Below are positions 1 to 64,000 of a stretch of 64,000 nt of DNA, piece by piece. The notes under the pieces were generated by a model. It was given only the letters and a program-made list of their open reading frames with translations. It did not search any database and was not told where the DNA came from. The DNA lies in the NCBI GenBank assembly GCA_022563195.1, contig JADFNV010000012.1, positions 1 to 64,000 of the forward strand. The letters are read 5' to 3'. This stretch comes from Pseudomonadota bacterium (lineage in GTDB: Bacteria; Pseudomonadota; Gammaproteobacteria; Steroidobacterales; Woeseiaceae). Position 1 is the stretch's first letter. Each line of letters opens with the position of its first letter. Position numbers and translations under genes: made by a program.

Positions 1-41
1 ATACTCGAAGCGCTGAGCTCGAGCAACGTCTCCGCAGTATT

Positions 42-115
42 TGGGGGATCGTCTAACGGTAGGACTGCGGACTCTGACTCCGCCAACCAAGGTTCGAATC
101 CTTGTCCCCCAGCCA
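42..115 (+). tRNA. glnX-like tRNA: tRNA-Gln (anticodon CTG)
   Basis: A complete cloverleaf can be drawn. The acceptor strands TGGGGGA (42-48) and TCCCCCA (105-111) pair fully, and the anticodon stem GCGGA/TCCGC (67-71 with 79-83) encloses a seven-base loop with anticodon CTG at 74-76. The T arm carries GGTTCGAATCC, the discriminator is G112, and CCA is encoded at 113-115. CTG reads CAG, so this is glutamine tRNA. Its 3' acceptor strand is also one arm of a long inverted repeat that runs to the rpiA stop codon, which is unusual. The 41 bases before it hold no gene that I can recognise. Confidence 0.95.
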
Positions 116-149
116 AATAAGCCCCGACAGGGGTTTATTTGGCTGGGGG
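106..149. terminator. Bidirectional hairpin that includes the tRNA-Gln 3' end
   Basis: Bases 106-125 and 130-149 form a 20-bp inverted repeat around the loop GACA, with a single G.T position. The left arm begins inside the tRNA acceptor strand (CCCCCAGCCA) and the right arm ends directly against the rpiA stop codon. It lies between two convergent genes, so a shared terminator is the simplest role. It lacks a clean T-run outside the stem. The overlap with mature tRNA sequence means it could compete with tRNA folding. Confidence 0.6.
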
Positions 150-809
150 CTATGCGCGCAATTCCCTGACCCCGCTGTCATCGCCAAGAAGTAAAATATC
201 GGCAGCACGGTGTGCAAAAATTCCGACCGTCAGCACACCTGGAATCTCGTTGAGGCGACTTTCCATCTCCAGGGGATTGCCGATCGCCAGCCCGTGAACA
301 TCAAGAATGTGGTTGCCGTTGTCAGTCACGAATCCTTCGCGCCAGACGGGCTGGGCGCGCATCTTGAGGAGCTTGCGCGCAACCAGAGACTGCGCCATGG
401 GTAACACTTCGAGAGGCAAGGGAAACGTGCCGAGCATGGCAACGAGCTTGGTATCGTCGACGATACATACGAATCGTCGGGCAGCGCCCGCCAATACCTT
501 TTCGCGTGTGAGCGCGCCGCCGCCGCCTTTGATCAATTGCAGGCGTTTGTTCCATTCGTCGGCGCCGTCGATATACAGGTCCAGATCACCGACTTCATTC
601 AAGGTTGAAACTTCGAAGCCGTGCTGCTCGAGCAACGTCGTCGATGCCTTGGAACTCGATACAAGTTTGTCGATTCGATCGCGCACTGTTGGCAGCATGT
701 CGATCAGGTAATTGACCGTTGAACCGGTTCCCACACCCAGGATCGTCCCTGGCTCAATGAACTCCAGGGAAGCTCTGGCTGCGTTAAGTTTCTTGTCAGA
801 TGAGTCCAT
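150..809 (-). CDS. rpiA: Ribose-5-phosphate isomerase A
   Basis: This 219-residue protein interconverts ribose 5-phosphate and ribulose 5-phosphate in the non-oxidative pentose phosphate pathway. Family hallmarks are visible: the phosphate-binding GTGST near residue 28, the DGADE motif in the middle, and the lysine/glycine-rich KGGGGALTREK segment. The ATG at 807-809 was chosen because it gives the usual family length. A longer reading to 911 adds about 34 residues with no family resemblance and overlaps the terminator of the upstream gene. The gene is downstream of, and in the same direction as, the histone-like gene, but a terminator-like hairpin lies between them. Confidence 0.95.
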   Translation of the reverse strand: MDSSDKKLNAARASLEFIEPGTILGVGTGSTVNYLIDMLPTVRDRIDKLVSSSKASTTLLEQHGFEVSTLNEVGDLDLYIDGADEWNKRLQLIKGGGGALTREKVLAGAARRFVCIVDDTKLVAMLGTFPLPLEVLPMAQSLVARKLLKMRAQPVWREGFVTDNGNHILDVHGLAIGNPLEMESRLNEIPGVLTVGIFAHRAADILLLGDDSGVRELRA

Positions 810-885
810 TGGTGAGCTGCAGTTTACATCCAAAAGCGGCCGCAACGAGAATTCAAGACGCAGATTCTGCGGATGCTCTGAATAC

Positions 886-909
886 AAAAGTGCCCGCATT
901 TGCGGGCAC
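886..909 (-). terminator. Terminator after the histone-like gene
   Basis: A perfect 8-bp stem (GTGCCCGC at 890-897 with GCGGGCAC at 902-909) encloses a four-base loop. On the minus strand it is followed by TTTTG, giving a short T-run. It sits 45 bases past the end of the lysine-rich gene and upstream of the rpiA start. Confidence 0.6.
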
Positions 910-954
910 ATTCGTTGAGTTGAAAGAAGACCAAACTTCCTCGTGGCTCAAAAG

Positions 955-1296
955 CTAACGCTTCTTCCTGCGGGAAGCCTTTTTCTTGGCCTTCCGTTTG
1001 GTTTTGCGCTTCGCTTTCTTTTTAGCCTTTTTCTTGGCTTTCTTTTTAGTCTTGCGCTTCGCTTTCTTTTTAGCCTTTTTCTTGGCTTTCTTCTTGGTCT
1101 TGCGCTTGGCTACTTTGCGTTTAGCCTTTTTCTTGGCTTTCTTTTTGGTCTTCCGCTTAGCTTTCTTCTTACCTGCTCGCTTTTTCTTTTTCGCCGCGCG
1201 ACGTTTCTTCGGCGCAGCTTTTCTCTTTGTTACCTTACGCTTCTTCGCGACTTTGCGCTTAGAAGCTTTTTTCCTAGACTTCTTCTTAGTTGCCAT
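955..1296 (-). CDS. Lysine-rich histone H1-like repeat protein
   Basis: The 113-residue product is made almost entirely of K, R, A, T, V and S, with two prolines and a glycine, and no acidic or aromatic residue. The C-terminal two thirds is a degenerate repeat of about 12 residues of the KKKAKKKAKRKT type, and the DNA shows the matching repeat of about 36 bp. Such proteins resemble the tails of histone H1, chlamydial Hc1/Hc2 and AlgP-type proteins, and usually bind nucleic acid through charge alone. No globular domain is present. The start at 1294-1296 has a good ribosome site (GGAGAAA) 8 bases upstream. DNA compaction or RNA binding is an inference from composition. Confidence 0.8.
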   Translation of the reverse strand: MATKKKSRKKASKRKVAKKRKVTKRKAAPKKRRAAKKKKRAGKKKAKRKTKKKAKKKAKRKVAKRKTKKKAKKKAKKKAKRKTKKKAKKKAKKKAKRKTKRKAKKKASRRKKR

Positions 1297-1622
1297 CAGT
1301 ATTTCTCCGTGTCGGCTACCCGGCGTTGAGTATATACAACAAATCCAAAAAATCCAGCGAGTTAAGTGACGTGCTTAGCATTCTGATAAATCAGTTTTTT
1401 CAAGGAAATTAAGATCCAAAACTTGTATCGATCGGATGAGTTGGGATAGAAACTTGTGGCCTGTCGGCGAGAACCTTCATCTGCATCGAAATGCACTCGC
1501 AATGACAAGCAAATCTGTTTAAGGATTGAAGTAAAATGTGCAGTTATTGTCGCGTTGAAAACAGCACTATATCGCGCAGAATTCAGCGTCGCCGAATTGC
1601 GACGGCGCTCATTCCATGCCAA
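1297..1622. other. Intergenic region holding the promoter of the histone-like gene
   Basis: No convincing gene is present in these 326 bases. On the minus strand a -10-like TATACT lies at 1329-1334, about 35 bases before the histone-like start, with no clear -35. A small hairpin followed by six T residues (1382-1400, plus strand) could end transcription rightwards, but no plus-strand gene precedes it. Short open frames on both strands lack a good start and family resemblance. Confidence 0.4.
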
Positions 1623-2213
1623 TCACGCTTCACTGAATATCCTGTAAAGCCGTATGTCCCAAGGGTTTGGCACAATTTTCTCAACTTTTTGACAATCAAA
1701 TGCCAGGCCGACTAACTTCGGCCTGAACCAAAATTGACGGTGCCTCAAAAAGGCAAAGCATCGATCAAAATATCCGCCACCCATGCCGATACGATTTAGC
1801 TCATCATCAAACGCGACCAGTGGTGTTATGACGATGTCCAGTGTTTTTGCGGCGATCGATGTTCCCGAAGTCGGCTCCCAAAGACCAAAATGGTTTCTCT
1901 CGAGAGTAGTGTCGGGCTGCAATTGTCTAAAGGCCATATTGCCGTGTCGATCGATAACCGGTGAGAAAACGCGCTTATTCGCGCGCCATGCGCGATCGAT
2001 GATGCGACTGGGGTCGACTTCGTCGCGCATCGGCAGGTAACACGCAACCGTCTTCGCGGCAGTGAATTCGTGTGAACGAATGACGCGTTCCGCGATTGTC
2101 AGCGACGCCGCGTCGCGCGCGTCAGCACTTAATATTCGTCGCGCACTGAGCGCTGTTCTGCGTAACGTTGCGGGGGAAGCCGAATGCTTGTCTGTTGAAC
2201 TCAAAGTAATCAC
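1623..2213 (-). CDS. fau: 5-formyltetrahydrofolate cyclo-ligase
   Basis: This 196-residue enzyme (YgfA in E. coli) uses ATP to convert 5-formyl-THF to 5,10-methenyl-THF, clearing an inhibitory folate. The diagnostic GMGGGYFDR motif lies near residue 144, and the basic N-terminal LRRTALSARRILS segment matches the family. Its position directly after zapA and the 6S RNA on the same strand is the conserved zapA-ssrS-ygfA arrangement. Transcription may be joined to 6S RNA, as in E. coli. Confidence 0.93.
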   Translation of the reverse strand: MITLSSTDKHSASPATLRRTALSARRILSADARDAASLTIAERVIRSHEFTAAKTVACYLPMRDEVDPSRIIDRAWRANKRVFSPVIDRHGNMAFRQLQPDTTLERNHFGLWEPTSGTSIAAKTLDIVITPLVAFDDELNRIGMGGGYFDRCFAFLRHRQFWFRPKLVGLAFDCQKVEKIVPNPWDIRLYRIFSEA

Positions 2214-2234
2214 GCGTCAGCAGAATAGAAGCAG

Positions 2235-2430
2235 AGAAAGCGCCTCCCGCCTGTGCCGTTACAAACCGTCGCTCTCGAACCGGAGCAACAGGTGGGGTCA
2301 GCCGTGGCAACAACAGGCTTGCCGCAAAAGCAGCCCTGCTCAAATGCTGCCGACAGTGCGCGACCCCGAGGTAGAAAGTTAGGGTCGAAAGGTTTCCAGG
2401 TCAGTATCGAACACTGCAGGAGGCGCCAAT
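2235..2430 (-). ncRNA. ssrS: 6S RNA (approximate ends)
   Basis: The 238-base gap between zapA and fau holds the expected 6S RNA. A closing stem is formed by GCGCCTCC (complement of 2419-2426) and GGAGGCGC (complement of 2240-2247), giving a transcript of about 190 bases. The 5' part contains a GTGTTCG segment close to the ATGTTCG of E. coli 6S, and the 3' end has the matching GGCGGGAGGC. 6S RNA binds the sigma-70 RNA polymerase holoenzyme as a promoter mimic. The ends were judged by folding and synteny only. Confidence 0.8.
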
Positions 2431-2451
2431 TCGCTTGTCTGGTTCTGTGCG

Positions 2452-2766
2452 TCAGAGGTCCAGTTGTTGAGATTCGCCCAGCGCACTTTCGACGCGATCG
2501 GAGATTAGTTTCAGACGGCTGCTTACGTCGCCCTCGAGGAACCTGTCTCGAGTCTGCGCATGCAGCAAGTCGTTGGCCATATTGAGCGCTGCCATAACCG
2601 CTATGCGGTCCAGACCAACTATTCTTCCGGTGTCGCGAATCTCTCGCATTTTTGCATTCAGTACTTCGGCCGAGTCAAGCAGGTCAGTGCGCTCACTCGA
2701 CGGGCACGCTACCTGGTAATCTTTGTCGAGAATTCTGACGCTGACCTGGGCGTAGGAATCGTTCAT
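2452..2766 (-). CDS. zapA: Cell division protein ZapA
   Basis: A 104-residue protein that binds and bundles FtsZ filaments at midcell. The N-terminal half (VSVRILDKDYQVACPS, then DLLDSAEVLNAKM) is the FtsZ-binding head, and the C-terminal half is a helical coiled-coil dimerisation region containing RIAVMAALNMANDLL. Length and position before 6S RNA and fau support the call. It begins two bases after the end of the upstream small coiled-coil gene, so the two are probably co-transcribed. Confidence 0.92.
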   Translation of the reverse strand: MNDSYAQVSVRILDKDYQVACPSSERTDLLDSAEVLNAKMREIRDTGRIVGLDRIAVMAALNMANDLLHAQTRDRFLEGDVSSRLKLISDRVESALGESQQLDL

Positions 2767-2768
2767 AT

Positions 2769-2999
2769 TCAGGATCCTTGCTCCATTGCTTTGAGCCTTC
2801 CAATCATCGCTTCGACGCGCGCCCGAACTTGCTCGTTTTTCTGCAGCAGGCTCGCTCGCTCGCCGGTTAATACGTCCTGGCGTTGTTTCAGTGACTTATT
2901 TTCGTCCTGAAGCTGATCACAGACGCGCACCAGCGCATCGACTCGCTTCTCAAGTCGCTTCAACTCGTGCTCGAACGTTGTGGTCGTATCGTCGGCCAT
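2769..2999 (-). CDS. Small coiled-coil protein (TIGR02449 type, ZapB-like)
   Basis: The 76-residue product is almost wholly a heptad coiled coil (FEHELKRLEKRVDALVRVCDQL and on). Proteins of this sort sit upstream of zapA in many gammaproteobacteria and are often described as TIGR02449. The start at 2997-2999 (MADDTTTTF) was preferred over a start at 3092, since the extra 31 residues are not family-like. By analogy with ZapB, a role with ZapA at the division ring is plausible but is inference. Confidence 0.8.
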   Translation of the reverse strand: MADDTTTTFEHELKRLEKRVDALVRVCDQLQDENKSLKQRQDVLTGERASLLQKNEQVRARVEAMIGRLKAMEQGS

Positions 3000-3271
3000 A
3001 GGGTCAATATAGACACGCGCTCCGGCAGAATCAATCGTCAATTTGTCGTAAAGGCCATGAACGTGGCCTGAGAGTGCGTTACGTGGGATCATTAATACTG
3101 CATTAAATTGCTGAGATACGGCCCGAATGGAACAAGGAATCGACCACGACGCATTGAATAATGCGCTCAGACACTGGGGCGCCTGTTGGGATGCGGCTCA
3201 GATCCACGGCTTGCTGTCAGGGCGACTTGCCATCGCAGGCACCTCCGACGCTATGCACTAGGATAGTCAAG

Positions 3272-4573
3272 ATGAACAGCAAGGAATTTGCACGGCGTCG
3301 CAGACAGCTAATGCACATGATCGGCCATGGTGGAATCGCGATTCTCCCCGCAGCGCCAGTGCGTACGCGCAGCCGCGATATCGAGTACCGATTTCGTCAG
3401 GATAGCGACTTCTATTATCTAAGCGGTTTTGCAGAGCCGGATGCTGTGGCCGTGCTGATACCGGGCCGGGATAATGGCGAGTATCTGCTTTTTTGTCGCG
3501 AGCGTGACGCCAACAAGGAATTGTGGGACGGATCGCGCGCGGGTCCCGGTGGTGCGATCAGTACTTTCGGCGCAGATGACGCTTTCCCGATAGACGACAT
3601 CGACGACATTTTGCCGGGCATCATGGAGTCCTGCAAGCGCGTGTACTACACCATGGGCGTTTACCCGGAATTCGATTCGCGCATCGCTGACTGGGTCAAT
3701 TCGTTGCGAGCTCGCGAATCATCGGGGGTCCATACGCCGCAGGAATTCGTGGCGCTCGATCACCTGTTGCACGACATGCGCTTGTATAAGAGCCGGGCGG
3801 AGATATCTGCGCTGCGCAAATCTGCGAAAGTTGCGGTCAACGCGCATACGCAAGCCATGCAGATGGTCCGTCCGGGATTGTACGAGTACGAAGTCGAAGC
3901 CGAATTCGTTCGCGAATTTCGGCGCAATGACGCCTGGGTTTCCTACAATCCGATCGTGGGCGCCGGGGCCAACACCTGTACTTTGCATTACATTGAAAAT
4001 AATGCCTGTTTGGAAGACGGCGATTTGTTGCTGATCGATGCAGGTTGCGAACTCGATTATTACGCCTCCGACATTACGCGAACCATTCCGGTCAGTGGAC
4101 GATTCAGCCCGGAACAAAGGGTCGTATATGACATTGTGCTCGAAGCGCAGCTTGCCGCGATCGACAAAACGGTTAAGGACAATCACTGGAACGAGCCGCA
4201 TGATGCAGCCGTCAAGGTGATCACGCGCGGCTTGAAGAAAATTGGCTTGCTCGACGGAACATTGTCGCGATTGATCAGAGACGGCGCGTACAAGGAGTTC
4301 TTCATGCACCGCACCGGTCATTGGCTCGGCATGGATGTGCACGATGTTGGTGACTATAAAGTCGGTGATGGGTGGCGTCTGTTCGAGACGGGGATGGTGA
4401 CGACGGTCGAGCCCGGTATCTACATTCCTGCGAGCCGCAAAGTGCCAGCGCGATGGCGCAACATCGGTATTCGCATCGAGGACGATGTCGCCGTCACGAA
4501 CAGCGGTCCTGATGTGTTGAGCAAAGGCTTGGTCAAGGACCCTGACGAAGTCGAATCGCTGATGCAGCGTTAA
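3272..4573 (+). CDS. pepP: Xaa-Pro aminopeptidase
   Basis: This 433-residue M24B peptidase removes N-terminal residues that precede proline. The N-terminal creatinase-like domain (with YRFRQDSDFYYLSGF) is followed by the pita-bread catalytic domain. Its dinuclear metal ligands are seen in LLIDAGCELDYYASDITR, HRTGHWLGMDVHDVG, TTVEPGIYIP and GIRIEDDVAV. The ATG at 3272 was chosen since the family begins MNxxEFxxRR; 37 extra residues upstream are unlike the family. Its stop overlaps the ubiH start by one base (TAATG), and the pepP-ubiH-ubiI order is conserved in gammaproteobacteria. The ygfB gene often found upstream is absent. Confidence 0.95.
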   Translation: MNSKEFARRRRQLMHMIGHGGIAILPAAPVRTRSRDIEYRFRQDSDFYYLSGFAEPDAVAVLIPGRDNGEYLLFCRERDANKELWDGSRAGPGGAISTFGADDAFPIDDIDDILPGIMESCKRVYYTMGVYPEFDSRIADWVNSLRARESSGVHTPQEFVALDHLLHDMRLYKSRAEISALRKSAKVAVNAHTQAMQMVRPGLYEYEVEAEFVREFRRNDAWVSYNPIVGAGANTCTLHYIENNACLEDGDLLLIDAGCELDYYASDITRTIPVSGRFSPEQRVVYDIVLEAQLAAIDKTVKDNHWNEPHDAAVKVITRGLKKIGLLDGTLSRLIRDGAYKEFFMHRTGHWLGMDVHDVGDYKVGDGWRLFETGMVTTVEPGIYIPASRKVPARWRNIGIRIEDDVAVTNSGPDVLSKGLVKDPDEVESLMQR

Positions 4574-5817
4574 TGGCCAGGTCACGAAATCACTACGATA
4601 TCGTGATTGCCGGAGGCGGCATGGTCGGTTCAAGTCTCGCGTTGGCCCTGGCGCCGCTGGGCCGGCGTGTTGCGATCGTCGAACCCATACCCAGGTCGTC
4701 CGAAGCGCAGCCGAGCTTTGATGATCGATCGACTGCATTGTCGCGTAGCACGCAGCGTATGTACGAGGCGATGGGTCTGTGGGACGACGTCGCTGCAGCC
4801 GCCGTACCCATTTCGCGTATCCATGTATCTGACAAAGGGCGATTTGGCTTCGCACACATCGAAGCATCAGAACAAGGTGTCGATGCGCTGGGTTATGTCG
4901 TGATCAATCGTGTACTCGGTAATGTGCTGCAACGAGCTCTTGATGTTGTTGCTACGCTCGATTTTTTGTGTCCAGCACGAATCATTGCGACGAGCCTCGG
5001 CCCCGGGCGTGCAAGCGTAACGCTCGAGGATGACAAGGGACGCAAGCGAGACATTAGCTGCAACTTGCTGGTCGTCGCCGATGGTGCGAATTCAACGGTA
5101 CGCAACATGATCGGCATTTCGGCTCGCCAGGTGAAATACGATCAGTGCGCTGTTGTGGGCAATCTCTTGCCCGAAAGATCACTTGATGGTTGTGCCTATG
5201 AACGATTTACAGATCAGGGGCCGCTCGCGCTGCTACCCCTCGGCGATGAACGGGCAGCATACGTCTGGACTTTGTCGGAGAAAAACGCCGATCGCGTAAT
5301 TAAACTCGATGATCAGGTGTTTCTCAACGAATTACAGCAAGCATTTGGTTATCGACTCGGCACATTTTCCCGGGTTGGTAAGCGAGCGGCCTACCCACTG
5401 GTATTGAGTAAGGCGTTGCGACTGACGGCGCCAAGAGCCGTGCTCGTCGGCAATGCAGCGCACGGATTGCATCCGGTCGCCGCACAGGGATTCAATCTCG
5501 GTTTGCGTGATGTTGCGGCGTTGTGCGATTGCATCGCGGACGCGATTGAGGAATCGGGTGATTCGATCGACGTTGGTGATGTTGAACTGCTCGAGCGTTA
5601 TGCCTCATGGCGGCGCGGCGACCAGCGCAAACTCGTCGGGTTTACGGACGGACTTGTGCGCTTGTTTGGCCATTCAAGCCGCTCGGTTCGCGTATTGCGC
5701 GACATCGGCATGCTTAGTTTCGATCTGGTGCCAGGCGTGCGCTCGTTGTTCGCGAGACACACGATGGGACTTGCTGGTCGACTGCCGCGATTGTCGCGCG
5801 GGGTGCCCCTGTCGTGA
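4573..5817 (+). CDS. ubiH: FAD-dependent ubiquinone hydroxylase UbiH
   Basis: A 414-residue flavoprotein monooxygenase of the UbiH/COQ6 family, which hydroxylates the ring of a ubiquinone precursor (C1 in E. coli). The N-terminal dinucleotide-binding GGGMVGSSLALAL, the DDRSTALS segment and the C-terminal GNAAHGLHPVAAQGFNLGLRD FAD motif are all intact. It starts on the last base of pepP and ends in a 4-base GTGA overlap with the next hydroxylase gene, so translation is probably coupled along the operon. Confidence 0.93.
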   Translation: MARSRNHYDIVIAGGGMVGSSLALALAPLGRRVAIVEPIPRSSEAQPSFDDRSTALSRSTQRMYEAMGLWDDVAAAAVPISRIHVSDKGRFGFAHIEASEQGVDALGYVVINRVLGNVLQRALDVVATLDFLCPARIIATSLGPGRASVTLEDDKGRKRDISCNLLVVADGANSTVRNMIGISARQVKYDQCAVVGNLLPERSLDGCAYERFTDQGPLALLPLGDERAAYVWTLSEKNADRVIKLDDQVFLNELQQAFGYRLGTFSRVGKRAAYPLVLSKALRLTAPRAVLVGNAAHGLHPVAAQGFNLGLRDVAALCDCIADAIEESGDSIDVGDVELLERYASWRRGDQRKLVGFTDGLVRLFGHSSRSVRVLRDIGMLSFDLVPGVRSLFARHTMGLAGRLPRLSRGVPLS

Positions 5818-7019
5818 AGGGGCGCTTCAATGTCGTCATTGTTGGTGCCGGCGTAACCGGTCTGACGATTGCCGCGCTATTGTCACAAGGACAACACAGC
5901 GACCGGATGCGTTTGACGCTCGTAGACGCAATGGAGCGGCCCCAGTACTCAGCTGACGACGACATTACGCTGCGGGTATCTGCAATCGCCAACGGATCAG
6001 CCGCCCTGCTAGAGCGCATCGGCGCCTGGTCGGCTGTTCGCGAGACGAGAGCGTGTGCCTTTGATCGAATGCGGGTATGGGACGAGTCTTCTGCGCTCGA
6101 GAGTGCGGAGACTCTGCGTTTTGACGCAGCCGAGTTTGCGGTGTCGCAGCTCGGCTTCATAGTTGAAAACAGTCTGCTACGACATGCCATCCTTGGCGTG
6201 TTGGCCGCCGCCGATATCGAATTTGTATTTGCATCGCCAATCCAGGCCTTGCGCCAGGACGGACAGCGGTTTTGCCTGCAGCTCGACGATGCGCGTGAGC
6301 TCAAGGCCGACCTGATCATTGGCGCAGACGGCGCGCAATCTTTCATCAGGCAAAGCGTTGCCATCGGGACGCATGACTGGCCCTATGGCCAGGCGGCATT
6401 TGTGACTCACTTGCGGCCGGAGAAACCACATCGCAACACGGCATGGCAGCGATTCTTGCGCAATGGGCCGCTGGGGATGTTGCCGCTGCCGGATGGGCGA
6501 CTCTCAATCGTCTGGACGACGACCGAAGAGCAGGCTGACTGGGCGATGTCAGCCAGCGAAGAAGAGCTGGGAAAATCACTCAGCGAAGCCTCCGATCAGG
6601 TCCTGGGTGCGCTGACGGTCGCCGGCCCGCGGGGCAAGTTTGCCCTGGTCGCCCGGCATGCAAAACATTATGTAAAGTCAGGTATTGCGCTGATTGGCGA
6701 TGCTGCGCATGCCGTGCATCCGCTCGCCGGCCAAGGTGCCAATCTGGGGCTGCAGGATGCGGCGACGCTTGCCGACGTCGTGGAGACGGCTCTGGGAAAC
6801 GGCGAACACCCGGGTGACAGGCCCGTGCTGCGGCGCTACGAGCGTGCGCGTAAGGGCGCCAACGCCGCGATGTTGCATTTCATGACTGGTCTCAATCACC
6901 TGTTTGCGACAGACTTAGCGTTGATCGGAGAATTACGCACGACCGGCATGCGCCTTTTTAATTGCAGCGGACCGATTCGTGAGCACGTGGCAGGCGTTGC
7001 GCTTGGCACGGAGCGGTAG
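5814..7019 (+). CDS. ubiI: UbiI/VisC-family ubiquinone hydroxylase
   Basis: A second FAD-dependent monooxygenase of 401 residues, paralogous to UbiH. It has the GAGVTGLTIAALL Rossmann motif at the N-terminus, an ADLIIGADGAQSFIR mid-domain motif, and GDAAHAVHPLAGQGANLGLQD near residue 285. The position after pepP-ubiH matches ubiI (C5 hydroxylase). UbiF, UbiL and UbiM are close relatives and the sequence alone does not settle which carbon is hydroxylated. It starts with GTG inside the ubiH stop. Confidence 0.85.
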   Translation: MKGRFNVVIVGAGVTGLTIAALLSQGQHSDRMRLTLVDAMERPQYSADDDITLRVSAIANGSAALLERIGAWSAVRETRACAFDRMRVWDESSALESAETLRFDAAEFAVSQLGFIVENSLLRHAILGVLAAADIEFVFASPIQALRQDGQRFCLQLDDARELKADLIIGADGAQSFIRQSVAIGTHDWPYGQAAFVTHLRPEKPHRNTAWQRFLRNGPLGMLPLPDGRLSIVWTTTEEQADWAMSASEEELGKSLSEASDQVLGALTVAGPRGKFALVARHAKHYVKSGIALIGDAAHAVHPLAGQGANLGLQDAATLADVVETALGNGEHPGDRPVLRRYERARKGANAAMLHFMTGLNHLFATDLALIGELRTTGMRLFNCSGPIREHVAGVALGTER

Positions 7020-7034
7020 TGAGGGGAAGCCGCA

Positions 7035-8555
7035 ATGAAGCATCAATATGTTTATGGACTCGCCGCCTTGCTGACGATTGTCGGTCTGTCCGTCTTTGCT
7101 TACAAGTGGCAGGTGCTTGGCTTTCCGATCAGCAAGGATCAGGAGACCCGCGTCTGGACGATTGAGTCGTCGATCAGTTTCGACAGTGGGCCGGGATCGA
7201 TCAAGGTCAATTTGCACATACCAACCCTGACGCCGGGATTTCGTATGCTGAACGAAAACTCGGTCTCGAGAGGGTACGGATTCAGTCTGAACTATGGTAC
7301 TGGCGGCCGTGAGGCACAATGGGCGATACGGCGTGCTGATGGTCGACAGACGATCTATTACCGTGTCTCGGTCTTTGAGGACCCAAAGAACGACCAGTCG
7401 GATACCACGCCGCCGTTCCCGCCGCCGCCTGCTATTAACGAACCCTTCAGAACGGCTGTCGACGTTATCGTCGCGGATGTCAATGACCACTCGGCCGACA
7501 CGGCATCATTTACGTCGGAGCTTTTGCGGCGTATGAATGATCAATCGCCAGATCCAAATATCGAGTTATTACTGTCCGATGCCGATACGCCCACCGAGTT
7601 CGTCGAGAAAATAACCACGATACTCGCGTCGGCACGAATACCGGCCCGCATGGTACGGGGTTTCAGGTTGCAGGGGCGGCAGCGCAATGCTGCACAGCTG
7701 GCCTGGCTCGAAGTCCACGATGGCGATCGGTGGCGATATTTCAATCCGCTGACAGGAGAAGAGGGCCTGCCTGATCGTTACCTGATATGGTGGCGTGGCA
7801 ACGAACCATTGATCAGAGTCGAAGGCGGCAGCAACGTCCAGGTCAGCTTTGCCGTGCAGGAAAATCACCTCGACACCATTGCCATCGCCGAATCACGAGC
7901 CGCGAAGAAAGGTACGAGCCTGATCGACTTTTCATTATATAGCTTGCCAATCCAGACTCAGGCTGTGTACAGCGTTCTGCTAATGATCCCGATCGGTGCG
8001 ATGGTCATGGTTGTCCTGCGCAATATTGTTGGCATCGACGCGTTCGGCACATTTATGCCCGTGCTGATCGCGCTCGCATTCCGCGAGACCAAGCTGTTTT
8101 GGGGTGTGATGTTGTTCACGATGCTCGTTGCGCTTGGTCTGAGCATTCGTTTCCTGCTCGATCGCCTGCGGTTGTTGCTGGTGCCCAGACTAAGCGCTGT
8201 TCTGATCGTCGTCGTCCTGCTCATGCTCATCATCAGCATGATTTCGCACAAGCTGGGATTGGAAACCGGTTTGTCGGTGGCACTGTTTCCGATGGTCATC
8301 ATTGCGATGACCATTGAGCGCATGTCGGTTGTGTGGGAAGAACGCGGTCCGGCCGACGCGATGCGTGCGGCGATGGGCAGTCTCGCCATTGCTATCGTAG
8401 CTTACATTTTCATGGGAATCGCGTGGCTGGAGCACCTTGTATTTACTTTTCCTGAACTCCTGCTCGTCGCATTGGCGATGGTCGTGCTGGTTGGCCGGTA
8501 CACGGGATATCGTCTGCTCGAGCTCAGTCGTTTTCGGGCACTGGCGGGTAGCTGA
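7035..8555 (+). CDS. Inactive transglutaminase-like protein fused to a 7TM domain
   Basis: The 506-residue protein has an N-terminal membrane anchor (about residues 8-25), an extracytoplasmic region that resembles a transglutaminase fold, and from about residue 310 a block of strongly hydrophobic helices, probably seven. This matches the UUP1-type architecture known in Pfam as Transglut_i_TM plus 7TM_transglut. No cysteine is seen in the transglutaminase part, consistent with loss of catalysis. It overlaps the following ATP-grasp gene by one base, a pairing that recurs in proteobacteria. It probably binds a peptide or a peptide-tagged molecule in the periplasm, but no function is established here. 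Confidence 0.82.
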   Translation: MKHQYVYGLAALLTIVGLSVFAYKWQVLGFPISKDQETRVWTIESSISFDSGPGSIKVNLHIPTLTPGFRMLNENSVSRGYGFSLNYGTGGREAQWAIRRADGRQTIYYRVSVFEDPKNDQSDTTPPFPPPPAINEPFRTAVDVIVADVNDHSADTASFTSELLRRMNDQSPDPNIELLLSDADTPTEFVEKITTILASARIPARMVRGFRLQGRQRNAAQLAWLEVHDGDRWRYFNPLTGEEGLPDRYLIWWRGNEPLIRVEGGSNVQVSFAVQENHLDTIAIAESRAAKKGTSLIDFSLYSLPIQTQAVYSVLLMIPIGAMVMVVLRNIVGIDAFGTFMPVLIALAFRETKLFWGVMLFTMLVALGLSIRFLLDRLRLLLVPRLSAVLIVVVLLMLIISMISHKLGLETGLSVALFPMVIIAMTIERMSVVWEERGPADAMRAAMGSLAIAIVAYIFMGIAWLEHLVFTFPELLLVALAMVVLVGRYTGYRLLELSRFRALAGS

Positions 8556-9535
8556 TGTTTGCGATCGCGCGAAGACTGCAAGAGGCCGGTGTCCTCGGTC
8601 TCAACAAACGCAATACCAACTTCATCATGCGGCTCAATCCACGGCGACTGTATCCAAGAGTCGATGACAAGATATTGACCAAGGAGCTGGCGCTGGCCGC
8701 CGGTATGGCCGTGCCGGAACTCTACGGCATCATCAGTAACCAGCGGCAAGTGCGGGAGTTTGCGGGCATCGTCGGTGACCGCGAAAGCTTCGTAATCAAG
8801 CCTGCGCAGGGCAGTGGCGGTGACGGCATCCTGGTTGTGATTGGCCGCAGCCAGCGCAGGCGCGACACGTATCGGCTGTCCAATGGCGTGCGTATAAGCG
8901 AGGCGGAGATCGCCCACCATATTTCCAACATCGTCAGTGGCCAGTACAGCCTGAGCGGCAACCCGGACAAGGCGCTTATCGAGTATTGCGTGCAATTCGA
9001 CCCGGTTTTCGCCGACCTCAGTTATCAGGGTGTGCCCGACATTCGCGTTATCGTCTATCGCGGTTATCCAACCATGGCGATGGTTCGTCTGCCGACGCAG
9101 GCGTCCGGTGGCAAGGCAAACCTGCATCAGGGCGCTGTTGGCGCCGGGGTCGACATGAGCACAGGAGAAACGCTGACAGGCGTGCTGGAAAACGAAATCG
9201 TCGACGAACACCCTGACACCGGCACATTAATTGCCGGTCTGCGAATTCCGCAGTGGGATTTCATCCTGCAACTGGCGGCGCGCGGTTACGACGTCACGGG
9301 GCTGGGTTACCTTGGGGTAGACATAGTTGTCGACCGTGACCTGGGGCCGCTGATTCTCGAGATGAATGTGCGTCCTGGCCTCAGTATTCAGATCGCCAAC
9401 TGCACCGGACTCACCAGCCGCCTCGCAAGAATCGATGAGCTGCACGACGAAACTGCGACTCCGGCTGAGCGCGCCCGAATCGCGCGCCTCGAATTCCCCG
9501 CTAAACGACAGACGTCAATGCCGTTCGGTCAGTAG
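8555..9535 (+). CDS. RimK-related ATP-grasp ligase
   Basis: A 326-residue ATP-grasp enzyme of the alpha-L-glutamate-ligase-related group (TIGR02291; ATPgrasp_ST in Pfam). ATP-grasp elements are visible as FVIKPAQGSGGDGILVV near residue 85 and DIVVDRDLGPLILEMNVRPGL near residue 255, the latter supplying acidic and Asn metal ligands. Such enzymes join a carboxylate to an amine through an acyl phosphate. Overlap with the 7TM transglutaminase-like gene indicates that the two products act together, probably in making or exporting a peptide-modified compound. The substrate is unknown. Confidence 0.85.
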   Translation: MFAIARRLQEAGVLGLNKRNTNFIMRLNPRRLYPRVDDKILTKELALAAGMAVPELYGIISNQRQVREFAGIVGDRESFVIKPAQGSGGDGILVVIGRSQRRRDTYRLSNGVRISEAEIAHHISNIVSGQYSLSGNPDKALIEYCVQFDPVFADLSYQGVPDIRVIVYRGYPTMAMVRLPTQASGGKANLHQGAVGAGVDMSTGETLTGVLENEIVDEHPDTGTLIAGLRIPQWDFILQLAARGYDVTGLGYLGVDIVVDRDLGPLILEMNVRPGLSIQIANCTGLTSRLARIDELHDETATPAERARIARLEFPAKRQTSMPFGQ

Positions 9536-9540
9536 CCGCC

Positions 9541-9936
9541 CGCGATACCGCAATATTTGAACGTCGGCCCCGACACACGGGCACGATCCCGGGTATTTGC
9601 TCGCGCTTAAGCTCGCTCGGCGTCCTGCCTCGCTCGCATCGGCCTTCGCTTGCTTGGGCGTCCTGCGTCGCAGCGCTCCGGACGACGCGCGAGCAAACAC
9701 ACCGATACCGTGCCCCTGCTGAGCTTTGCGAAGAACATCCCGCCCCGGCCCGACGAAGATCGGAGGGCGGACACGATACGGTGGCTCGTCGAGCGTCGTC
9801 GAATCCGAGCGGAGCAGGGACAGCTAGAGCGAGGATTCGCGGATTGGAGCGAGACCAAGGATGTCGAAGCGACATTAAGCGAGAGGAGCTACCGTGTTGG
9901 GGCCGCCGTTCATATAATGGGGGCCGCGCCCGTGTG
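9541..9936 (+). repeat. Dispersed TIR element, copy A (composite)
   Basis: The full element spans 9575-9936. It opens with ACACGGGCACG followed by CGGGTATTTG at 9590-9599, and closes with an imperfect inverted version ending CGCCCGTGTG at 9936. The inside carries two GC-rich modules shared with copies B, C and D, including the hairpin formed by TTTGCTCGCGC and GCGCGAGCAAA and a well conserved block from about 9755 to 9900. Bases 9541-9577 are an inverted fragment of the element's right end, so this copy is composite. It fills the whole gap between two convergent genes. No transposase is encoded; the open frames inside shift between copies. Confidence 0.8.
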
Positions 9937-9958
9937 CTTGATCCGCCGGCCATGGCGG

Positions 9959-11704
9959 CTACAGCTGGTCGACCAGCCAGGCGTCCATGCGTTGTTCGAG
10001 GATGTCGAGCGGCAATGCACCGCCGCCAAGCAATTCGTCGTGGAATGCCCGAATGTCGAAAGCGTCGCCCAGTGCCCGCTCGGCATTTTCGCGTATTGAC
10101 TGGATCTTCAGTTGCCCGATCTTGTAGGCGAGCGCCTGTCCGGGCCAGCCAATATAGCGATCGATTTCATTGATGATGTCGAGTTCGGTCTTGGCGGCGT
10201 TGTCCTTAAAAAATTCGATTGCCTGTTGACGAGTCCACCCCTTGTAATGCATGCCGGTGTCGACGACGAGACGAACGGCTCGCCACATTTCGTAAGTCAG
10301 TTGTCCGAACCGGGAGTAGGGATCCTTATAGAGCCCAAGGTCGTAACCAAGACTTTCGCTGTAGAGCCCCCAGCCTTCGACGAATGCCGTGAAGCCGGAG
10401 TAGCGACGGAAGTCCGGCATGTCGCCAAGCTCCTGCTGCAGGGAGAGTTGCAGATGATGACCTGGCACCCCTTCGTGTACGGTCAGGACCTCAATCTCGT
10501 ACTTGGGACGGACTTCGGGCTTGTAAAGATTGACCCAGTAAATACCGGCGCGGCTGCCATCGGCGGCAGGACGTGAGTAGTAGGCCGTGGTTGTATCGGG
10601 TGCAATCGTGTCGGGAATCGGTTTTACGCCGTAGGGCATGCGCGGCAGCTTGCCGAACAAGCGAACGATTTCCGGATCGATACGTTTACTGGTTGCCAGG
10701 TACGCTTCGTAGAGCGCATCCGGGTCATCGAAATAGAATTGTGGGTCCGATCTCAGGAACACCAGAAACTCCTGAAAGCTGCCCTCGTAATCCAGGCCGT
10801 CAATGATCTCCTGCATTTTGTCTCGAATACGCCGCACTTCAACCAGGCCCAGTCGATGAATATCATCGGGCGTCATCTGCGTCGTCGTGAAACGACGTGC
10901 AAGATATTCATACCACTCGCTACCGTTGGGCAGTGACGAAAGTCCAATGCTGTCGCGGCTTGCCGGAAGATAAGTATCCGAGAAATAGCGAGCGAGCTTC
11001 TGGTAGGCCGGCAAGACAGTTTGCTCGATGGTATTTAGGGCAGTGGCTGTCAGGCGTGCCCTATCGTCGTCGTCGATCGCTGCGGGCAGGTTTTCGAATA
11101 TAGCGTAGAACGGGCTGGCCTCTGCATCGTCGACGAGTTGCGCGGCAATCTGGTCAGGAATCCGGCGCATCAGGATTTTTGGCGGCATGTATCCCGATTT
11201 ACGACCGCGCTCGGCCAGCTCAATGACTTGCTCGACGACCTCCCCAACCTTGCTGAGCCGTGAGAGCCAGTCTTCGTAATCCCTGACTGTGGAAAAATTC
11301 AGGGTGTTGGTGTTGTTATCGAGATTCTGCACACCGCCGCGATGATTAAATGGCATCAGGTGGCCATGGAAAGCGATTCCATCGACCTTGTTTTGCAATT
11401 CGCGGCGAAACAATTCGTAGTTGAGCTGATCTGCGTCGCTCAGGGCGGATCGATCAATCGCGTAGACACGACGCAGGAATGCACGCGTCTGTTCGTGACG
11501 AGCTTCGGTGGCGTCGAGGCTTCGATCGGTCCATTGATCGTTGTAACGGCGGTCACCCAGTCGTGAGGCAAACAATGGGTAACTCTTGAGTTGCCATTCC
11601 CAGGCCTCGTCAAGGAGCGCCGCAAATTCTTCGCTGGCCGCACCATGAACAGGGCCGCCGATGGCGAATACCAGTGCGATGAGCGCAATGCGAGTCTTTC
11701 TCAT
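9959..11704 (-). CDS. Exported DUF885 family protein, putative metallopeptidase
   Basis: A 581-residue protein with a clear signal peptide (MRKTRIALIALVFAIGG, cleavage near GAAS). DUF885 proteins carry a zinc-peptidase-like motif, seen here as HEGVPGHHLQ near residue 405, followed about 30 residues later by EGWGLYSE. Length and order of these motifs are typical for the family. Hydrolysis of periplasmic peptides is inferred; the natural substrate is not known. The gene stands alone, divergent from the glycine cleavage operon and convergent with the ATP-grasp gene. Confidence 0.85.
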   Translation of the reverse strand: MRKTRIALIALVFAIGGPVHGAASEEFAALLDEAWEWQLKSYPLFASRLGDRRYNDQWTDRSLDATEARHEQTRAFLRRVYAIDRSALSDADQLNYELFRRELQNKVDGIAFHGHLMPFNHRGGVQNLDNNTNTLNFSTVRDYEDWLSRLSKVGEVVEQVIELAERGRKSGYMPPKILMRRIPDQIAAQLVDDAEASPFYAIFENLPAAIDDDDRARLTATALNTIEQTVLPAYQKLARYFSDTYLPASRDSIGLSSLPNGSEWYEYLARRFTTTQMTPDDIHRLGLVEVRRIRDKMQEIIDGLDYEGSFQEFLVFLRSDPQFYFDDPDALYEAYLATSKRIDPEIVRLFGKLPRMPYGVKPIPDTIAPDTTTAYYSRPAADGSRAGIYWVNLYKPEVRPKYEIEVLTVHEGVPGHHLQLSLQQELGDMPDFRRYSGFTAFVEGWGLYSESLGYDLGLYKDPYSRFGQLTYEMWRAVRLVVDTGMHYKGWTRQQAIEFFKDNAAKTELDIINEIDRYIGWPGQALAYKIGQLKIQSIRENAERALGDAFDIRAFHDELLGGGALPLDILEQRMDAWLVDQL

Positions 11705-11752
11705 GTTGACCTCCCTCTGCAGAGCTTCACATTGTTACTGTCCTCCGGTCGG

Positions 11753-11789
11753 CTGGCAACCAGTGGCGCGGTTGGCTATGATTGTGAGC
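11753..11789 (+). promoter_or_regulatory. Candidate promoter of the glycine cleavage operon
   Basis: TATGAT at 11777-11782 is a near-consensus -10 element. A weak -35 (TGGCAA) lies 17 bases upstream. Transcription from about 11789 would start just before the first glycine aptamer, which fits its position. Confidence 0.5.
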
Positions 11790-11803
11790 ACCAATCGGTA
11801 TCG

Positions 11804-11978
11804 TGCACAGAAGAGACCCCGTGGTCATCGGGGCGCCGAAGGCGCAACTCGCTCGGAAACGCTCAGGCAGAAGGACTGTTTACGGTGATTGGCTCTGGAG
11901 AGCGGCCCGACAGGGGGCCCACCGAAGGGGTACGTGGCTTTACAGCCACTGATCTCTCAGGTCTGATGGACAGAGGGG
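11804..11978 (+). promoter_or_regulatory. Tandem glycine riboswitch
   Basis: Two glycine aptamers lie in series upstream of gcvT. The first (about 11804-11880) has the core GCGCCGAAGGCGCAA and CTCAGGCAGAAGGACTG. The second (about 11891-11977) has CTCTGGAGAG, CACCGAAGGGG, CTCTCAGG and TGGACAGAGG. They are joined by a linker of about 10 bases, the usual spacing. These riboswitches sense glycine and normally turn on gcv expression. A terminator follows at once (11969-12008), giving a plausible expression platform. No open frame is needed to explain this leader. Confidence 0.93.
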
Positions 11979-12008
11979 CGGCAGATCGCAAGGTCTGTCG
12001 TTTTTTTT
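11969..12008 (+). terminator. Riboswitch-controlled intrinsic terminator
   Basis: Two mutually exclusive hairpins precede a run of eight T residues (12001-12008). One is CAGATC-GCAA-GGTCTG (11982-11997). The other pairs GACAGA (11969-11974) with TCTGTC (11994-11999). The GACAGA bases are also the 3' strand of the second aptamer's P1 stem. Glycine binding should therefore sequester them and weaken the longer terminator. The direction of control is inferred. Confidence 0.7.
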
Positions 12009-12033
12009 GTCAGTCGAGATAGAGTGCAGAGAT

Positions 12034-13125
12034 ATGGGGACGAAGACACCGCTGTATGACAAACACATTGAGGCCGGCGCACGCATCGTCGACTTCGGTG
12101 GCTGGGACATGCCGCTCCATTACGGCTCGCAGAAACAAGAACACCATGCCGTCAGAAACAATGCCGGTGTATTCGATGTCTCGCACATGACGATCGTGGA
12201 TCTTCGCGGCGCACGTGTTCGTGAATTTCTCCGTCAATTGCTGGCGAACGATGTGGCAAAACTTCGGCAAGCAGGCGAAGCGCTTTACACCTGCATGCTG
12301 AACGAGGCAGGTGGGGTCATTGATGACCTGATCGTCTACTTTTTCGACGCGTCGCGCTATCGGATGATCGTGAATGCAGCGACACGTGACAAGGACCTGG
12401 CCTGGATCGAACGATGTGCAGAATCCTACGGTGTCGAGATTAACGAACGCGCGGAGCTTGCAATGATCGCCGTGCAGGGGCCGCGAGCACGCGAGCTCGC
12501 GGCCCCTGGCATCGGGTCCGAATGGCGCGAGCAGGCACTCGCGCTAAAGCCTTTCACCGGGATTGAAGCGGGCGAGCTGTTTGTCGCGAGGACGGGCTAT
12601 ACGGGCGAGGATGGTTGGGAAATTCTCATGCCGGCCGCGAGCGCCGCAGCGTTTTGGGATCGCTTACTGGCCGCGGGTGTCGAACCCTGCGGACTGGGCG
12701 CACGGGATACCCTGCGCCTCGAGGCAGCAATGAATCTTTACGGCTCGGACATGGACGAGTCCGTCTCACCACTGGAGTCCGGCCTCGGCTGGACGATTGC
12801 CTGGGATCCGGAAGAGCGTAATTTCAACGGCCGTGCCGCGCTCGAGCAGATTCGAAACAATACCGGCAGGCGCCGCTTTGTGGGCTTACTGCTTGAGGAT
12901 CCCGGTGTGCTGCGCAGCCATCAGCGCGTGGTCATCGATGGCGCGGATGATGGAGAAATCACCAGCGGCGGATTCTCGCCGACTATGGGTCGATCCATCG
13001 CCCTCGCCCGTGTAGCTGCAGGGGACTGTAGCCGCGCGAAAGTTGACGTACGCGGCAAATTGCTGGACGTGCGAATCGTAAAGACACCATTTGTGCGCAA
13101 CGGACAAGTACGTATCGAACTGTGA
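12034..13125 (+). CDS. gcvT: Glycine cleavage T protein (aminomethyltransferase)
   Basis: This 363-residue protein transfers the methylene group from the H-protein aminomethyl-lipoyl arm to tetrahydrofolate, releasing ammonia. The N-terminal TPLYDKHIEAGARIVDFGGW is a family hallmark, followed by HHAVRNNAGVFDVSHM and, near residue 190, GYTGEDGWEI. The ATG at 12034 matches family starts; nine extra upstream residues would run into the terminator. It is the first gene of the riboswitch-led gcvT-gcvH-gcvPA-tpx-gcvPB operon. Confidence 0.96.
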   Translation: MGTKTPLYDKHIEAGARIVDFGGWDMPLHYGSQKQEHHAVRNNAGVFDVSHMTIVDLRGARVREFLRQLLANDVAKLRQAGEALYTCMLNEAGGVIDDLIVYFFDASRYRMIVNAATRDKDLAWIERCAESYGVEINERAELAMIAVQGPRARELAAPGIGSEWREQALALKPFTGIEAGELFVARTGYTGEDGWEILMPAASAAAFWDRLLAAGVEPCGLGARDTLRLEAAMNLYGSDMDESVSPLESGLGWTIAWDPEERNFNGRAALEQIRNNTGRRRFVGLLLEDPGVLRSHQRVVIDGADDGEITSGGFSPTMGRSIALARVAAGDCSRAKVDVRGKLLDVRIVKTPFVRNGQVRIEL

Positions 13126-13170
13126 CGACCACGGTGCGAAATAATAAGACTGCAAGGGGAATGTAAGACA

Positions 13171-13566
13171 ATGAGTGAATTACCCGGTGACTTGATATAC
13201 ACGAACGAACACGAATGGCTGCGTCGCGAAGACGATGGCAGCGTTACAATCGGTATTACGGATCATGCACAGGCGGCCCTCGGTGACCTCGTTTATGTCG
13301 AAATGCCCGAAATCGGCCAGACGCTCGACAGTGGTAGCGATATGGTCGTAGTCGAATCGGTAAAAGCGGCGTCGGACGTACTTGCGCCGATTGCTGCCTC
13401 TGTTGTCGCCGTGAACGAGGAGTTGGCCGATGATCCGGAGAAGATCAATGCCGATCCCTACGGCGCAGGCTGGATCGTCAGGCTGCAGCCGAGCGACGGT
13501 GTCGATGAGGCAGCATTTCTGACACCCGACGACTATCAGCATCTGATCGACGACGAAGACAGCTGA
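13171..13566 (+). CDS. gcvH: Glycine cleavage H protein
   Basis: A 131-residue lipoyl carrier that shuttles the aminomethyl group between the P and T proteins. The lipoylation site is Lys65 in ESVKAASD, and the N-terminal [10 protein letters not shown] and C-terminal [11 protein letters not shown] segments are typical. It lies 45 bases after gcvT and 14 bases before gcvPA. Lipoylation of this protein would depend on octanoyl transfer by LipB, encoded further on at 35273-35914. Confidence 0.96.
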
Positions 13567-13580
13567 AACGAGTAGCCGTA

Positions 13581-14951
13581 ATGCCTTTTATACCTCACAC
13601 ACAAGATGACACCGTAGAAATGCTGGCGGCAATCGGTGCCGACAGCATCGATGCGCTCTTTGATGAGATCCCCGCTGAGTTGCTGATTGACTCTCTCGAC
13701 CGGGTGCCCTTGGGGCTCAGCGAAATGGACATCACGCGCCTGATGCATGCACGCGCAGCCGGCGATGGGTCGCCATTGTGTTTCATTGGTGCAGGGGCGT
13801 ATGAGCACCACATACCGACGGTTGTCTGGGATATTGCGACACGCGGCGAATATTACAGCGCCTACACGCCGTACCAGGCTGAAGCGAGTCAGGGTACGTT
13901 GCAAACGATCTACGAGTACCAGACGATGATGACCGAACTGACGGCGCTCGATGTCAGCAATGCGTCCATGTATGACGGCGCATCGTCGCTGGCCGAAGCC
14001 GCGTTGATGGCGGTCCGCAGTAATCGCAAAAAGGATTCGGGCCGCATTTTACTTGCGCCCGGGGTCAACCCGACGTATGAAAAAGTTGCGGCAGCAATCG
14101 CGGGCAGACAAGGCATCACTTTCGAACGCCTGCCGATGGATGAGACTACGGGTAATGTTGGTGGCGTCCTCGACGACTCGGCAGACCCGGTTGCAGTCGT
14201 TATTCAGCAGCCGTCGTTCTTCGGCACACTGGAAGATGTTGATCGCCTCACGAACTGGGCACACCTGCAAGGTGCACTCGTCATCGGCGTCGTCAATCCG
14301 ACGTCACTCGCCCTGCTCAAAGCGCCAGGGCACTGGGGTGAGGATGGTGCCGATATTGCCTGCGGCGAAGGGCAGCCACTGGGTGTGCCGCTGTCCTCGG
14401 GTGGGCCGTATTTCGGCTTCATGACCTGCAAGCAAAAATACGTTCGGCAAATGCCGGGCCGAATTGTCGGCCGCACGACCGATCTCAACAATCAACCAGG
14501 ATATACACTGACCCTGCAGGCGCGTGAGCAACACATCAGGCGTTCGAAAGCGACGTCAAACATCTGCACGAACCAGGGCCTCATGGTGACTGCGGCGACA
14601 ATTTACCTGTCTTTGCTGGGTTTCGACGGTCTGGCGCAGGTCGCGCGCCGATCGCAACAAAACGTTTCCAGGCTGGCGGGCCGCCTGACCGCGATCGAGG
14701 GAGTTGAGCGCCTGTTTGAGGGTCCACACTTTCACGAGCTTGTGTTGCAACTGGATCGCCCGGTTGCTGCAGTACTGGACGCGCTGGCTGACCGGGACAT
14801 CCTCGGTGGCTACAATCTTGCTGATTCCTACCCGGAATTGGGTAACGCGCTGCTGATCTGTGCGACTGAAACGAAAACTGAGGCCGATATAGACGCTTAC
14901 GTTACGGCACTCGGTGAGCTATTTACGAATGGGAGCAGGCGTTCTGCCTGA
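13581..14951 (+). CDS. gcvPA: Glycine decarboxylase subunit 1 (P protein alpha)
   Basis: A 456-residue subunit of the split, two-gene form of glycine dehydrogenase (decarboxylating). The family start [17 protein letters not shown] is clear, and the body has the PLP-fold type I sequence ([43 protein letters not shown]). It lacks the PLP lysine, which is on the second subunit. With GcvPB it decarboxylates glycine and loads the H protein. Many gammaproteobacteria use a single fused GcvP, so the split form is a useful lineage mark. Confidence 0.95.
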
Positions 14952-14957
14952 GACATA

Positions 14958-15476
14958 ATGGCAAAAATAAATTATGAAAACGCAACTTATCGGACATTCG
15001 GTGAGTTACCGGTAGTGGGCAGCTACGCACCTGACGTCTCGCTCGTTAATACGCGGCTGCAGAATGCGACGCTCGCAAACTGGTCGGGCATGCGCAAGGT
15101 CATGAATATCTTTGTCAGTATTGATACCGACGTATGCGCGAAGTCTGTGATCGAGTTCAACCGTCTTGGCGAACAGCTGGACGATGTCGCGATGCTCATG
15201 GTGTCCTACGATTTGCCATTTGCCCATTCGCGGTTTCAGGAACATCACGACCTCAAGAACGTTGTCGGCCTGTCAGCCATTCGGCATGCGGGATTTGGCG
15301 AAAACTATGGCGTGCAGATTGTCGACGGGCCACTGGCAGGCATGTTTTCGCGAGCGGTTATCGTACTCGATGAAAACAATACGGTCGTGTATCAGGAACA
15401 CATTGACGATGTCGCAACAGAACCAAATTACGAAGCAGCGTTGCGGGCACTCGGTATCAATGTGGACGAACTCTGA
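14958..15476 (+). CDS. Tpx-like peroxiredoxin lacking the resolving cysteine
   Basis: The 172-residue product follows the thiol peroxidase (Tpx) family from end to end: [42 protein letters not shown] and TEPNYEAAL. Cys60 in the SIDTDVC motif is the peroxidatic cysteine. The resolving cysteine of atypical 2-Cys Tpx (after LPFAxSRF, Cys95 in E. coli) is replaced by glutamine, and Cys60 is the only cysteine. It should therefore be a 1-Cys enzyme needing an outside thiol, or a sensor. It lies 6 bases after gcvPA and 11 before gcvPB, so it is part of the gcv operon. Confidence 0.88.
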
Positions 15477-15487
15477 AGAAAAGTATC

Positions 15488-16960
15488 GTGGAAAAACTTA
15501 TTTTCGAAAAATCACGCACTGGCCGCAGGGCGTTTGCACAGTCTCCAGGCGAATCTGGGAACACAAACATCCCCGAGTCATTCCTGCGGGCTGACAGACC
15601 GCGGCTGCCGGAGGCGTCCGAGTTGCAGGTTGTGCGACATTTCACGCGTTTGTCGCAAATGAATTTCTCGATCGACACGCAATTTTACCCGCTCGGATCC
15701 TGCACGATGAAATACAATCCCAGAGCCTGCAATGCGCTTGCGATGTTGCCGGGATTTGCGGGCAGGCATCCTCTGGGCCCCGTAAGTCATGGTCAGGGCT
15801 TCCTGAACTGCATGTTCGAGTTGCAGGAAATGCTCAAGGAAGTGACCGGTATGCAGGGGGTGTCATTGACACCGATGGCCGGAGCCCAGGGAGAATTAGC
15901 CGGCATTGCGATGATCTGCGCCTATCATCATGCAGGGGGTGATCACGAACGTAATGAGATCATCGTGCCCGACGCGGCACATGGCACGAACCCGGCTTCC
16001 GCGACAATGTGTGGTTGTGACGTTCGCGAACTGCCAACTGGCAGTGATGGCGATATCAATATTGAGGCGCTCAAAGCGATGGTCGGTCCCAAGACGGCCG
16101 GCATCATGCTGACGAATCCGTCAACACTCGGTGTGTTCGAACGACGCATTATCGAGGTTGCGAAAATAGTTCACGGCGCGGGCGGGCTTCTCTATTACGA
16201 TGGTGCCAATCTGAATGCGATTATCGGCAAGGTGCGGCCGGGTGATATGGGATTCGATGTCATCCACATGAATCTGCACAAGACCTTTTCGACGCCACAC
16301 GGTGGCGGAGGTCCAGGCTCGGGCGCGATTGGTGTTGGCGATCGCTTGTTGCCGTTCATGCCGATTCCCATCGTGGCGGCTGTAATGATCGACGGCAAGA
16401 CGACTTATGACTGGCTGGCCGAAGACGATCTGCCACAGAGTATCGGTCGACTGTCCGGGTTTATGGGTAACGCAGGGGTGCTGTTGCGAGCGTATGTCTA
16501 TATGCGCATGGTGGGCCGCGAGGGCATGCATCGACTGGCCGAATACGCAACGCTCAACGCCAATTACCTGCAGGTGCGGCTGCGTGATGCAGGTTTTGAA
16601 CTCGCCTTCCCCGACCGGCGCGCAAGCCATGAATTCATCATCACGCTGAAGCAAGACGCGAAGACATTCAATCTGACGGCAATGGACGTCGCGAAGGCGT
16701 TGCTTGATCACAATTACCATGCACCGACGACATATTTTCCGTTGCTCGTTGACGAATGTCTGCTCATCGAGCCGACCGAGACCGAGAGTAAGGAAACGCT
16801 GGACGGTTTCGTCGCAGCAATGATCGCGATCGCCACCGAAGCGCGGGAAAAGGGCGTAAGCTTCAAGGAGGCTCCGTACAAGATGCCGGTGAGGCGCCTC
16901 GACGACGTAAAAGCGGCCCGGCAGCTCGATCTGGCCTTTCGCCCCGAAAAACCGACGTAG
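15488..16960 (+). CDS. gcvPB: Glycine decarboxylase subunit 2 (P protein beta, PLP-bearing)
   Basis: The 490-residue catalytic half of the split P protein. The PLP-binding lysine is in [17 protein letters not shown] near residue 272, and the [11 protein letters not shown] and [11 protein letters not shown] segments are typical. The GTG at 15488 gives the family N-terminus ([12 protein letters not shown]). It acts with GcvPA to decarboxylate glycine through PLP and pass the aminomethyl group to lipoyl-GcvH. It is the last gene of the operon; a 78-bp inverted-repeat element follows after 16 bases and may also end transcription. Confidence 0.95.
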
Positions 16961-16976
16961 GCGACGGGAACGGGGG

Positions 16977-17054
16977 CCGGGGACAGTTTACTTAATTACA
17001 GCGGACTGACGCATACTGTTCTCGCATGGACGCAATTAAGTAAACTGTCCCCGG
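16977..17054. repeat. 78-bp miniature inverted-repeat element
   Basis: Perfect 21-bp arms (16977-16997 and 17034-17054, each containing GGGGACAGTTTACTTAATT or its complement) flank a 36-bp centre. Elements with GGGGACAG-type ends are common in proteobacterial genomes that encode REP-associated tyrosine transposases, from my general knowledge. No transposase is present in this window. It sits between gcvPB and the HtrA-like gene and could also act as a terminator. Confidence 0.75.
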
Positions 17055-17142
17055 ATTCGGTCGGTTTTTCTGTTGAAATGTGGAACCGTCGCGCGCCAGC
17101 CAAGTCCAGATACCATTACGTTACAGACTTGAGCTGCGCTCC

Positions 17143-19959
17143 ATGATCAGGAAACTTATGAAATACGGCAGATCTATTGCAGCAATCGCGGGTTTGCTGG
17201 CCGCAGCAGCCCCGGTTCTGGCAGCCGAGGACACTGAGTGGACTGCAACGCTCGAACGCATTTCGTCGGGCGTCGTGTCGATTCGAGTCGACAGTACCCG
17301 GGCTTTTGACACCGAATGGAATTCCTCCAGCCAGGCCACGGGATTTGTTGTCGACGCTAAGCGTGGACTGATATTGACCAATCGTCATGTGGTGACACCG
17401 GGACCCGTGGTCGCCGAGGCGATATTCCGCAACAACGAAGAAGTACGACTGACTCCCGTGTATCGCGATCCGGTACACGATTTTGGATTCTTTCGCTACG
17501 ATCCGGCCGACCTGCGATATATCGAACCCGCCGAATTGCCCCTGGTGCCAGGTGCCGCCGGTATCGGACGCGAAATCCGTGTGATCGGTAACGATGCGGG
17601 CGAACAGCTGTCGATTCTCGCAGGGACTATTGCTCGTCTTGATCGCAAGGCGCCGGACTATGGCCGCGGCAAGTACAACGATTTTAATACTTTCTATTTG
17701 CAAGCGGCGTCGGGTACTTCGGGCGGGTCGTCCGGTTCACCCGTTGTCAATATTGAAGGCGAGGTCGTTGCCCTAAATGCCGGCGCCAACAACTCTGCCG
17801 CGAGCAGTTTTTTTCTGCCGCTCAATCGCATCCGTCGCGCACTCGATTACATACAGCGAGGGGCCGAAGTGACCCGCGGCTCATTACAGACGATATTTGA
17901 GCGCAAGGCCTACGACGAGTTGAAACGCCTGGGTTTGAGCGATGAGTCGGAGCACATTGTGCGATCCGCTTTCCCCGATCAGACGGGCATGTTGACCGTT
18001 GACCAGGTCATTCCAGAATCGCCCGCGGCAGGCAAGCTTGAGCCGGGCGACATTCTGTTGCGCATCAACGGCGAGCTTGTCATCGAGTTCGTGCCGCTGG
18101 CAGCGGTGCTCGACAACAATGTAGGTAATGAAGTTGTGCTGGATCTGGAGCGCGGTGGCCGCCATATCAGCGAAACTGTTTTGGTTACTGACTTGCATGC
18201 GATTACGCCGGATGAGTTTCTCGAGTTCGGCGATGCGATCGTCAATAACCTGTCCTATCAACAAGCGCGCCACTACAACCGTGCCGTGGATGGCGTTTAT
18301 GTAGCCAATCCGGGATACCTGCTTTCGAAATCGGCCATTCCACGAGGGGCTGTTATTACCGAGTTCGGTGGCGAGCCGATAAAAAACATTGACGATCTTG
18401 AAGTATCGCTCGACGGGCTCGCCGACGGAGCTCGCGCACTGATTCGCTACGTGACGATGGACAATCCACAAAACAGCATCGTGCGAGCTTTTGAGATGGA
18501 TCGCGTCTGGTTCCCGGTACGACGTTGCACCCGTAATGACGAAACCGGCGTATGGCCCTGTCGCGACCTCGGCGCTGGGCCGGAGCCGAAGCCCGACGAG
18601 ATCGGAAGCACACGCCCGACGAAATACGATGACTCTAGGGTCCGCGCAATCGCACCATCGCTTGTCGTAGTGACTTTCGACCTGCCGTATACGGTCTCAG
18701 GCGTCGCAGATCGGCATTACTATGGTACCGGGCTCATCGTCGACAAGGAGCGCGGGCTCGTTCTGGTTGATCGCAATACAGTGCCGGTTGCTATCGGCGA
18801 CGTCACCGTGACGTTCGCGGGATCACTTGAGGTCCGTGGACGAGTAGAACAGTTGCATCCGCTGCACAACCTGGCGATAGTGTCATACGATCCCAAGGCG
18901 ATCGGTGACACGCCTGTGTCAGAGGCGACTTTTAATACAGCAATTCTTAGCGCGGGCGACAAAGTTTGGGTGGTCGGAATCAAGGGCGATCACCAACTCG
19001 TACATCAGGCAAGCACCGTATCTGCGGTAGAGCCGCTGCTGCTGCCGCTATCGCGAACTCTGCGTTTCCGTGATTCGAACATTGAAGTCACGTCACTCGT
19101 CAATGCGCCAAAGGACGTTGACGGAGTACTGGTTGACAGACGCGGCCATGTCGTTGCGATCTGGTCGAGTTTTGCCGTTCAGGCAGGCGGCGACAGCTCA
19201 CAGTTCAACCGCGGCATCGGCGCCGGTCTTGCGGCAGAATTTGTCGATATCGTGCGCGATGGTCGACCTTTTTATTCGCTCGAAGCCGAATTCGTTTACA
19301 AGCCTTTGTTTGCGGCGCGCAATAATGGTCTCGACGAAGAGTGGCTGGACAAGTTGGAGAAAAACAACCCGGTTTACCGTCGGGCGCTCAGCATCATTCG
19401 GCTCGTCGCCGGGACACCTGCGTCGAAGCTCCTCAGAAATGGCGATATGGTTTTGGCGGTGGACGGCAATGTTGTAACGTCATTTCGAGAACTCGAAAAA
19501 GCCGTGCAAAAACCGAAGGTCACAGTAACCGTGTGGCGCAATGGCCACGCTCGCGACATCGACATTGAGACCGCTGCGCTGGACGGTCGCGGTATCGACA
19601 GGGCAGTTTCGTGGGCTGGAGCATTACTACAGGACCCACATCGTGCGATGGCGGCACAACGGGGCATTGACCCATATGGCGTCTATGTCGCGTTTTTCAG
19701 CTACGGATCTCCGGCGACCCGGTACGGTTTGTGGGCGGGGCGTCGCGTCATCCAGATCGATGAAACGCCGACTCCTGATCTTCAGGCATTTGTGGATGCA
19801 ATATCCGGCAAACAGGATCAATCATCGGTGCGCGTGAAGACCGTGACCTGGAACGGCACCGTCGACGTAATTACGCTGAAGCTCGATAATCAGTATTGGC
19901 CCGCTTATGAAATTCATCGGACAGAGAATGGCTGGCGCCGCGTCGCGATCGATCTCTGA
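17143..19959 (+). CDS. Tandem HtrA-like serine protease (Nma111/Deg7-type layout)
   Basis: A 938-residue exported protein with a signal peptide ending near APVLA. The first trypsin-like domain has an intact triad: His82 in TNRHVV, Asp113 in VHDFGF, and Ser197 in GSSGSP. One or two PDZ domains follow (about 280-490, with SPAAGKLEPGDILLRINGEL). A second protease-like domain (about 525-740) is degenerate: the histidine position reads VDRNTV, the aspartate position LHNLAI, and no catalytic serine is seen. PDZ-like segments follow (ASKLLRNGDMVLAVDG). This double layout is known from yeast Nma111p and plant Deg7. It probably does periplasmic protein quality control. ATG 17158 is an alternative start. 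Confidence 0.87.
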   Translation: MIRKLMKYGRSIAAIAGLLAAAAPVLAAEDTEWTATLERISSGVVSIRVDSTRAFDTEWNSSSQATGFVVDAKRGLILTNRHVVTPGPVVAEAIFRNNEEVRLTPVYRDPVHDFGFFRYDPADLRYIEPAELPLVPGAAGIGREIRVIGNDAGEQLSILAGTIARLDRKAPDYGRGKYNDFNTFYLQAASGTSGGSSGSPVVNIEGEVVALNAGANNSAASSFFLPLNRIRRALDYIQRGAEVTRGSLQTIFERKAYDELKRLGLSDESEHIVRSAFPDQTGMLTVDQVIPESPAAGKLEPGDILLRINGELVIEFVPLAAVLDNNVGNEVVLDLERGGRHISETVLVTDLHAITPDEFLEFGDAIVNNLSYQQARHYNRAVDGVYVANPGYLLSKSAIPRGAVITEFGGEPIKNIDDLEVSLDGLADGARALIRYVTMDNPQNSIVRAFEMDRVWFPVRRCTRNDETGVWPCRDLGAGPEPKPDEIGSTRPTKYDDSRVRAIAPSLVVVTFDLPYTVSGVADRHYYGTGLIVDKERGLVLVDRNTVPVAIGDVTVTFAGSLEVRGRVEQLHPLHNLAIVSYDPKAIGDTPVSEATFNTAILSAGDKVWVVGIKGDHQLVHQASTVSAVEPLLLPLSRTLRFRDSNIEVTSLVNAPKDVDGVLVDRRGHVVAIWSSFAVQAGGDSSQFNRGIGAGLAAEFVDIVRDGRPFYSLEAEFVYKPLFAARNNGLDEEWLDKLEKNNPVYRRALSIIRLVAGTPASKLLRNGDMVLAVDGNVVTSFRELEKAVQKPKVTVTVWRNGHARDIDIETAALDGRGIDRAVSWAGALLQDPHRAMAAQRGIDPYGVYVAFFSYGSPATRYGLWAGRRVIQIDETPTPDLQAFVDAISGKQDQSSVRVKTVTWNGTVDVITLKLDNQYWPAYEIHRTENGWRRVAIDL

Positions 19960-20911
19960 TCGGGCGTTTACGTGCGGCGTATCGGTGTGCCTGGCCGCGC
20001 TGATCCTGCTGCTGATCACGGGTGCATCGGCGTCAGCACAATCGTTGTACAAATACCGCGGTGAAAACGGCGAGTGGATTTACTCCGATCGACCGCCCGG
20101 TGATGGCAGTATTGTTGAAGTTCGCAGAATTGATCCCCCGGTGTCCGACACCAAAGTTTCTGTTACCTATGAATTTGTAGGCCGCACTGTCGAACTGGTT
20201 GCGAATAATCAATTGCACGCGCCGGTCGAACTCAAGCTTGTCATCGAGCAGATTCGCGGTTTGAAGTATCCGCATCCGGATGACGCCTTACGCTGGGTGT
20301 TGCCGCCACGAAGCAGGACTGTTCTTGTGAGCCTCGACTTGCTCGAAAATGCCACGGCACCGGTGCTCGACTATCGAACCGAGTACCTCGTTGGCGAGCC
20401 CGGCGCGGTACACCTGCCTCTGGTCGCGTATCGTGTGCCATTTGCGATCGCGAGCAATTTCCCCGTGTCGCAGGCTTTTCCGAACGTCGTTACGCATAAG
20501 TCGCCGGACAGCTATTATGCCGTTGACCTGGTAATGCCGGTTGGGACCGACATATTCGCAGCGAGAGACGGTATCGTGTTTGATGTGGCCAGTGAGAATT
20601 TTCGCAGCGGACTCGATATAGCGCGCGATGGACCCGCGGCAAACGTCATTCGGGTACTGCATGATGACGGCACCTACGCTATCTATGCACACCTCAACTG
20701 GAACTCGATCCGGGTGCGTCCGGGCGATCGCGTTCAGCGTGGTGAGTACATCGCCGATTCCGGCAATACCGGATTCTCGAGTGGGCCGCATCTGCATTTT
20801 GCCGTCTTGCGTAATGCTGGCATGCGCATCGAGTCACTACCGGTGACGTTCGCCGGCCCCACCACTAACGGCGTAACACCCGCAACCGGCACTCCTCTCA
20901 CGGCGTACTAG
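19907..20911 (+). CDS. M23 family peptidase with N-terminal DUF4124
   Basis: A 334-residue protein with a hydrophobic N-terminal segment (about 24-45, signal peptide or anchor), a short DUF4124-like domain (LYKYRGENGEWIYSDRPP) and a C-terminal LytM/M23 domain. Zinc-ligand motifs are intact: HKSPDSYYAVDLVMPVGTD, HLNWNSIRVRPGDRVQRGE, and GPHLHFAVL. M23 enzymes cut peptide cross-links in peptidoglycan or activate amidases. The start overlaps the protease gene by 53 bases, so the two are probably translated from one mRNA; a later start would remove most of the signal sequence. Confidence 0.87.
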   Translation: MKFIGQRMAGAASRSISDRAFTCGVSVCLAALILLLITGASASAQSLYKYRGENGEWIYSDRPPGDGSIVEVRRIDPPVSDTKVSVTYEFVGRTVELVANNQLHAPVELKLVIEQIRGLKYPHPDDALRWVLPPRSRTVLVSLDLLENATAPVLDYRTEYLVGEPGAVHLPLVAYRVPFAIASNFPVSQAFPNVVTHKSPDSYYAVDLVMPVGTDIFAARDGIVFDVASENFRSGLDIARDGPAANVIRVLHDDGTYAIYAHLNWNSIRVRPGDRVQRGEYIADSGNTGFSSGPHLHFAVLRNAGMRIESLPVTFAGPTTNGVTPATGTPLTAY

Positions 20912-20922
20912 GCACTCTCTCG

Positions 20923-20942
20923 TAGCCCGCCGACGGGCGCTA
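20923..20942 (+). terminator. Hairpin after the M23 gene
   Basis: GTAGCCCG and CGGGCGCTAC form a short stem around CCGA just after the stop. It has no T-run and resembles the GTAG-plus-palindrome form of a REP sequence, so it may be a terminator or a REP remnant. Confidence 0.4.
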
Positions 20943-20957
20943 CAGAATTAAGCCGCC

Positions 20958-21010
20958 CCGCGGACGGCATATTCCTCTCCCTCATGGCTCGCTGCGCTGC
21001 GCTTTACTTC
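20958..21010 (+). repeat. Short dispersed repeat (two-part), full copy
   Basis: Two adjacent blocks recur elsewhere in the window. The first (20958-20981, ending GGCATATTCCTCTCCC) is identical over 24 bases at 54568-54591. The second (20982-21010, with ATGGCTCGCTGCGCTGCG) is identical over 29 bases at 59223-59251. Here they are joined and lie against truncated copy B of the larger element. Confidence 0.7.
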
Positions 21011-21014
21011 GGTC

Positions 21015-21257
21015 GAAGAACATCCCGCCCTCGGTGCTGCTTAATTGTCGTGGACGAACGTCTCGCTCGGCGTCCCGACGAAGATCGCAGGGCGGCCACG
21101 ATACGGTGGCTCGTCGAGCGTCGTCGAATCCGAGCGGAGCAGGGACAGCGAGAGCGAGGATTCGCGGATTGGAGCGAGACAGGGACGTCGAAGCGACATT
21201 AAGCGAGAGGAGCTACCGTGTTGGGGCCGCCTTTCAGATAACGGTGACGTGCCCGAG
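21015..21257 (+). repeat. Dispersed TIR element, copy B (left-truncated)
   Basis: This copy lacks the left terminal repeat and the first GC-rich module. It enters the family near GAACATCCCGCCC and keeps the conserved block (about 21080-21225) and a right end CAGATAACGGTGACGTGCCCG. It lies between the M23 gene and the convergent DUF255 gene, in M23 orientation. A short dispersed repeat takes the place of the missing left part. The surrounding gap 20912-21312 holds nothing else recognisable. Confidence 0.75.
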
Positions 21258-21312
21258 TAGTTGAATCGTAATTCGTCGATCACGCAGTTCCGAGTTGTGG
21301 TCGAAATCGCTG

Positions 21313-23364
21313 TTACAGACGCTTGATCAACATCTCCAGGCTCGTGACCGGCAGTTCGCAGTGTGTGCCGACACATCGGTAGGCGACGGTCTCGCCCGCT
21401 ACGGATTTGCGTTCGGCCAGGATGCCAGGAAGATCCTCGACATCGTTTTCGATCGCAAACACGAGGCGAGCAGGTGCATAGGTTTTGGCCAGTGCATCCC
21501 GCCAACGACCTATCTCTTCGGCCTCACCGCGAATTATGATGATCTCTGGCGGTGTCAGGTACTCCTCCAGGGCCGTTAACAATGTGACATGTCCGTGCGG
21601 GTATTTACTCATGGCCTGCCAGGCATTTCGTAACGCCCGTTCCGCCGCCTCGATGTAGCGTGATTCGCCGAGCAAATGACCGAGCCGCTGCAAGGCGAAT
21701 GCCGCAACGCCGTTGCCCGACGGCATTGCCTCATCAGCCAGGGGCTTGGGACGATGCATCAGCGTTTCGTGATCATCGGCCGTAAAGAAGAACCCTCCGT
21801 TGTCGCCATCCTCAAAATGTGCCAGCAACAGGTCGGCGATCTGCACGGCGAATTCGAGATGAGTGGTATTCCATCGTGCCTGTAGCATCTCAATTAGCGC
21901 GTCGACGAGGAAAGCATGATCGTCCAGGTACGCCGGGAAGCGCGCCTGGTCATTCTTGTAACTGGCAAGCAGGCGAGCGTCATTGACGAGCTTGTCACGG
22001 ACGAAATCGGTGGCCTCGGCAGCGGCGTCAACGAGGTCGCCGCGTGCCAGCGCTCGCCCGGCAATAGCGAGACCGCGAATCGCAAGCGCATTCCATGCCG
22101 TGAGCTGCTTGTCGTCGCGTTGTGGAGCAACACGCTTGTCGCGTTCCGCTAGCAAAATTGTTCTCGTTGCAGCGATTGCTACCTCGACATCACTTTCTGT
22201 AGCGGCCAGATTGTTCGCGATGTCGTGTACTGATTTTCGTATTGTCAGGTGCCAGTTGCCCTCGAAATTGGCGTCCTGGTCGAGCCCGAATCGTTGCGCA
22301 AATATTTTGTAGTCGACTGACGGCAGTAATGAAGCGACCGCATCGGGCGTCCAGATATAGTAGCGGCCTTCCTCGCCCTCAGAATCGGCATCACGTGACG
22401 AATAAAATCCTCCTTCCGGTGAGCGCATGTCGGCGAGTATCCAATCAGCCGTTTGTGCGGTCGTGTTGGCAAAACTTTGCTCGCCTGTCGCGAGAAATGC
22501 CTGCGCGTACAGCGCCAGCAACGGACCATTGTCGTAAAGCATTTTCTCGAAATGCGGGATCTGCCAGTAACGATCGACCGAATAACGGCAAAAGCCGCCG
22601 CCGATATGATCATAGATGCCCCCCTCCGCCATACGAGTCAATGTCAATGTTGCCATGAACAAGGCACCCGTATCCGGTTCGGCCAGATTCGCTGTGCCAC
22701 GCCAGTGACGCAGCAACCGGTCAATCGTTCCGGGGTGGGGAAACTTCGGAGCACTACTAAAGCCGCCGTAGTCGCTGTCAAATGATTGTGCGAGCTGTTC
22801 ACGAACCCGCTGAATCGGTTCTGAGACCAGTGTGTCGTCGGCCGCCGCGGTTGCGGGGTCGAGGCGACCCAGCGCATCACTGAGCCACTGTCCCTGTTTG
22901 CGCACGTCGTCAGGTCGTTCGGTGTAGTAGCTTGCAACACTTTGCAGGAGCTCGCCAAATGCGGGCATGCCATAGCGGCGATCTTTCGGAAAATAAGTGC
23001 CGCCGAAGAATGGTCGCTGGTCCTCGGCATTGAGAAACATCGTCAACGGCCAACCACCGCCGCGCTGGGTCAGGAGTTGATGTGCAGTCTGGTATATGCG
23101 ATCGATATCAGGCCGCTCCTCGCGGTCGACCTTGATGTTGACAAACAGTCGGTTCATGAGCTCGGCTGTCGTGTCGTCCTCAAAGGATTCGTGTGCCATG
23201 ACATGACACCAATGGCATGCGGAGTAACCGATGGACAGCAATATGGGTTTATTGGCCTCGCGTGCGAGATCGAAAGCGTCCGACTGCCACGGATACCAGT
23301 TTACGGGGTTATCCGCGTGCTGCAGCAGGTACGGGCTTGTTTCGTTTGCAAGTCGGTTACTCAT
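21313..23364 (-). CDS. Thioredoxin-fold DUF255 protein (YyaL/SPATA20 family)
   Basis: A 683-residue protein with an N-terminal DUF255 thioredoxin-like domain that opens with [20 protein letters not shown] and carries the cysteine motif SACHWCHVM near residue 50. The rest is an (alpha/alpha)6 barrel-like region resembling sugar epimerases ([39 protein letters not shown]). The full family length is present. The family is widespread from bacteria to humans, but the reaction is unknown. It is divergent from lgt. Confidence 0.88.
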
Positions 23365-23455
23365 CAGCGATCACACCACGAACTCCGCGCGCGCTTTGAC
23401 GCGCTGTGGAAACTCACTATGATACAGGCCTCCTGACGACGCTGAGCAAGAACTA

Positions 23456-24247
23456 ATGCTGGTTTATCCCGAGATCGATCCGATCATTTTCTCAATCGGG
23501 TTTGTGAAGATTCGCTGGTACGGATTGATGTACGTCATTGGTTTTTTGCTCGCTTGGTGGCTGGCGAGACGACGATGCGAGCGAGCTGACGCTCCGGTGA
23601 ATGCGGCGCAGGTCGACGACCTGATTTTTTATGCGATGCTGGGTGTCATTATCGGCGGTCGTATTGGCTACTGCCTTGTCTACGGTTGGGATCAGTTGAT
23701 ATCCGATCCTTTATACCTGTTCAAGATCACCGAGGGCGGCATGTCCTTTCATGGCGGTCTTGTGGGTGTAATGACCGCAATGTGGCTCTATGGTCGCACG
23801 CTTGGTAAGACAATCTGGCACATCACCGACTTTGTTGCCCCAATCGTGCCTCTCGGACTCGGTTTCGGACGTATCGGCAATTTCATCAATGGTGAACTAT
23901 GGGGAAAACCGACCGATGTGCCCTGGGGCGTGTTGGTTGGCGGACAGAAACTGCATGCGTCACAACTTTATGAGGCACTGCTGGAAGGATTTCTGCTGTT
24001 TGCCATATTGTGGTTTTATTCAGCGCGGCCTCGCCCGTACATGGCAGTATCCGGCGCGTTCCTGATTGGGTACGGCGTGTTTCGGTTTTTCGTCGAGTTC
24101 TATCGCGTACCCGATCTTGACCTCGGCTATCTCGCGCTTGGCTGGGTTACGATGGGTCAGGTACTGAGCGCGCCGATGATTGTCGTCGGCGTTGTCATGC
24201 TCGTCATGGCTTATCGGTCGCGAAATTCCAGGGAGGCGGTTGCCTGA
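23456..24247 (+). CDS. lgt: Prolipoprotein diacylglyceryl transferase
   Basis: A 263-residue inner-membrane enzyme that moves diacylglycerol from phosphatidylglycerol to the lipobox cysteine of prolipoproteins. Several membrane helices are visible, with the signature [13 protein letters not shown] near residue 141 and the essential histidine region [12 protein letters not shown] near residue 100. Lipoproteins encoded in this window that need it include RlpA and LolB. It lies one base before thyA, an arrangement conserved in gammaproteobacteria. Confidence 0.95.
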
Positions 24248-24248
24248 C

Positions 24249-25043
24249 ATGCATCAATACCTGGCGCTGATGCGGGACGTGCGCGAAAATGGTGCACATA
24301 AACAGGACAGAACCGGCGTCGGCACTCTGAGTCTGTTTGGCTATCAGATGCGTTTCGATCTGAGCCAGGGATTTCCTCTCGTCACAACAAAAAAATTGCA
24401 TCTGCGCTCGATCATTCATGAGCTGTTGTGGTTCCTGAGCGGCGACAGCAATATTCGATACCTTAAAGAGAACGGCGTGTCGATCTGGGACAAGTGGGCT
24501 GACGAAAACGGTGAACTAGGGCCTGTATACGGAGTGCAATGGCGCAACTGGCCAGCAGCCGATGGCGGCATCATCGACCAGATCAGCCAGGTTGTGCAGC
24601 AGCTTGCCGAAACACCCGATTCACGGCGCATTATCGTCAGTGCATGGAATGTTGCTGAAGTCGACAAGATGGCATTGCCACCCTGTCATTGCCTGTTTCA
24701 GTTCTATGTGGCCGATGGCAAGCTGTCGTGTCAGTTGTACCAGCGTAGCTGCGACATATTTCTCGGTGTGCCATTCAATATCGCGTCGTACGCGCTGCTT
24801 ACTCATATGCTAGCGCAGCAGGCCGATCTTGGCGTTGGTGATTTCATTTTCACGGGCGGTGACTGTCATCTTTATCTCAATCATCTCGAACAGGCCGACG
24901 AGCAGTTGCAGCGCGAGCCTCTTGCGTTGCCACAGCTCGCGATAAAACGCCGACCGTCGAGCATTTTTGACTATACATTCGACGACTTCGAAGTCCTGAA
25001 CTACGAGTCATACCCGCATATTCGGGCTAAAGTTGCCGTGTAA
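24249..25043 (+). CDS. thyA: Thymidylate synthase
   Basis: A 264-residue enzyme that methylates dUMP to dTMP using 5,10-methylene-THF. The N-terminal [19 protein letters not shown], catalytic [11 protein letters not shown] near residue 146, [18 protein letters not shown] and the C-terminal HIRAKVAV are all intact. The ATG at 24249 was chosen because [11 protein letters not shown] is the family start; an upstream reading would overlap lgt. The dihydrofolate it produces is recycled by FolA, encoded next after a REP doublet. Confidence 0.96.
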
Positions 25044-25061
25044 TTATCGGACATCGTGGTA

Positions 25062-25139
25062 ATCGCCCGCATGGCGGGCTCCTACAACTGTCAATTCGAA
25101 GTTTGCAGCAGGTCTGTAGGAGCCCGCCATGCGGGCGAT
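25062..25139. repeat. REP doublet (REPIN)
   Basis: Two copies of a REP sequence face each other at 25062-25086 and 25115-25139. Each has GTAGGAG followed by the imperfect palindrome CCCGCCATGCGGG. The arms match over about 25 bases and are separated by 28. This is the typical REPIN arrangement moved by REP-associated tyrosine transposases, none of which is encoded in this window. It lies between thyA and folA and may protect mRNA ends or end transcription. Confidence 0.85.
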
Positions 25140-25159
25140 CCCAAAAGATAGAATTATTA

Positions 25160-25642
25160 ATGATCTCACTCATCGTCGCGATATCGACGAATAACGTAAT
25201 AGGGCGTAGCGGTGAGCTACCGTGGCACCTGTCCGACGATCTCAAGCGATTCAAGGTCATCACGATGGGCAAGCCCGTGGTCATGGGCCGCCTGACCTAC
25301 GAGTCTATCGGTCGACCATTACCAGGGCGGCAATGCATCGTGCTTTCCAGGCGACCCGAATACAGGGCCGCTGGCTGCGAGCTTGTGTCGTCGCCTGAAG
25401 CCGCGCTCGCGCGTGCCGGTGATGCAGACGAAATCATGGTCATTGGCGGCGCAGAGGTGTACAGGCAGTTCCTTGCATTGGCCAATCGTATTTATATAAC
25501 GCGCGTGCAGGCCGAAGTCGACGGCGATGTGTATTTTCCGGTTTTGGACATGCAGGAGTGGCAAGAAACGGTGCATGAGAAGCGTTCAGCCGACGAGTCG
25601 AATGACTTCGATTTCGCGTTTACGACGCTGGAGAGAATTTGA
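25160..25642 (+). CDS. folA: Dihydrofolate reductase
   Basis: A 160-residue NADPH-dependent enzyme that regenerates tetrahydrofolate. The family motifs are seen from the start: MISLIVAISTNNVIGRSGELPWHLSDDLKRFK, with GKPVVMGRLTYESIGRPLPGR and IMVIGGAEVYRQFL following. The ATG at 25160 is correct because an upstream frame would translate the REP sequence. Its 3' end overlaps the convergent kynU gene by 23 bases. Confidence 0.95.
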   Translation: MISLIVAISTNNVIGRSGELPWHLSDDLKRFKVITMGKPVVMGRLTYESIGRPLPGRQCIVLSRRPEYRAAGCELVSSPEAALARAGDADEIMVIGGAEVYRQFLALANRIYITRVQAEVDGDVYFPVLDMQEWQETVHEKRSADESNDFDFAFTTLERI

Positions 25643-26903
25643 TCGCCTCCTGCAGTCGATTGGCAAATTCGAACACATCCATGAAGCTGTTGTAGAGCGG
25701 TACCGGAGCGATGCGGATAACATCGGGCTCACGCCAATCGCCGGTGACGTTGCGCTCACAAAGCTGCTCGAACAACGTTCTCGCGTTGATGGACTGGTCG
25801 CTAACGACGAGCGACAACTGGCAGCCGCGGGCATGCTCTGGCGTAATCGATTCGATTTGTCCGGCGAAGCGCTGTTTGATCAGCCAGTCCAGGAATCCCG
25901 TTAACGTCGCCGCTTTTTTCGTCAATGCGGTGAGCTCAACTTCGGAGAATATTTCGAGCGCAGCGATCACGGGCGCGAGTGCGAGAATCGGCGGGTTGCT
26001 CATTTGCCAGAGTTCTGCGCCGCTGGCGGGCGTAAATGTTTTCTCCATTTTGAAGCGTGTCGCCTCATCGTGGCCCCACCAGCCGTGCAATGCCTCAATA
26101 TCGTTCGACCCGAAATGGCCCTCGTGGATGAATGCGCCCGCGATCGCGCCGGGGCCCGCGTTGAGGTATTTATAGGTGCACCAGGCCGCAAAATCCGGCG
26201 CCCAATCGTGCAGAGACATCTCGACATTACCGATCGCGTGGGCGAGATCGAGGCCGACGACGCAGCCAGCATTGCGGCCAAGTTTGCATATCCCGGCCAT
26301 ATCGAGAACTTGTCCCGTGTAGTACTGAACGCCAGGCAGCAACAGCAACGCGATGCGGTCGCCATCGCGTGCCAGCAAATCCTCGAGATCGCTGAGGTGC
26401 AAAGCCGTTTCACCCTCGCGTGGTGTCCATTCCAGCAGCCCCTCGTGTGCATCGAAGCCGTGCATACGAAGCTGTGAAGCGGCAGCATAACGGTCCGAAG
26501 GAAACGCCTGCGATTCTATGACGATCTTGTAACGTTTTTCGGTGGGGCGATAGAAACTCGCCATCAGTATGTGCAGGTTGACCGTCAGCGTGTTCATCGC
26601 AACGACTTCTGACGTTTTTGCACCTGTCAGTTCAGCGAAACCACCCGCCGCGCGTCGATGATAGGAAATCCACGGCGTGTCTGAATGAAAATGACCGTCA
26701 ACGGCATAGTCGGCCCAGCTAGTGAGTTCACGTTGCACGTATGTTTCAGCGAGCTTGGGCTGCAGGCCCAGCGAATTGCCGCAGAGATAGACGGGCGAAT
26801 GTCCGTTTTTGTCTCGCGGAAAATAAAATCGATCTCGAAATGCGGCGAGCGGGTCTTCGCGATCAAGAGACGCCGCGAATTCGCGCCGGTCTTCGTAATT
26901 CAT
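25620..26903 (-). CDS. kynU: Kynureninase
   Basis: A 427-residue PLP enzyme that splits kynurenine to anthranilate and alanine. The PLP lysine lies in WCTYKYLNAGPGAIAGAFIH near residue 227, and the LCGNSLGLQPK and DLAHAIGN segments are typical. ATG 26903 was chosen since the family begins shortly before the first conserved segment; the longer frame to 27083 reads through apaH. The start overlaps the apaH stop by 4 bases, so kynU is attached to the lptD-surA-apaH transcription unit. No other kynurenine-pathway gene is near. Confidence 0.93.
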   Translation of the reverse strand: MNYEDRREFAASLDREDPLAAFRDRFYFPRDKNGHSPVYLCGNSLGLQPKLAETYVQRELTSWADYAVDGHFHSDTPWISYHRRAAGGFAELTGAKTSEVVAMNTLTVNLHILMASFYRPTEKRYKIVIESQAFPSDRYAAASQLRMHGFDAHEGLLEWTPREGETALHLSDLEDLLARDGDRIALLLLPGVQYYTGQVLDMAGICKLGRNAGCVVGLDLAHAIGNVEMSLHDWAPDFAAWCTYKYLNAGPGAIAGAFIHEGHFGSNDIEALHGWWGHDEATRFKMEKTFTPASGAELWQMSNPPILALAPVIAALEIFSEVELTALTKKAATLTGFLDWLIKQRFAGQIESITPEHARGCQLSLVVSDQSINARTLFEQLCERNVTGDWREPDVIRIAPVPLYNSFMDVFEFANRLQEAIKFSPAS

Positions 26904-27736
26904 ACGATTTTCCCGATCGGTCTTTGCCCCTCGACCTGGACGATTCGCAGGAGGCGTTTGTCCAGGCGCACGGCTGTCAGTTGCCGACCCCAGACGCAAC
27001 CCGTATCGAGACTGACCAGGTTTGGGAGTGCGACCAGTCCAAGGGCGGACCAATGGCCAAAAACAATTCGCGTACCCGACCACGCCGGGTCCTCGACGTC
27101 ATACCAGGGCATGAGGTTCTTTCGCGCGGGCCAGGGCGCTCCGCTGTGCGAGAAATTGAGGCGCAATTTCGCAGTTAGCATGCGCATTCGTGTCAGGCAA
27201 TTGATAATAAAACGCAGACGCTTGTAGCCCGTGAGTCCTCCCGACCATTGCGTCGGCGTATTGCCGTACATCTTGTGAAGAATTGCAGCGCAATTGTCAC
27301 CCTGCAATTCAACTTCGACTTCGGCGGCACGCGCCAGTGTTTTTTTTGCGTTCCACTGCGGGTGCGTCCCGGCGTGCACGAGCAAGGTATCGAGTTGCTT
27401 GTCGTAATGTGCGAGCGGTCGATGCCGCAGCCAGTCGACGAGTTCATTACGGTCGGGTGCTCTAAGCAATTTTCGCAAAGAGTCAAAGCGCTGCTCTGAG
27501 CGGATCGTGCCAGCGGCAAGGGCGAGGAAGTGAAGGTCGTGGTTGCCGAGCACCGAGATTACCGAATCACCGAGAGATTTCACAAAACGCAGTGTTTTTA
27601 ATGACTTGGGGCCACGGTTGACGAGATCTCCCGTCAGCCAGAGCGTGTCTTCCGCGGGATCGAACATTATTTTATCGAGCAGTTTGCGAAATGGGTCGTA
27701 GCAACCCTGCAAATCGCCGATCGCGTACACTGCCAT
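26900..27736 (-). CDS. apaH: Diadenosine tetraphosphatase
   Basis: A 278-residue symmetrical hydrolase that cuts Ap4A to two ADP and also removes Np4 caps from RNA. The metallophosphatase motifs are intact: GDLQGCYD near residue 7, GDLVNRGP near 37, VLGNHD near 63, and LLVHAGTHPQW. ATG 27736 was preferred to a start two codons earlier. The order rsmA-apaG-apaH is conserved in gammaproteobacteria. Confidence 0.95.
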   Translation of the reverse strand: MAVYAIGDLQGCYDPFRKLLDKIMFDPAEDTLWLTGDLVNRGPKSLKTLRFVKSLGDSVISVLGNHDLHFLALAAGTIRSEQRFDSLRKLLRAPDRNELVDWLRHRPLAHYDKQLDTLLVHAGTHPQWNAKKTLARAAEVEVELQGDNCAAILHKMYGNTPTQWSGGLTGYKRLRFIINCLTRMRMLTAKLRLNFSHSGAPWPARKNLMPWYDVEDPAWSGTRIVFGHWSALGLVALPNLVSLDTGCVWGRQLTAVRLDKRLLRIVQVEGQRPIGKIV

Positions 27737-27752
27737 GATCACCTATTCCGGG

Positions 27753-28133
27753 CTAGTGCAACATGCCCGGCACCGCGAGCGTAAATGGCGCAATCGGTGC
27801 GTCGAAGTTAACGCCGTTGTCGGCTTCCATCCGGTACATACCCTGCATCGATCCGACCGGTGTCTCAAGTACGGCAGCGCTTGAATAACGAAACTCCTCA
27901 CCGGGTTTCAGGTGTGGTTGCTCGCCGACGACTCCATCTCCGATGACCTCCTGAACTTTGCCATTGGCGTCGGTGATGATCCAGTGACGACTAATCAGGC
28001 GCGCCGGCACGTCGCCTTCATTCGTAATCGTTATCGTGTACGCGAATACATATCGATGGGAATGGGGCTCGGATTGCTCGTCGATGTAGTTTGTAGTGAC
28101 CTGAATGCGGATGTCGGAGCTGGTTTTGTTCAT
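27753..28133 (-). CDS. apaG: ApaG (CorD) domain protein
   Basis: A 126-residue fibronectin-III-like domain protein. The family pattern is clear: [41 protein letters not shown], then [19 protein letters not shown] and GSMQGMYRM. It lies 16 bases upstream of apaH and downstream of rsmA, the usual order. The exact biochemical role of ApaG is not settled. Confidence 0.95.
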
Positions 28134-28170
28134 CGATTACGGTTCGGTGTTTGGGCAGCCAGCGCGTATT

Positions 28171-28980
28171 CTAACGTAAGGTACCGTGCTCCGGGGCTGC
28201 ATTTTCGCGTCGAGCGATGCTATTCGCGAGAGCGACGTAAAGGCTGATCGGAATGGCCTCAGCTCGCAGGCTGGAGTCTATGCCTATGTCCGCAAGTTCG
28301 TTTTCAGTGACGACTCCCTGCAGCGAATTCCGAATCGTCTTGCGGCGTTGACTGAAAGCTGTGGCGACGAGATTCGATAGCAATTTTTCATCGACGATGT
28401 CATAAGTACCAACGGGCAGCGGTGTGAGACGGACAATCGCGGATGTGACTTCTGGCGGCGGATCGAATGCGTGTCGATCGACTTCGAAAAGCGCGTCAAT
28501 CGCAAAGCGACAACCGAGCATGATGCCGAGTCGTCCGTAAGTCTTACCGCCCGGTGCCGCCGCCATCCTGTCGACGACTTCTTTTTGCAGCATGAAGTGC
28601 ATATCGCGTATTTGCTGTCGGTAATTGAGCAAGTAAAACAGTAGTGGTGTGGATATGTTGTACGGTAGGTTGCCGACGATACGCAGCGACTCCCCAAGCG
28701 CACCGTAGTCAAACTTCAGCGCATCGGCGGCATGGATGGTTACGCCTGAATCATCGCCGAATTGCCGCCGCAGTGCGGTGACGAGATCTCGATCGAGTTC
28801 TATCGCGTGCAATGAACCGCAGAGCGTTACCAGGTGTTGCGTGATCGCGCCATGTCCGGGTCCGATTTCGACAAGGACATCGTCACGGGTCGGCGCGATT
28901 TCGCGAATGATCGCGTCGATGACGCCCGGGTCCTGCAGAAAATGCTGACCGAATCGTTTACGTGGACGATGAGAGCTCAT
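28171..28980 (-). CDS. rsmA: 16S rRNA dimethyladenosine transferase
   Basis: A 269-residue SAM-dependent methyltransferase (KsgA) that dimethylates two adjacent adenosines near the 3' end of 16S rRNA late in small-subunit assembly. The signature RKRFGQHFLQD opens the protein, with VEIGPGHGAITQHL as the SAM motif and NLPYNISTPLLFYLL as the catalytic NxPY motif. It overlaps pdxA by 4 bases, consistent with translational coupling. Confidence 0.96.
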   Translation of the reverse strand: MSSHRPRKRFGQHFLQDPGVIDAIIREIAPTRDDVLVEIGPGHGAITQHLVTLCGSLHAIELDRDLVTALRRQFGDDSGVTIHAADALKFDYGALGESLRIVGNLPYNISTPLLFYLLNYRQQIRDMHFMLQKEVVDRMAAAPGGKTYGRLGIMLGCRFAIDALFEVDRHAFDPPPEVTSAIVRLTPLPVGTYDIVDEKLLSNLVATAFSQRRKTIRNSLQGVVTENELADIGIDSSLRAEAIPISLYVALANSIARRENAAPEHGTLR

Positions 28981-29960
28981 GAACTGGCCAACTTAGCTGC
29001 GAGTTTGACCGCTTCGATCAGGCTGCCGGCATCGGCGGTGCCTTTGCCCGCAATATCGAGGGCCGTCCCGTGATCGACAGATGTCCGCACGATCGGCAGC
29101 CCTAGGGTGACGTTGACCGCGCGGCCGAAACCGGCGTACTTGAGCACTGGCAGTCCCTGGTCATGGTACATCGCGACAACCGCATCCTTGTGCCCGGCGG
29201 CAGGGGTAAATGCTGTGTCCGCGGGTAGCGGGCCGCGTATCTCATAGCCGCGATTCGCCATTTCGCGTACGACCGGCGCAATGATTTCCTGGTCCTCGGA
29301 GCCGAGATGTCCGCTTTCACCCGCGTGGGGATTGAGTCCGCAAACGACAATTTCAGGCTTGTCGATACCAAATCGCGATCGTAGCTCATCATGCAAAACC
29401 TGCAACATCCCTCGCAAGCGCTCTTGTGTAAGGTAGTCGGGTACCTCACGTAGTGGCATATGAGTGCTGGCGAGCGCTACGCGCAAATCGCCGGCGACCA
29501 GCAACATGACAGCAAGCTTAGAATGAGTGAGTTCGGCGAGATATTCGGTGTGCCCGGTAAAGGTGATACCGGCGTCGTTGATCGTGCTCTTTTGCAAAGG
29601 CGCCGTCACCATGCCCGCAAAATGACCATCGAGGCATCCGTTTACGGCGTGCCGCAACCCATCGAGCAAGGTCTGCGCGTTAGCGGGGTCAGGCCGGCCG
29701 CACTCCGGTTGCTTGGGGAAACGTTGCGCAATGACGAGCAGCTCTCCAGCCGCGGCGCGTGTCGTGCCGACATCACCAATGTCAATTTCGCGGACGACGA
29801 CGTCAATGCCCACCATCTCACCGCGGGTGCGCAAAACCTCGGGATCTGTGATGACGACGATCTTGGCGGCGAGCTCGGTTTGGCCTAAAGCCAGACAGAG
29901 CTCGGGCCCTATGCCGGCAGGTTCGCCAGCGGTGACAACGAGAGGTCGGTCAAGCGCCAC
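28977..29960 (-). CDS. pdxA: 4-hydroxythreonine-4-phosphate dehydrogenase
   Basis: A 327-residue NAD-dependent dehydrogenase of the DXP-dependent vitamin B6 pathway. The family segments VTAGEPAGIGPELCL, TGHTEYLAELTHSKLAVMLL, GLNPHAGESGHLGSEDQEII and AMYHDQGLPVLKY are intact. The start is GTG. It lies between surA and rsmA in the conserved order. Product PLP serves GcvPB, KynU and Cbs in this window. Confidence 0.95.
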   Translation of the reverse strand: MALDRPLVVTAGEPAGIGPELCLALGQTELAAKIVVITDPEVLRTRGEMVGIDVVVREIDIGDVGTTRAAAGELLVIAQRFPKQPECGRPDPANAQTLLDGLRHAVNGCLDGHFAGMVTAPLQKSTINDAGITFTGHTEYLAELTHSKLAVMLLVAGDLRVALASTHMPLREVPDYLTQERLRGMLQVLHDELRSRFGIDKPEIVVCGLNPHAGESGHLGSEDQEIIAPVVREMANRGYEIRGPLPADTAFTPAAGHKDAVVAMYHDQGLPVLKYAGFGRAVNVTLGLPIVRTSVDHGTALDIAGKGTADAGSLIEAVKLAAKLASS

Positions 29961-29990
29961 GTTGACGTACCCGGTCGCCTGGGGTCCTTC

Positions 29991-31289
29991 TCAGGTACGA
30001 ATTTCGACGTAGGCTTCGTCGCGAATGCGTTGCATCCACAATTGCGTCTCTTCGTCCATCTTGCCATTGCGAATTCTGATATCGCAATTGCTTTCCTTAA
30101 GGTCTTCCGTGTTGTCATACACGCGCCGTTCGAGGACCTCGAGAATATGCCAGCCAAAACGGCTTCGAAAAGGATCGCTGACTGTGCCGATTTCGGAGTT
30201 ATTGACGACCTTTTCGAACTCGGGAACAAATGTGTCAGGCCCGCTCCAGTCCATATTGCCGCCATCATTCGACGAACCTGGATCATCGGATAGCAGCTTG
30301 GCCAGCTCGCCGAAGTCCTCTCCATTGCGCAACTTTTCCAGCGCATCATTGAGTCGTTGCTTCGCCGTCTCGTCGTCAATGATCTCGTTCGGAGTAACAA
30401 GAATATGCCGAATTCTGACCTGGTCGATATTGCTGCGCTGCGCAGCACTGCGCAATTCATTGACTTTGACGATATGAAAGCTGCTCGAGCTGCGAAACGG
30501 CTCGGATACGTCACCAGCCTGCATCATTGCTACGACACCAGTATAAATTGTTGGTAGCTGATCGCCTTTCATCCAGCCTAGCGATCCTCCATCAAGCGCG
30601 GTCTGCGCGTCAGAGTGTCCCATCGCCATCAGGCTGAAATCCGCGCCGCCGAGAATCTGCTCATAAATATCGAAAATTTTGCTCTTGGCTGCCTCGATTT
30701 GTACGGCCGTTGCTGCCTCGGGCATCGAGATCAAAATGTGTGACAGGTCGTAATCGGAATTGATCGCGACGCTGCCTTCAAGATCTTCGAGGCAATGCTG
30801 AATTTCGCGCGGTGACACACTGATGCGCTGGCCCACATCGATGCGCCGCAATTGATCGAGTGTAATCTCGTCGCGCAATTCACGACGAAAGGCCGCGTAG
30901 TCGACACCTTCCTCGGCAAGCAATCGCGGCATATCTTCGAAATTGGCGCCGCCCTCTCTTGCGATTTGGCCGATCGACTCGTTGAGCATCTGGTCCGATA
31001 CCTGCAAGCCGATCATCGTTGCGCGCTGCAACTGGATCTCGGTCAGGATCAACCGCTCAAGCAGTTGTTCGCGCAGAATGTCGGCTGGTGGCAATTGCAT
31101 ATTTCCATCAGTTGCGCGCTTTATGATCCGCGCTGTCTGTTCGCGCAGCTGGCTTTTCAGGACCACGCCGTCGTTGACAATTGCGGCGACGCCATCGAGA
31201 AACGTGCCGGTGTCGGAGAGCTCTTCGGCACTGAGGACGGGCGCGACTAAAATCGCGACGATCGCATATAATTTATTGATTTTTAACAC
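29991..31289 (-). CDS. surA: Periplasmic chaperone and peptidyl-prolyl isomerase SurA
   Basis: A 432-residue periplasmic chaperone for outer-membrane proteins. A short signal peptide (LYAIVAILVAPVLSAEE) leads into the N-terminal chaperone domain (VAAIVNDGVVLKSQL) and two parvulin domains, the first about 175-275 (YDLSHILISMPE) and the second about 285-385 (VRIRHILVTPNE). The start is GTG. LptD, encoded 6 bases upstream in the same operon, is a well known SurA client. Confidence 0.95.
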   Translation of the reverse strand: MLKINKLYAIVAILVAPVLSAEELSDTGTFLDGVAAIVNDGVVLKSQLREQTARIIKRATDGNMQLPPADILREQLLERLILTEIQLQRATMIGLQVSDQMLNESIGQIAREGGANFEDMPRLLAEEGVDYAAFRRELRDEITLDQLRRIDVGQRISVSPREIQHCLEDLEGSVAINSDYDLSHILISMPEAATAVQIEAAKSKIFDIYEQILGGADFSLMAMGHSDAQTALDGGSLGWMKGDQLPTIYTGVVAMMQAGDVSEPFRSSSSFHIVKVNELRSAAQRSNIDQVRIRHILVTPNEIIDDETAKQRLNDALEKLRNGEDFGELAKLLSDDPGSSNDGGNMDWSGPDTFVPEFEKVVNNSEIGTVSDPFRSRFGWHILEVLERRVYDNTEDLKESNCDIRIRNGKMDEETQLWMQRIRDEAYVEIRT

Positions 31290-31295
31290 TAATTC

Positions 31296-33557
31296 TTACC
31301 GGAGATCTGCAGAATAGCCAAGAATACCACGTTCCAACAGTTTGTCAGCCGCGGTGCCAACGCTCGTCATTCCCTTCAATATGAGTTGCAGACCGAACGA
31401 AGAATCGCGAGTTCCGTCACGAGTAGAAATATGTCGCCGCGACACCAGCCGCAGTCCCCAGCAACAACTTTCGTACTCGAGGCCGAAAAATTCTTCCAGC
31501 GTCTCGCGGTCACGGAATGAGAAATTATAGCGTCCGACAAAATTCCAATTTGAACTGATTGGCCAGGACCAAGACACGTCACCCTGTTCAAGAGATTCGC
31601 GGCGAAATCGATACGCCAGGTTGAGAATTTTGTTGCTTGCCGGGCGATACTGCAAGCGAGCCTCCGATTGCGTCGTGCCGCTGCCGGCGCTACCCCATTG
31701 ATGGCCGATATCGAAATTAAGATTGTCGTGTATGAGGAAGCGCACTTCGGCGATATAGTCTGATGATTCTTCGGCGATCACGGGTTGTCCGGGCAGCGAT
31801 ACGCCACTTTCGCTCAGGTAACGAGTTTGGCCGATGGTCGCGGATACGAGTTCTTTGCCGGTCGAGACATCGACAATGCGAGATGTAATGCCGAAGCTGA
31901 TTTGGTCGGTGTCGGCGATGCGATCAACACCGAGGAAGCGGTTCTTGCGATACAGCTGGACGAGATTCAGATCAGGTGTGATCGTGTCGAATACTGGCAA
32001 ACCGGATTGTTCCCGGTACGGTACATGAACAAATAAAAATCTCGGTTCCAGCGTCTGTATTCTGTTGCTGCCAATCATCGTCCGTTCGAGTACGAGTCCG
32101 GTGTCGAGACTTGCGATGGGCAGGGTGCGACTTGGCTTAGTTTGCTGACCGGGCAGTGTGTTGCTCAAAGCGTAGCGTGTGTAATCGACGGTTACGCCCG
32201 GGGTGACAAACCAGCCGGGGCGGGCGATCGGCAGTTCGACTTTCGGTGCGACGTTAAGCCGCCAGCCTGTAACCCCTATGTTGCGGTCGAAATTAACAAG
32301 CTCGCCACTGAGCCCGTAACGCAACCCCAGCCATCGATTCGGCCACTTGCCTTGCACGAGCAATTGCGGCAGGCGCCGATAGGGTTCGTCACTGGGGATG
32401 ATCGCATCATCGATAGTCTGGAAATCCTGTATCTGGCCAAAAAACGACAACGAGTCGGTGTGATAGTCAAAGCTCAAGCTGCGATCGAGGTGCGTGATGC
32501 TCGATTGGCTCAGGCTGCCACCGAGGTCCTCGAAGTACTGGCTGTCCGAGACCTCGCGAAAGTCGATGCGATTGCGCCAACCATTGGAAAACAGGGACAG
32601 GTGTCTCAATCTGAGCATATGACGAGAGTCGTTGAGAATACTGTCACTTGCCAGGTATTCGGCATCCACGCGACCGCGCATGGCTTCGGTCAGATAACGG
32701 AATTGCGTCTGCATCTGCAGGCCACGATCCGTCAGCAGTCGTGGTGTAATCGTCGCGTCGATATTGGGGGCGATGTTCCAGTAATAGGGGACGCGAATCT
32801 CGTTGCCACTGCGACCCGTGCTGCCTATCTCGGGCGTCAGGACGCCCGACTTGCGCGCATCGCTAATCGGAAATGACATGTAGGGGGCGTAAAAGATTGG
32901 CACGCTCTTAAATCGAAGTTTGATACCTCGGGCCGTGCCAACACCTGCGCGCGTGTCGAGAACGATTTGATCCGCTTGCAATAACCAGTCGTTTGACCCG
33001 GGTGGGCAAGTTGAATAGCTGACTCCATCTAGTTCAAGCCGGCCTCGCTCGTTAATTTCAAGCGCGTCGGCTGCTCCGCGTGCATTGTTGCTGCCGAGTG
33101 AAAATTCGGCGCCCTCGAAACGAATGCGACCAAAGTCATACGCGAATTCCGCAGAGTCGGAGGCGATCTGGGTACCCGAATCCTCATAGCGCACTGCGCC
33201 TTCAAGAAACAGGGCTCTTTGATCGGGGTCATAACGCGCACTGTCAGCTCCGGCGACTTTGCTACCCTGTCGGAGTACGACGCCGCCTGTCATTAAAGCC
33301 GTCGGATTGCTACCAAATTGGGCTTGGAGCGCTCCAACTTCGAATTCGATGGCGTCAGGATTTTCAGACGAAAACGCCGATTCAGCAGTCTCGTAGGAAA
33401 TACGGTCCATCGATGCCGCGCACGCAGTGGGTTCTGCGGCCTGCGCATGGGGCAAAACCAGCAGAACGCCGATGATGAGATAGGTTCTGAAAAACACAAG
33501 GTGACCGGAATAGAGGATTAACGGGAAGCGATGCGACCGGGATTTTTTCATTTGCAC
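31296..33557 (-). CDS. lptD: LPS-assembly outer-membrane protein LptD
   Basis: A 753-residue protein that inserts lipopolysaccharide into the outer leaflet together with LptE. After a signal sequence (TYLIIGVLLVLPHAQA) comes an OstA/LptA-like beta-jellyroll domain (about 70-190, TGGVVLRQGSKVAGADSARY) and then the large C-terminal beta-barrel. Cysteines suited to the structural disulfides are seen near the N-terminus, in YSTCPPG and in the C-terminal SCCWGL pair. GTG 33557 has an AAGG site 9 bases upstream; an ATG two codons later is possible. It is divergent from amgK. Confidence 0.94.
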   Translation of the reverse strand: MQMKKSRSHRFPLILYSGHLVFFRTYLIIGVLLVLPHAQAAEPTACAASMDRISYETAESAFSSENPDAIEFEVGALQAQFGSNPTALMTGGVVLRQGSKVAGADSARYDPDQRALFLEGAVRYEDSGTQIASDSAEFAYDFGRIRFEGAEFSLGSNNARGAADALEINERGRLELDGVSYSTCPPGSNDWLLQADQIVLDTRAGVGTARGIKLRFKSVPIFYAPYMSFPISDARKSGVLTPEIGSTGRSGNEIRVPYYWNIAPNIDATITPRLLTDRGLQMQTQFRYLTEAMRGRVDAEYLASDSILNDSRHMLRLRHLSLFSNGWRNRIDFREVSDSQYFEDLGGSLSQSSITHLDRSLSFDYHTDSLSFFGQIQDFQTIDDAIIPSDEPYRRLPQLLVQGKWPNRWLGLRYGLSGELVNFDRNIGVTGWRLNVAPKVELPIARPGWFVTPGVTVDYTRYALSNTLPGQQTKPSRTLPIASLDTGLVLERTMIGSNRIQTLEPRFLFVHVPYREQSGLPVFDTITPDLNLVQLYRKNRFLGVDRIADTDQISFGITSRIVDVSTGKELVSATIGQTRYLSESGVSLPGQPVIAEESSDYIAEVRFLIHDNLNFDIGHQWGSAGSGTTQSEARLQYRPASNKILNLAYRFRRESLEQGDVSWSWPISSNWNFVGRYNFSFRDRETLEEFFGLEYESCCWGLRLVSRRHISTRDGTRDSSFGLQLILKGMTSVGTAADKLLERGILGYSADLR

Positions 33558-33613
33558 TATGGGTTACCTTCGCATAGTTTTGCAGGTGCTTCAATGCGTT
33601 ACGGAGACCACTG

Positions 33614-34636
33614 ATTAGCCAATCGAGCAATTCGACCGACGTCCGCCTCGCTGCGCTGACTGACTGGGTGCGCGGCATCGATGTGCTTACTGGTGCCGAT
33701 CCACAGCCGGCATCAGATGACGCCAGCTTTCGACGTTACTTTCGAGTGCAGCAAGGGCCTGAAAGTTTCATCGTCATGGACGCGCCGCCAGAGCAGGAAG
33801 ACTGCAAGCCGTTCATGCGCGTTGCGGGTTACCTCGAAGCCATGAATCTCAATGCACCGCGCATCATCGAGGCGAATACCGAGCAAGGCTTCTTGCTGCT
33901 CACAGACCTTGGCTCAACGCGCTACCTCGATAAGCTGAAGCAAGAGCCGGGTGCAGCCCCGGCATTGTATGGTGATGCGCTGCAGGCGTTGAGCCTGATG
34001 CAGGGTCGCGGCGCGGCCTACCAGTCGTCATTACCGGCCTATGATGAGGAGTTGCTGCGCTTCGAGTTATCGCTGTTCCATGATTGCCTGTGTCAGACGC
34101 ACCTCGGTCTGGAATTTTCTGACGATGATGAAGCGCGCTGGCAGTGTGTCTGCGATTTGCTCGTAGCGAACGCTCTTGATCAACCGCTGGTCTTCGTGCA
34201 TCGAGACTATCATTCGCGCAACCTGATGCTGACCGACGAGAACAATCCGGGAATACTGGATTTTCAGGACGCAGTCGAAGGCCCGCTGACCTATGACCTC
34301 GTGTCGCTGCTCAAAGATTGCTACGTGCGTTGGGCGCCGGAGCAGGTGCATGAATGGGTACTTGGGTATTACGAGGGCCTCGATGAGTCACTGCATCGAC
34401 AGGTCGACAAGTATTTGTTCATGCGCTATTTCGATCTCATGGGTGTGCAACGTCACCTCAAGGCGAGTGGAATATTCGCGCGCCTGAAGTATCGCGATGG
34501 TAAAGCGGCTTACCTGACGGATATACCGAGGACTTTGCGCTACATCGTTGAGCTTGGTCCACGATATGAGGAACTCGATTTTCTCATTGAGCTGATAAGA
34601 ACGCGTTGCCTGCCGGTGCTGGAGGATGCGTCGTGA
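33614..34636 (+). CDS. amgK: MurNAc/GlcNAc anomeric kinase AmgK
   Basis: This aminoglycoside-phosphotransferase-fold kinase phosphorylates the anomeric hydroxyl of MurNAc and GlcNAc in cell-wall recycling. Catalytic motifs are FVHRDYHSRNLML and the metal-binding GILDFQDAVEGP. No ATG gives a full N-terminus. The first standard start is GTG 33668, but family-like sequence (TDVRLAALTDWVRG) continues upstream in frame. A ribosome site ACGGAGA (33601-33607) suits ATT 33614 or CTG 33611, so I place the start at ATT, with GTG 33668 as the fallback. The next gene, murU, overlaps its stop. Confidence 0.87.
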   Translation: MSQSSNSTDVRLAALTDWVRGIDVLTGADPQPASDDASFRRYFRVQQGPESFIVMDAPPEQEDCKPFMRVAGYLEAMNLNAPRIIEANTEQGFLLLTDLGSTRYLDKLKQEPGAAPALYGDALQALSLMQGRGAAYQSSLPAYDEELLRFELSLFHDCLCQTHLGLEFSDDDEARWQCVCDLLVANALDQPLVFVHRDYHSRNLMLTDENNPGILDFQDAVEGPLTYDLVSLLKDCYVRWAPEQVHEWVLGYYEGLDESLHRQVDKYLFMRYFDLMGVQRHLKASGIFARLKYRDGKAAYLTDIPRTLRYIVELGPRYEELDFLIELIRTRCLPVLEDAS

Positions 34637-35286
34637 TCGCGATGATTCTTGCGGCAGGGCGCGGCGAACGACTGCGGCCCGTGACTGACACCATGCCCAA
34701 AGCGTTGGTCGAGGTTCGCGGCGAAAATTTGCTCGAAAGGCATCTCGGCGCCATTAAGTCGGCGGGAGTGGATACGGTTGTCATCAATCTCGGCTGGCTT
34801 GGCGACAAGATTGTCGAACGGGTCGGATCGGGATCGAGATACGGCATCAATGTGGTTTACAGTCCTGAAGACGACAAAATCCTGGACACCGGAGGCGGTA
34901 TCCATCGGGCACTGCCCTTGCTGGGCGACGAACCATTCCTGGTCGTCAATGCCGACATCTATACTGACATGCCGATGCCGATGCAAAAGCTCGGTGACGA
35001 CATGATGGGCCACCTGGTGCTGGTACCTGCGCCCGAGCACAAGAGCGCTGGCGATTTCAATCTTGTCGACGGCCTGGTCCGCAACGGTCAAAGTCCTGAG
35101 CTTACCTTCAGCGGTGTCGCAATCTATCGGCCTGAGTTCTTTGCACAATGTTCAGCGGGCCGATTCCCACTCGCGCCGATGCTCCGGGCTGCGGCCGATG
35201 ATGGCAAGCTCACCGGTTCACGGTACTCGGGACTGTGGGAAGATGTCGGCACGCCGGCACGCCTGGCAGAACTCAATCGCGGCTGA
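34633..35286 (+). CDS. murU: N-acetylmuramate alpha-1-phosphate uridylyltransferase
   Basis: A 217-residue nucleotidyltransferase that turns MurNAc-1-phosphate into UDP-MurNAc, completing the AmgK-MurU shortcut that bypasses de novo MurA-dependent synthesis and can give intrinsic fosfomycin tolerance. The signature [25 protein letters not shown] and the [11 protein letters not shown] and VVNADIYTD segments match. GTG 34633 overlaps the amgK TGA and has GGAGGA six bases upstream; ATG 34642 is possible. The end overlaps convergent lipB by 14 bases. Confidence 0.93.
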
Positions 35287-35914
35287 GGCGCAGGTTGAGC
35301 AACAGGTGTGGCAGCAGTCGATCGCGGACAGAGCCTGGATCTCGCTCGGCCCCTAAGCTGCGAAGATCGGTCACCTCGAGGTTCGGCAGGCCGCAGGGAT
35401 TGATTCGCGAAAACGGCTCCAGGTCGACATCAACATTGAGCGCCATGCCGTGAAAACTGGCATTGCGCCGAATGCGCAGTCCCACGCTTGCGAGTTTGGC
35501 GCCGGCTACGTATACGCCAGGGGCGTCGCGACGGCTCGTTGCTTCGATGCCGTACTCGGCGGCCAGGTCGATGACACTCTGCTCAAGTCCCGTCACCAGT
35601 TCACGCACGCCGAGCCCGGCGCGGCGGAGGTCAATCAAGGGATAAATCATGAGCTGGCCCGGCCCGTGATAGGTTACCTGGCCACCGCGGTCGATCTGGA
35701 CAACCGGGATATCGCCTGGTTCGAGCAGGTGTTCGCGCGCGGCATTGATCCCGAGCGTAAATACCGGCCTGTGTTCCGTAAACCAGATCTCGTCCGCCGT
35801 TGTCGAGTTGCGGGTATCGGTAAAACGCTGCATGTCGTGCCAGACAGGCTCGTACTCTTGCAAACCCAGGTCGCGGATTGCGACACGATCGGATAATTGA
35901 GCGGCGTGGTTCAT
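35273..35914 (-). CDS. lipB: Octanoyl-ACP:protein octanoyltransferase
   Basis: A 213-residue enzyme that moves octanoate from acyl carrier protein to lipoyl domains such as that of GcvH. Motifs [22 protein letters not shown] (about 78-99), [11 protein letters not shown] with the catalytic lysine, and [10 protein letters not shown] with the catalytic cysteine are intact. It follows ybeD with a 4-base overlap, as in E. coli. The lipA gene usually found next is absent here because murU lies convergent. Confidence 0.94.
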
Positions 35915-36174
35915 AGCGCCATCAGGACGTCATCGTGCGCGCAGACATCGCGATAGATGTCGTCGAGCTGCTGCTGACTTTGTGCAGTGACCGTAACCGT
36001 TATCGACACAAAGCGACCGTTTTTGCTCAAGGTGCTGCGAATGGCATCATCGCCCAGTGGCCCTGTGTGCTTCTCGACGAGCGATCTTGTCATGCTCCGG
36101 AACCCGGGCGTGTCGCGTCCCATCATCTTGATGGGAAAGCTGCAAGGAAATTCAAGAAGTGATTCGTCGTTCAT
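35911..36174 (-). CDS. ybeD: YbeD/DUF493 family protein
   Basis: An 87-residue ACT-like domain protein with the family pattern [13 protein letters not shown] near the start and [28 protein letters not shown] in the middle. It sits between dacA and lipB, its usual place. A role in regulating lipoylation has been suggested from context; no biochemical function is established. Confidence 0.92.
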
Positions 36175-36190
36175 CGGACTTTCCGGCGAG

Positions 36191-37327
36191 CTACTCGAAC
36201 AACAGACTCACGCCATCGCGCGTTCGCTGCCAAAACGACCCATCGGGATTGTCATCAAGGGCGCGAAGCGGCTCGAGAACCAGATCGTCGCCATTGAGGC
36301 TGACCTTGAGTTCGGCGAGCGGCTGACCCTGGGCGACGGGAGCGACAATTACCGCCGGGATGTTCAGGACAGATTCCAGCGCATCGTATGTGCCGCGTGG
36401 CACAGTGATATACAGGTCTTCGAGAACGCCGAGCGATGTGTACTCATTGGCAGACTTCCAGATGCGTGTTGTGGTGATTTTCTCGCCGGCTTTGTACAGG
36501 AGGTGGGTCTCGAAGAAACGAAAACCGTAATTAATGAGGGCCTGACTGCCGTCAATTCTGGCCCTGGAACTCGCAGTGCCCAGCACGACCGAGATGATGC
36601 GCATGCCGTCACGTTCAGCAGAGGCAATGAGACAGTAACCGGCTGCGTCAGTGTGCCCGGTTTTCATTCCATCGACCGAGGCATCACGCCACAACAGGTT
36701 GTTTCGATTCGGCTGCTTGATATCGTTGAACGTGAATTCCTTGATCGAGTACCAGCGGTAATAGTCAGGAAATTCTTCGATTATCGCCCGTGCCAGCATC
36801 GAGAGATCACGTGCCGTCGAGTACTGCTCGTCGTCCGTCAGACCAGTCGCATTGACGAAATGACTGGAGTGCAAGCCCAGCGTCTGGGCGTATTGATTCA
36901 TAATGTCGGCGAAGACCGATTCGGATCCGGCCACATATTCGGCGAGTGCGACACTGGCATCATTGCCGGACTGAACGATCATGCCGAGCAACAAGTTCTG
37001 CACCGATACCTGTTTGCCAACTTCGATGAACATCCGCGACCCCGGTGTTCGCCAGGCTTTTTCGCTGATCGTAACTTCATCTTCGAGCCGAATCTCACGT
37101 GCCTGGAGGGCGTTGAACACGACATAGGCAGTCATCAACTTGGTCAGGCTAGCCGGAGCGACTCGCTTGTCGGGCTCAAGCGTCGCCAATTCGTGACCTG
37201 TTTTGCTGTCAATTACATAGAAACTCGTGGCACCGATAACAGGTGGAGCGGGCGCAGGGCGCGGCGCAGCGGCGAACGAATGGGTGGCAGCAATCAGCGC
37301 CAGTAGCGCAAGTGAAGGGACTTTCAT
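36191..37327 (-). CDS. dacA: D-alanyl-D-alanine carboxypeptidase (PBP5/6 type)
   Basis: A 378-residue low-molecular-weight penicillin-binding protein that trims the terminal D-Ala from peptidoglycan stem peptides. It has a signal peptide (LALLALIAATHSFAAA), the catalytic SLTK near residue 61, SGN near 121, and KTGHTD near 225. The C-terminal beta domain and an amphipathic tail for membrane contact follow. It is downstream of rlpA, separated by repeat copy C. Confidence 0.95.
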   Translation of the reverse strand: MKVPSLALLALIAATHSFAAAPRPAPAPPVIGATSFYVIDSKTGHELATLEPDKRVAPASLTKLMTAYVVFNALQAREIRLEDEVTISEKAWRTPGSRMFIEVGKQVSVQNLLLGMIVQSGNDASVALAEYVAGSESVFADIMNQYAQTLGLHSSHFVNATGLTDDEQYSTARDLSMLARAIIEEFPDYYRWYSIKEFTFNDIKQPNRNNLLWRDASVDGMKTGHTDAAGYCLIASAERDGMRIISVVLGTASSRARIDGSQALINYGFRFFETHLLYKAGEKITTTRIWKSANEYTSLGVLEDLYITVPRGTYDALESVLNIPAVIVAPVAQGQPLAELKVSLNGDDLVLEPLRALDDNPDGSFWQRTRDGVSLLFE

Positions 37328-37382
37328 TGGCTCTCGGAGGGGTATTGACTCAGGGTGCGTATTGTAGCGGGAAAAACAAGAA

Positions 37383-37810
37383 ACTGTAGGAGCTCGCCGA
37401 CGGTCAGGACGACCTAATGTCGCGGAGCACAGGGATGTGCGAGAGCGACGAAAGGGCGATTACCCCGGTATCTGAACGGCGGCCCCGACACGGCAGCTCC
37501 TCTCGCTTAATGTCGCTTCGACGTCCCTGTCTCGCTCCAATCCGCGAATCCTCGCTTTCGCTGTCCCTGCTCCACTTGGATTCGACGACGCTCGACGAGC
37601 CACCGTATCGTGGCTGCCCTCCGATCTTCGTCGGGCCGGTGGGCGGGATTTTCCTCGCAAGACTCGGCAGGGGCGCGGGATCGGTGTGTTTGCTCGCGCG
37701 TCGTCCGAAGCGCAGTGACGCAGGACGCCGAAGCAAGCGGAGGCCGATGCGAGCGAGGCAGGACGCCGAGCGAGGTTAAGCGCGAGCAAATACCCGGTAA
37801 CGTGCCCGCG
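37383..37810 (-). repeat. Dispersed TIR element, copy C
   Basis: The element proper is 37455-37810 on the minus strand. Its left end (CGGGCACGTTACCGGGTATTTG on the minus strand, 37787-37810 region) and its right end (GTTCAGATACCGGGG) match the other copies, and both GC-rich modules are present. It follows rlpA and has rlpA orientation. Bases 37383-37454 carry a REP-like CTGTAGGAGC head and a small AGCACAGGGATGTGC palindrome. The whole gap 37328-37848 between dacA and rlpA is repeat or repeat-flanking sequence; no gene is supported. Confidence 0.8.
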
Positions 37811-37848
37811 CATCGGGATTGCCGCCACGGCGGGCGATTGCCACGAAG

Positions 37849-38673
37849 TTACTGCGTAACCAGGTAGGGGTCGGTGATGCCGAGGCCAACGAGTTTCTCG
37901 ACCAGCGCATCGTATTGCACGATCCCGTCAATAGGGCCAAGGCGTACGCGGTACAGGGCCCGGTTCGTAGTGTCCTCGACAATAAACGCGCTGCCGATGC
38001 TGCTCAGTAACAGGAGCCGCCGTTCGGCGTTGCTGCGATCGCCGAATGCGCCAACCTGCACAAATATGCCGGTTGTGGACACTGCTGCCGGTGCGGGCGA
38101 CTCGGCAGGTCTGGCCGACATCTGCCGTGTCGGACGATCACCGGGCGGCTCGTCAAAGTTGATGGCCTCGATTTCAACGAAGCTCGTACCATCGCGAACC
38201 ATATCGAGCTTGAGTGCTGCGACATATGACAGGTCGATGATGCGATTGTTTACGAATGGCCCGCGATCATTGACACGCACGATCACGCTCCTGTTATTGC
38301 GCAAGTTACGTACACGGACATAGGTTGGCAATGGCAATGATTTATGCGCCGCTGACATTGCGTACATGTCGTACGGTTCGCGGTTGGCTGTCAGATTGCC
38401 GTGAAATTTCTTGCCGTACCACGAGGCGACGCCACGCTCTTTATAACCGCTACTGCTGTGCATAACGGTATAGCGCTTGCCAAATACTTCGTAGACCGGG
38501 CCGTTGCCGTAGCGGCTTCTGGGTTCAGGCCGTGGCACGGCGTCTCCGGGAAGAGCTATTGAACCGCTACCGCGGCCCGGAGGGCCGTCTTTGACCCTGC
38601 CTGAACCGCAACTCGCAAGAATCACTAATATGAGCAATGCCAACAGGTGCCTGGCGGCGCTACGAAGCACCAT
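37849..38673 (-). CDS. rlpA: Septal ring lytic transglycosylase RlpA (lipoprotein)
   Basis: A 274-residue lipoprotein that cuts naked glycan strands at the division septum. The signal peptide ends in the lipobox LASC. The double-psi beta-barrel domain (GVASWYGKKFHGNLTANREPYDM, then VRVNDRGPFVNNRIIDLSYVAA) lies at about 80-170, and a C-terminal SPOR domain (about 200-274, FVQVGAFGDRSNAERRL) binds denuded glycans. ATG 38673 was chosen because it starts the signal peptide; it overlaps the mltB end by 14 bases. Confidence 0.94.
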   Translation of the reverse strand: MVLRSAARHLLALLILVILASCGSGRVKDGPPGRGSGSIALPGDAVPRPEPRSRYGNGPVYEVFGKRYTVMHSSSGYKERGVASWYGKKFHGNLTANREPYDMYAMSAAHKSLPLPTYVRVRNLRNNRSVIVRVNDRGPFVNNRIIDLSYVAALKLDMVRDGTSFVEIEAINFDEPPGDRPTRQMSARPAESPAPAAVSTTGIFVQVGAFGDRSNAERRLLLLSSIGSAFIVEDTTNRALYRVRLGPIDGIVQYDALVEKLVGLGITDPYLVTQ

Positions 38674-39649
38674 GGCCGATCTCCAACGCGATTTCGAGGC
38701 CGAGCTGGTGCACGGCAAGCGCATACATGACGCTACGGTTGTAGCGGGTGATGACAAAAAAGTTGTGAAAGCCAACCCAGTGCTCGGTGCCGCGATCACC
38801 CTCGAGAGTGAGTAACTGGCTGACACTGTTATTGGGTAAATTGGTCACAAACATCACGCCCAGTTTGCTCAGCGAACTGACTGTTTCGACGGGCGTCAGT
38901 GTGTTGTCAGGCAATGGGCCGCGCCAACGGCTACTCAAGGTTGCCTGCGACGTAATGTCTTCGCCAGAAATCCAGCCGTGCGCGACGAAGTAGTTTGCGA
39001 CGCTGCCAGCAACATCGGCCCAGTTATTCCAGATGTCTCGTCTGCCGTCGCCCGTGGAATCTACTGCGTAGGCCCGGTAACTCGATGGCATAAACTGCGG
39101 ACGGCCCATTGCGCCGGCGTAAGAGCCGAATGCATCGGTCGCCTGCATGCCTTCCTCGCGCACAAGCAACAGGAATTCCTCGAGTTCGCGACGAAAAAAT
39201 GTCTTGCGTGGAGGGTAATCGAACGCAAGAGTAGCCAGCGCATCGAGGACACGATGGCCGCCCGTGATACGACCAAAATAAGTTTCGACACCGATGATGG
39301 CGACCAGGATTTCGGCGGGTACTCCGGTGCTTTGACTGATGTCATCGAGCGTGTCGCGATTTTCCTGCCAGAAATCGGCCCCGGCTCGAACGCGTTCCCT
39401 GGTCAGGAAAATCGGCCGGTATTCGGCCCAGCTCAATGTCTTTTCAGCCGGCTTGCTGATCAGCTCGATAATGGACTGCTTGAACTGCGCCTGGCCGAGG
39501 ATGTCGCGAAGCTTTGCGCGGTCATAGTCGTGTTGCTGTGCCATCGATTCAATAAACGCCTTGACGTCGGCGCGCTCGACATCGACGGCGACACTTGGCG
39601 AGCAAGACAAACCGAAGACAGCAATGCTTGCGAGGAGTCGGGCAATCAT
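38660..39649 (-). CDS. mltB: Membrane-bound lytic murein transglycosylase B
   Basis: A 329-residue exported lytic transglycosylase that cleaves peptidoglycan glycan to anhydroMurNAc products. Catalytic glutamate lies in VAIIGVETYFGRITG near residue 120, and SYAGAMGRPQFMPSSYRAYAVD is characteristic of the family. The N-terminal signal region (LLASIAVFGLSCS) contains a cysteine that may act as a lipobox, but a clean lipobox is not certain. Its start overlaps the rodA stop by one base. The anhydro-sugars it frees feed recycling by AmgK-MurU. Confidence 0.92.
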   Translation of the reverse strand: MIARLLASIAVFGLSCSPSVAVDVERADVKAFIESMAQQHDYDRAKLRDILGQAQFKQSIIELISKPAEKTLSWAEYRPIFLTRERVRAGADFWQENRDTLDDISQSTGVPAEILVAIIGVETYFGRITGGHRVLDALATLAFDYPPRKTFFRRELEEFLLLVREEGMQATDAFGSYAGAMGRPQFMPSSYRAYAVDSTGDGRRDIWNNWADVAGSVANYFVAHGWISGEDITSQATLSSRWRGPLPDNTLTPVETVSSLSKLGVMFVTNLPNNSVSQLLTLEGDRGTEHWVGFHNFFVITRYNRSVMYALAVHQLGLEIALEIGHGAS

Positions 39650-40788
39650 CAGTGCGGTAGCAGTTTCCGGTGCGATTGAATTGACATCAGAATACCGAAA
39701 CCAGCCAGCAGCGTCACCATCGATGTGCCACCGAAGCTGACCAGAGGCAACGGGATTCCAACGACCGGGATCAGCCCGGTCACCATCGCCGTATTGACGA
39801 ACACATAGACAAAAAATGTCAGGCTGATCGAGCCTGCAAGCAGGCGCGAGTAAGTGTCGGGTGCCTGAACCGCAATGTAGAGACCACGCCCGACGACAAA
39901 GACGTACAGACTGAGTAGCGACAGTACGCCGAGCAGACCCAGTTCCTCACCCATGACGGCAAAAATGAAATCGGTATCGCGCTCCGGCAGAAATTGGAGA
40001 TATGCTTGTGAACCATTGGTCCATCCTTTGCCGAACAGGCCGCCCGAGCCGATCGCAATTTTCGATTGAATAATATTGTAGCCAGCGCCTAGCGGATCAC
40101 TATTTGGATCGAGAAGCGTGAGAACGCGCTGCTTCTGGTAATCCTCCATAAATTTCCACAGCAACAGCGCGCCGGGTACTGCCAGGGCAGCCAGGGCGAC
40201 CATGAGCCTGATAGGCAGCCCGGCCAGAATAATCACGATCAAACCCGATGCGGCGATGAGCAGTGCGGTACCCAGATCGGGTTGTCTCGCGATCAACAGC
40301 GTAGGCACCGCGATAATGACGGCGAGCAACAGCAATGCCCCGGCGCGTGGGGGAATTTGGCGATCGTGCAGATACCACGCGGCCATCATTGGCACTGCGA
40401 GTTTCATGATTTCTGATGGTTGAAAGCGAATGCCCAGATCGAGCCAGCGTTTTGCGCCCTGACTTACTTCGCCCATGGTCAGGACGAGAATTAGCAAGAC
40501 GATGCCTGCAAGGAAACCCCAGGGAGTCCAGCGGCGCAAAAAATCAGGCGACAGTTGTGCAAAGACGATCATGGTGGCGAGAGCAGCGCCGAGTCTGGCG
40601 ACCTGGCTGAGCCATAGCCGCATGTCTTCGCCGACTGCGCTAAATAAGACAACCAGTCCCAGCGCGCTGATCAACAACACGCCGCCGAGTAGGGGGCCAT
40701 CGATGTTGAGGCGACGCAGCACGTGCACAAAATCACCATAAGGCGCCGCCTTGCTCGAGATTAGCCGGTGTGTATCACTGAGTCGCAT
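39649..40788 (-). CDS. mrdB: Rod-shape peptidoglycan glycosyltransferase RodA
   Basis: A 379-residue SEDS-family polymerase with about ten membrane helices that makes glycan strands during elongation with PBP2. Motifs GAKRWLDLGIRFQPSEIMKLAVPMM (about 110-135), the PDLGTALLI loop, and FIFAVMGEELGLLG with the acidic loop are intact. It overlaps mrdA by 14 bases, a conserved pairing. Confidence 0.95.
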   Translation of the reverse strand: MRLSDTHRLISSKAAPYGDFVHVLRRLNIDGPLLGGVLLISALGLVVLFSAVGEDMRLWLSQVARLGAALATMIVFAQLSPDFLRRWTPWGFLAGIVLLILVLTMGEVSQGAKRWLDLGIRFQPSEIMKLAVPMMAAWYLHDRQIPPRAGALLLLAVIIAVPTLLIARQPDLGTALLIAASGLIVIILAGLPIRLMVALAALAVPGALLLWKFMEDYQKQRVLTLLDPNSDPLGAGYNIIQSKIAIGSGGLFGKGWTNGSQAYLQFLPERDTDFIFAVMGEELGLLGVLSLLSLYVFVVGRGLYIAVQAPDTYSRLLAGSISLTFFVYVFVNTAMVTGLIPVVGIPLPLVSFGGTSMVTLLAGFGILMSIQSHRKLLPH

Positions 40789-42673
40789 TGCTGGAAAAGC
40801 CGAGGTATGAATCCATTATTTTGCGCGCGATAGGTGCCGCCACGCGACTGCCACTCGAACCGTTCTCAACAATGACGGCGACAGCGATGCGTGGATTGTC
40901 AACAGGTGCGAAGGCGATGAACAGGGCGTGATCGCGCAATCGCTCGTCGATTTCATCCTCGTCGTACTCCTCGTCCTGCGAGATTGAGATAACCTGGGAG
41001 GTTCCGCTCTTGCCTGCCATTTCATAAGCGGCATTCATGCCCGCCTGGCGCGCTGTTCCGCGCGGCCCGTGCATGACCTCGTGCATTGCATCTATGACGA
41101 TATCCCAGTGGTCTTCGTTTTCCACGGCAACATCTTTAAGACGCGTTGGCGCAATCATTGTGCGCTGCCCCGTCAAAGTATCCTCGATGGCGGCGACGAG
41201 GTGCGGTTGATAACGAATGCCGCGCGTCGCGACAGCCGCAACCGCATTCGCGAGTTGCAACGGTGTTGCGAGCATGTACCCCTGCCCTATCGAGGCGATA
41301 ACGGTCTCGCCATGAAACCAGCGTTGATCTTCGGGATTGCGAAACGCATTGCGTTTCCATTCACGTGATGGCACCAGGCCCGCGTGTTCGCCGCCAATAT
41401 CAAGGCCCGACACTTGACCGAGGCCAAATCGGTGGAGGTAGTCGTGCATATTGTCGATGCCGATTTTGACGCTGAGTTCATAAAAATAGACATCACATGA
41501 TTGTGAGATCGCCGTGTGCAGATCAACCTCACCGTGCCCTTCGGGCTTCCAGTCGCGATAGCGATGCGTTGTGTTCGGCAACATGAAGTAGCCTCGACAC
41601 AGGGTTGTGTGCGTCGGATTGGTCGCGCCGGTCTCCAGCGCTGCCACCGCGAGCATCGGCTTGATCGTCGATCCAGGTGGATAGGTGCCGCGAACCGCCC
41701 GGTTGAATAGTGGCTGTTCGAGATCATTTTTCAGAACCGCGAATTGCGATGTGGTCATGCCCACGGCAAACAGGTTCGGATCGAAAGACGGCGCACTGAC
41801 GAGTGCGAGGATCTCGCCGGACCAGGGATCGATGGCGACCACGGCACCACGTCTACCTTGCAGCGCCTCGGTAGCCAGCAGTTGCAGGTCGAGATCCAGA
41901 CTCAGGTACACATTGGCGCCTGGGTTTGGGGTTTCATTGGGCGGCAATGAATCGTGCAAATTGGCGGATTCTGAGGGCAATTGTCGCCCGAGCGCGTTTG
42001 TCACTATGTTTCGGTAGCCGACATCACCATGCAGATTCGATTCAAAACTGTTTTCGATGCCCGTCTTGCCCGTGTGTGCGGTACCGGCATATTGCGACAC
42101 GTCGAGCCGTGCAAGGTCATTTTTTGAGAGTGCCCCGACATAACCGATAGCGTGTGCGACTGCGGCACCGTAGGGATAGTGTCGGACCAGGCGCGGCTGG
42201 AAATCCACACCTGGAAAACGGGGTCGTTGAACGGCGAAATTTGCGATTTCTTCTTCGCTGAGACGAAGATTGAGCGTCACGGGTTTGAAGCGTGGACCGC
42301 TTTCGCTCAGGTCCTTGAAGCGGGGAATGTCCTCAGCTTCGATCAGCCCGAGCACGGCAAGCCGTCGCAAGGTGTTGTCGAGGTCATCAACCTGTTCGGG
42401 AATCAGCTCGAGCTGGTAGGCGGGCAGGTTCTCTGCGAGTACTCGACCCTTGCGGTCAAAAATGAGACCGCGAATGGGGGGGACGGCTTCGATGCGAAAC
42501 AGGTTGCCCTGCGATTGTGCCGCGAAGTCTTCATAGTTAAAAACTTGCAGTTGCACCAGTCGTGCGATAACAAGGCCGAGTAAAAGGATGCCGATCGTCG
42601 ACGTCAGGGCGACGCGGCCGATGAACAGCCGTCGCTCGGAATGGTGATCCTTGATCGGGGATAATAAATCCAC
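40775..42673 (-). CDS. mrdA: Penicillin-binding protein 2
   Basis: A 632-residue transpeptidase that cross-links peptidoglycan in the elongasome. It has one N-terminal membrane helix (LTSTIGILLLGLVIARLVQL), a dimerisation domain, and the catalytic domain with SxxK in PGSTIKPM near residue 335, SxN-type SCD near 393, and KSGTS near 545. The start is GTG. RodA, encoded downstream with overlap, is its glycosyltransferase partner. Confidence 0.95.
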   Translation of the reverse strand: MDLLSPIKDHHSERRLFIGRVALTSTIGILLLGLVIARLVQLQVFNYEDFAAQSQGNLFRIEAVPPIRGLIFDRKGRVLAENLPAYQLELIPEQVDDLDNTLRRLAVLGLIEAEDIPRFKDLSESGPRFKPVTLNLRLSEEEIANFAVQRPRFPGVDFQPRLVRHYPYGAAVAHAIGYVGALSKNDLARLDVSQYAGTAHTGKTGIENSFESNLHGDVGYRNIVTNALGRQLPSESANLHDSLPPNETPNPGANVYLSLDLDLQLLATEALQGRRGAVVAIDPWSGEILALVSAPSFDPNLFAVGMTTSQFAVLKNDLEQPLFNRAVRGTYPPGSTIKPMLAVAALETGATNPTHTTLCRGYFMLPNTTHRYRDWKPEGHGEVDLHTAISQSCDVYFYELSVKIGIDNMHDYLHRFGLGQVSGLDIGGEHAGLVPSREWKRNAFRNPEDQRWFHGETVIASIGQGYMLATPLQLANAVAAVATRGIRYQPHLVAAIEDTLTGQRTMIAPTRLKDVAVENEDHWDIVIDAMHEVMHGPRGTARQAGMNAAYEMAGKSGTSQVISISQDEEYDEDEIDERLRDHALFIAFAPVDNPRIAVAVIVENGSSGSRVAAPIARKIMDSYLGFSSNATQ

Positions 42674-42694
42674 CTCATTTTCCTATATCAGGCG

Positions 42695-43186
42695 CTAGCG
42701 CCCCAGTTGAATCTGCATGCGCACGCCGGTCAGCAACATCGACACCAGGGGCCAAAGGATGGTGCCGCCGATTACGGGCGCCCAGTAGTGGATCGGGGAC
42801 GCCGACAGGCCGGCGACACCGTTGATCCAGAACAAGACAAACTGGTACAGCGCAAGTATTGCGAATACCGTTGCAGTGAGCTGGGACATTGGAAAAACGC
42901 GCATCAACAGGTGAAACTTGACCGTGACGAAAACGATAAAACAGAGCGCCAGGGCGTGCTGCCCGAGGATCGCACCTTGGGCGACATCGAGTACCAGGCC
43001 GACCATCCAGGCTGAGCCGACACTCCAGCTGCGCGGCAACATCATCGCCCAATAAATGAGTGCCAGGGCAACCCAGTCCGGTCGAAAAGGCGACGCCCAG
43101 TCCGGAAGTGGGACGATCGTGAGCATCAATGCCATGAAGATCGTCACGATCACCGGCAGACGGCGCCACTCGGAGTTCCTAATCAT
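42695..43186 (-). CDS. mreD: Rod-shape protein MreD
   Basis: A 163-residue inner-membrane protein of about five helices that links MreC and the elongasome. The family pattern appears as PLPDWASPFRPDWVALALIYW near the start and GQHALALCFIVFVTVKFHLLMRVFP in the middle. ATG 43186 overlaps mreC by 8 bases; a longer frame to 43375 translates mreC sequence and was set aside. Confidence 0.93.
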   Translation of the reverse strand: MIRNSEWRRLPVIVTIFMALMLTIVPLPDWASPFRPDWVALALIYWAMMLPRSWSVGSAWMVGLVLDVAQGAILGQHALALCFIVFVTVKFHLLMRVFPMSQLTATVFAILALYQFVLFWINGVAGLSASPIHYWAPVIGGTILWPLVSMLLTGVRMQIQLGR

Positions 43187-44066
43187 CCGGTTCGCCCGCC
43201 TCGCTATCGGCGTCGACAGTCGTCGTATTCGTAGCTGACCAGATAAGCATGACCTCACGGACCTGGTTGAGAGCTGACGACGGTATCGCCGTGACATCGG
43301 CAAACGGCTGCTGTGGCATACGATTGACGGTAGCGACGACAGCAACGGGGTATCCGGCCGAAAATTCACCGCCAAGGCCCGACGTTACCAGCAGGTCGCC
43401 CGGCTCAATGTCGGCATTATTAGGCAGGAACGGCAGATCGAGCCGGTCAAATTCGCCGGTGCCGATTGCGATCGTGCGCAAGCCGTTGCGACTTACCTGC
43501 ACAGGCAGGGCGTGACTCGGATCGCTGATCAGGATGGCCTGTGAGGTTGCCAATCCCGTCTTAATGACCTGGCCGACGACTCCATCGGCGTCGATAATGG
43601 ACTGGCCATCGTAAACTCCGTCGCGTCGGCCGATATCGATGACAAGGCTATGGCGGTACCGATTGGCATCGACGGCCATGATTTCGGCGACACGAATTTC
43701 ATCGCGATCATGCGGACGCGCCTCGAGCAGGGCACGTAGCCGAGCGTTTTCAGCTTCAAGGGCCGTGAATCGCTGTAGTCGGCCATTCGTCAGCAAGCGC
43801 TCTGTCTTCAGACGGCTGACCTCGAGTTGCAGCTCATGGCGATTGGCGGTGCTATCGCGTAACCAATGCCAAAACCTGAACGGAGCATCCACGACGACCT
43901 GAATCGGGTAAACGACAACACCGATGGTTCGCTGCACCGTGTTCATATAGTTTTTCTGATGATCGAGCACCATCAGCACGATACTCAGCGACATCAGGAT
44001 TAGGACCCGCATGCCAAGAGCGGGGCCGTATGCGGGATTGCTCTTAGGAGATTGGAAAGTGGCCAT
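43179..44066 (-). CDS. mreC: Rod-shape protein MreC
   Basis: A 295-residue bitopic protein with one N-terminal helix (VLILMSLSIVLMVLDH), a periplasmic coiled coil (about 70-115, RHELQLEVSRLKTERLL) and a beta-rich core that binds PBP2. The segments GVYDGQSIIDADGVVGQV and PGDLLVTSGLGGEFSAGYPVA are family hallmarks. It lies 45 bases after mreB in the standard mreBCD order. Confidence 0.95.
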   Translation of the reverse strand: MATFQSPKSNPAYGPALGMRVLILMSLSIVLMVLDHQKNYMNTVQRTIGVVVYPIQVVVDAPFRFWHWLRDSTANRHELQLEVSRLKTERLLTNGRLQRFTALEAENARLRALLEARPHDRDEIRVAEIMAVDANRYRHSLVIDIGRRDGVYDGQSIIDADGVVGQVIKTGLATSQAILISDPSHALPVQVSRNGLRTIAIGTGEFDRLDLPFLPNNADIEPGDLLVTSGLGGEFSAGYPVAVVATVNRMPQQPFADVTAIPSSALNQVREVMLIWSATNTTTVDADSEAGEPDD

Positions 44067-44111
44067 CGGGCTTTAGTGTCCGCAAATCCTCAGTCCGGCC
44101 CGATTCCTGGC

Positions 44112-45194
<1,083 letters not shown>

Positions 45195-45289
45195 CTAACA
45201 ATGCGCACGACTTTGCACAAGGCAGTGTGTATCATTGCGGGCGCGCGCCTGATGGCGATTCACGCGCACTTTAGAGCAGGATTCCTCCC

Positions 45290-45577
45290 GTGTCACTCGA
45301 TAAAGATCAGGTTCAGCATATCGCGTTGCTGGCGAGACTTAAGCTAGCCGACGATGAGTTCGAGGAAATCGTCGAAAAGCTGTCGCGGATCGTCGATTTC
45401 GTTGATCAATTAAGCGCGGTGGCGACCGATGATGTATTGCCCATGGCACATCCGCTCAACGAAACACAGCGTTTGCGTCCGGATCGGGTTACGGAGATGG
45501 ACGAGAGGGATGACATCCAGAAAAATGCGCCCTCGGTCGAGAACGGCCTGTACCTCGTGCCAAAGGTCCTGGAATGA
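45290..45577 (+). CDS. gatC: Asp-tRNA(Asn)/Glu-tRNA(Gln) amidotransferase subunit C
   Basis: The 95-residue GatC stabilises the GatCAB complex that amidates misacylated tRNA. The family pattern VQHIALLARLKLADDEFEEIVEKLSRIVDFVDQL is clear, followed by LRPDRVTE. The start is GTG with a GCAGGA ribosome site. Presence of GatCAB implies that Asn-tRNA and/or Gln-tRNA forms by transamidation; the tRNA-Gln at the window start is a possible substrate, but the matching synthetases are not visible here. Confidence 0.93.
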   Translation: MSLDKDQVQHIALLARLKLADDEFEEIVEKLSRIVDFVDQLSAVATDDVLPMAHPLNETQRLRPDRVTEMDERDDIQKNAPSVENGLYLVPKVLE

Positions 45578-45607
45578 CCCGGGTGGCAGCCTCATGAATT
45601 ATCGAAT

Positions 45608-47074
45608 ATGACCCAGGACCTGCACACCCAGACGTTGACTCAGCTTGCCGCTGGCTTGCAGCGCGGTGAGTTCTCGTCAGTAGAACTAGTCGAGGCATTG
45701 CTGGGCCGCATTGAATCATTCGATCAGGGGCTGAATGCATTTGTCACCGTAACCGCCGACGCAGCGCTGGCGGCGGCCGGGCGCGCCGATGCTGCGCGCG
45801 CGGCAGGCAATGCCGGTGTGCTGAACGGCCTGCCAATTGTGCACAAGGATATTTTCTGTACCAAGGGCATCACTACGACCTGTGGGTCGCGCATGCTCGA
45901 ACATTTCGTCTCGCCCTATGATGCGACCGTTGTTGAGCGACTCGCCGCTGCCGGAGCCATCGTGCTCGGCAAGACCAACATGGACGAATTCGCGATGGGT
46001 TCGTCGAGCGAGACGAGCTACTTCGGACCCGTCAGAAATCCCTGGGACCGGGAGCGATCGCCGGGCGGCTCGTCCGGCGGATCGGCCGCAGCAGTTGCGG
46101 GGAGACTCGTGCCCGCGGCAACGGGCACGGATACGGGCGGCTCGATCCGTCAGCCAGCGGCGCTCACGGGCACAGTTGGCCTCAAACCCACGTACGGGCG
46201 AGTGTCCCGATACGGCATGGTCGCCTTTGCGTCCAGCCTCGATCAGGCGGGCGTGATCACGCGCAGCACCGAAGATGCGGCGCTCATGCTCGGTGTCATG
46301 GCCGGATTCGATGAGCGTGATTCGACATCGATTGACCATCCGGTACCGGACTATGTGGCGGGCCTTGCCGGCTCTCTCAAGGGACTGCGTATCGGCATTG
46401 TCCGGCAGCATTTTGATGCGGGGCTGGAAGAAAAATGTGCGGCGGCCGTCCGGGAATCGCTGGCGGTGCTCGAGGCGCAGGGCGCGATCTTGACCGAAGT
46501 CGACCTGCCGAATCTCGATTTGTCAGTACCGACCTACTACGTTGTCGCGCCGGCAGAATGCTCCTCGAACCTGTCGCGATTTGATGGCGTTCGATTTGGT
46601 CACCGCGCCAAGGATCCGCAGGACCTGTTCGACCTTTATTGTCGTAGTCGCGGCGAAGGGTTCGGCGCCGAGGTCAAACGTCGCATCATGACTGGAACCT
46701 ATGTTTTGTCCGCGGGTTACTACGACGCGTATTACCTGAAGGCGCAGCAAGTCCGTCAGTTGATTGCAGAGGACTTCAAAAAAGCGTTTGCCGATGTCGA
46801 CATCATCGCAGGGCCAACGTCACCGACCCCCGCATTTCGTCTCGGCGACAAGACCGACGATCCAATCACGATGTATCTCAATGACATCTATACGATCGGC
46901 GCAAATCTCGCCGGGCTACCCGGAATTTCGACGCCTTGCGGGTTCGTCGACGGCCTGCCCGTCGGCTTGCACCTTGTCGGACCGCATTTTGGTGAAGAAA
47001 CCGTATTGCGCTGCGCGCATCAGTATCAGCAACAGACCGACTGGCACCAGGCATGTCCGGAGGGCTACCAGTGA
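45608..47074 (+). CDS. gatA: Asp-tRNA(Asn)/Glu-tRNA(Gln) amidotransferase subunit A
   Basis: A 488-residue amidase-signature enzyme that releases ammonia from glutamine for GatB. The Ser-cisSer-Lys triad is visible: Lys in [12 protein letters not shown] near residue 78, and the serines in [15 protein letters not shown] and [13 protein letters not shown] (about 153-185). The C-terminal [16 protein letters not shown] is standard. It overlaps gatB by 4 bases (GTGA). Confidence 0.96.
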
Positions 47075-48513
47075 GCGGCCAGTGGGAAGTCGTCATTGGT
47101 CTCGAGATCCATGCGCAGCTCGCGACACGCAGCAAGATTTTTTCGAGTGCCGCGACGACTTACGGCGCCGAGCCCAACACGCAGGCCTGTCTTGTGGACC
47201 TTGGCTATCCGGGCGTGTTGCCAGTGCTGAACGAGGAAGTCATCCGCATGGCCTGCAAGTTCGGTCTCGCCGTAAACGCTACCGTTGCTCAACGCTCGGT
47301 GTTTGCGCGCAAGAATTACTTCTATCCGGACCTGCCCAAGGGCTACCAGATCAGCCAGTACGAATTGCCGATCGTCGAGCACGGCGAACTCTATATCAAA
47401 GATGCTGAAGGCAAAGACAAGCGCATCGGCATCACGCGCGCGCATCTCGAAGAGGATGCGGGCAAGTCGATCCACGAGGGCCTGGGCCGGTCGTCGGGCA
47501 TTGATCTCAATCGTGCTGGCACACCGTTGCTGGAAATCGTCTCCGAACCCGATTTGCGTTCGGCCAAAGAGGCGATCGCGTACATGCGCAAGATTCACAC
47601 GATCGTTCGTTATCTCGAGATCTCGGACGGCAACATGGCCGAAGGATCCTTCCGCTGTGATGCGAACGTGTCCGTGCGTCCGCGCGGCCAGAAGGAACTG
47701 GGCACACGCGCCGAGCTCAAGAATTTGAATTCATTCCGTTTCATCGAAAAAGCGATTAACTTCGAAGTCGAGCGCCAGATCGAGTTGCTCGAAGATGGCG
47801 GCAAAGTCGTGCAGGAGACGCGTCTGTACGATTCCGATCGCGACGAGACACGCACAATGCGCGCCAAGGAAGAAGCCAACGATTATCGCTACTTCCCGGA
47901 TCCGGATTTGTTACCGATCGAGATCGATGAGGAGTACATCGAGGCCGTGCGCCGCACCTTGCCCGAACTGCCGGACGCGAAGCAACAACGATTCGTCAAG
48001 GAATACAGCCTTAAGGCAAGTGATGCTGCCATTCTCACGGTCAACCGGGCCTTGGCCGATTATTTCGAAACTGCAGTCGCAGCAGGTACGGCCAAAGCAC
48101 GAACGGTCGCGAACTGGGTGATCGGCGATCTTGCGGCTGCACTCAATAAAGATGGCCTGGAGATTGAAACGAGCCGTATCGCCGCTGGCGATCTGTCCGG
48201 CTTACTTGACCGAATAACCGACAACACGATCTCCGGCAAAATAGCCAAGGAAGTGTTCGACGCCATGTGGGCCGGCGAGGGCACGGCCGACGAGATCATC
48301 GAGGCGCGTGGCCTCAAACAAATCACTGACACGTCGGCGATCGAAGCTGTGGTCGACGAGGTCATCGCTGCCAATCCTACGCAGGTCGCCGAATACCAGG
48401 CGGGCAAGGACAAGCTGATCGGCTTCTTCGTCGGTCAGGTCATGAAAGAGACGGGCGGCAAGGCCAATCCCGGCCAGGTCAACGCGATCCTCAAAAAGAA
48501 ACTCGCCAGGTAA
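47071..48513 (+). CDS. gatB: Asp-tRNA(Asn)/Glu-tRNA(Gln) amidotransferase subunit B
   Basis: A 480-residue subunit that activates the misacylated tRNA's side-chain carboxylate with ATP and performs transamidation. The signature [18 protein letters not shown] opens the protein, with [18 protein letters not shown] and [23 protein letters not shown], and a C-terminal YqeY-like domain (about 330-480). GTG 47071 has GGAGG seven bases upstream and overlaps the gatA stop; an ATG at 47053 is possible but has no ribosome site. Confidence 0.95.
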
Positions 48514-48548
48514 AGCTCTGCCGGCGCCCGCTGTAGGAAGAACCCGTC

Positions 48549-48938
48549 ACACGGGCACGTCATCGGGTATTTGCTCGCGCTTAACCTCGCTCGCATCGGC
48601 CTGCGCTTGCTTGGGCGTCCTGCGTCGCAGCGCTCCGGACGACGCGCGAGCAAACACACCGATTTCGCGCCCCTGCCGAGTCGTGCGCGGAACATCCCGC
48701 CCGCCGGCCCCACGAAGATCGGAGGGCGGACACGATACGGTGGCTCGTCGAGCGTCGTCGAATCCGAGCGGAGCAGGGACAGCGAGAGCGAGGATTCGCG
48801 GATTGGAGCGAGACAGGGATGTCGACGCGACATTGAGCTCGAGGAGCCACCGTGTCGGGGCCGCCGTGCTCGACAAATACCCGGTGGCGTGCCCGTGTGT
48901 AGGGACCGCCTTTCAGATAACGGTGACGTGCCCGTGTG
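48549..48938 (+). repeat. Dispersed TIR element, copy D
   Basis: This is the clearest copy. The left end (ACACGGGCACGTCATCGG, 48549-48566, continuing to TATTTG at 48573) and right end (48914-48938, ending GACGTGCCCGTGTG) form a roughly 24-bp imperfect terminal inverted repeat. A second inverted left end lies inside at 48874-48898, so the right side is doubled. Both GC-rich modules are present; a 17-base segment found in A and C is missing near 48590. It follows gatB in the same orientation, flanked by CTGTAGG (48530) and CCTACAG (48945), and an eight-T run follows at 48955. The gap 48514-49054 holds this element plus the next gene's promoter. Confidence 0.85.
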
Positions 48939-49013
48939 ACTGGCCCCTACAGTTATTTTTTTTGGACAAAGAGCACGTAGCCGATAGCGTGACCGCACGG
49001 CCGTGTGCTAGGC

Positions 49014-49050
49014 TATGTAATCTAAATATAAAGAAATTCTTATATATTTA
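49014..49050 (+). promoter_or_regulatory. Candidate promoter and operator of the regulator-metF-metH operon
   Basis: An AT-rich palindrome at 49026-49045 (ATATA, a bulged A, AAGAA, A, TTCTT, ATAT) lies 9 bases before the ArsR-type gene. A TATGTA -10-like hexamer at 49014-49019 would place the start inside it. The location fits autoregulation by the encoded ArsR-type protein. Confidence 0.5.
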
Positions 49051-49054
49051 TATT

Positions 49055-49945
49055 ATGCAAAGTTCGACCGAACAACTGATATTCCAACTCAAGGCACTGG
49101 CCGACCCGATCCGGCTGCGCGTGATTGCTCTTTGCAGGCATGTTGAGTGCAGCGTATCGGAACTCACGCAGGTGCTGGGGCAGAGTCAGCCGCGCATTTC
49201 CCAGCATCTCAAACAATTATGCGATGCGGACCTGCTGCAGCGATTTCGCGATGGGCACTTTGTCTATTACAGAATGCCGTTGCGCGGCGATCAGGCGACA
49301 GCCCATCGTCGATTCCTTGCGTTGATGCCGGCTGACGAGCCCGCTTTCGAGCGCGACCTGGAGAAGCTACGCCAGTTGCGCAGTGCCAAAAGTGTGGCGT
49401 CTCCCGCGGAGCACGATGACGCATCGATTCGCCACCTGCATCGTGCCCTTGTCGAGCTGACAGTTGCGGCGCCGCTCGGCGCACTCATCGATATCGGTAG
49501 CGGTCAGGGCCGCATATTGAAGTTGTTGGGATCGCGCGCGCAACGTGCCGTGGGCGTTGATATCGACTCAGACGCCAGGCAACTTGCGCGTACAGAACTG
49601 TTGTTGGCCGGCGTTGAGAACTGCAGTGTTCGCAAAGGGGACATGTACGATTTGCCGTTTGCCGATGCGGAGTTCGACACGGTCATTCTGGACGACGTAC
49701 TTGGCGTCGCCAACAAACCCCTGGTGGCGATTGTCGAGGCGTGCCGGCTGCTGAAACCCGGCGGACGCATGCTGCTGCTTGGGCAAGCCGATCGCGGCAA
49801 CATCGCTCTGCTCGAAGAGCACTTTGCGCAATGGTGTCAGGCTACCGGCTTGCGTCTCGCACCGCCGCGCCGCATACCCCTGCACGAACCCCGCTGGTTA
49901 CTTGCCGTCGCGACAGCGGCGGACTTCGAATCGGTGGCCGCATGA
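49055..49945 (+). CDS. ArsR-type regulator fused to a SAM methyltransferase domain (SahR-like)
   Basis: The 296-residue protein joins an N-terminal winged helix (about 1-80: LKALADPIRLRVIALC, then ELTQVLGQSQPRISQHLKQLCDADLL) to a C-terminal class I methyltransferase-like domain (about 120-285) with the SAM motif LIDIGSGQGRILKLL and a later VGVDIDSDAR. This layout, upstream of metF and metH, matches SahR, which senses S-adenosylhomocysteine and represses methionine-cycle genes. No metal-binding cysteine pair of the ArsR kind is seen. ATG 49055 was chosen; a frame that extends upstream reads through repeat D. Its stop overlaps metF (ATGA). Confidence 0.87.
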   Translation: MQSSTEQLIFQLKALADPIRLRVIALCRHVECSVSELTQVLGQSQPRISQHLKQLCDADLLQRFRDGHFVYYRMPLRGDQATAHRRFLALMPADEPAFERDLEKLRQLRSAKSVASPAEHDDASIRHLHRALVELTVAAPLGALIDIGSGQGRILKLLGSRAQRAVGVDIDSDARQLARTELLLAGVENCSVRKGDMYDLPFADAEFDTVILDDVLGVANKPLVAIVEACRLLKPGGRMLLLGQADRGNIALLEEHFAQWCQATGLRLAPPRRIPLHEPRWLLAVATAADFESVAA

Positions 49946-50826
49946 CGGACGACACAGTAATGCTTAATAGCACAACAGGCTCTGTCGACGTTTCGTTCGA
50001 ATTTTTTCCTCCACACAACTCGAAAATGGCGGCGGATCTGTGGCGCTCGATCGAGCGTTTGGCCATTCTCGGGCCCAGGTTCGTGTCCGTTACCTATGGT
50101 GCGGATGGTTCGACACGCGCACGCACACACGCGGCGGTGACGAGAATCGTAAGCGACACAGATCTGACGGCCGCGCCGCATTTGACGTGCATAGACGCAA
50201 GTCGTGGAGAGATTGACGATATTGCGCGCGCATACTGGGACATGGGTGTTCGGCACCTTGTCGCGCTTCGCGGTGATTTTCCGGATGACTATGTACCAAG
50301 AGCCGATGGTTATACCTACGCTTCGGATCTTGTCGCCGGCCTGCGCAGAATCGCCGATTTTGATATATCGGTCGCAGCGTATCCCGAAGTACATCCCGAT
50401 GCGTCGAGTCCGACCTCCGATCTCGAAAACCTCAAACGCAAACTGGATTCCGGAGCGTCGCGAGCCATCACGCAGTTTTTCTTCGATGTCGACGTTTTCC
50501 TGCGTTTTCGCGATCTCGCCGCGGCCGCCGGCATCGAATCGACGATAGTGCCCGGCATTCTGCCGATTACGCGTTTTCCCCAGTTGCAGCGATTTGCCGT
50601 GCGATGCGGTGCGAACGTGCCGAAGTGGCTGCATGATCGGTTTGCGGGCCTCGAGGACGATGTCGAGACGCGGCAGATGATCGCGGCGAGCGTGGCGATC
50701 GAGCAAGTGCAGACGCTGCTATCGGAAGGTATCAGTGAGTTCCATTTCTACACGCTGAACCGTTCCGAGTTGACGTTCGCGATCTGCCATGCACTCGGCG
50801 TGCGACCGCAACAAGCGGCCGCGTGA
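49942..50826 (+). CDS. metF: 5,10-methylenetetrahydrofolate reductase
   Basis: A 294-residue FAD enzyme that makes 5-methyl-THF for methionine synthesis. The family motifs VSFEFFPPHNSKMA near the start, FVSVTYGADGSTR, HLVALRGDFP and AITQFFFDVDVF are visible, as is EFHFYTLNRSEL near the C-terminus. It overlaps the regulator stop by 4 bases and lies 9 bases before metH, so the three form one operon. Confidence 0.95.
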   Translation: MTDDTVMLNSTTGSVDVSFEFFPPHNSKMAADLWRSIERLAILGPRFVSVTYGADGSTRARTHAAVTRIVSDTDLTAAPHLTCIDASRGEIDDIARAYWDMGVRHLVALRGDFPDDYVPRADGYTYASDLVAGLRRIADFDISVAAYPEVHPDASSPTSDLENLKRKLDSGASRAITQFFFDVDVFLRFRDLAAAAGIESTIVPGILPITRFPQLQRFAVRCGANVPKWLHDRFAGLEDDVETRQMIAASVAIEQVQTLLSEGISEFHFYTLNRSELTFAICHALGVRPQQAAA

Positions 50827-50835
50827 GCTAAAGTT

Positions 50836-53800
50836 TTGGACCGCGACGCTCGCATATCCTCTCTAATGCTGTCGCTCGACAGTCGCATCATGCTGCTCGA
50901 TGGTGCGATGGGTACGATGATCCAGAGCTACGCGCTTGGCGAGGACGAATTTCGCGGCGATCGCTTCGGCGACTGGACCAGTGACGTCAAGGGCAACAAC
51001 GATTTGTTGACCCTGACGCGGCCGCAGTTAATTCAGGACATTCATCGTCAGTTTCTCGATGCCGGTGCCGACATCATTGAAACCAATACTTTTAATTCCA
51101 ATGCGCCATCGATGAGCGATTACGCGATGGCTGCGCTGGTGCCGGAGTTGAATCTCACGGCCGCGAGACTTGCGCGTGAATGCGCTGATACGCATGCTTC
51201 CCGTGTCGGTAGTCCGCGGTACGTCGCCGGTGTATTGGGACCCACGAATCGGACTGCTTCGATATCGCCCGACGTCAACGATCCCGGTTATCGCAACATT
51301 CGATTTGCTGAACTGGTCGCGACCTATGAACAGGCGACGAACGCACTGATTGAAGGCGGCGTCGATTTTCTGATGGTCGAAACGATTTTCGACACACTCA
51401 ATGCGAAGGCGGCGATATTCGCGATCAAGCGCTGCTTCAAGACCACTGGCGTGACGTTGCCAGTCATGATTTCAGGCACGATCACAGATGCCTCGGGGCG
51501 TACATTGTCGGGCCAGACGAGCGAGGCATTCTGGAATTCCATCCGCCATGCGGACCCCTTCGTGGTCGGTTTTAATTGCGCACTGGGCGCAGATGATCTG
51601 AGGCCTTACATCTCAGAACTCGCTCGCGTTGCGGACACCCGTGTCTGCGCGCATCCGAATGCAGGTCTGCCGAATGAATTCGGCGAGTATGACGAAACGC
51701 CAGAGCACATGGCAAAAACCATCGAGGAGTTTGCACAAAGCGGGCTGGTCAACCTTGTTGGCGGCTGTTGCGGAACACGGCCTGAGCATATTCGCGCGCT
51801 CAAGGAGGTAATCGAAGGGCTGGCGCCGCGAGTGCCGGCCACGCCGCCTGTGCGTTGCAGGATCGCGGGGCTCGAACCGCTGAACATTGGACCGGATGAC
51901 CTGTTCGTCAATGTGGGTGAGCGCTGCAATGTAACGGGATCGGCGCGTTTTCGACGATTGATTGAGGCCGATGACTATGCAGCCGCAGTCCAGGTTGCTC
52001 GCGACCAGGTGAACAACGGTGCGCAGATCATCGACGTCAACATGGATGAGGGCATGCTCGACTCCGAGAACGCGATGGTGAAGTTCCTGAGCCTCATCGC
52101 CTCGGAGCCGGACATATCGCGGCTTCCGGTCATGATCGACTCGTCGAAATGGTCGGTGATCGAAGCCGGGTTGCAGTGTGTGCAAGGCAAGGCCATCGTC
52201 AATTCGATCAGCCTCAAAGAAGGCGAGCAGCACTTTATCGAACAGGCAGAGCTTGTGCGCGCTTATGGCGCCGCTGTCATCGTCATGGCGTTCGACACCA
52301 AGGGTCAGGCTGACACCATCGAACGCAAGGTCGAGATCTGTAAGCGCTCGCACCAGATACTGACCGAGCAGGTGGGATTCGAATCCTCGGACATCATCTT
52401 TGATCCGAATATTTTCGCCATCGCAACGGGTATTGAAGAACACGCGAGCTACGGCATCAATTTCATCGAGGCGACTCGACAGATCAAGGCAGCATTGCCC
52501 CATTCGCTGGTCAGCGGTGGCGTAAGCAATGTCTCGTTCTCGTTCCGTGGCAACAACGTCGTGCGCGAGGCGATCCACTCGGTATTTCTGTACCACGCGA
52601 TTCGCGCTGGTATGAGCATGGGTATCGTCAATGCGGGTCAACTTGGAATATATGAAGACCTGCCGACCGATTTGCGCGATGCAGTCGAGGATGCGGTACT
52701 CAACCGCTGCGAAGATGCCGCGGAAGGTCTGCTCACCGTGGCCGAACGCTACAGGGGCCAGGCCTCAGGTGCCAAAGCGAAGGTTGCGGACCTTAGTTGG
52801 CGAGAATTGCCCGTCGCGAAGCGCATCGAACATGCGTTGGTTAACGGAATTGACGAGTTTGTCGTTGCTGACGCCGAAGAAGCGAGGCTTGCCTCCGCCC
52901 GACCTCTCGACGTCATCGAAGGTCCGTTGATGGCGGGCATGAATGTCGTCGGCGATCTGTTTGGTGCGGGCAAAATGTTCTTGCCGCAAGTCGTGAAGTC
53001 TGCGCGGGTGATGAAAAAAGCTGTCGGGCATCTCGTGCCGTTTATCGAAGCAAGTCAGGATGGCAAGATGCGTAGCAACGGCAAGATCGTGCTCGCAACC
53101 GTCAAAGGTGACGTTCACGACATCGGTAAAAACATTGTCAGTGTGGTTCTGCAATGCAACAACTTTGAGATTATCAACCTCGGCGTCATGGTGTCGTGTG
53201 AGAAGATCCTTGAGACGGCACGCAGCGAGAACGCACACATCGTCGGCTTGTCCGGGCTGATTACGCCTTCGCTGGATGAAATGGTATACGTCGCCAGCGA
53301 GATGCAACGGCTTGGATTCGACTTGCCATTGTTGATAGGCGGCGCGACAACATCGCCTGTCCACACTGCGGTGAAGATCGAGCCGGGCTATGAAGGCCCG
53401 GTTATTTACGTCAAGGATGCATCGCGTTCGGTAGGCGTGGTGCAGGCGTTGATCGAACCTCGAACGCGGGATGCGCTGATCCAAAAGACTCGCAACGACA
53501 ACCAGCGACGTCGCGAAAACCATGCGAACAAAAAGCGTCTTGCGCCACAGCTGTCGCTGGCAGAGGCGCGCAACCGACGGCATCGTTGTGACTGGGATAA
53601 TTACCAGCCGCCAGTGCCGTCGTTCACGGGCACGCGCGTTTACGATGACATCAATCTCAAGACCGTGCGCGAATACATCGACTGGATGCCGTTCTTCAAT
53701 GCCTGGGAATTTCATGGAAAATTCCCACAGATTCTCAGCGACGCCAGGTTCGGTGAGGCGGCGAGTTCACTCTACGCGGATGCAACCGCAATGCTTGATC

Positions 53801-54549
53801 GCATCATTGCCGAGCAATGGCTGCAGGCGAAAGCTGTTTTTGGCTTCTTCCCGGCCAACAGCGATGATCACGATGACGTATTGGTCTACGCCGATGATGA
53901 CAGGCAGCAGCAACTGCTGCGCTTTTGCCATCTGCGCCAGCAACGATCGAAGCCCGCAGGTCACCCACAAAGCTGCCTGGCTGATTTCGTTGCTCCGGTC
54001 ACGAGCAATCTGCATGACTACCTGGGTGCATTCGCCGTCACAGCGGGCATTGGTATTGATGAGCATGTTGCTTGCTTCGAAGCGGATGATGACGACTACA
54101 GCGCGATTATTCTCAAGGCCCTGGCGGACCGCCTCGCGGAGGCGTGTACGGAGTACCTGCACGCGCGCGTACGCCAGGAGTATTGGCAATATGCGCCGGA
54201 TGAGGAGTTGTCCAACAAAGAATTGATTGCAGAGAAATATCGGGGTATCCGTCCGGCGCCCGGCTATCCGGCATGCCCCGATCACACAGAGAAAGCCAGG
54301 CTTTGGCAACTACTCGATGTCGAGGCGAGTATTGGCCTTCGTTTGACGGAGTCCTATGCGATGTATCCGACAGCGGCAGTCAGCGGATTCTTTTTCTCGC
54401 ACCCGGATGCGCGTTACTTTGCGGTCGGCAGAATCGATCGTGATCAGGTCGAGTCCTACGCCGATCGCAAGGGCATCTCTCTTGCCGAAGCCGAGAAATG
54501 GCTCGCGCCGAATCTCGGCTACGATCCCAGAGCCGCGAACGCCGCGTAG
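50836..54549 (+). CDS. metH: Cobalamin-dependent methionine synthase
   Basis: A 1237-residue, full-length four-module MetH. The homocysteine domain (about 10-330) has the zinc ligands in GFNCALG and VGGCCGT. The methyl-THF domain follows (about 355-610, [14 protein letters not shown]). The cobalamin domain (about 645-880) has the base-off signature [10 protein letters not shown]. The C-terminal reactivation domain (about 900-1237) has [20 protein letters not shown] 50836 gives an N-terminus the length of E. coli MetH; ATG 50866 is the alternative. Presence implies that the cell makes or imports B12. Confidence 0.95.
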
Positions 54550-54567
54550 GCGTATTGCGGGTCAGCA

Positions 54568-54591
54568 CCGCGGACGGCATATTCCTCTCCC
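54568..54591. repeat. Short dispersed repeat, first block only
   Basis: These 24 bases, ending GGCATATTCCTCTCCC, are identical to 20958-20981. The second block present there is replaced here by an attC-half-like sequence (54592-54616, minus strand GCCGCCTGAC). Confidence 0.65.
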
Positions 54592-54648
54592 GCAAATCTC
54601 GATCCCGTCAGGCGGCGGATCGGCAGCAGTGAAATGAGGAACAGAACT

Positions 54649-55200
54649 CTAAGATATCAGATTCTGATCCGCATCGAAGCTACGAAAAATCAGCGTTGCA
54701 AAAACAAGCAAAAACATAGACAGGACAACAATATGGATATTACGCCGGCTGCTAATTGCTGCTACAACGAATGCCCCTAACATCAAAGGACTCAACCATG
54801 TAAGTGTAAGGTTCAACAGAATGTAGTGACGAAGAATCCCGAATATCGACACGGCGATCATTGCAGAAAAAAACCAGCGGCTACTTTCTGAGAAATGCTC
54901 TTTCCAGCTAGCTACCCGATCTGGGTTACTGGATATGAGTGCAGTCGTAGCGAGGTACAGGGACAACGGTGTGCCCATTAGAATCGCGAATCCGAGAATG
55001 TTCCAGTGCGCTACAGAATTTAGTGGCCATATACGCCACCATGCCAAGAGATGCACCGCGATGAGAGTGACAAAAGCCAAGGCATGCAGCCAGTCTCTTT
55101 TATGAGCGTCAAAAACACATGGAATGCTAGTTATTAAACTGCCAAGCCCGAGTGCTAGGACAATGGAAGCAGCGATCGAAAGAAACTCGAATATGGTCAA
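54649..55200 (-). CDS. Hypothetical multi-pass membrane protein
   Basis: The 183-residue product has about five or six hydrophobic helices (first FLSIAASIVLALGLGSLI; last VVLSMFLLVFATLIF), with few charged residues between them. I do not recognise the family. The start is TTG with a weak GGCGAG site, and it lies only 10 bases after the end of an attC-like site, as the first gene of a following integron cassette would. The DNA here looks AT-richer than its neighbours, which suggests transfer. It could be a passenger cassette of unknown role. Confidence 0.6.
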   Translation of the reverse strand: MTIFEFLSIAASIVLALGLGSLITSIPCVFDAHKRDWLHALAFVTLIAVHLLAWWRIWPLNSVAHWNILGFAILMGTPLSLYLATTALISSNPDRVASWKEHFSESSRWFFSAMIAVSIFGILRHYILLNLTLTWLSPLMLGAFVVAAISSRRNIHIVVLSMFLLVFATLIFRSFDADQNLIS

Positions 55201-55207
55201 TGTCTCG

Positions 55208-55312
55208 CCACCTAACGGTTTAGCTCACTTGCGCCAGTATCTGGCGTGGCTGTTGCCTTTGCAAGAGCCGTGACAGATGCTTCCCGGCGGCAAGCTCAGC
55301 GATTTGTCAGGC
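55208..55312 (-). other. attC-like recombination site
   Basis: On the minus strand the site opens with GCCGCCTGAC, which contains the stop codon of hicB, and closes with CCGTTAGGTGGC. The outer 26 bases on each side are an imperfect inverted repeat (GCCxCCTxAC and GCTxA.xTTGC parts pair) with unpaired bases, and about 50 bases between form a terminal structure. The right box GTTAGGT fits the GTTRRRY consensus exactly; the left box GCCTGAC differs from RYYYAAC at one base. No integrase is encoded in the window. Confidence 0.55.
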
Positions 55313-55534
55313 GGCAACTTCGAAATACTCGACCCGACTCGATGCCCGCGGAATAGGGAGGTTGTCAGATCGCAAACCTTCGAGGTGGAACGGTATTGCC
55401 TCCCTTATGGCACCTTCGGTTTCCTCCACGGTTGAGCCGGTAGCTACGCAGCCGGGCAAATCCGGAACATATGCAAAATAATTTGCACCCGCGTCTTCAA
55501 TAACAATTGCATATTTTATTGGAGTATTACTCAT
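55307..55534 (-). CDS. HicB-family antitoxin-like protein, no HicA partner seen
   Basis: The 75-residue product has the HicB partial RNase H fold pattern: YAIVIEDAGANYFAYVPDLPGCVATGSTVEETEGAIREAIPFHLEGL. The C-terminal DNA-binding domain of longer HicB proteins is missing. HicB usually neutralises the mRNase HicA, encoded next to it, but no HicA is seen within the 87 bases upstream or the 106 downstream. A short frame upstream that ends in an ATGA overlap does not resemble HicA. It ends inside the attC-like site, so it looks like a cassette-borne orphan. Confidence 0.8.
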   Translation of the reverse strand: MSNTPIKYAIVIEDAGANYFAYVPDLPGCVATGSTVEETEGAIREAIPFHLEGLRSDNLPIPRASSRVEYFEVAA

Positions 55535-55621
55535 TCGAAAATCTCGGCTATTTGCCGCTCAACATGCCACTCATGGTGCTGACCGGGAGCCTTCTTCGTA
55601 CCAGGTGAACTTTCCCCGACC

Positions 55622-56365
55622 CTACCCGCAACCCTGGCAATCCGGTCGCTTTTGTATGCTCACAGAGCTGGATTCGCCACTTGCGGCGTCGTAAAGGCGC
55701 AAGATGCCGCGCGGTGACGCTATGCCGGCAAGGTGTTTGAGTGTTTCGACGGCCATCATCGTGCCAATGACGCCGGGTACCGGGCCAAGTACGCCATGCC
55801 CGGCGCAGTTTTCCAGCGACTCATCCGCGTCGCTGTACAGACATCGATAACAGGGCGAATCCTGGTAATCGGGTCCGAATACGGCCATCTGGCCTTCGAG
55901 GCGTATCGCGGCTCCCGATATCAGGCAGCGGGCAGCGACGACGCATGCATCGCTGATCTGAAACCGGGTAGCGAAATTGTCGCAGCCATCCAGCACGACG
56001 TCGACCCGGCTGATCGTGGCGGCCAACTGGTCACCATTGAGACGCTCAGTGATCGATGTGATGCGTATGTCAGGATTGATGTTGGCGAGATGCTCGGCAG
56101 CGCAATTCGCCTTGAGCTTGCCGACGTCGCCCGGGCCATAGAGCACTTGCCGGCCGAGGTTGGTCACATCGACGGTGTCGAAGTCGCAGAGCAACAAGTT
56201 GCCCACACCACTGGCAGCGAGATAGCTCGCCGCCGCGCAACCGATACCGCCGACACCGATGAGCAGAACGGCGCCCTGCTTGATCCGTTGCTGGCCGCTG
56301 CTACCGATCTGCGCCAGGGCAATATGGCGGGCGTGCCGACTCAGTTGCGGATTGTCACCTGCCAT
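55622..56365 (-). CDS. MoeB/ThiF-family adenylyltransferase (HesA-like)
   Basis: A 247-residue E1-like enzyme that adenylates the C-terminal glycine of a ubiquitin-like sulfur carrier such as MoaD or ThiS. The nucleotide motif is [19 protein letters not shown] near residue 38, with [24 protein letters not shown] and [10 protein letters not shown]. Two zinc-binding pairs are present, CYRC near residue 172 and the C-terminal CQGC. Which carrier it serves is not settled by the sequence. Its start overlaps the ppiB end by 11 bases. Confidence 0.88.
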
Positions 56366-56855
56366 TTGCCTGGGCTTCGATTGTGACGTCCAGAATCGTC
56401 ACGGTTTCAACCGGCACGTCCTGGTGACCCGCGCGATCTCCGGTCTCTACGCCCGCAATGGCATCGACTACGCCCATGCCGTCGGTGACACGAGCGAAGA
56501 CGGCGTAGCCAAAATCCCGGCTACTGTGATTGAGAGAGTCATTGTCGCGCAAATTGATGAAGAACTGCGCGGTTGCGCTGTCGACCATGCCAGTACGTGC
56601 CATCGCGAGAGTGCCCCTGTCGTTGGGCTCACGGTTGTCTGCCTCATTCTTGATTGGTTCCCGCGTATCTTTGCCCGACAGGCTCGCATCCATGCCGCCA
56701 CCCTGGATCATGAAGTTCGGAATGACGCGGTGAAATATGGTGTCTTGAAAAAAGCCGTCTGTGACGTATTGGCGGAAATTCTCGCAGGTGATCGGCGCCT
56801 TTTGGTCGAACAATTCGATGGCGATATCGCCGTGGCTGGTCTTGATCGTAATCAT
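56355..56855 (-). CDS. ppiB: Cyclophilin-type peptidyl-prolyl isomerase (PpiB-like)
   Basis: A 166-residue single-domain cyclophilin that speeds proline isomerisation during protein folding. The catalytic motif [16 protein letters not shown] lies near residue 41, and [11 protein letters not shown] and [12 protein letters not shown] follow. It has no signal peptide, so it is probably cytoplasmic. Confidence 0.93.
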
Positions 56856-56901
56856 GGTGGCTCACTGCAGTAAAAGACCTGCGCTATTTAACACAGATCG
56901 G

Positions 56902-57756
56902 TCATGGCTGTCCTGCCGACCTGCGCGCCAGGGTAACGCGCGGATTTCCAGCAAAGTCCTTATGGCACTGAATCTGTTCCCAGGCACAGGACGTCAGGAT
57001 GTCGGCCACACTGTTTTTCTGATCGGCGCCATGCTCAAGCATCAGTACACCGTCGTCTGCAATGATCGATACACAGTCATTTGCGAGAATGCGAATCGCA
57101 TCAAGTCCATCCGCGCCTGCGACCAGTGCCTTGCGAGGCTCGGCCCGAAGCGATTCCAGTGCCGCATCGTCAGCTCGGACGTACGGCGGATTTGAGAGAA
57201 TAACTTTGAACTGGCGATTCTGGACCGGGTCCGTCCAGTCGCCGTCCAGACAGGTGACGTTGCTTAAGTCGAGTTGTCGAACGTTCTGCCTGGCGACTGC
57301 GATCGCATCGACACTCGAATCCACAGCCGTAATTTCGCAGTTGCGTCGTTCGCTCGCAATGACGACGGCGATCGCACCACATCCCGTGCCCAGGTCGAGT
57401 ACCTGCCATTCGGCCTGACGCGGAATCGCCTGCAGCGCGAGACTGACGAGTATTTCTGTCTCCGGTCTGGGCACCAGCGTTGCCGGACTGACCACGAGTT
57501 CGAGCGACCAGAACTCCTTGAAACCCGTGATATAGGCCATCGGCTCGCCGCGCAGGCGACGCTCAAGTATGTGTTCCAGTCGCTGCTGCGCGGACTCGTC
57601 CAGCTTGTCCTCGGGGTGCGCGAACAGGTAGCTGCGTGGCATGTTGATCGAGCGAGCGACGAGCAATTCAGCGTCGAGTCGTGCCGACTCACTAACGTCA
57701 ACGAGACGCGTGGTCGCATCCGATACTATTGAGTTTATTGAAGTTGGCTCTGTCAT
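56902..57756 (-). CDS. prmC: Release factor glutamine methyltransferase
   Basis: A 284-residue SAM methyltransferase that methylates the glutamine of the GGQ motif in release factors. The N-terminal helical domain is followed by the SAM motif VLDLGTGCGAIAVVIA near residue 118 and the catalytic NPPYVRADD near 186. ATG 57756 is the family-like start. In many relatives prmC directly follows prfA; here the divergent cbs gene lies between them. Confidence 0.94.
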   Translation of the reverse strand: MTEPTSINSIVSDATTRLVDVSESARLDAELLVARSINMPRSYLFAHPEDKLDESAQQRLEHILERRLRGEPMAYITGFKEFWSLELVVSPATLVPRPETEILVSLALQAIPRQAEWQVLDLGTGCGAIAVVIASERRNCEITAVDSSVDAIAVARQNVRQLDLSNVTCLDGDWTDPVQNRQFKVILSNPPYVRADDAALESLRAEPRKALVAGADGLDAIRILANDCVSIIADDGVLMLEHGADQKNSVADILTSCAWEQIQCHKDFAGNPRVTLARRSAGQP

Positions 57757-57823
57757 GGAAACTGGTCGAATACACAGAATTTCGCGTACACTCGCGAGCA
57801 AATCCAGTCGAAACTATACGCGC

Positions 57824-59188
57824 ATGCAGGTTTATTCCAATATTCTGGACATGGTGGGTAAGACACCAATGCTCGAGATCAGGCGTCTCGACACGGGCCC
57901 CTGCCAGCTTTTTCTCAAGCTCGAACTGTTGAATCCAGGTGGTTCGGTCAAGGATCGAATCGGCATCTCGATGATTGAAGAGGCCGAGAAGCGCGGCGAC
58001 ATCAAGCCGGGCGATACGCTCGTCGAGGCGACGGCGGGTAACACGGGTATCGGTCTCGCGCTCGTCGCGGGCCAGAAAGGCTATCGGATGATCCTGGTAT
58101 TGCCGGACAAAATGAGCCAGGAAAAGATTTTCAACCTGCGCGCAATGGGCGCGGAAGTCGTTTTAACACGGTCCGATGTCAGCAAGGGACACCCCGAATA
58201 CTACCAGGACCTCGGTAAACGAATCGCTGCGGAGCAGGGCGCCTTTTTCATCAACCAGTTCGGCAATGACGACAATCCGCTCGCACATGAGCAGACCACG
58301 ATGCCCGAGATTCTCGAGCAGATGCAGGGCAAGCTCGATGCGATTGTTCTGGGCGTAGGTTCCAGTGGCACGGTAACCGGCATCTGCAGGTACCTGACCG
58401 AGCACGCTCCGAATGTCGAAGTGATTCTTGCCGACCCGGTCGGCTCGATACTTGCCGACTATGTCAATACGGGCGAGCTGAAAGACAAAAGCAGCAGCTG
58501 GCTGGTCGAAGGAATCGGCGAGGACTTCATTCCATCAATCGCCGATTTTTCGAAGGTGACGAAGGCATATGCGATCACCGATGCAGAGTCGTTCGCTACC
58601 GCGCGCGAATTACTCAAGGTCGAAGGAGTTCTTGCAGGCTCGTCGACGGGTACTCTGCTGGCTGCCGCACTCAAGTACTGCCACGAGCAGACGGTAGCGA
58701 AACGTGTCGTGACCTTTGCGGCCGATACTGGCAACAAGTACTTGTCCAAGCTATACAACGATTTCTGGATGGAGGATCAGGGCTTCATCCAGCGCGAGCA
58801 ATTCGATGATCTGCGCGACCTGATCGGCCGCCTGCACGGAGAACAGGCAACCATTACCGTGGGCCCGACCGATGTACTGACGACAGCACACAACCGGCTT
58901 CGCAACGCGGGATTTTCACAATTGCCGGTCATGGAGGACGGCAAACTGGTCGGCATCGTGACCGAAGATACAATCATTCAACACGTCTTCGGCAAACCCG
59001 AGTTGATGAATTCGGTGGTGGCCGACTCGATGCAGACAGCGTTTATCAAGCTCGACAAAGACACCAGCATTAACAATCTTGTTTCGCTGCTGAGCGCGCA
59101 ACCGTGTGCAGCCATTCTGGACGGCGACGAGTTTCTCGGCCTGATTACGCGCTCCGACGTTCTCAACTACCTGCGCCGGCAATTGTAG
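57824..59188 (+). CDS. cbs: Cystathionine beta-synthase
   Basis: A 454-residue PLP enzyme that joins serine and homocysteine to cystathionine, the entry to transsulfuration. PLP lysine is in LNPGGSVKDRIG near residue 44, the ATAGNTGIGLAL and GSSGTVTGICRY loops bind the cofactor, and two CBS domains occupy about 335-454. The heme-binding N-terminal extension of animal enzymes is absent. ATG 57824 fits the family start; 61 upstream residues in frame are not family-like and run over prmC. It draws on homocysteine that MetH also uses. Confidence 0.92.
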   Translation: MQVYSNILDMVGKTPMLEIRRLDTGPCQLFLKLELLNPGGSVKDRIGISMIEEAEKRGDIKPGDTLVEATAGNTGIGLALVAGQKGYRMILVLPDKMSQEKIFNLRAMGAEVVLTRSDVSKGHPEYYQDLGKRIAAEQGAFFINQFGNDDNPLAHEQTTMPEILEQMQGKLDAIVLGVGSSGTVTGICRYLTEHAPNVEVILADPVGSILADYVNTGELKDKSSSWLVEGIGEDFIPSIADFSKVTKAYAITDAESFATARELLKVEGVLAGSSTGTLLAAALKYCHEQTVAKRVVTFAADTGNKYLSKLYNDFWMEDQGFIQREQFDDLRDLIGRLHGEQATITVGPTDVLTTAHNRLRNAGFSQLPVMEDGKLVGIVTEDTIIQHVFGKPELMNSVVADSMQTAFIKLDKDTSINNLVSLLSAQPCAAILDGDEFLGLITRSDVLNYLRRQL

Positions 59189-59193
59189 GTGCG

Positions 59194-59280
59194 TTAGAGC
59201 GCGGGCGGCGCATTTGTAATCGTCATGGCTCGCTGCGCTGCGCTTTACTTCCGCTTCCAAAAGCCCCACCCGCGCTCTAA
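59194..59280. repeat. Inverted repeat enclosing a short dispersed repeat
   Basis: TTAGAGCGCGGG (59194-59205) and CCCGCGCTCTAA (59269-59280) form perfect 12-bp arms. The loop contains the 29-base block 59223-59251, identical to 20982-21010. It sits between convergent cbs and prfA, where it could serve as a bidirectional terminator or be a small inserted element. Confidence 0.65.
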
Positions 59281-59289
59281 GTCGCAGTA

Positions 59290-60372
59290 TTAGTCGTTTA
59301 TTGCCGCGAGCTGGTCGGCCTGGTATTCGCTGATCAGCGGCTGAATGATCTGATCGAGCGCGCCTTCGAGTATTTCCTCGAGCTTGTACAGCGTCAGGTT
59401 GATGCGGTGATCGGTAACTCGGCCCTGCGGAAAATTGTAGGTGCGAATGCGTTCGGAGCGGTCACCCGAGCCTACGAGAAGTTTACGTTGCGCAGCCTGC
59501 TCGGTTATCTGCGCCGTGATTTCGGCATCCAGAAGTCGCGCCTGTAGCAACGACATCGCGCGCGCTCGATTCTTGTGCTGCGAGCGCTCATCCTGGCATT
59601 CGACGACGATGCCCGAAGGCAAGTGGGTCAGGCGAACGGCCGAATCAGTTTTGTTGACGTGCTGGCCCCCGGCTCCCGACGCCCGGTAGGTATCGACACG
59701 CAGATCGACCGGCAATATCTCGATCGCCTCGACTTCATCGGCTTCGGGCAACACGGCGACCGTACATGCTGAGGTATGAATACGGCCTTGCGACTCGGTT
59801 GCCGGCACACGCTGTACGCGATGAGCCCCCGATTCGAACTTGAGGTTTGCGTAAATGCCGCTGCCCATGATACGGCTGATTATTTCCCTGTAGCCGCCAT
59901 GCTCACCTTCTCGTGCGGTGAGAATCTCGATCTTCCAGTTCATCGTCTCAGCGTATTTGGAATACATGCGAAACAGATCGCCGGCAAATATGGCGGCCTC
60001 GTCGCCACCCGTGCCAGCCCGCAATTCTAAAAAGACATTGCTGTCGTCATGCGGATCCGGTGGGATCAGTGATTCCTGTAGCGCCAGTAGCAGACTCTCA
60101 CGCTGCGTTGTCAGTTTTTGCAGTTCTTCGTGCCCCATTTCACGAATGTCGCTGTCACTGTCAGCCGTCATCTCCTCGGCTGCTGCGATGTCACGATTGA
60201 GCATCTCGAAATCACCGAACAAGGTGACGATCGGTTCAACGCGTGCGTACTCCTTCGACAATTCCCGAAATTTGTTCTGATCTCCGATGATGTCGGGATC
60301 GGCGAGCAAGCCGGCAAGCTCCTCGAAGCGGTCGCGTACGGATTCAAGCTTGTGTCGTATCGAATCTTTCAC
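59290..60372 (-). CDS. prfA: Peptide chain release factor 1
   Basis: A 360-residue release factor that reads UAA and UAG stop codons. The catalytic GGQ is in [20 protein letters not shown] near residue 233, its glutamine the target of PrmC. Segments [18 protein letters not shown] and [21 protein letters not shown] are typical. The start is GTG, overlapping the hemA stop by 4 bases. Confidence 0.96.
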
Positions 60373-61631
60373 GGCGCGTCATTCTTATCGAGGCCGAACA
60401 GCGCCCTGGCTGCTTCGATGATTTCTTCTTCAGAAGCTTCACCGGCTTCTCGCAGGCGTACGCTTGGATTGTGCAGCAATTTTTTCAACAGTGACGCCGT
60501 CGCATATTCAATCACGTCGACACTGTTGACACCTTTGGCAATTCGGCGTTGTGCTTGCTCGAGCACTTCATCGCGAATTTTCTTGCCATGTTCTCGTAGT
60601 GCTGTGATGACCGGACTGACTCGCTTGGCGTGTTCGATGCTCAGGTATCGAACAATTTCGTCGTCGAGGATACGATTTGCGTCAATAGCGGCCGCTTCCC
60701 GACTTCCCTGGCCATCCAGAATGACCTTGTCGAGATCGTCGATCGTGTACAGGTAAACATCGTCGAGTTCGGCGGCATCGGCGGCGATGTCGCGCGGCAC
60801 GGCGAGATCGACAGCAAATATCGGCTTGTGCCGGCGCGCCGCAATCGCACTTTCGAGCTGTTGGCGTGTGATGATCGGTGTAGGACTTGCGGTTGAGGTG
60901 ATCAGGATATCTGCCTCCGGCAAGGTGCCTTCGAGTTCCGATAGTGGCACGGCATAGCCGCCGAACTGACTGGCTAGTTGCCGGGCCCGCTCAAAATCGC
61001 GATTTGCGACAAACAAGCGGCCTATGCCCTTGCTCGAAAGATGTTTAGCCAGTAATTCGACTGTCGCGCCGGCGCCAACCAGTAGTGCCGTATGCTGCGA
61101 AAATCCGGCAAAGAATTGCTGCGCGAGACTAATCGCAGCGGAGGCGACCGATACCGGACTCGCGCCGATTTCAGTGTCGGTGCGAACTTTCTTGGCAACT
61201 GAAAAAGTGTGTTGAAACAGACGTCCAAGTTGCTTGCCCAGGCTGCCGGCCTGCTCTGCCTCTCGAACGGCATCCTTCAACTGGCCGAGTATCTGCGGTT
61301 CGCCGAGGACCATCGAATCGAGTCCGCAAGCGACGCTGAAGATGTGGCGTATCGCGTCGTCTTCGACAAGCGTGAACAGCGAGTCGCCGAATGTCGGGTC
61401 CAGATCGCGATCATGGTGAAGCCAGGTTCGAATCTGCGCGCAACCTGAGTCATTACCTATGACATAAAATTCGGTACGGTTGCAGGTCGATAGCAGCACC
61501 GCCTCGGCGACGTTGTCGATTTCGTTCAGGCACACGAGCGCCCGCGCTACATCGTCGCCCGCGAAGACAACGCGTTCGCGAATTTCGACAGGTGCCGTGT
61601 TATGGTTCAGCCCGAGTATTTGCAGCCGCAT
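60369..61631 (-). CDS. hemA: Glutamyl-tRNA reductase
   Basis: A 420-residue NADPH enzyme that reduces glutamyl-tRNA(Glu) to glutamate-1-semialdehyde, the first step of C5 heme synthesis. The catalytic cysteine lies in [12 protein letters not shown] near residue 50, and [15 protein letters not shown] near 186 binds NADPH. ATG 61631 gives the family start [19 protein letters not shown]; an upstream frame to 61736 was rejected. It is divergent from the TPR gene, as in Pseudomonas. Confidence 0.95.
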
Positions 61632-61773
61632 AGCCGTGATGGTGTGTCGATCGAGAATAAGGGAATCGGTCAGTGTGTGCGTATCATATGCGAACTGACG
61701 ACTCAGTTCCTTGTCTGTATAAGCCATGAGCAGCAATATCTCAGCTGCCCCATCAATGATCTATAGAGTCCGA

Positions 61774-63456
61774 ATGCATCACTTTTGTCGACGAATGCCT
61801 GCCAGATTTCTACTGGCAGCGCTAATTATTGGGGTCCAGACATTTGCGTCGGCGGGCGCTGAAGGCAATGAAGAGTCTAGTGCCCATGTGCTGCAGGCAG
61901 AAATCGCCCTGCAGGCCGACGACTATCTGAAGGCAGCCAGAGAGTATCGCAAGGCGGCCGAGTTGAGCGATAACGTCGATATCGCTCGACAGGCAACGCG
62001 GATCGCCTATGGATTTGGCCTCAATGCGGAGGCATTACGATCAGCGAAACGCTGGCGCGAACTCGACGAAGAAAGTGACGATGCCCTACGAGTTGTCGCA
62101 CAACTCGAATTGCGCACGGGCGATCTCAGGGCTGCGCGCCGCAATTTCAAGAAATATATCGAATCAGGCGATGAGCCGGGTGAAGAGCGTCTTTTTTCAC
62201 TCCTCCCGGTCCTGGCAGCCGAGGATGGTGAAAAAGCAGATCAAGTGATGCGGTGGTTGGCCAAACCGTACAAGGATTCGGCGTTGGTGAATTACGCTTC
62301 TGCGGCACTGGCATTGCAAGGCGGGGATGCCGGATATGCCACGAAAAAATCATTGCGCGCAATCGCGCTCAGTCCAGAGTGGCTCAAGCCGAAACTGCTG
62401 TACGCGCGTGCCCTGCTATTGAATGGTGAGAAAGCCAGGGCGATCGACTACACGGCGCGCATCATTGGTGATGACCCGAACCCGGATCCGGACGCACGGA
62501 TGGAGCTGGCCCTGATACTGATGTCGGTGGGCCGCATTGATGACGCGCTGAGCCAGGTCAACCAGATTTTGCTAGAGCACTCAGGAAGAACCGATGCGTT
62601 GCGACTCATGGCGATCATCAATTTCCGCCAGAACAACCTCGACGCAGCCTGGGACGACTTCGAGGACCTTCTTGCGAGCCGCAGCTACACGATGGACGCT
62701 CTGTATTACCTGGCGCGCATCGCGGATATTCGCGGCGAACATGATCGGGCGATTTTCCTGTACTCACAGGTTGATTCCGGGCAGAACGCGCTCGCTGCGC
62801 AACGTCGCGCAGGAGCGCTGATCGCGTACCAGCATGACGATCCAGAGCAAGCGTTGCAGCGCCTCGAAGAGTTTGCGACCGAAAACCCGAACTACGCGGT
62901 TGATATGATTCTTGCCCGGGCTCAGCTTCTCGCTTCGCTGGGCCGTTATACGGAAGCTCTCGAGTCCTACGATAGGGTCGTCACCTATCGGCCGGAGGAT
63001 GAGGGTACCGCTCTCGGCAGGGCAGAGTTGTTGCTGCGGATGGGGCGCCTTGACGACGCGCTGGACGAATATCGCAGGTCTGTGCGTCGGTGGCCGGAGA
63101 GCGCCCTGTCTTTGAACGCTTTGGGCTATACGCTTGCGGACCGGACCGAGGAGTATCGTGAAGCTGAAAAACTCATACGCAAGGCACTGCGCCATGATCC
63201 GGACAGTCCCGCTATTATCGACAGTCTGGGGTGGGTACTTTATAAACTCGGTGAGCATGAGGCGGCACTTGAGCAACTGCAGGTCGCATACGAAAGTTTC
63301 GCTGATCACGAAGTTGCAGCGCATCTTGTCGATGTGCTGGTCACCCTTAGACGCAATAGCGAAGCGCTCAAGCTTTTGGTGGCAGCTGAACAACAGGATC
63401 CGGACAGCGAGTTACTCAGAGATGTCCGCGAACGTCGTTTCCCGGACGCTGATTAA
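61774..63456 (+). CDS. Exported TPR-repeat protein upstream of lolB
   Basis: A protein of about 560 residues with a signal peptide (RFLLAALIIGVQTFASAGA) and many tetratricopeptide repeats across its length, such as AEIALQADDYLKAAREYRKA near the start and LGWVLYKLGEHEAALEQLQ near the end. Proteins of this kind lie between hemA and lolB in pseudomonads and relatives; a scaffolding role at the envelope is likely but unproven. The start is uncertain: ATG 61726, 61756, 61774 and 61795 are all in frame. I chose 61774 because an AGAG site precedes it and it yields a compact signal peptide. Confidence 0.87.
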   Translation: MHHFCRRMPARFLLAALIIGVQTFASAGAEGNEESSAHVLQAEIALQADDYLKAAREYRKAAELSDNVDIARQATRIAYGFGLNAEALRSAKRWRELDEESDDALRVVAQLELRTGDLRAARRNFKKYIESGDEPGEERLFSLLPVLAAEDGEKADQVMRWLAKPYKDSALVNYASAALALQGGDAGYATKKSLRAIALSPEWLKPKLLYARALLLNGEKARAIDYTARIIGDDPNPDPDARMELALILMSVGRIDDALSQVNQILLEHSGRTDALRLMAIINFRQNNLDAAWDDFEDLLASRSYTMDALYYLARIADIRGEHDRAIFLYSQVDSGQNALAAQRRAGALIAYQHDDPEQALQRLEEFATENPNYAVDMILARAQLLASLGRYTEALESYDRVVTYRPEDEGTALGRAELLLRMGRLDDALDEYRRSVRRWPESALSLNALGYTLADRTEEYREAEKLIRKALRHDPDSPAIIDSLGWVLYKLGEHEAALEQLQVAYESFADHEVAAHLVDVLVTLRRNSEALKLLVAAEQQDPDSELLRDVRERRFPDAD

Positions 63457-64000
63457 CTCGGCACGGCCGATTGCGGCCACGGTTGTTCTCGCGACGCTGC
63501 TCAGTGCTGGCTGCGCATCCCGCCAGAGTGTGCAGTTGCCCGACATAGAACTTTGGGACACACGAGTCCAGGTGCTCGGCAACCACGATAACTGGGAATT
63601 TTCGGGACGTATCGGCGTCAGCGCGAACAATGACGGTTTCAATGGCAAGTTGCGCTGGGCGCAAAAGAGCGACGCGTTCAGCGCGACCATCAGCGGCCCG
63701 CTGGGTATCGGCACAGTTCGCATCGAAGGCGATGGCGAATCTGTGGTTTTTACCGACAAGGCCGGCGTACGCACCGAGCTCGGCGACGTCGAGATCGAAC
63801 TCCAAGTTCGCTATGGCTGGACGATTCCAGTCATGAGCCTGCGCTACTGGGCGCTGGGGATTCCAGATCCAACGGCACGAGCGCAAACCGAATTCAACGC
63901 ACACGGGCAACTCGTGAAAATCATGCAGCGTGATTGGACAGTCACGATATCGAGTTATCGCAATGGCGGCGGCCAGGCTATGCCGCGCCGGCTGTCGGCA
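63422..64000 (+). CDS. lolB: Outer-membrane lipoprotein receptor LolB (partial, runs off the window)
   Basis: At least 193 residues are encoded before the window ends, with no stop. A signal peptide with lipobox LLSAGC is followed by WEFSGRIGVSANNDGFNGKLRWAQKSDAFSATISGPLGIGTVRIEG, which is the LolB beta-sheet pattern. LolB takes lipoproteins from LolA and inserts them in the outer membrane. The start overlaps the TPR gene by 35 bases. The hemA-TPR-lolB arrangement is conserved. Confidence 0.9.
   Translation, partial: MSANVVSRTLINSARPIAATVVLATLLSAGCASRQSVQLPDIELWDTRVQVLGNHDNWEFSGRIGVSANNDGFNGKLRWAQKSDAFSATISGPLGIGTVRIEGDGESVVFTDKAGVRTELGDVEIELQVRYGWTIPVMSLRYWALGIPDPTARAQTEFNAHGQLVKIMQRDWTVTISSYRNGGGQAMPRRLSA

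Follow-up and report, generated by a model that had tools for sequence, protein, structure and literature searches.

The window examined here, that is, the whole 64,000-nucleotide stretch of DNA, carries at positions 48,549 to 48,938 a repeat that the first-pass annotation described as one of four dispersed copies of a 360-390 bp element. The four copies are confirmed: a BLAST search with positions 48501-48990 retrieves the other three copies, at 9569-9909 (+), 37476-37808 (-) and 21047-21258 (+), with identities of 87.2%, 87.1% and 86.3% in that order. Protein coding was considered and rejected, as open reading frames cross the copies but vary in length and strand, and single-base indels between units would break the frame (a judgement made by reading the copies). 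Elsewhere in the window, Rfam identifies a 6S RNA (2240-2425, -) and a glycine riboswitch aptamer (11798-11888, +).

A covariance model splits the four repeats into seven strong matches and gives two further weak ones, each repeat being one or two units of approximately 147 nt. The two modules of the 360-390 bp element are homologous, and since one model fits both, read on opposite strands, the element is a head-to-head pair of units. Each of the two modules also occurs alone, as seen on reading the copies, and the spacer within the composites measures 36-45 bp in 11 of 12 cases and 3 bp in the other. In the 48549 copy, a B-type unit at 48721-48870 (sense strand +; model R2, 109.4 bits, E 5e-30) lies head-to-head with a shortened A'-type unit at 48548-48676 (sense strand -; R2, 114 bits). 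The B unit carries the arm-1 tip GC-AGGGACA-GC at 48773-48783 (+) and the arm-2 hairpin GAC-AGGGAT-GTC at 48812-48823 (+), while the arm-1 tip of the A' unit, GCGACGCAGGACGC, is located at 48615-48628 (-), all three positions being read from the sequence. The arm-2 hairpin of this A' unit is missing, and the unit holds no ANGGA hairpin with a 3-bp stem.

The left end of the 48549 element is the 3' arm of its first unit, and an inverted remnant of this outer arm, previously taken for the right terminal inverted repeat, is found at 48874-48899 (+; BLAST self match to 48573-48548). The remnant is clear at this place; at the other three copies in the window it is, by reading, degraded or missing. 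Hence, the idea that the 360-390 bp element as a whole has terminal inverted repeats is not borne out, the ends differing between copies and species. The internal hairpins that had been listed are present: TTTGCTCGCGC with GCGCGAGCAAA belongs to the first unit's terminal stem, and CGAATCC with GGATTCG to arm 1 of the second. A REP-type (GTAG) head at 48938-48951 (-; consensus scan with up to three mismatches) lies at the cassette's outer edge.

The same arrangement recurs at two of the other sites, where an A' unit at 9574-9719 (-; R2, 151.7 bits) is paired with a B unit at 9762-9912 (+; 107.8 bits) that is without a 3-bp ANGGA hairpin, and a B unit at 37474-37625 (-; 106.5 bits) with an A' unit at 37667-37812 (+; 145.8 bits). 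The copy at 21015, originally called truncated, indeed consists of the second module alone, a B unit at 21087-21236 (+; 117.3 bits); however, this solitary form recurs elsewhere in the same genome, and the unit is present at the orthologous place in the sister genome G032 (loci L031 and L212). The two weak matches are at 20948-21043 (-; R2, 18.3 bits, E 0.0015), either a decayed unit or another hairpin module, and at 43634-43792 (E 0.065). Related hairpin modules with a GGCTCGCTGCGCTGCGCTTTA-like word, often 5' of single units, were observed at 20948-21043, at approximately 59183-59260, and in the flanks of loci L013, L017, L018, L030 and L037.

The suggestion of a very abundant family proved accurate. 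The draft genome to which the window belongs (G000; 3.03 Mb, 87 contigs, 83% complete) yields 40 matches in a DNA search (E 5.4e-215 to 1.6e-4) and 41 with covariance model R1, which also finds members in 23 of the 73 genus genomes. Model R2, constructed from 112 elements, extends the range to at least 52 of 296 genomes and at least 13 of 68 genera of the order. These are lower bounds, as 10 candidates per genome were scored in searches over more than 40 genomes (R2 across the order; 7 for RF01731), and the model E-values are rough. When more candidates were scored in ten selected order-level genomes, 5 to 41 matches were obtained in each, 203 in total, and the single-contig genomes G153 and G137 hold 20 and 11 matches. 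A core pattern search of genome contigs returned 37 stretches, of which 29 are titled Woeseiaceae, seven Proteobacteria (all JADFKA) and one Gammaproteobacteria; the Woeseiaceae are a group common in marine sediments (PMC7082342). A limited literature search returned no account of this repeat family.

The reading of the unit as a structured RNA is strongly supported by its pattern of substitution. In the predicted architecture, two arms are enclosed by a long terminal stem whose sequence changes quickly. Across 69 diverse elements, in an alignment fitted to the model, 95.4% of cells pair and 27 of 32 pairs have changed on both sides, compared to an average of 20.4 for shuffled controls and 12-17 for structures slid along the alignment; none of 500 shuffles reached the observed value in any of five measures. 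The external stem enclosing both arms is present as helices 1-4 of alignment A5, where 93-99% of cells are paired and every pair has changed on both sides. Conservation is lowest in the terminal sequences and highest in the middle; the sequences of alignment A2, from which five of 44 A-type copies were left out (inserts or rearrangements), fit the DNA pattern over columns ~87-116, so that invariance there is built in.

The terminal arms diverge between copies, yet remain complementary. The arms of one and the same element score 15.4 against each other, whereas arms swapped between elements score 8.2 on average and 9.2 at most (200 swaps). This effect persists when G000, G074 and G032 are set aside (16.0 versus a maximum of 9.5; 61 elements) and inside seven similar genomes (16.4 versus 12.3; 36 elements), and it is narrow in G066 alone (14.6 versus 13.6; 11 elements). 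Mismatches in the terminal stem of the 112 elements, counted with a symmetric aligner that has no preference for G.U, comprise 243 G.U, 23 A.C and 203 others, with the proviso that related copies share mismatches and the counts are not independent. This excess fixes the sense strand, as neither palindrome correction nor mutation without selection distinguishes the strands, and both would be expected to leave G.U and A.C about equal. Outside G000 the ratio is 124 to 11, and G.U outnumbers A.C in 18 of 23 genomes, with the reverse in two and a tie in three. Furthermore, of the two strands the sense strand has the better fold in 38 of 39 elements and in 50 of 55 order-level elements (57 matches minus two identical ones); it does not in the remaining five of the 55, nor in two of 31 divergent copies.

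These data bear on the notion that the covariation is an artefact of quasi-palindrome correction, in which template switching during replication keeps the arms complementary in the absence of any selected function. Such a process would account for terminal arms of 25-30 bp that are near-perfect palindromes, yet almost wholly different between loci L141 and L186 of genome G090. Being strand-blind, it would not yield 243 G.U to 23 A.C, and it would not preserve internal loops and ANGGA tips across families; the asymmetry largely refutes it, and we regard it as very improbable.

The units occupy a clear genomic position. Both neighbours could be called for 100 genus elements: the flanking genes converge in 65 cases, run in tandem in 31 (the element being antisense in 20 and sense in 11) and diverge in four; these calls derive from a crude ORF caller, and paired units were counted singly. 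As background, long loci contain 65 gaps measuring 120 bp or more, some occupied by units, and 17 of these gaps are convergent (65/100 versus 17/65, P 1.3e-6); for adjacent gene pairs within the window, the figure is 10 of 54. At the order level, 22 of 48 elements are convergent. Pairs are oriented head-to-head in all 12 cases in G000 and, for neighbouring units less than 500 bp apart among the matches listed, in nine of nine order-level pairs and four of five RF01731 pairs. This count covers 150 of the 203 order-level and 54 of the 81 listed RF01731 matches, and the other 27, by eye, are never less than 500 bp apart. Owing to the head-to-head orientation, the transcript of each convergent gene would carry one sense unit at its distal end.

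These features raise the question as to whether the unit is a 3'-end device for convergent genes, whereby a very stable hairpin would end or protect the mRNA before the opposing gene and the tips would serve folding or some protein other than CsrA. Indeed, of the 106 elements for which a downstream gene was called, 90 are faced by one on the opposite strand, often at a distance of 20-50 bp, and the provision of one sense unit to each convergent gene, seen in all G000 pairs and in all nine order-level pairs listed, fits this idea. However, scanning the four window copies for terminators gave no hit at any unit's 3' end, and the single hits at 9757-9739 and 20968-20952 lie elsewhere; the only run of six or more T or A at these copies is a T8 at 48956-48963, some 85 bp past the unit. 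Termination, moreover, does not need the ANGGA loop letters with a free N, and convergent gaps may be just the safest landing sites, the order-level proportion being less than half. We consider such a 3'-end device unlikely.

The window also offers a view of how the units may have spread. The stretch 37397-37830 is absent from the sister genome G032, where alignment blocks stop at 37396 and restart at 37831 (junction letters compared): G032 shows one REP hairpin with no cassette in it, while in G000 the cassette sits inside the REP loop, the left half of the hosting hairpin (GTAG head) being at 37385-37398 (+). No target duplication was seen at this clean empty site. A contig of G074 has, in the approximately 130 bp it holds past the gene, a REP with another hairpin and no unit. 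At 9575 and 48549, G032 carries shorter, rearranged versions. REP heads are concentrated around cassettes, with 14 in the 16.9 kb within 300 bp of cassettes versus one in 67.0 kb elsewhere; a head is recognisable at 11 of 29 cassettes (on both sides in one, on one side in ten), and 12 of 13 flanking heads point inward.

Several smaller hairpins were noted in this REP landscape. The segment 37397-37473 and the flanks of L016 and L022 hold another REP-loop hairpin module, GGAGCACAGGGATGTGCGAGAGCGAC with GCACA-GGGA-TGTGC, which resembles a CsrA site. At approximately 25050-25142, two REP sequences GTAGGAGCCCGCCATGCGGGCGAT lie in opposite orientation without a large insert. A 21-bp hairpin, ACCTCGGTCCCGCTTGACGGG, is precisely inserted just before AGC in three otherwise intact units (L103, 2758-2937; L109, 1412-1591 and 3763-3942), and in L094 (72-251) it replaces the middle of the unit (compare L055 and L100). 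A similar hairpin also occurs in REP loops, and it is possibly a very small mobile hairpin.

A purely DNA-level repeat of MITE or REPIN-like type, in which a single-stranded hairpin is moved by a TnpA/RAYT-type or other transposase and has no role as RNA, would explain the copy number, the empty site inside a REP, and the enrichment and inward orientation of REP heads near cassettes. The Y1 transposase domain PF01797 was found in six of seven element-bearing versus eight of 18 element-free genomes among the 25 genus genomes searched (Fisher P 0.09), which hints weakly at a transposase of the RAYT or Y1 type; such an enzyme, PF01797 being somewhat commoner in element-bearing genomes, remains a rival as an explanation of movement. 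Conversely, G000, the richest genome of the genus in copies, has no PF01797 match (at 83% completeness), the terminal sequences that a transposase would be expected to target are the least conserved, and most cassettes are without a recognisable REP head. The G.U/A.C asymmetry requires a strand-specific, single-stranded form, although transposon single-stranded DNA could also yield it and the point is not decisive. We rate a DNA-level repeat without an RNA role as improbable. Two specific versions were rejected: a MITE with fixed terminal inverted repeats and target duplication, as the ends are the most variable part and no duplication occurs at the clean empty site, and a RAYT-driven REPIN, as G000 is without PF01797 and REP heads bound the cassette on both sides in only one of 29 cases. 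The first-pass annotation had proposed either a mobile element or a structured RNA. The latter is the better supported, and spread by copying is backed by the copy number and one clean empty site, while no mobilising enzyme, fixed ends or target duplication emerged.

The tips of the two arms suggest what the structured RNA may bind. Arm 2 ends in a hairpin with a freely changing stem (GGC/GCC, GAC/GTC, GCC/GGC, GCCCGCC/GGCGGGC and others), whose loop keeps A(N)GGA closed by a C-G pair, N being A, C, G, T or absent. Arm 1 has a similar tip, often with a closing stem of only 2 bp; in A' units this stem is short. A CA(N)GGANG hairpin of at least 3 bp is found on the sense strand in 42 of 53 genus elements lying outside the search pattern and in 53 of 55 order-level elements, and on the reverse strand in none of 112 genus and none of 55 order-level elements. 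The search models contain the loop columns and so favour loop-bearing elements, whereas the changing stems and the free N were not imposed. The 3-bp hairpin is absent in 11 of the 53 pattern-free genus elements, including 48548-48676 and 9762-9912. The longer CsrA consensus reads CANGGANG. ANGGA is the motif named for CsrA (PMC9788540), and the C-A(N)GGA-N-G tips look like landing sites of the CsrA/RsmA type. The repeat family is, in our view, most likely CsrA-binding.

The distribution of the putative partner is less clear-cut. G000 encodes csrA, as do 56 of the 73 genus genomes. So do 31 of 33 genomes, most of them complete, that were selected among those with this RNA or an RF01731 match, including all four single-contig ones; among these 33, a CsrA match is absent in G051 and G120. 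Within the genus, eight of 23 element-bearing draft genomes (G003, G026, G032, G035, G064, G067, G074 and G095) have no CsrA match. Their completeness is 73-95%, with three at 90-95%, and about 2.9 absences are predicted from completeness. Such an absence occurs in eight of 23 genomes with the element versus nine of 50 without it (Fisher P 0.14), which is not the association predicted for a CsrA partner.

On balance, we favour the interpretation that the repeat is a structured RNA element of ~147 nt, similar to TwoAYGGAY and present in tens of copies, which probably presents its tips to CsrA and spreads into hairpin-rich sites. According to this model, the transcript of a flanking gene would carry the unit in its 3' end, and the two tips, ~38 nt apart in A' units, would meet both RNA-binding faces of one CsrA/RsmA dimer. 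Counting against this model, no promoter-like site was found at the four window copies. The dozens of copies might then jointly act as a CsrA sink, or each might recruit CsrA to its own mRNA 3' end. Units would spread singly or as head-to-head pairs, being copied into hairpin-rich REP sites between convergent genes. A bolder extension, conceivable though doubtful in our estimation, is a self-spreading CsrA sponge: copy number would set the level of free CsrA, titration would be spread over dozens of intergenic loci instead of a few CsrB-type sRNAs, and head-to-head pairs would serve both convergent genes. With tens of copies in a genome, strong covariation, a defined strand and a clear genomic location, this branch renders the CsrA proposal directly testable. 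In broader terms, ordinary-looking palindromic intergenic repeats can be structured RNA so far undetected by Rfam, in this instance in relatives of Woeseiaceae.

The closest known family is Rfam TwoAYGGAY (RF01731, clan CL00106), which is named in a table by Weinberg 2010 (PMC2864571). Gardner and Eldai (2014; PMC4333381) proposed that it binds CsrA and noted two tandem G-A motifs within a single stem; no test of the TwoAYGGAY-CsrA link was found in the literature consulted. The RF01731 model (gathering score 43 bits) has no match in the whole window, in copy 48549 at E up to 5, in L009 and L021 at E up to 1, or in G000 at E 0.001. Likewise, no Rfam family matches the window repeats at its gathering score, copy 48549 giving nothing better than E 3. 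As the Rfam model misses them, the window units are best viewed as a divergent branch resembling TwoAYGGAY and not as certified members. The first-pass annotation had not recognised a named family, and a link to one exists only indirectly: the window copies do not reach RF01731, but the order-level family member L250, from another genome, does so at 44.6 bits (the single such case in a scan of 20 loci). When E values up to 1 are admitted, the second unit of L250 scores 38.5 bits and L249 35.8 bits. In the opposite direction, five of the 31 RF01731 loci are detected by R2 with E between 1.9e-4 and 7e-3, the others falling short of E < 0.01.

The likeness lies in the fold. RF01731 loci adopt a similar external stem and arms with ANGGA tips, with two A(N)GGA tips in nine of 13 readable loci and one in four of 13 (three of 16 being unreadable). 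In some gammaproteobacteria they also occur in several copies per genome, with at least seven matches each in G329, G390, G462, G544, G572 and G665. The loops of the window copies, in contrast, read AGGAC, AGGGAY or AAGGAY and not AYGGAY. The units in the window are two-armed, with tips of a looser form (AGGAC, AGGGAY) and in some cases no 3-bp hairpin; among order-level members, both AUGGAY and ACGGAY are seen. Next to the ANGGA hairpin, one or more GA/GA steps are present in 92 of the 112 genus elements and in 35 of the 55 from the order level, two steps in 84 and five, and none on the reverse strand. Arm 2 thus has two flanking steps in 84 of 112 genus elements, whereas only three of 24 RF01731 loci have even one, a pass rate so low that this simple test may not measure the published motif.

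The CsrA-sequestering sRNAs of the CsrB and RsmX/Y/Z type have the ANGGA motif in common with the present family (PMC9788540; PMC3791407). The latter, however, has approximately two sites per unit, dozens of genomic copies and no promoter-like site at the window copies, and the window has no Rfam match to CsrB or Rsm families. Finally, REP, BIME and REPIN (GTAG) sequences are likewise intergenic palindromes near gene ends that form head-to-head dimers (PMC3733652; REPINs, PMC3116915), and G-T pairing in REP-type repeats has been taken as a sign of transcription (PMC3733652). REPs measure 20-40 bp, whereas the units described here are of ~147 nt with two structured arms, and the REP is in this case the surrounding site, clearly so at 37385-37830.
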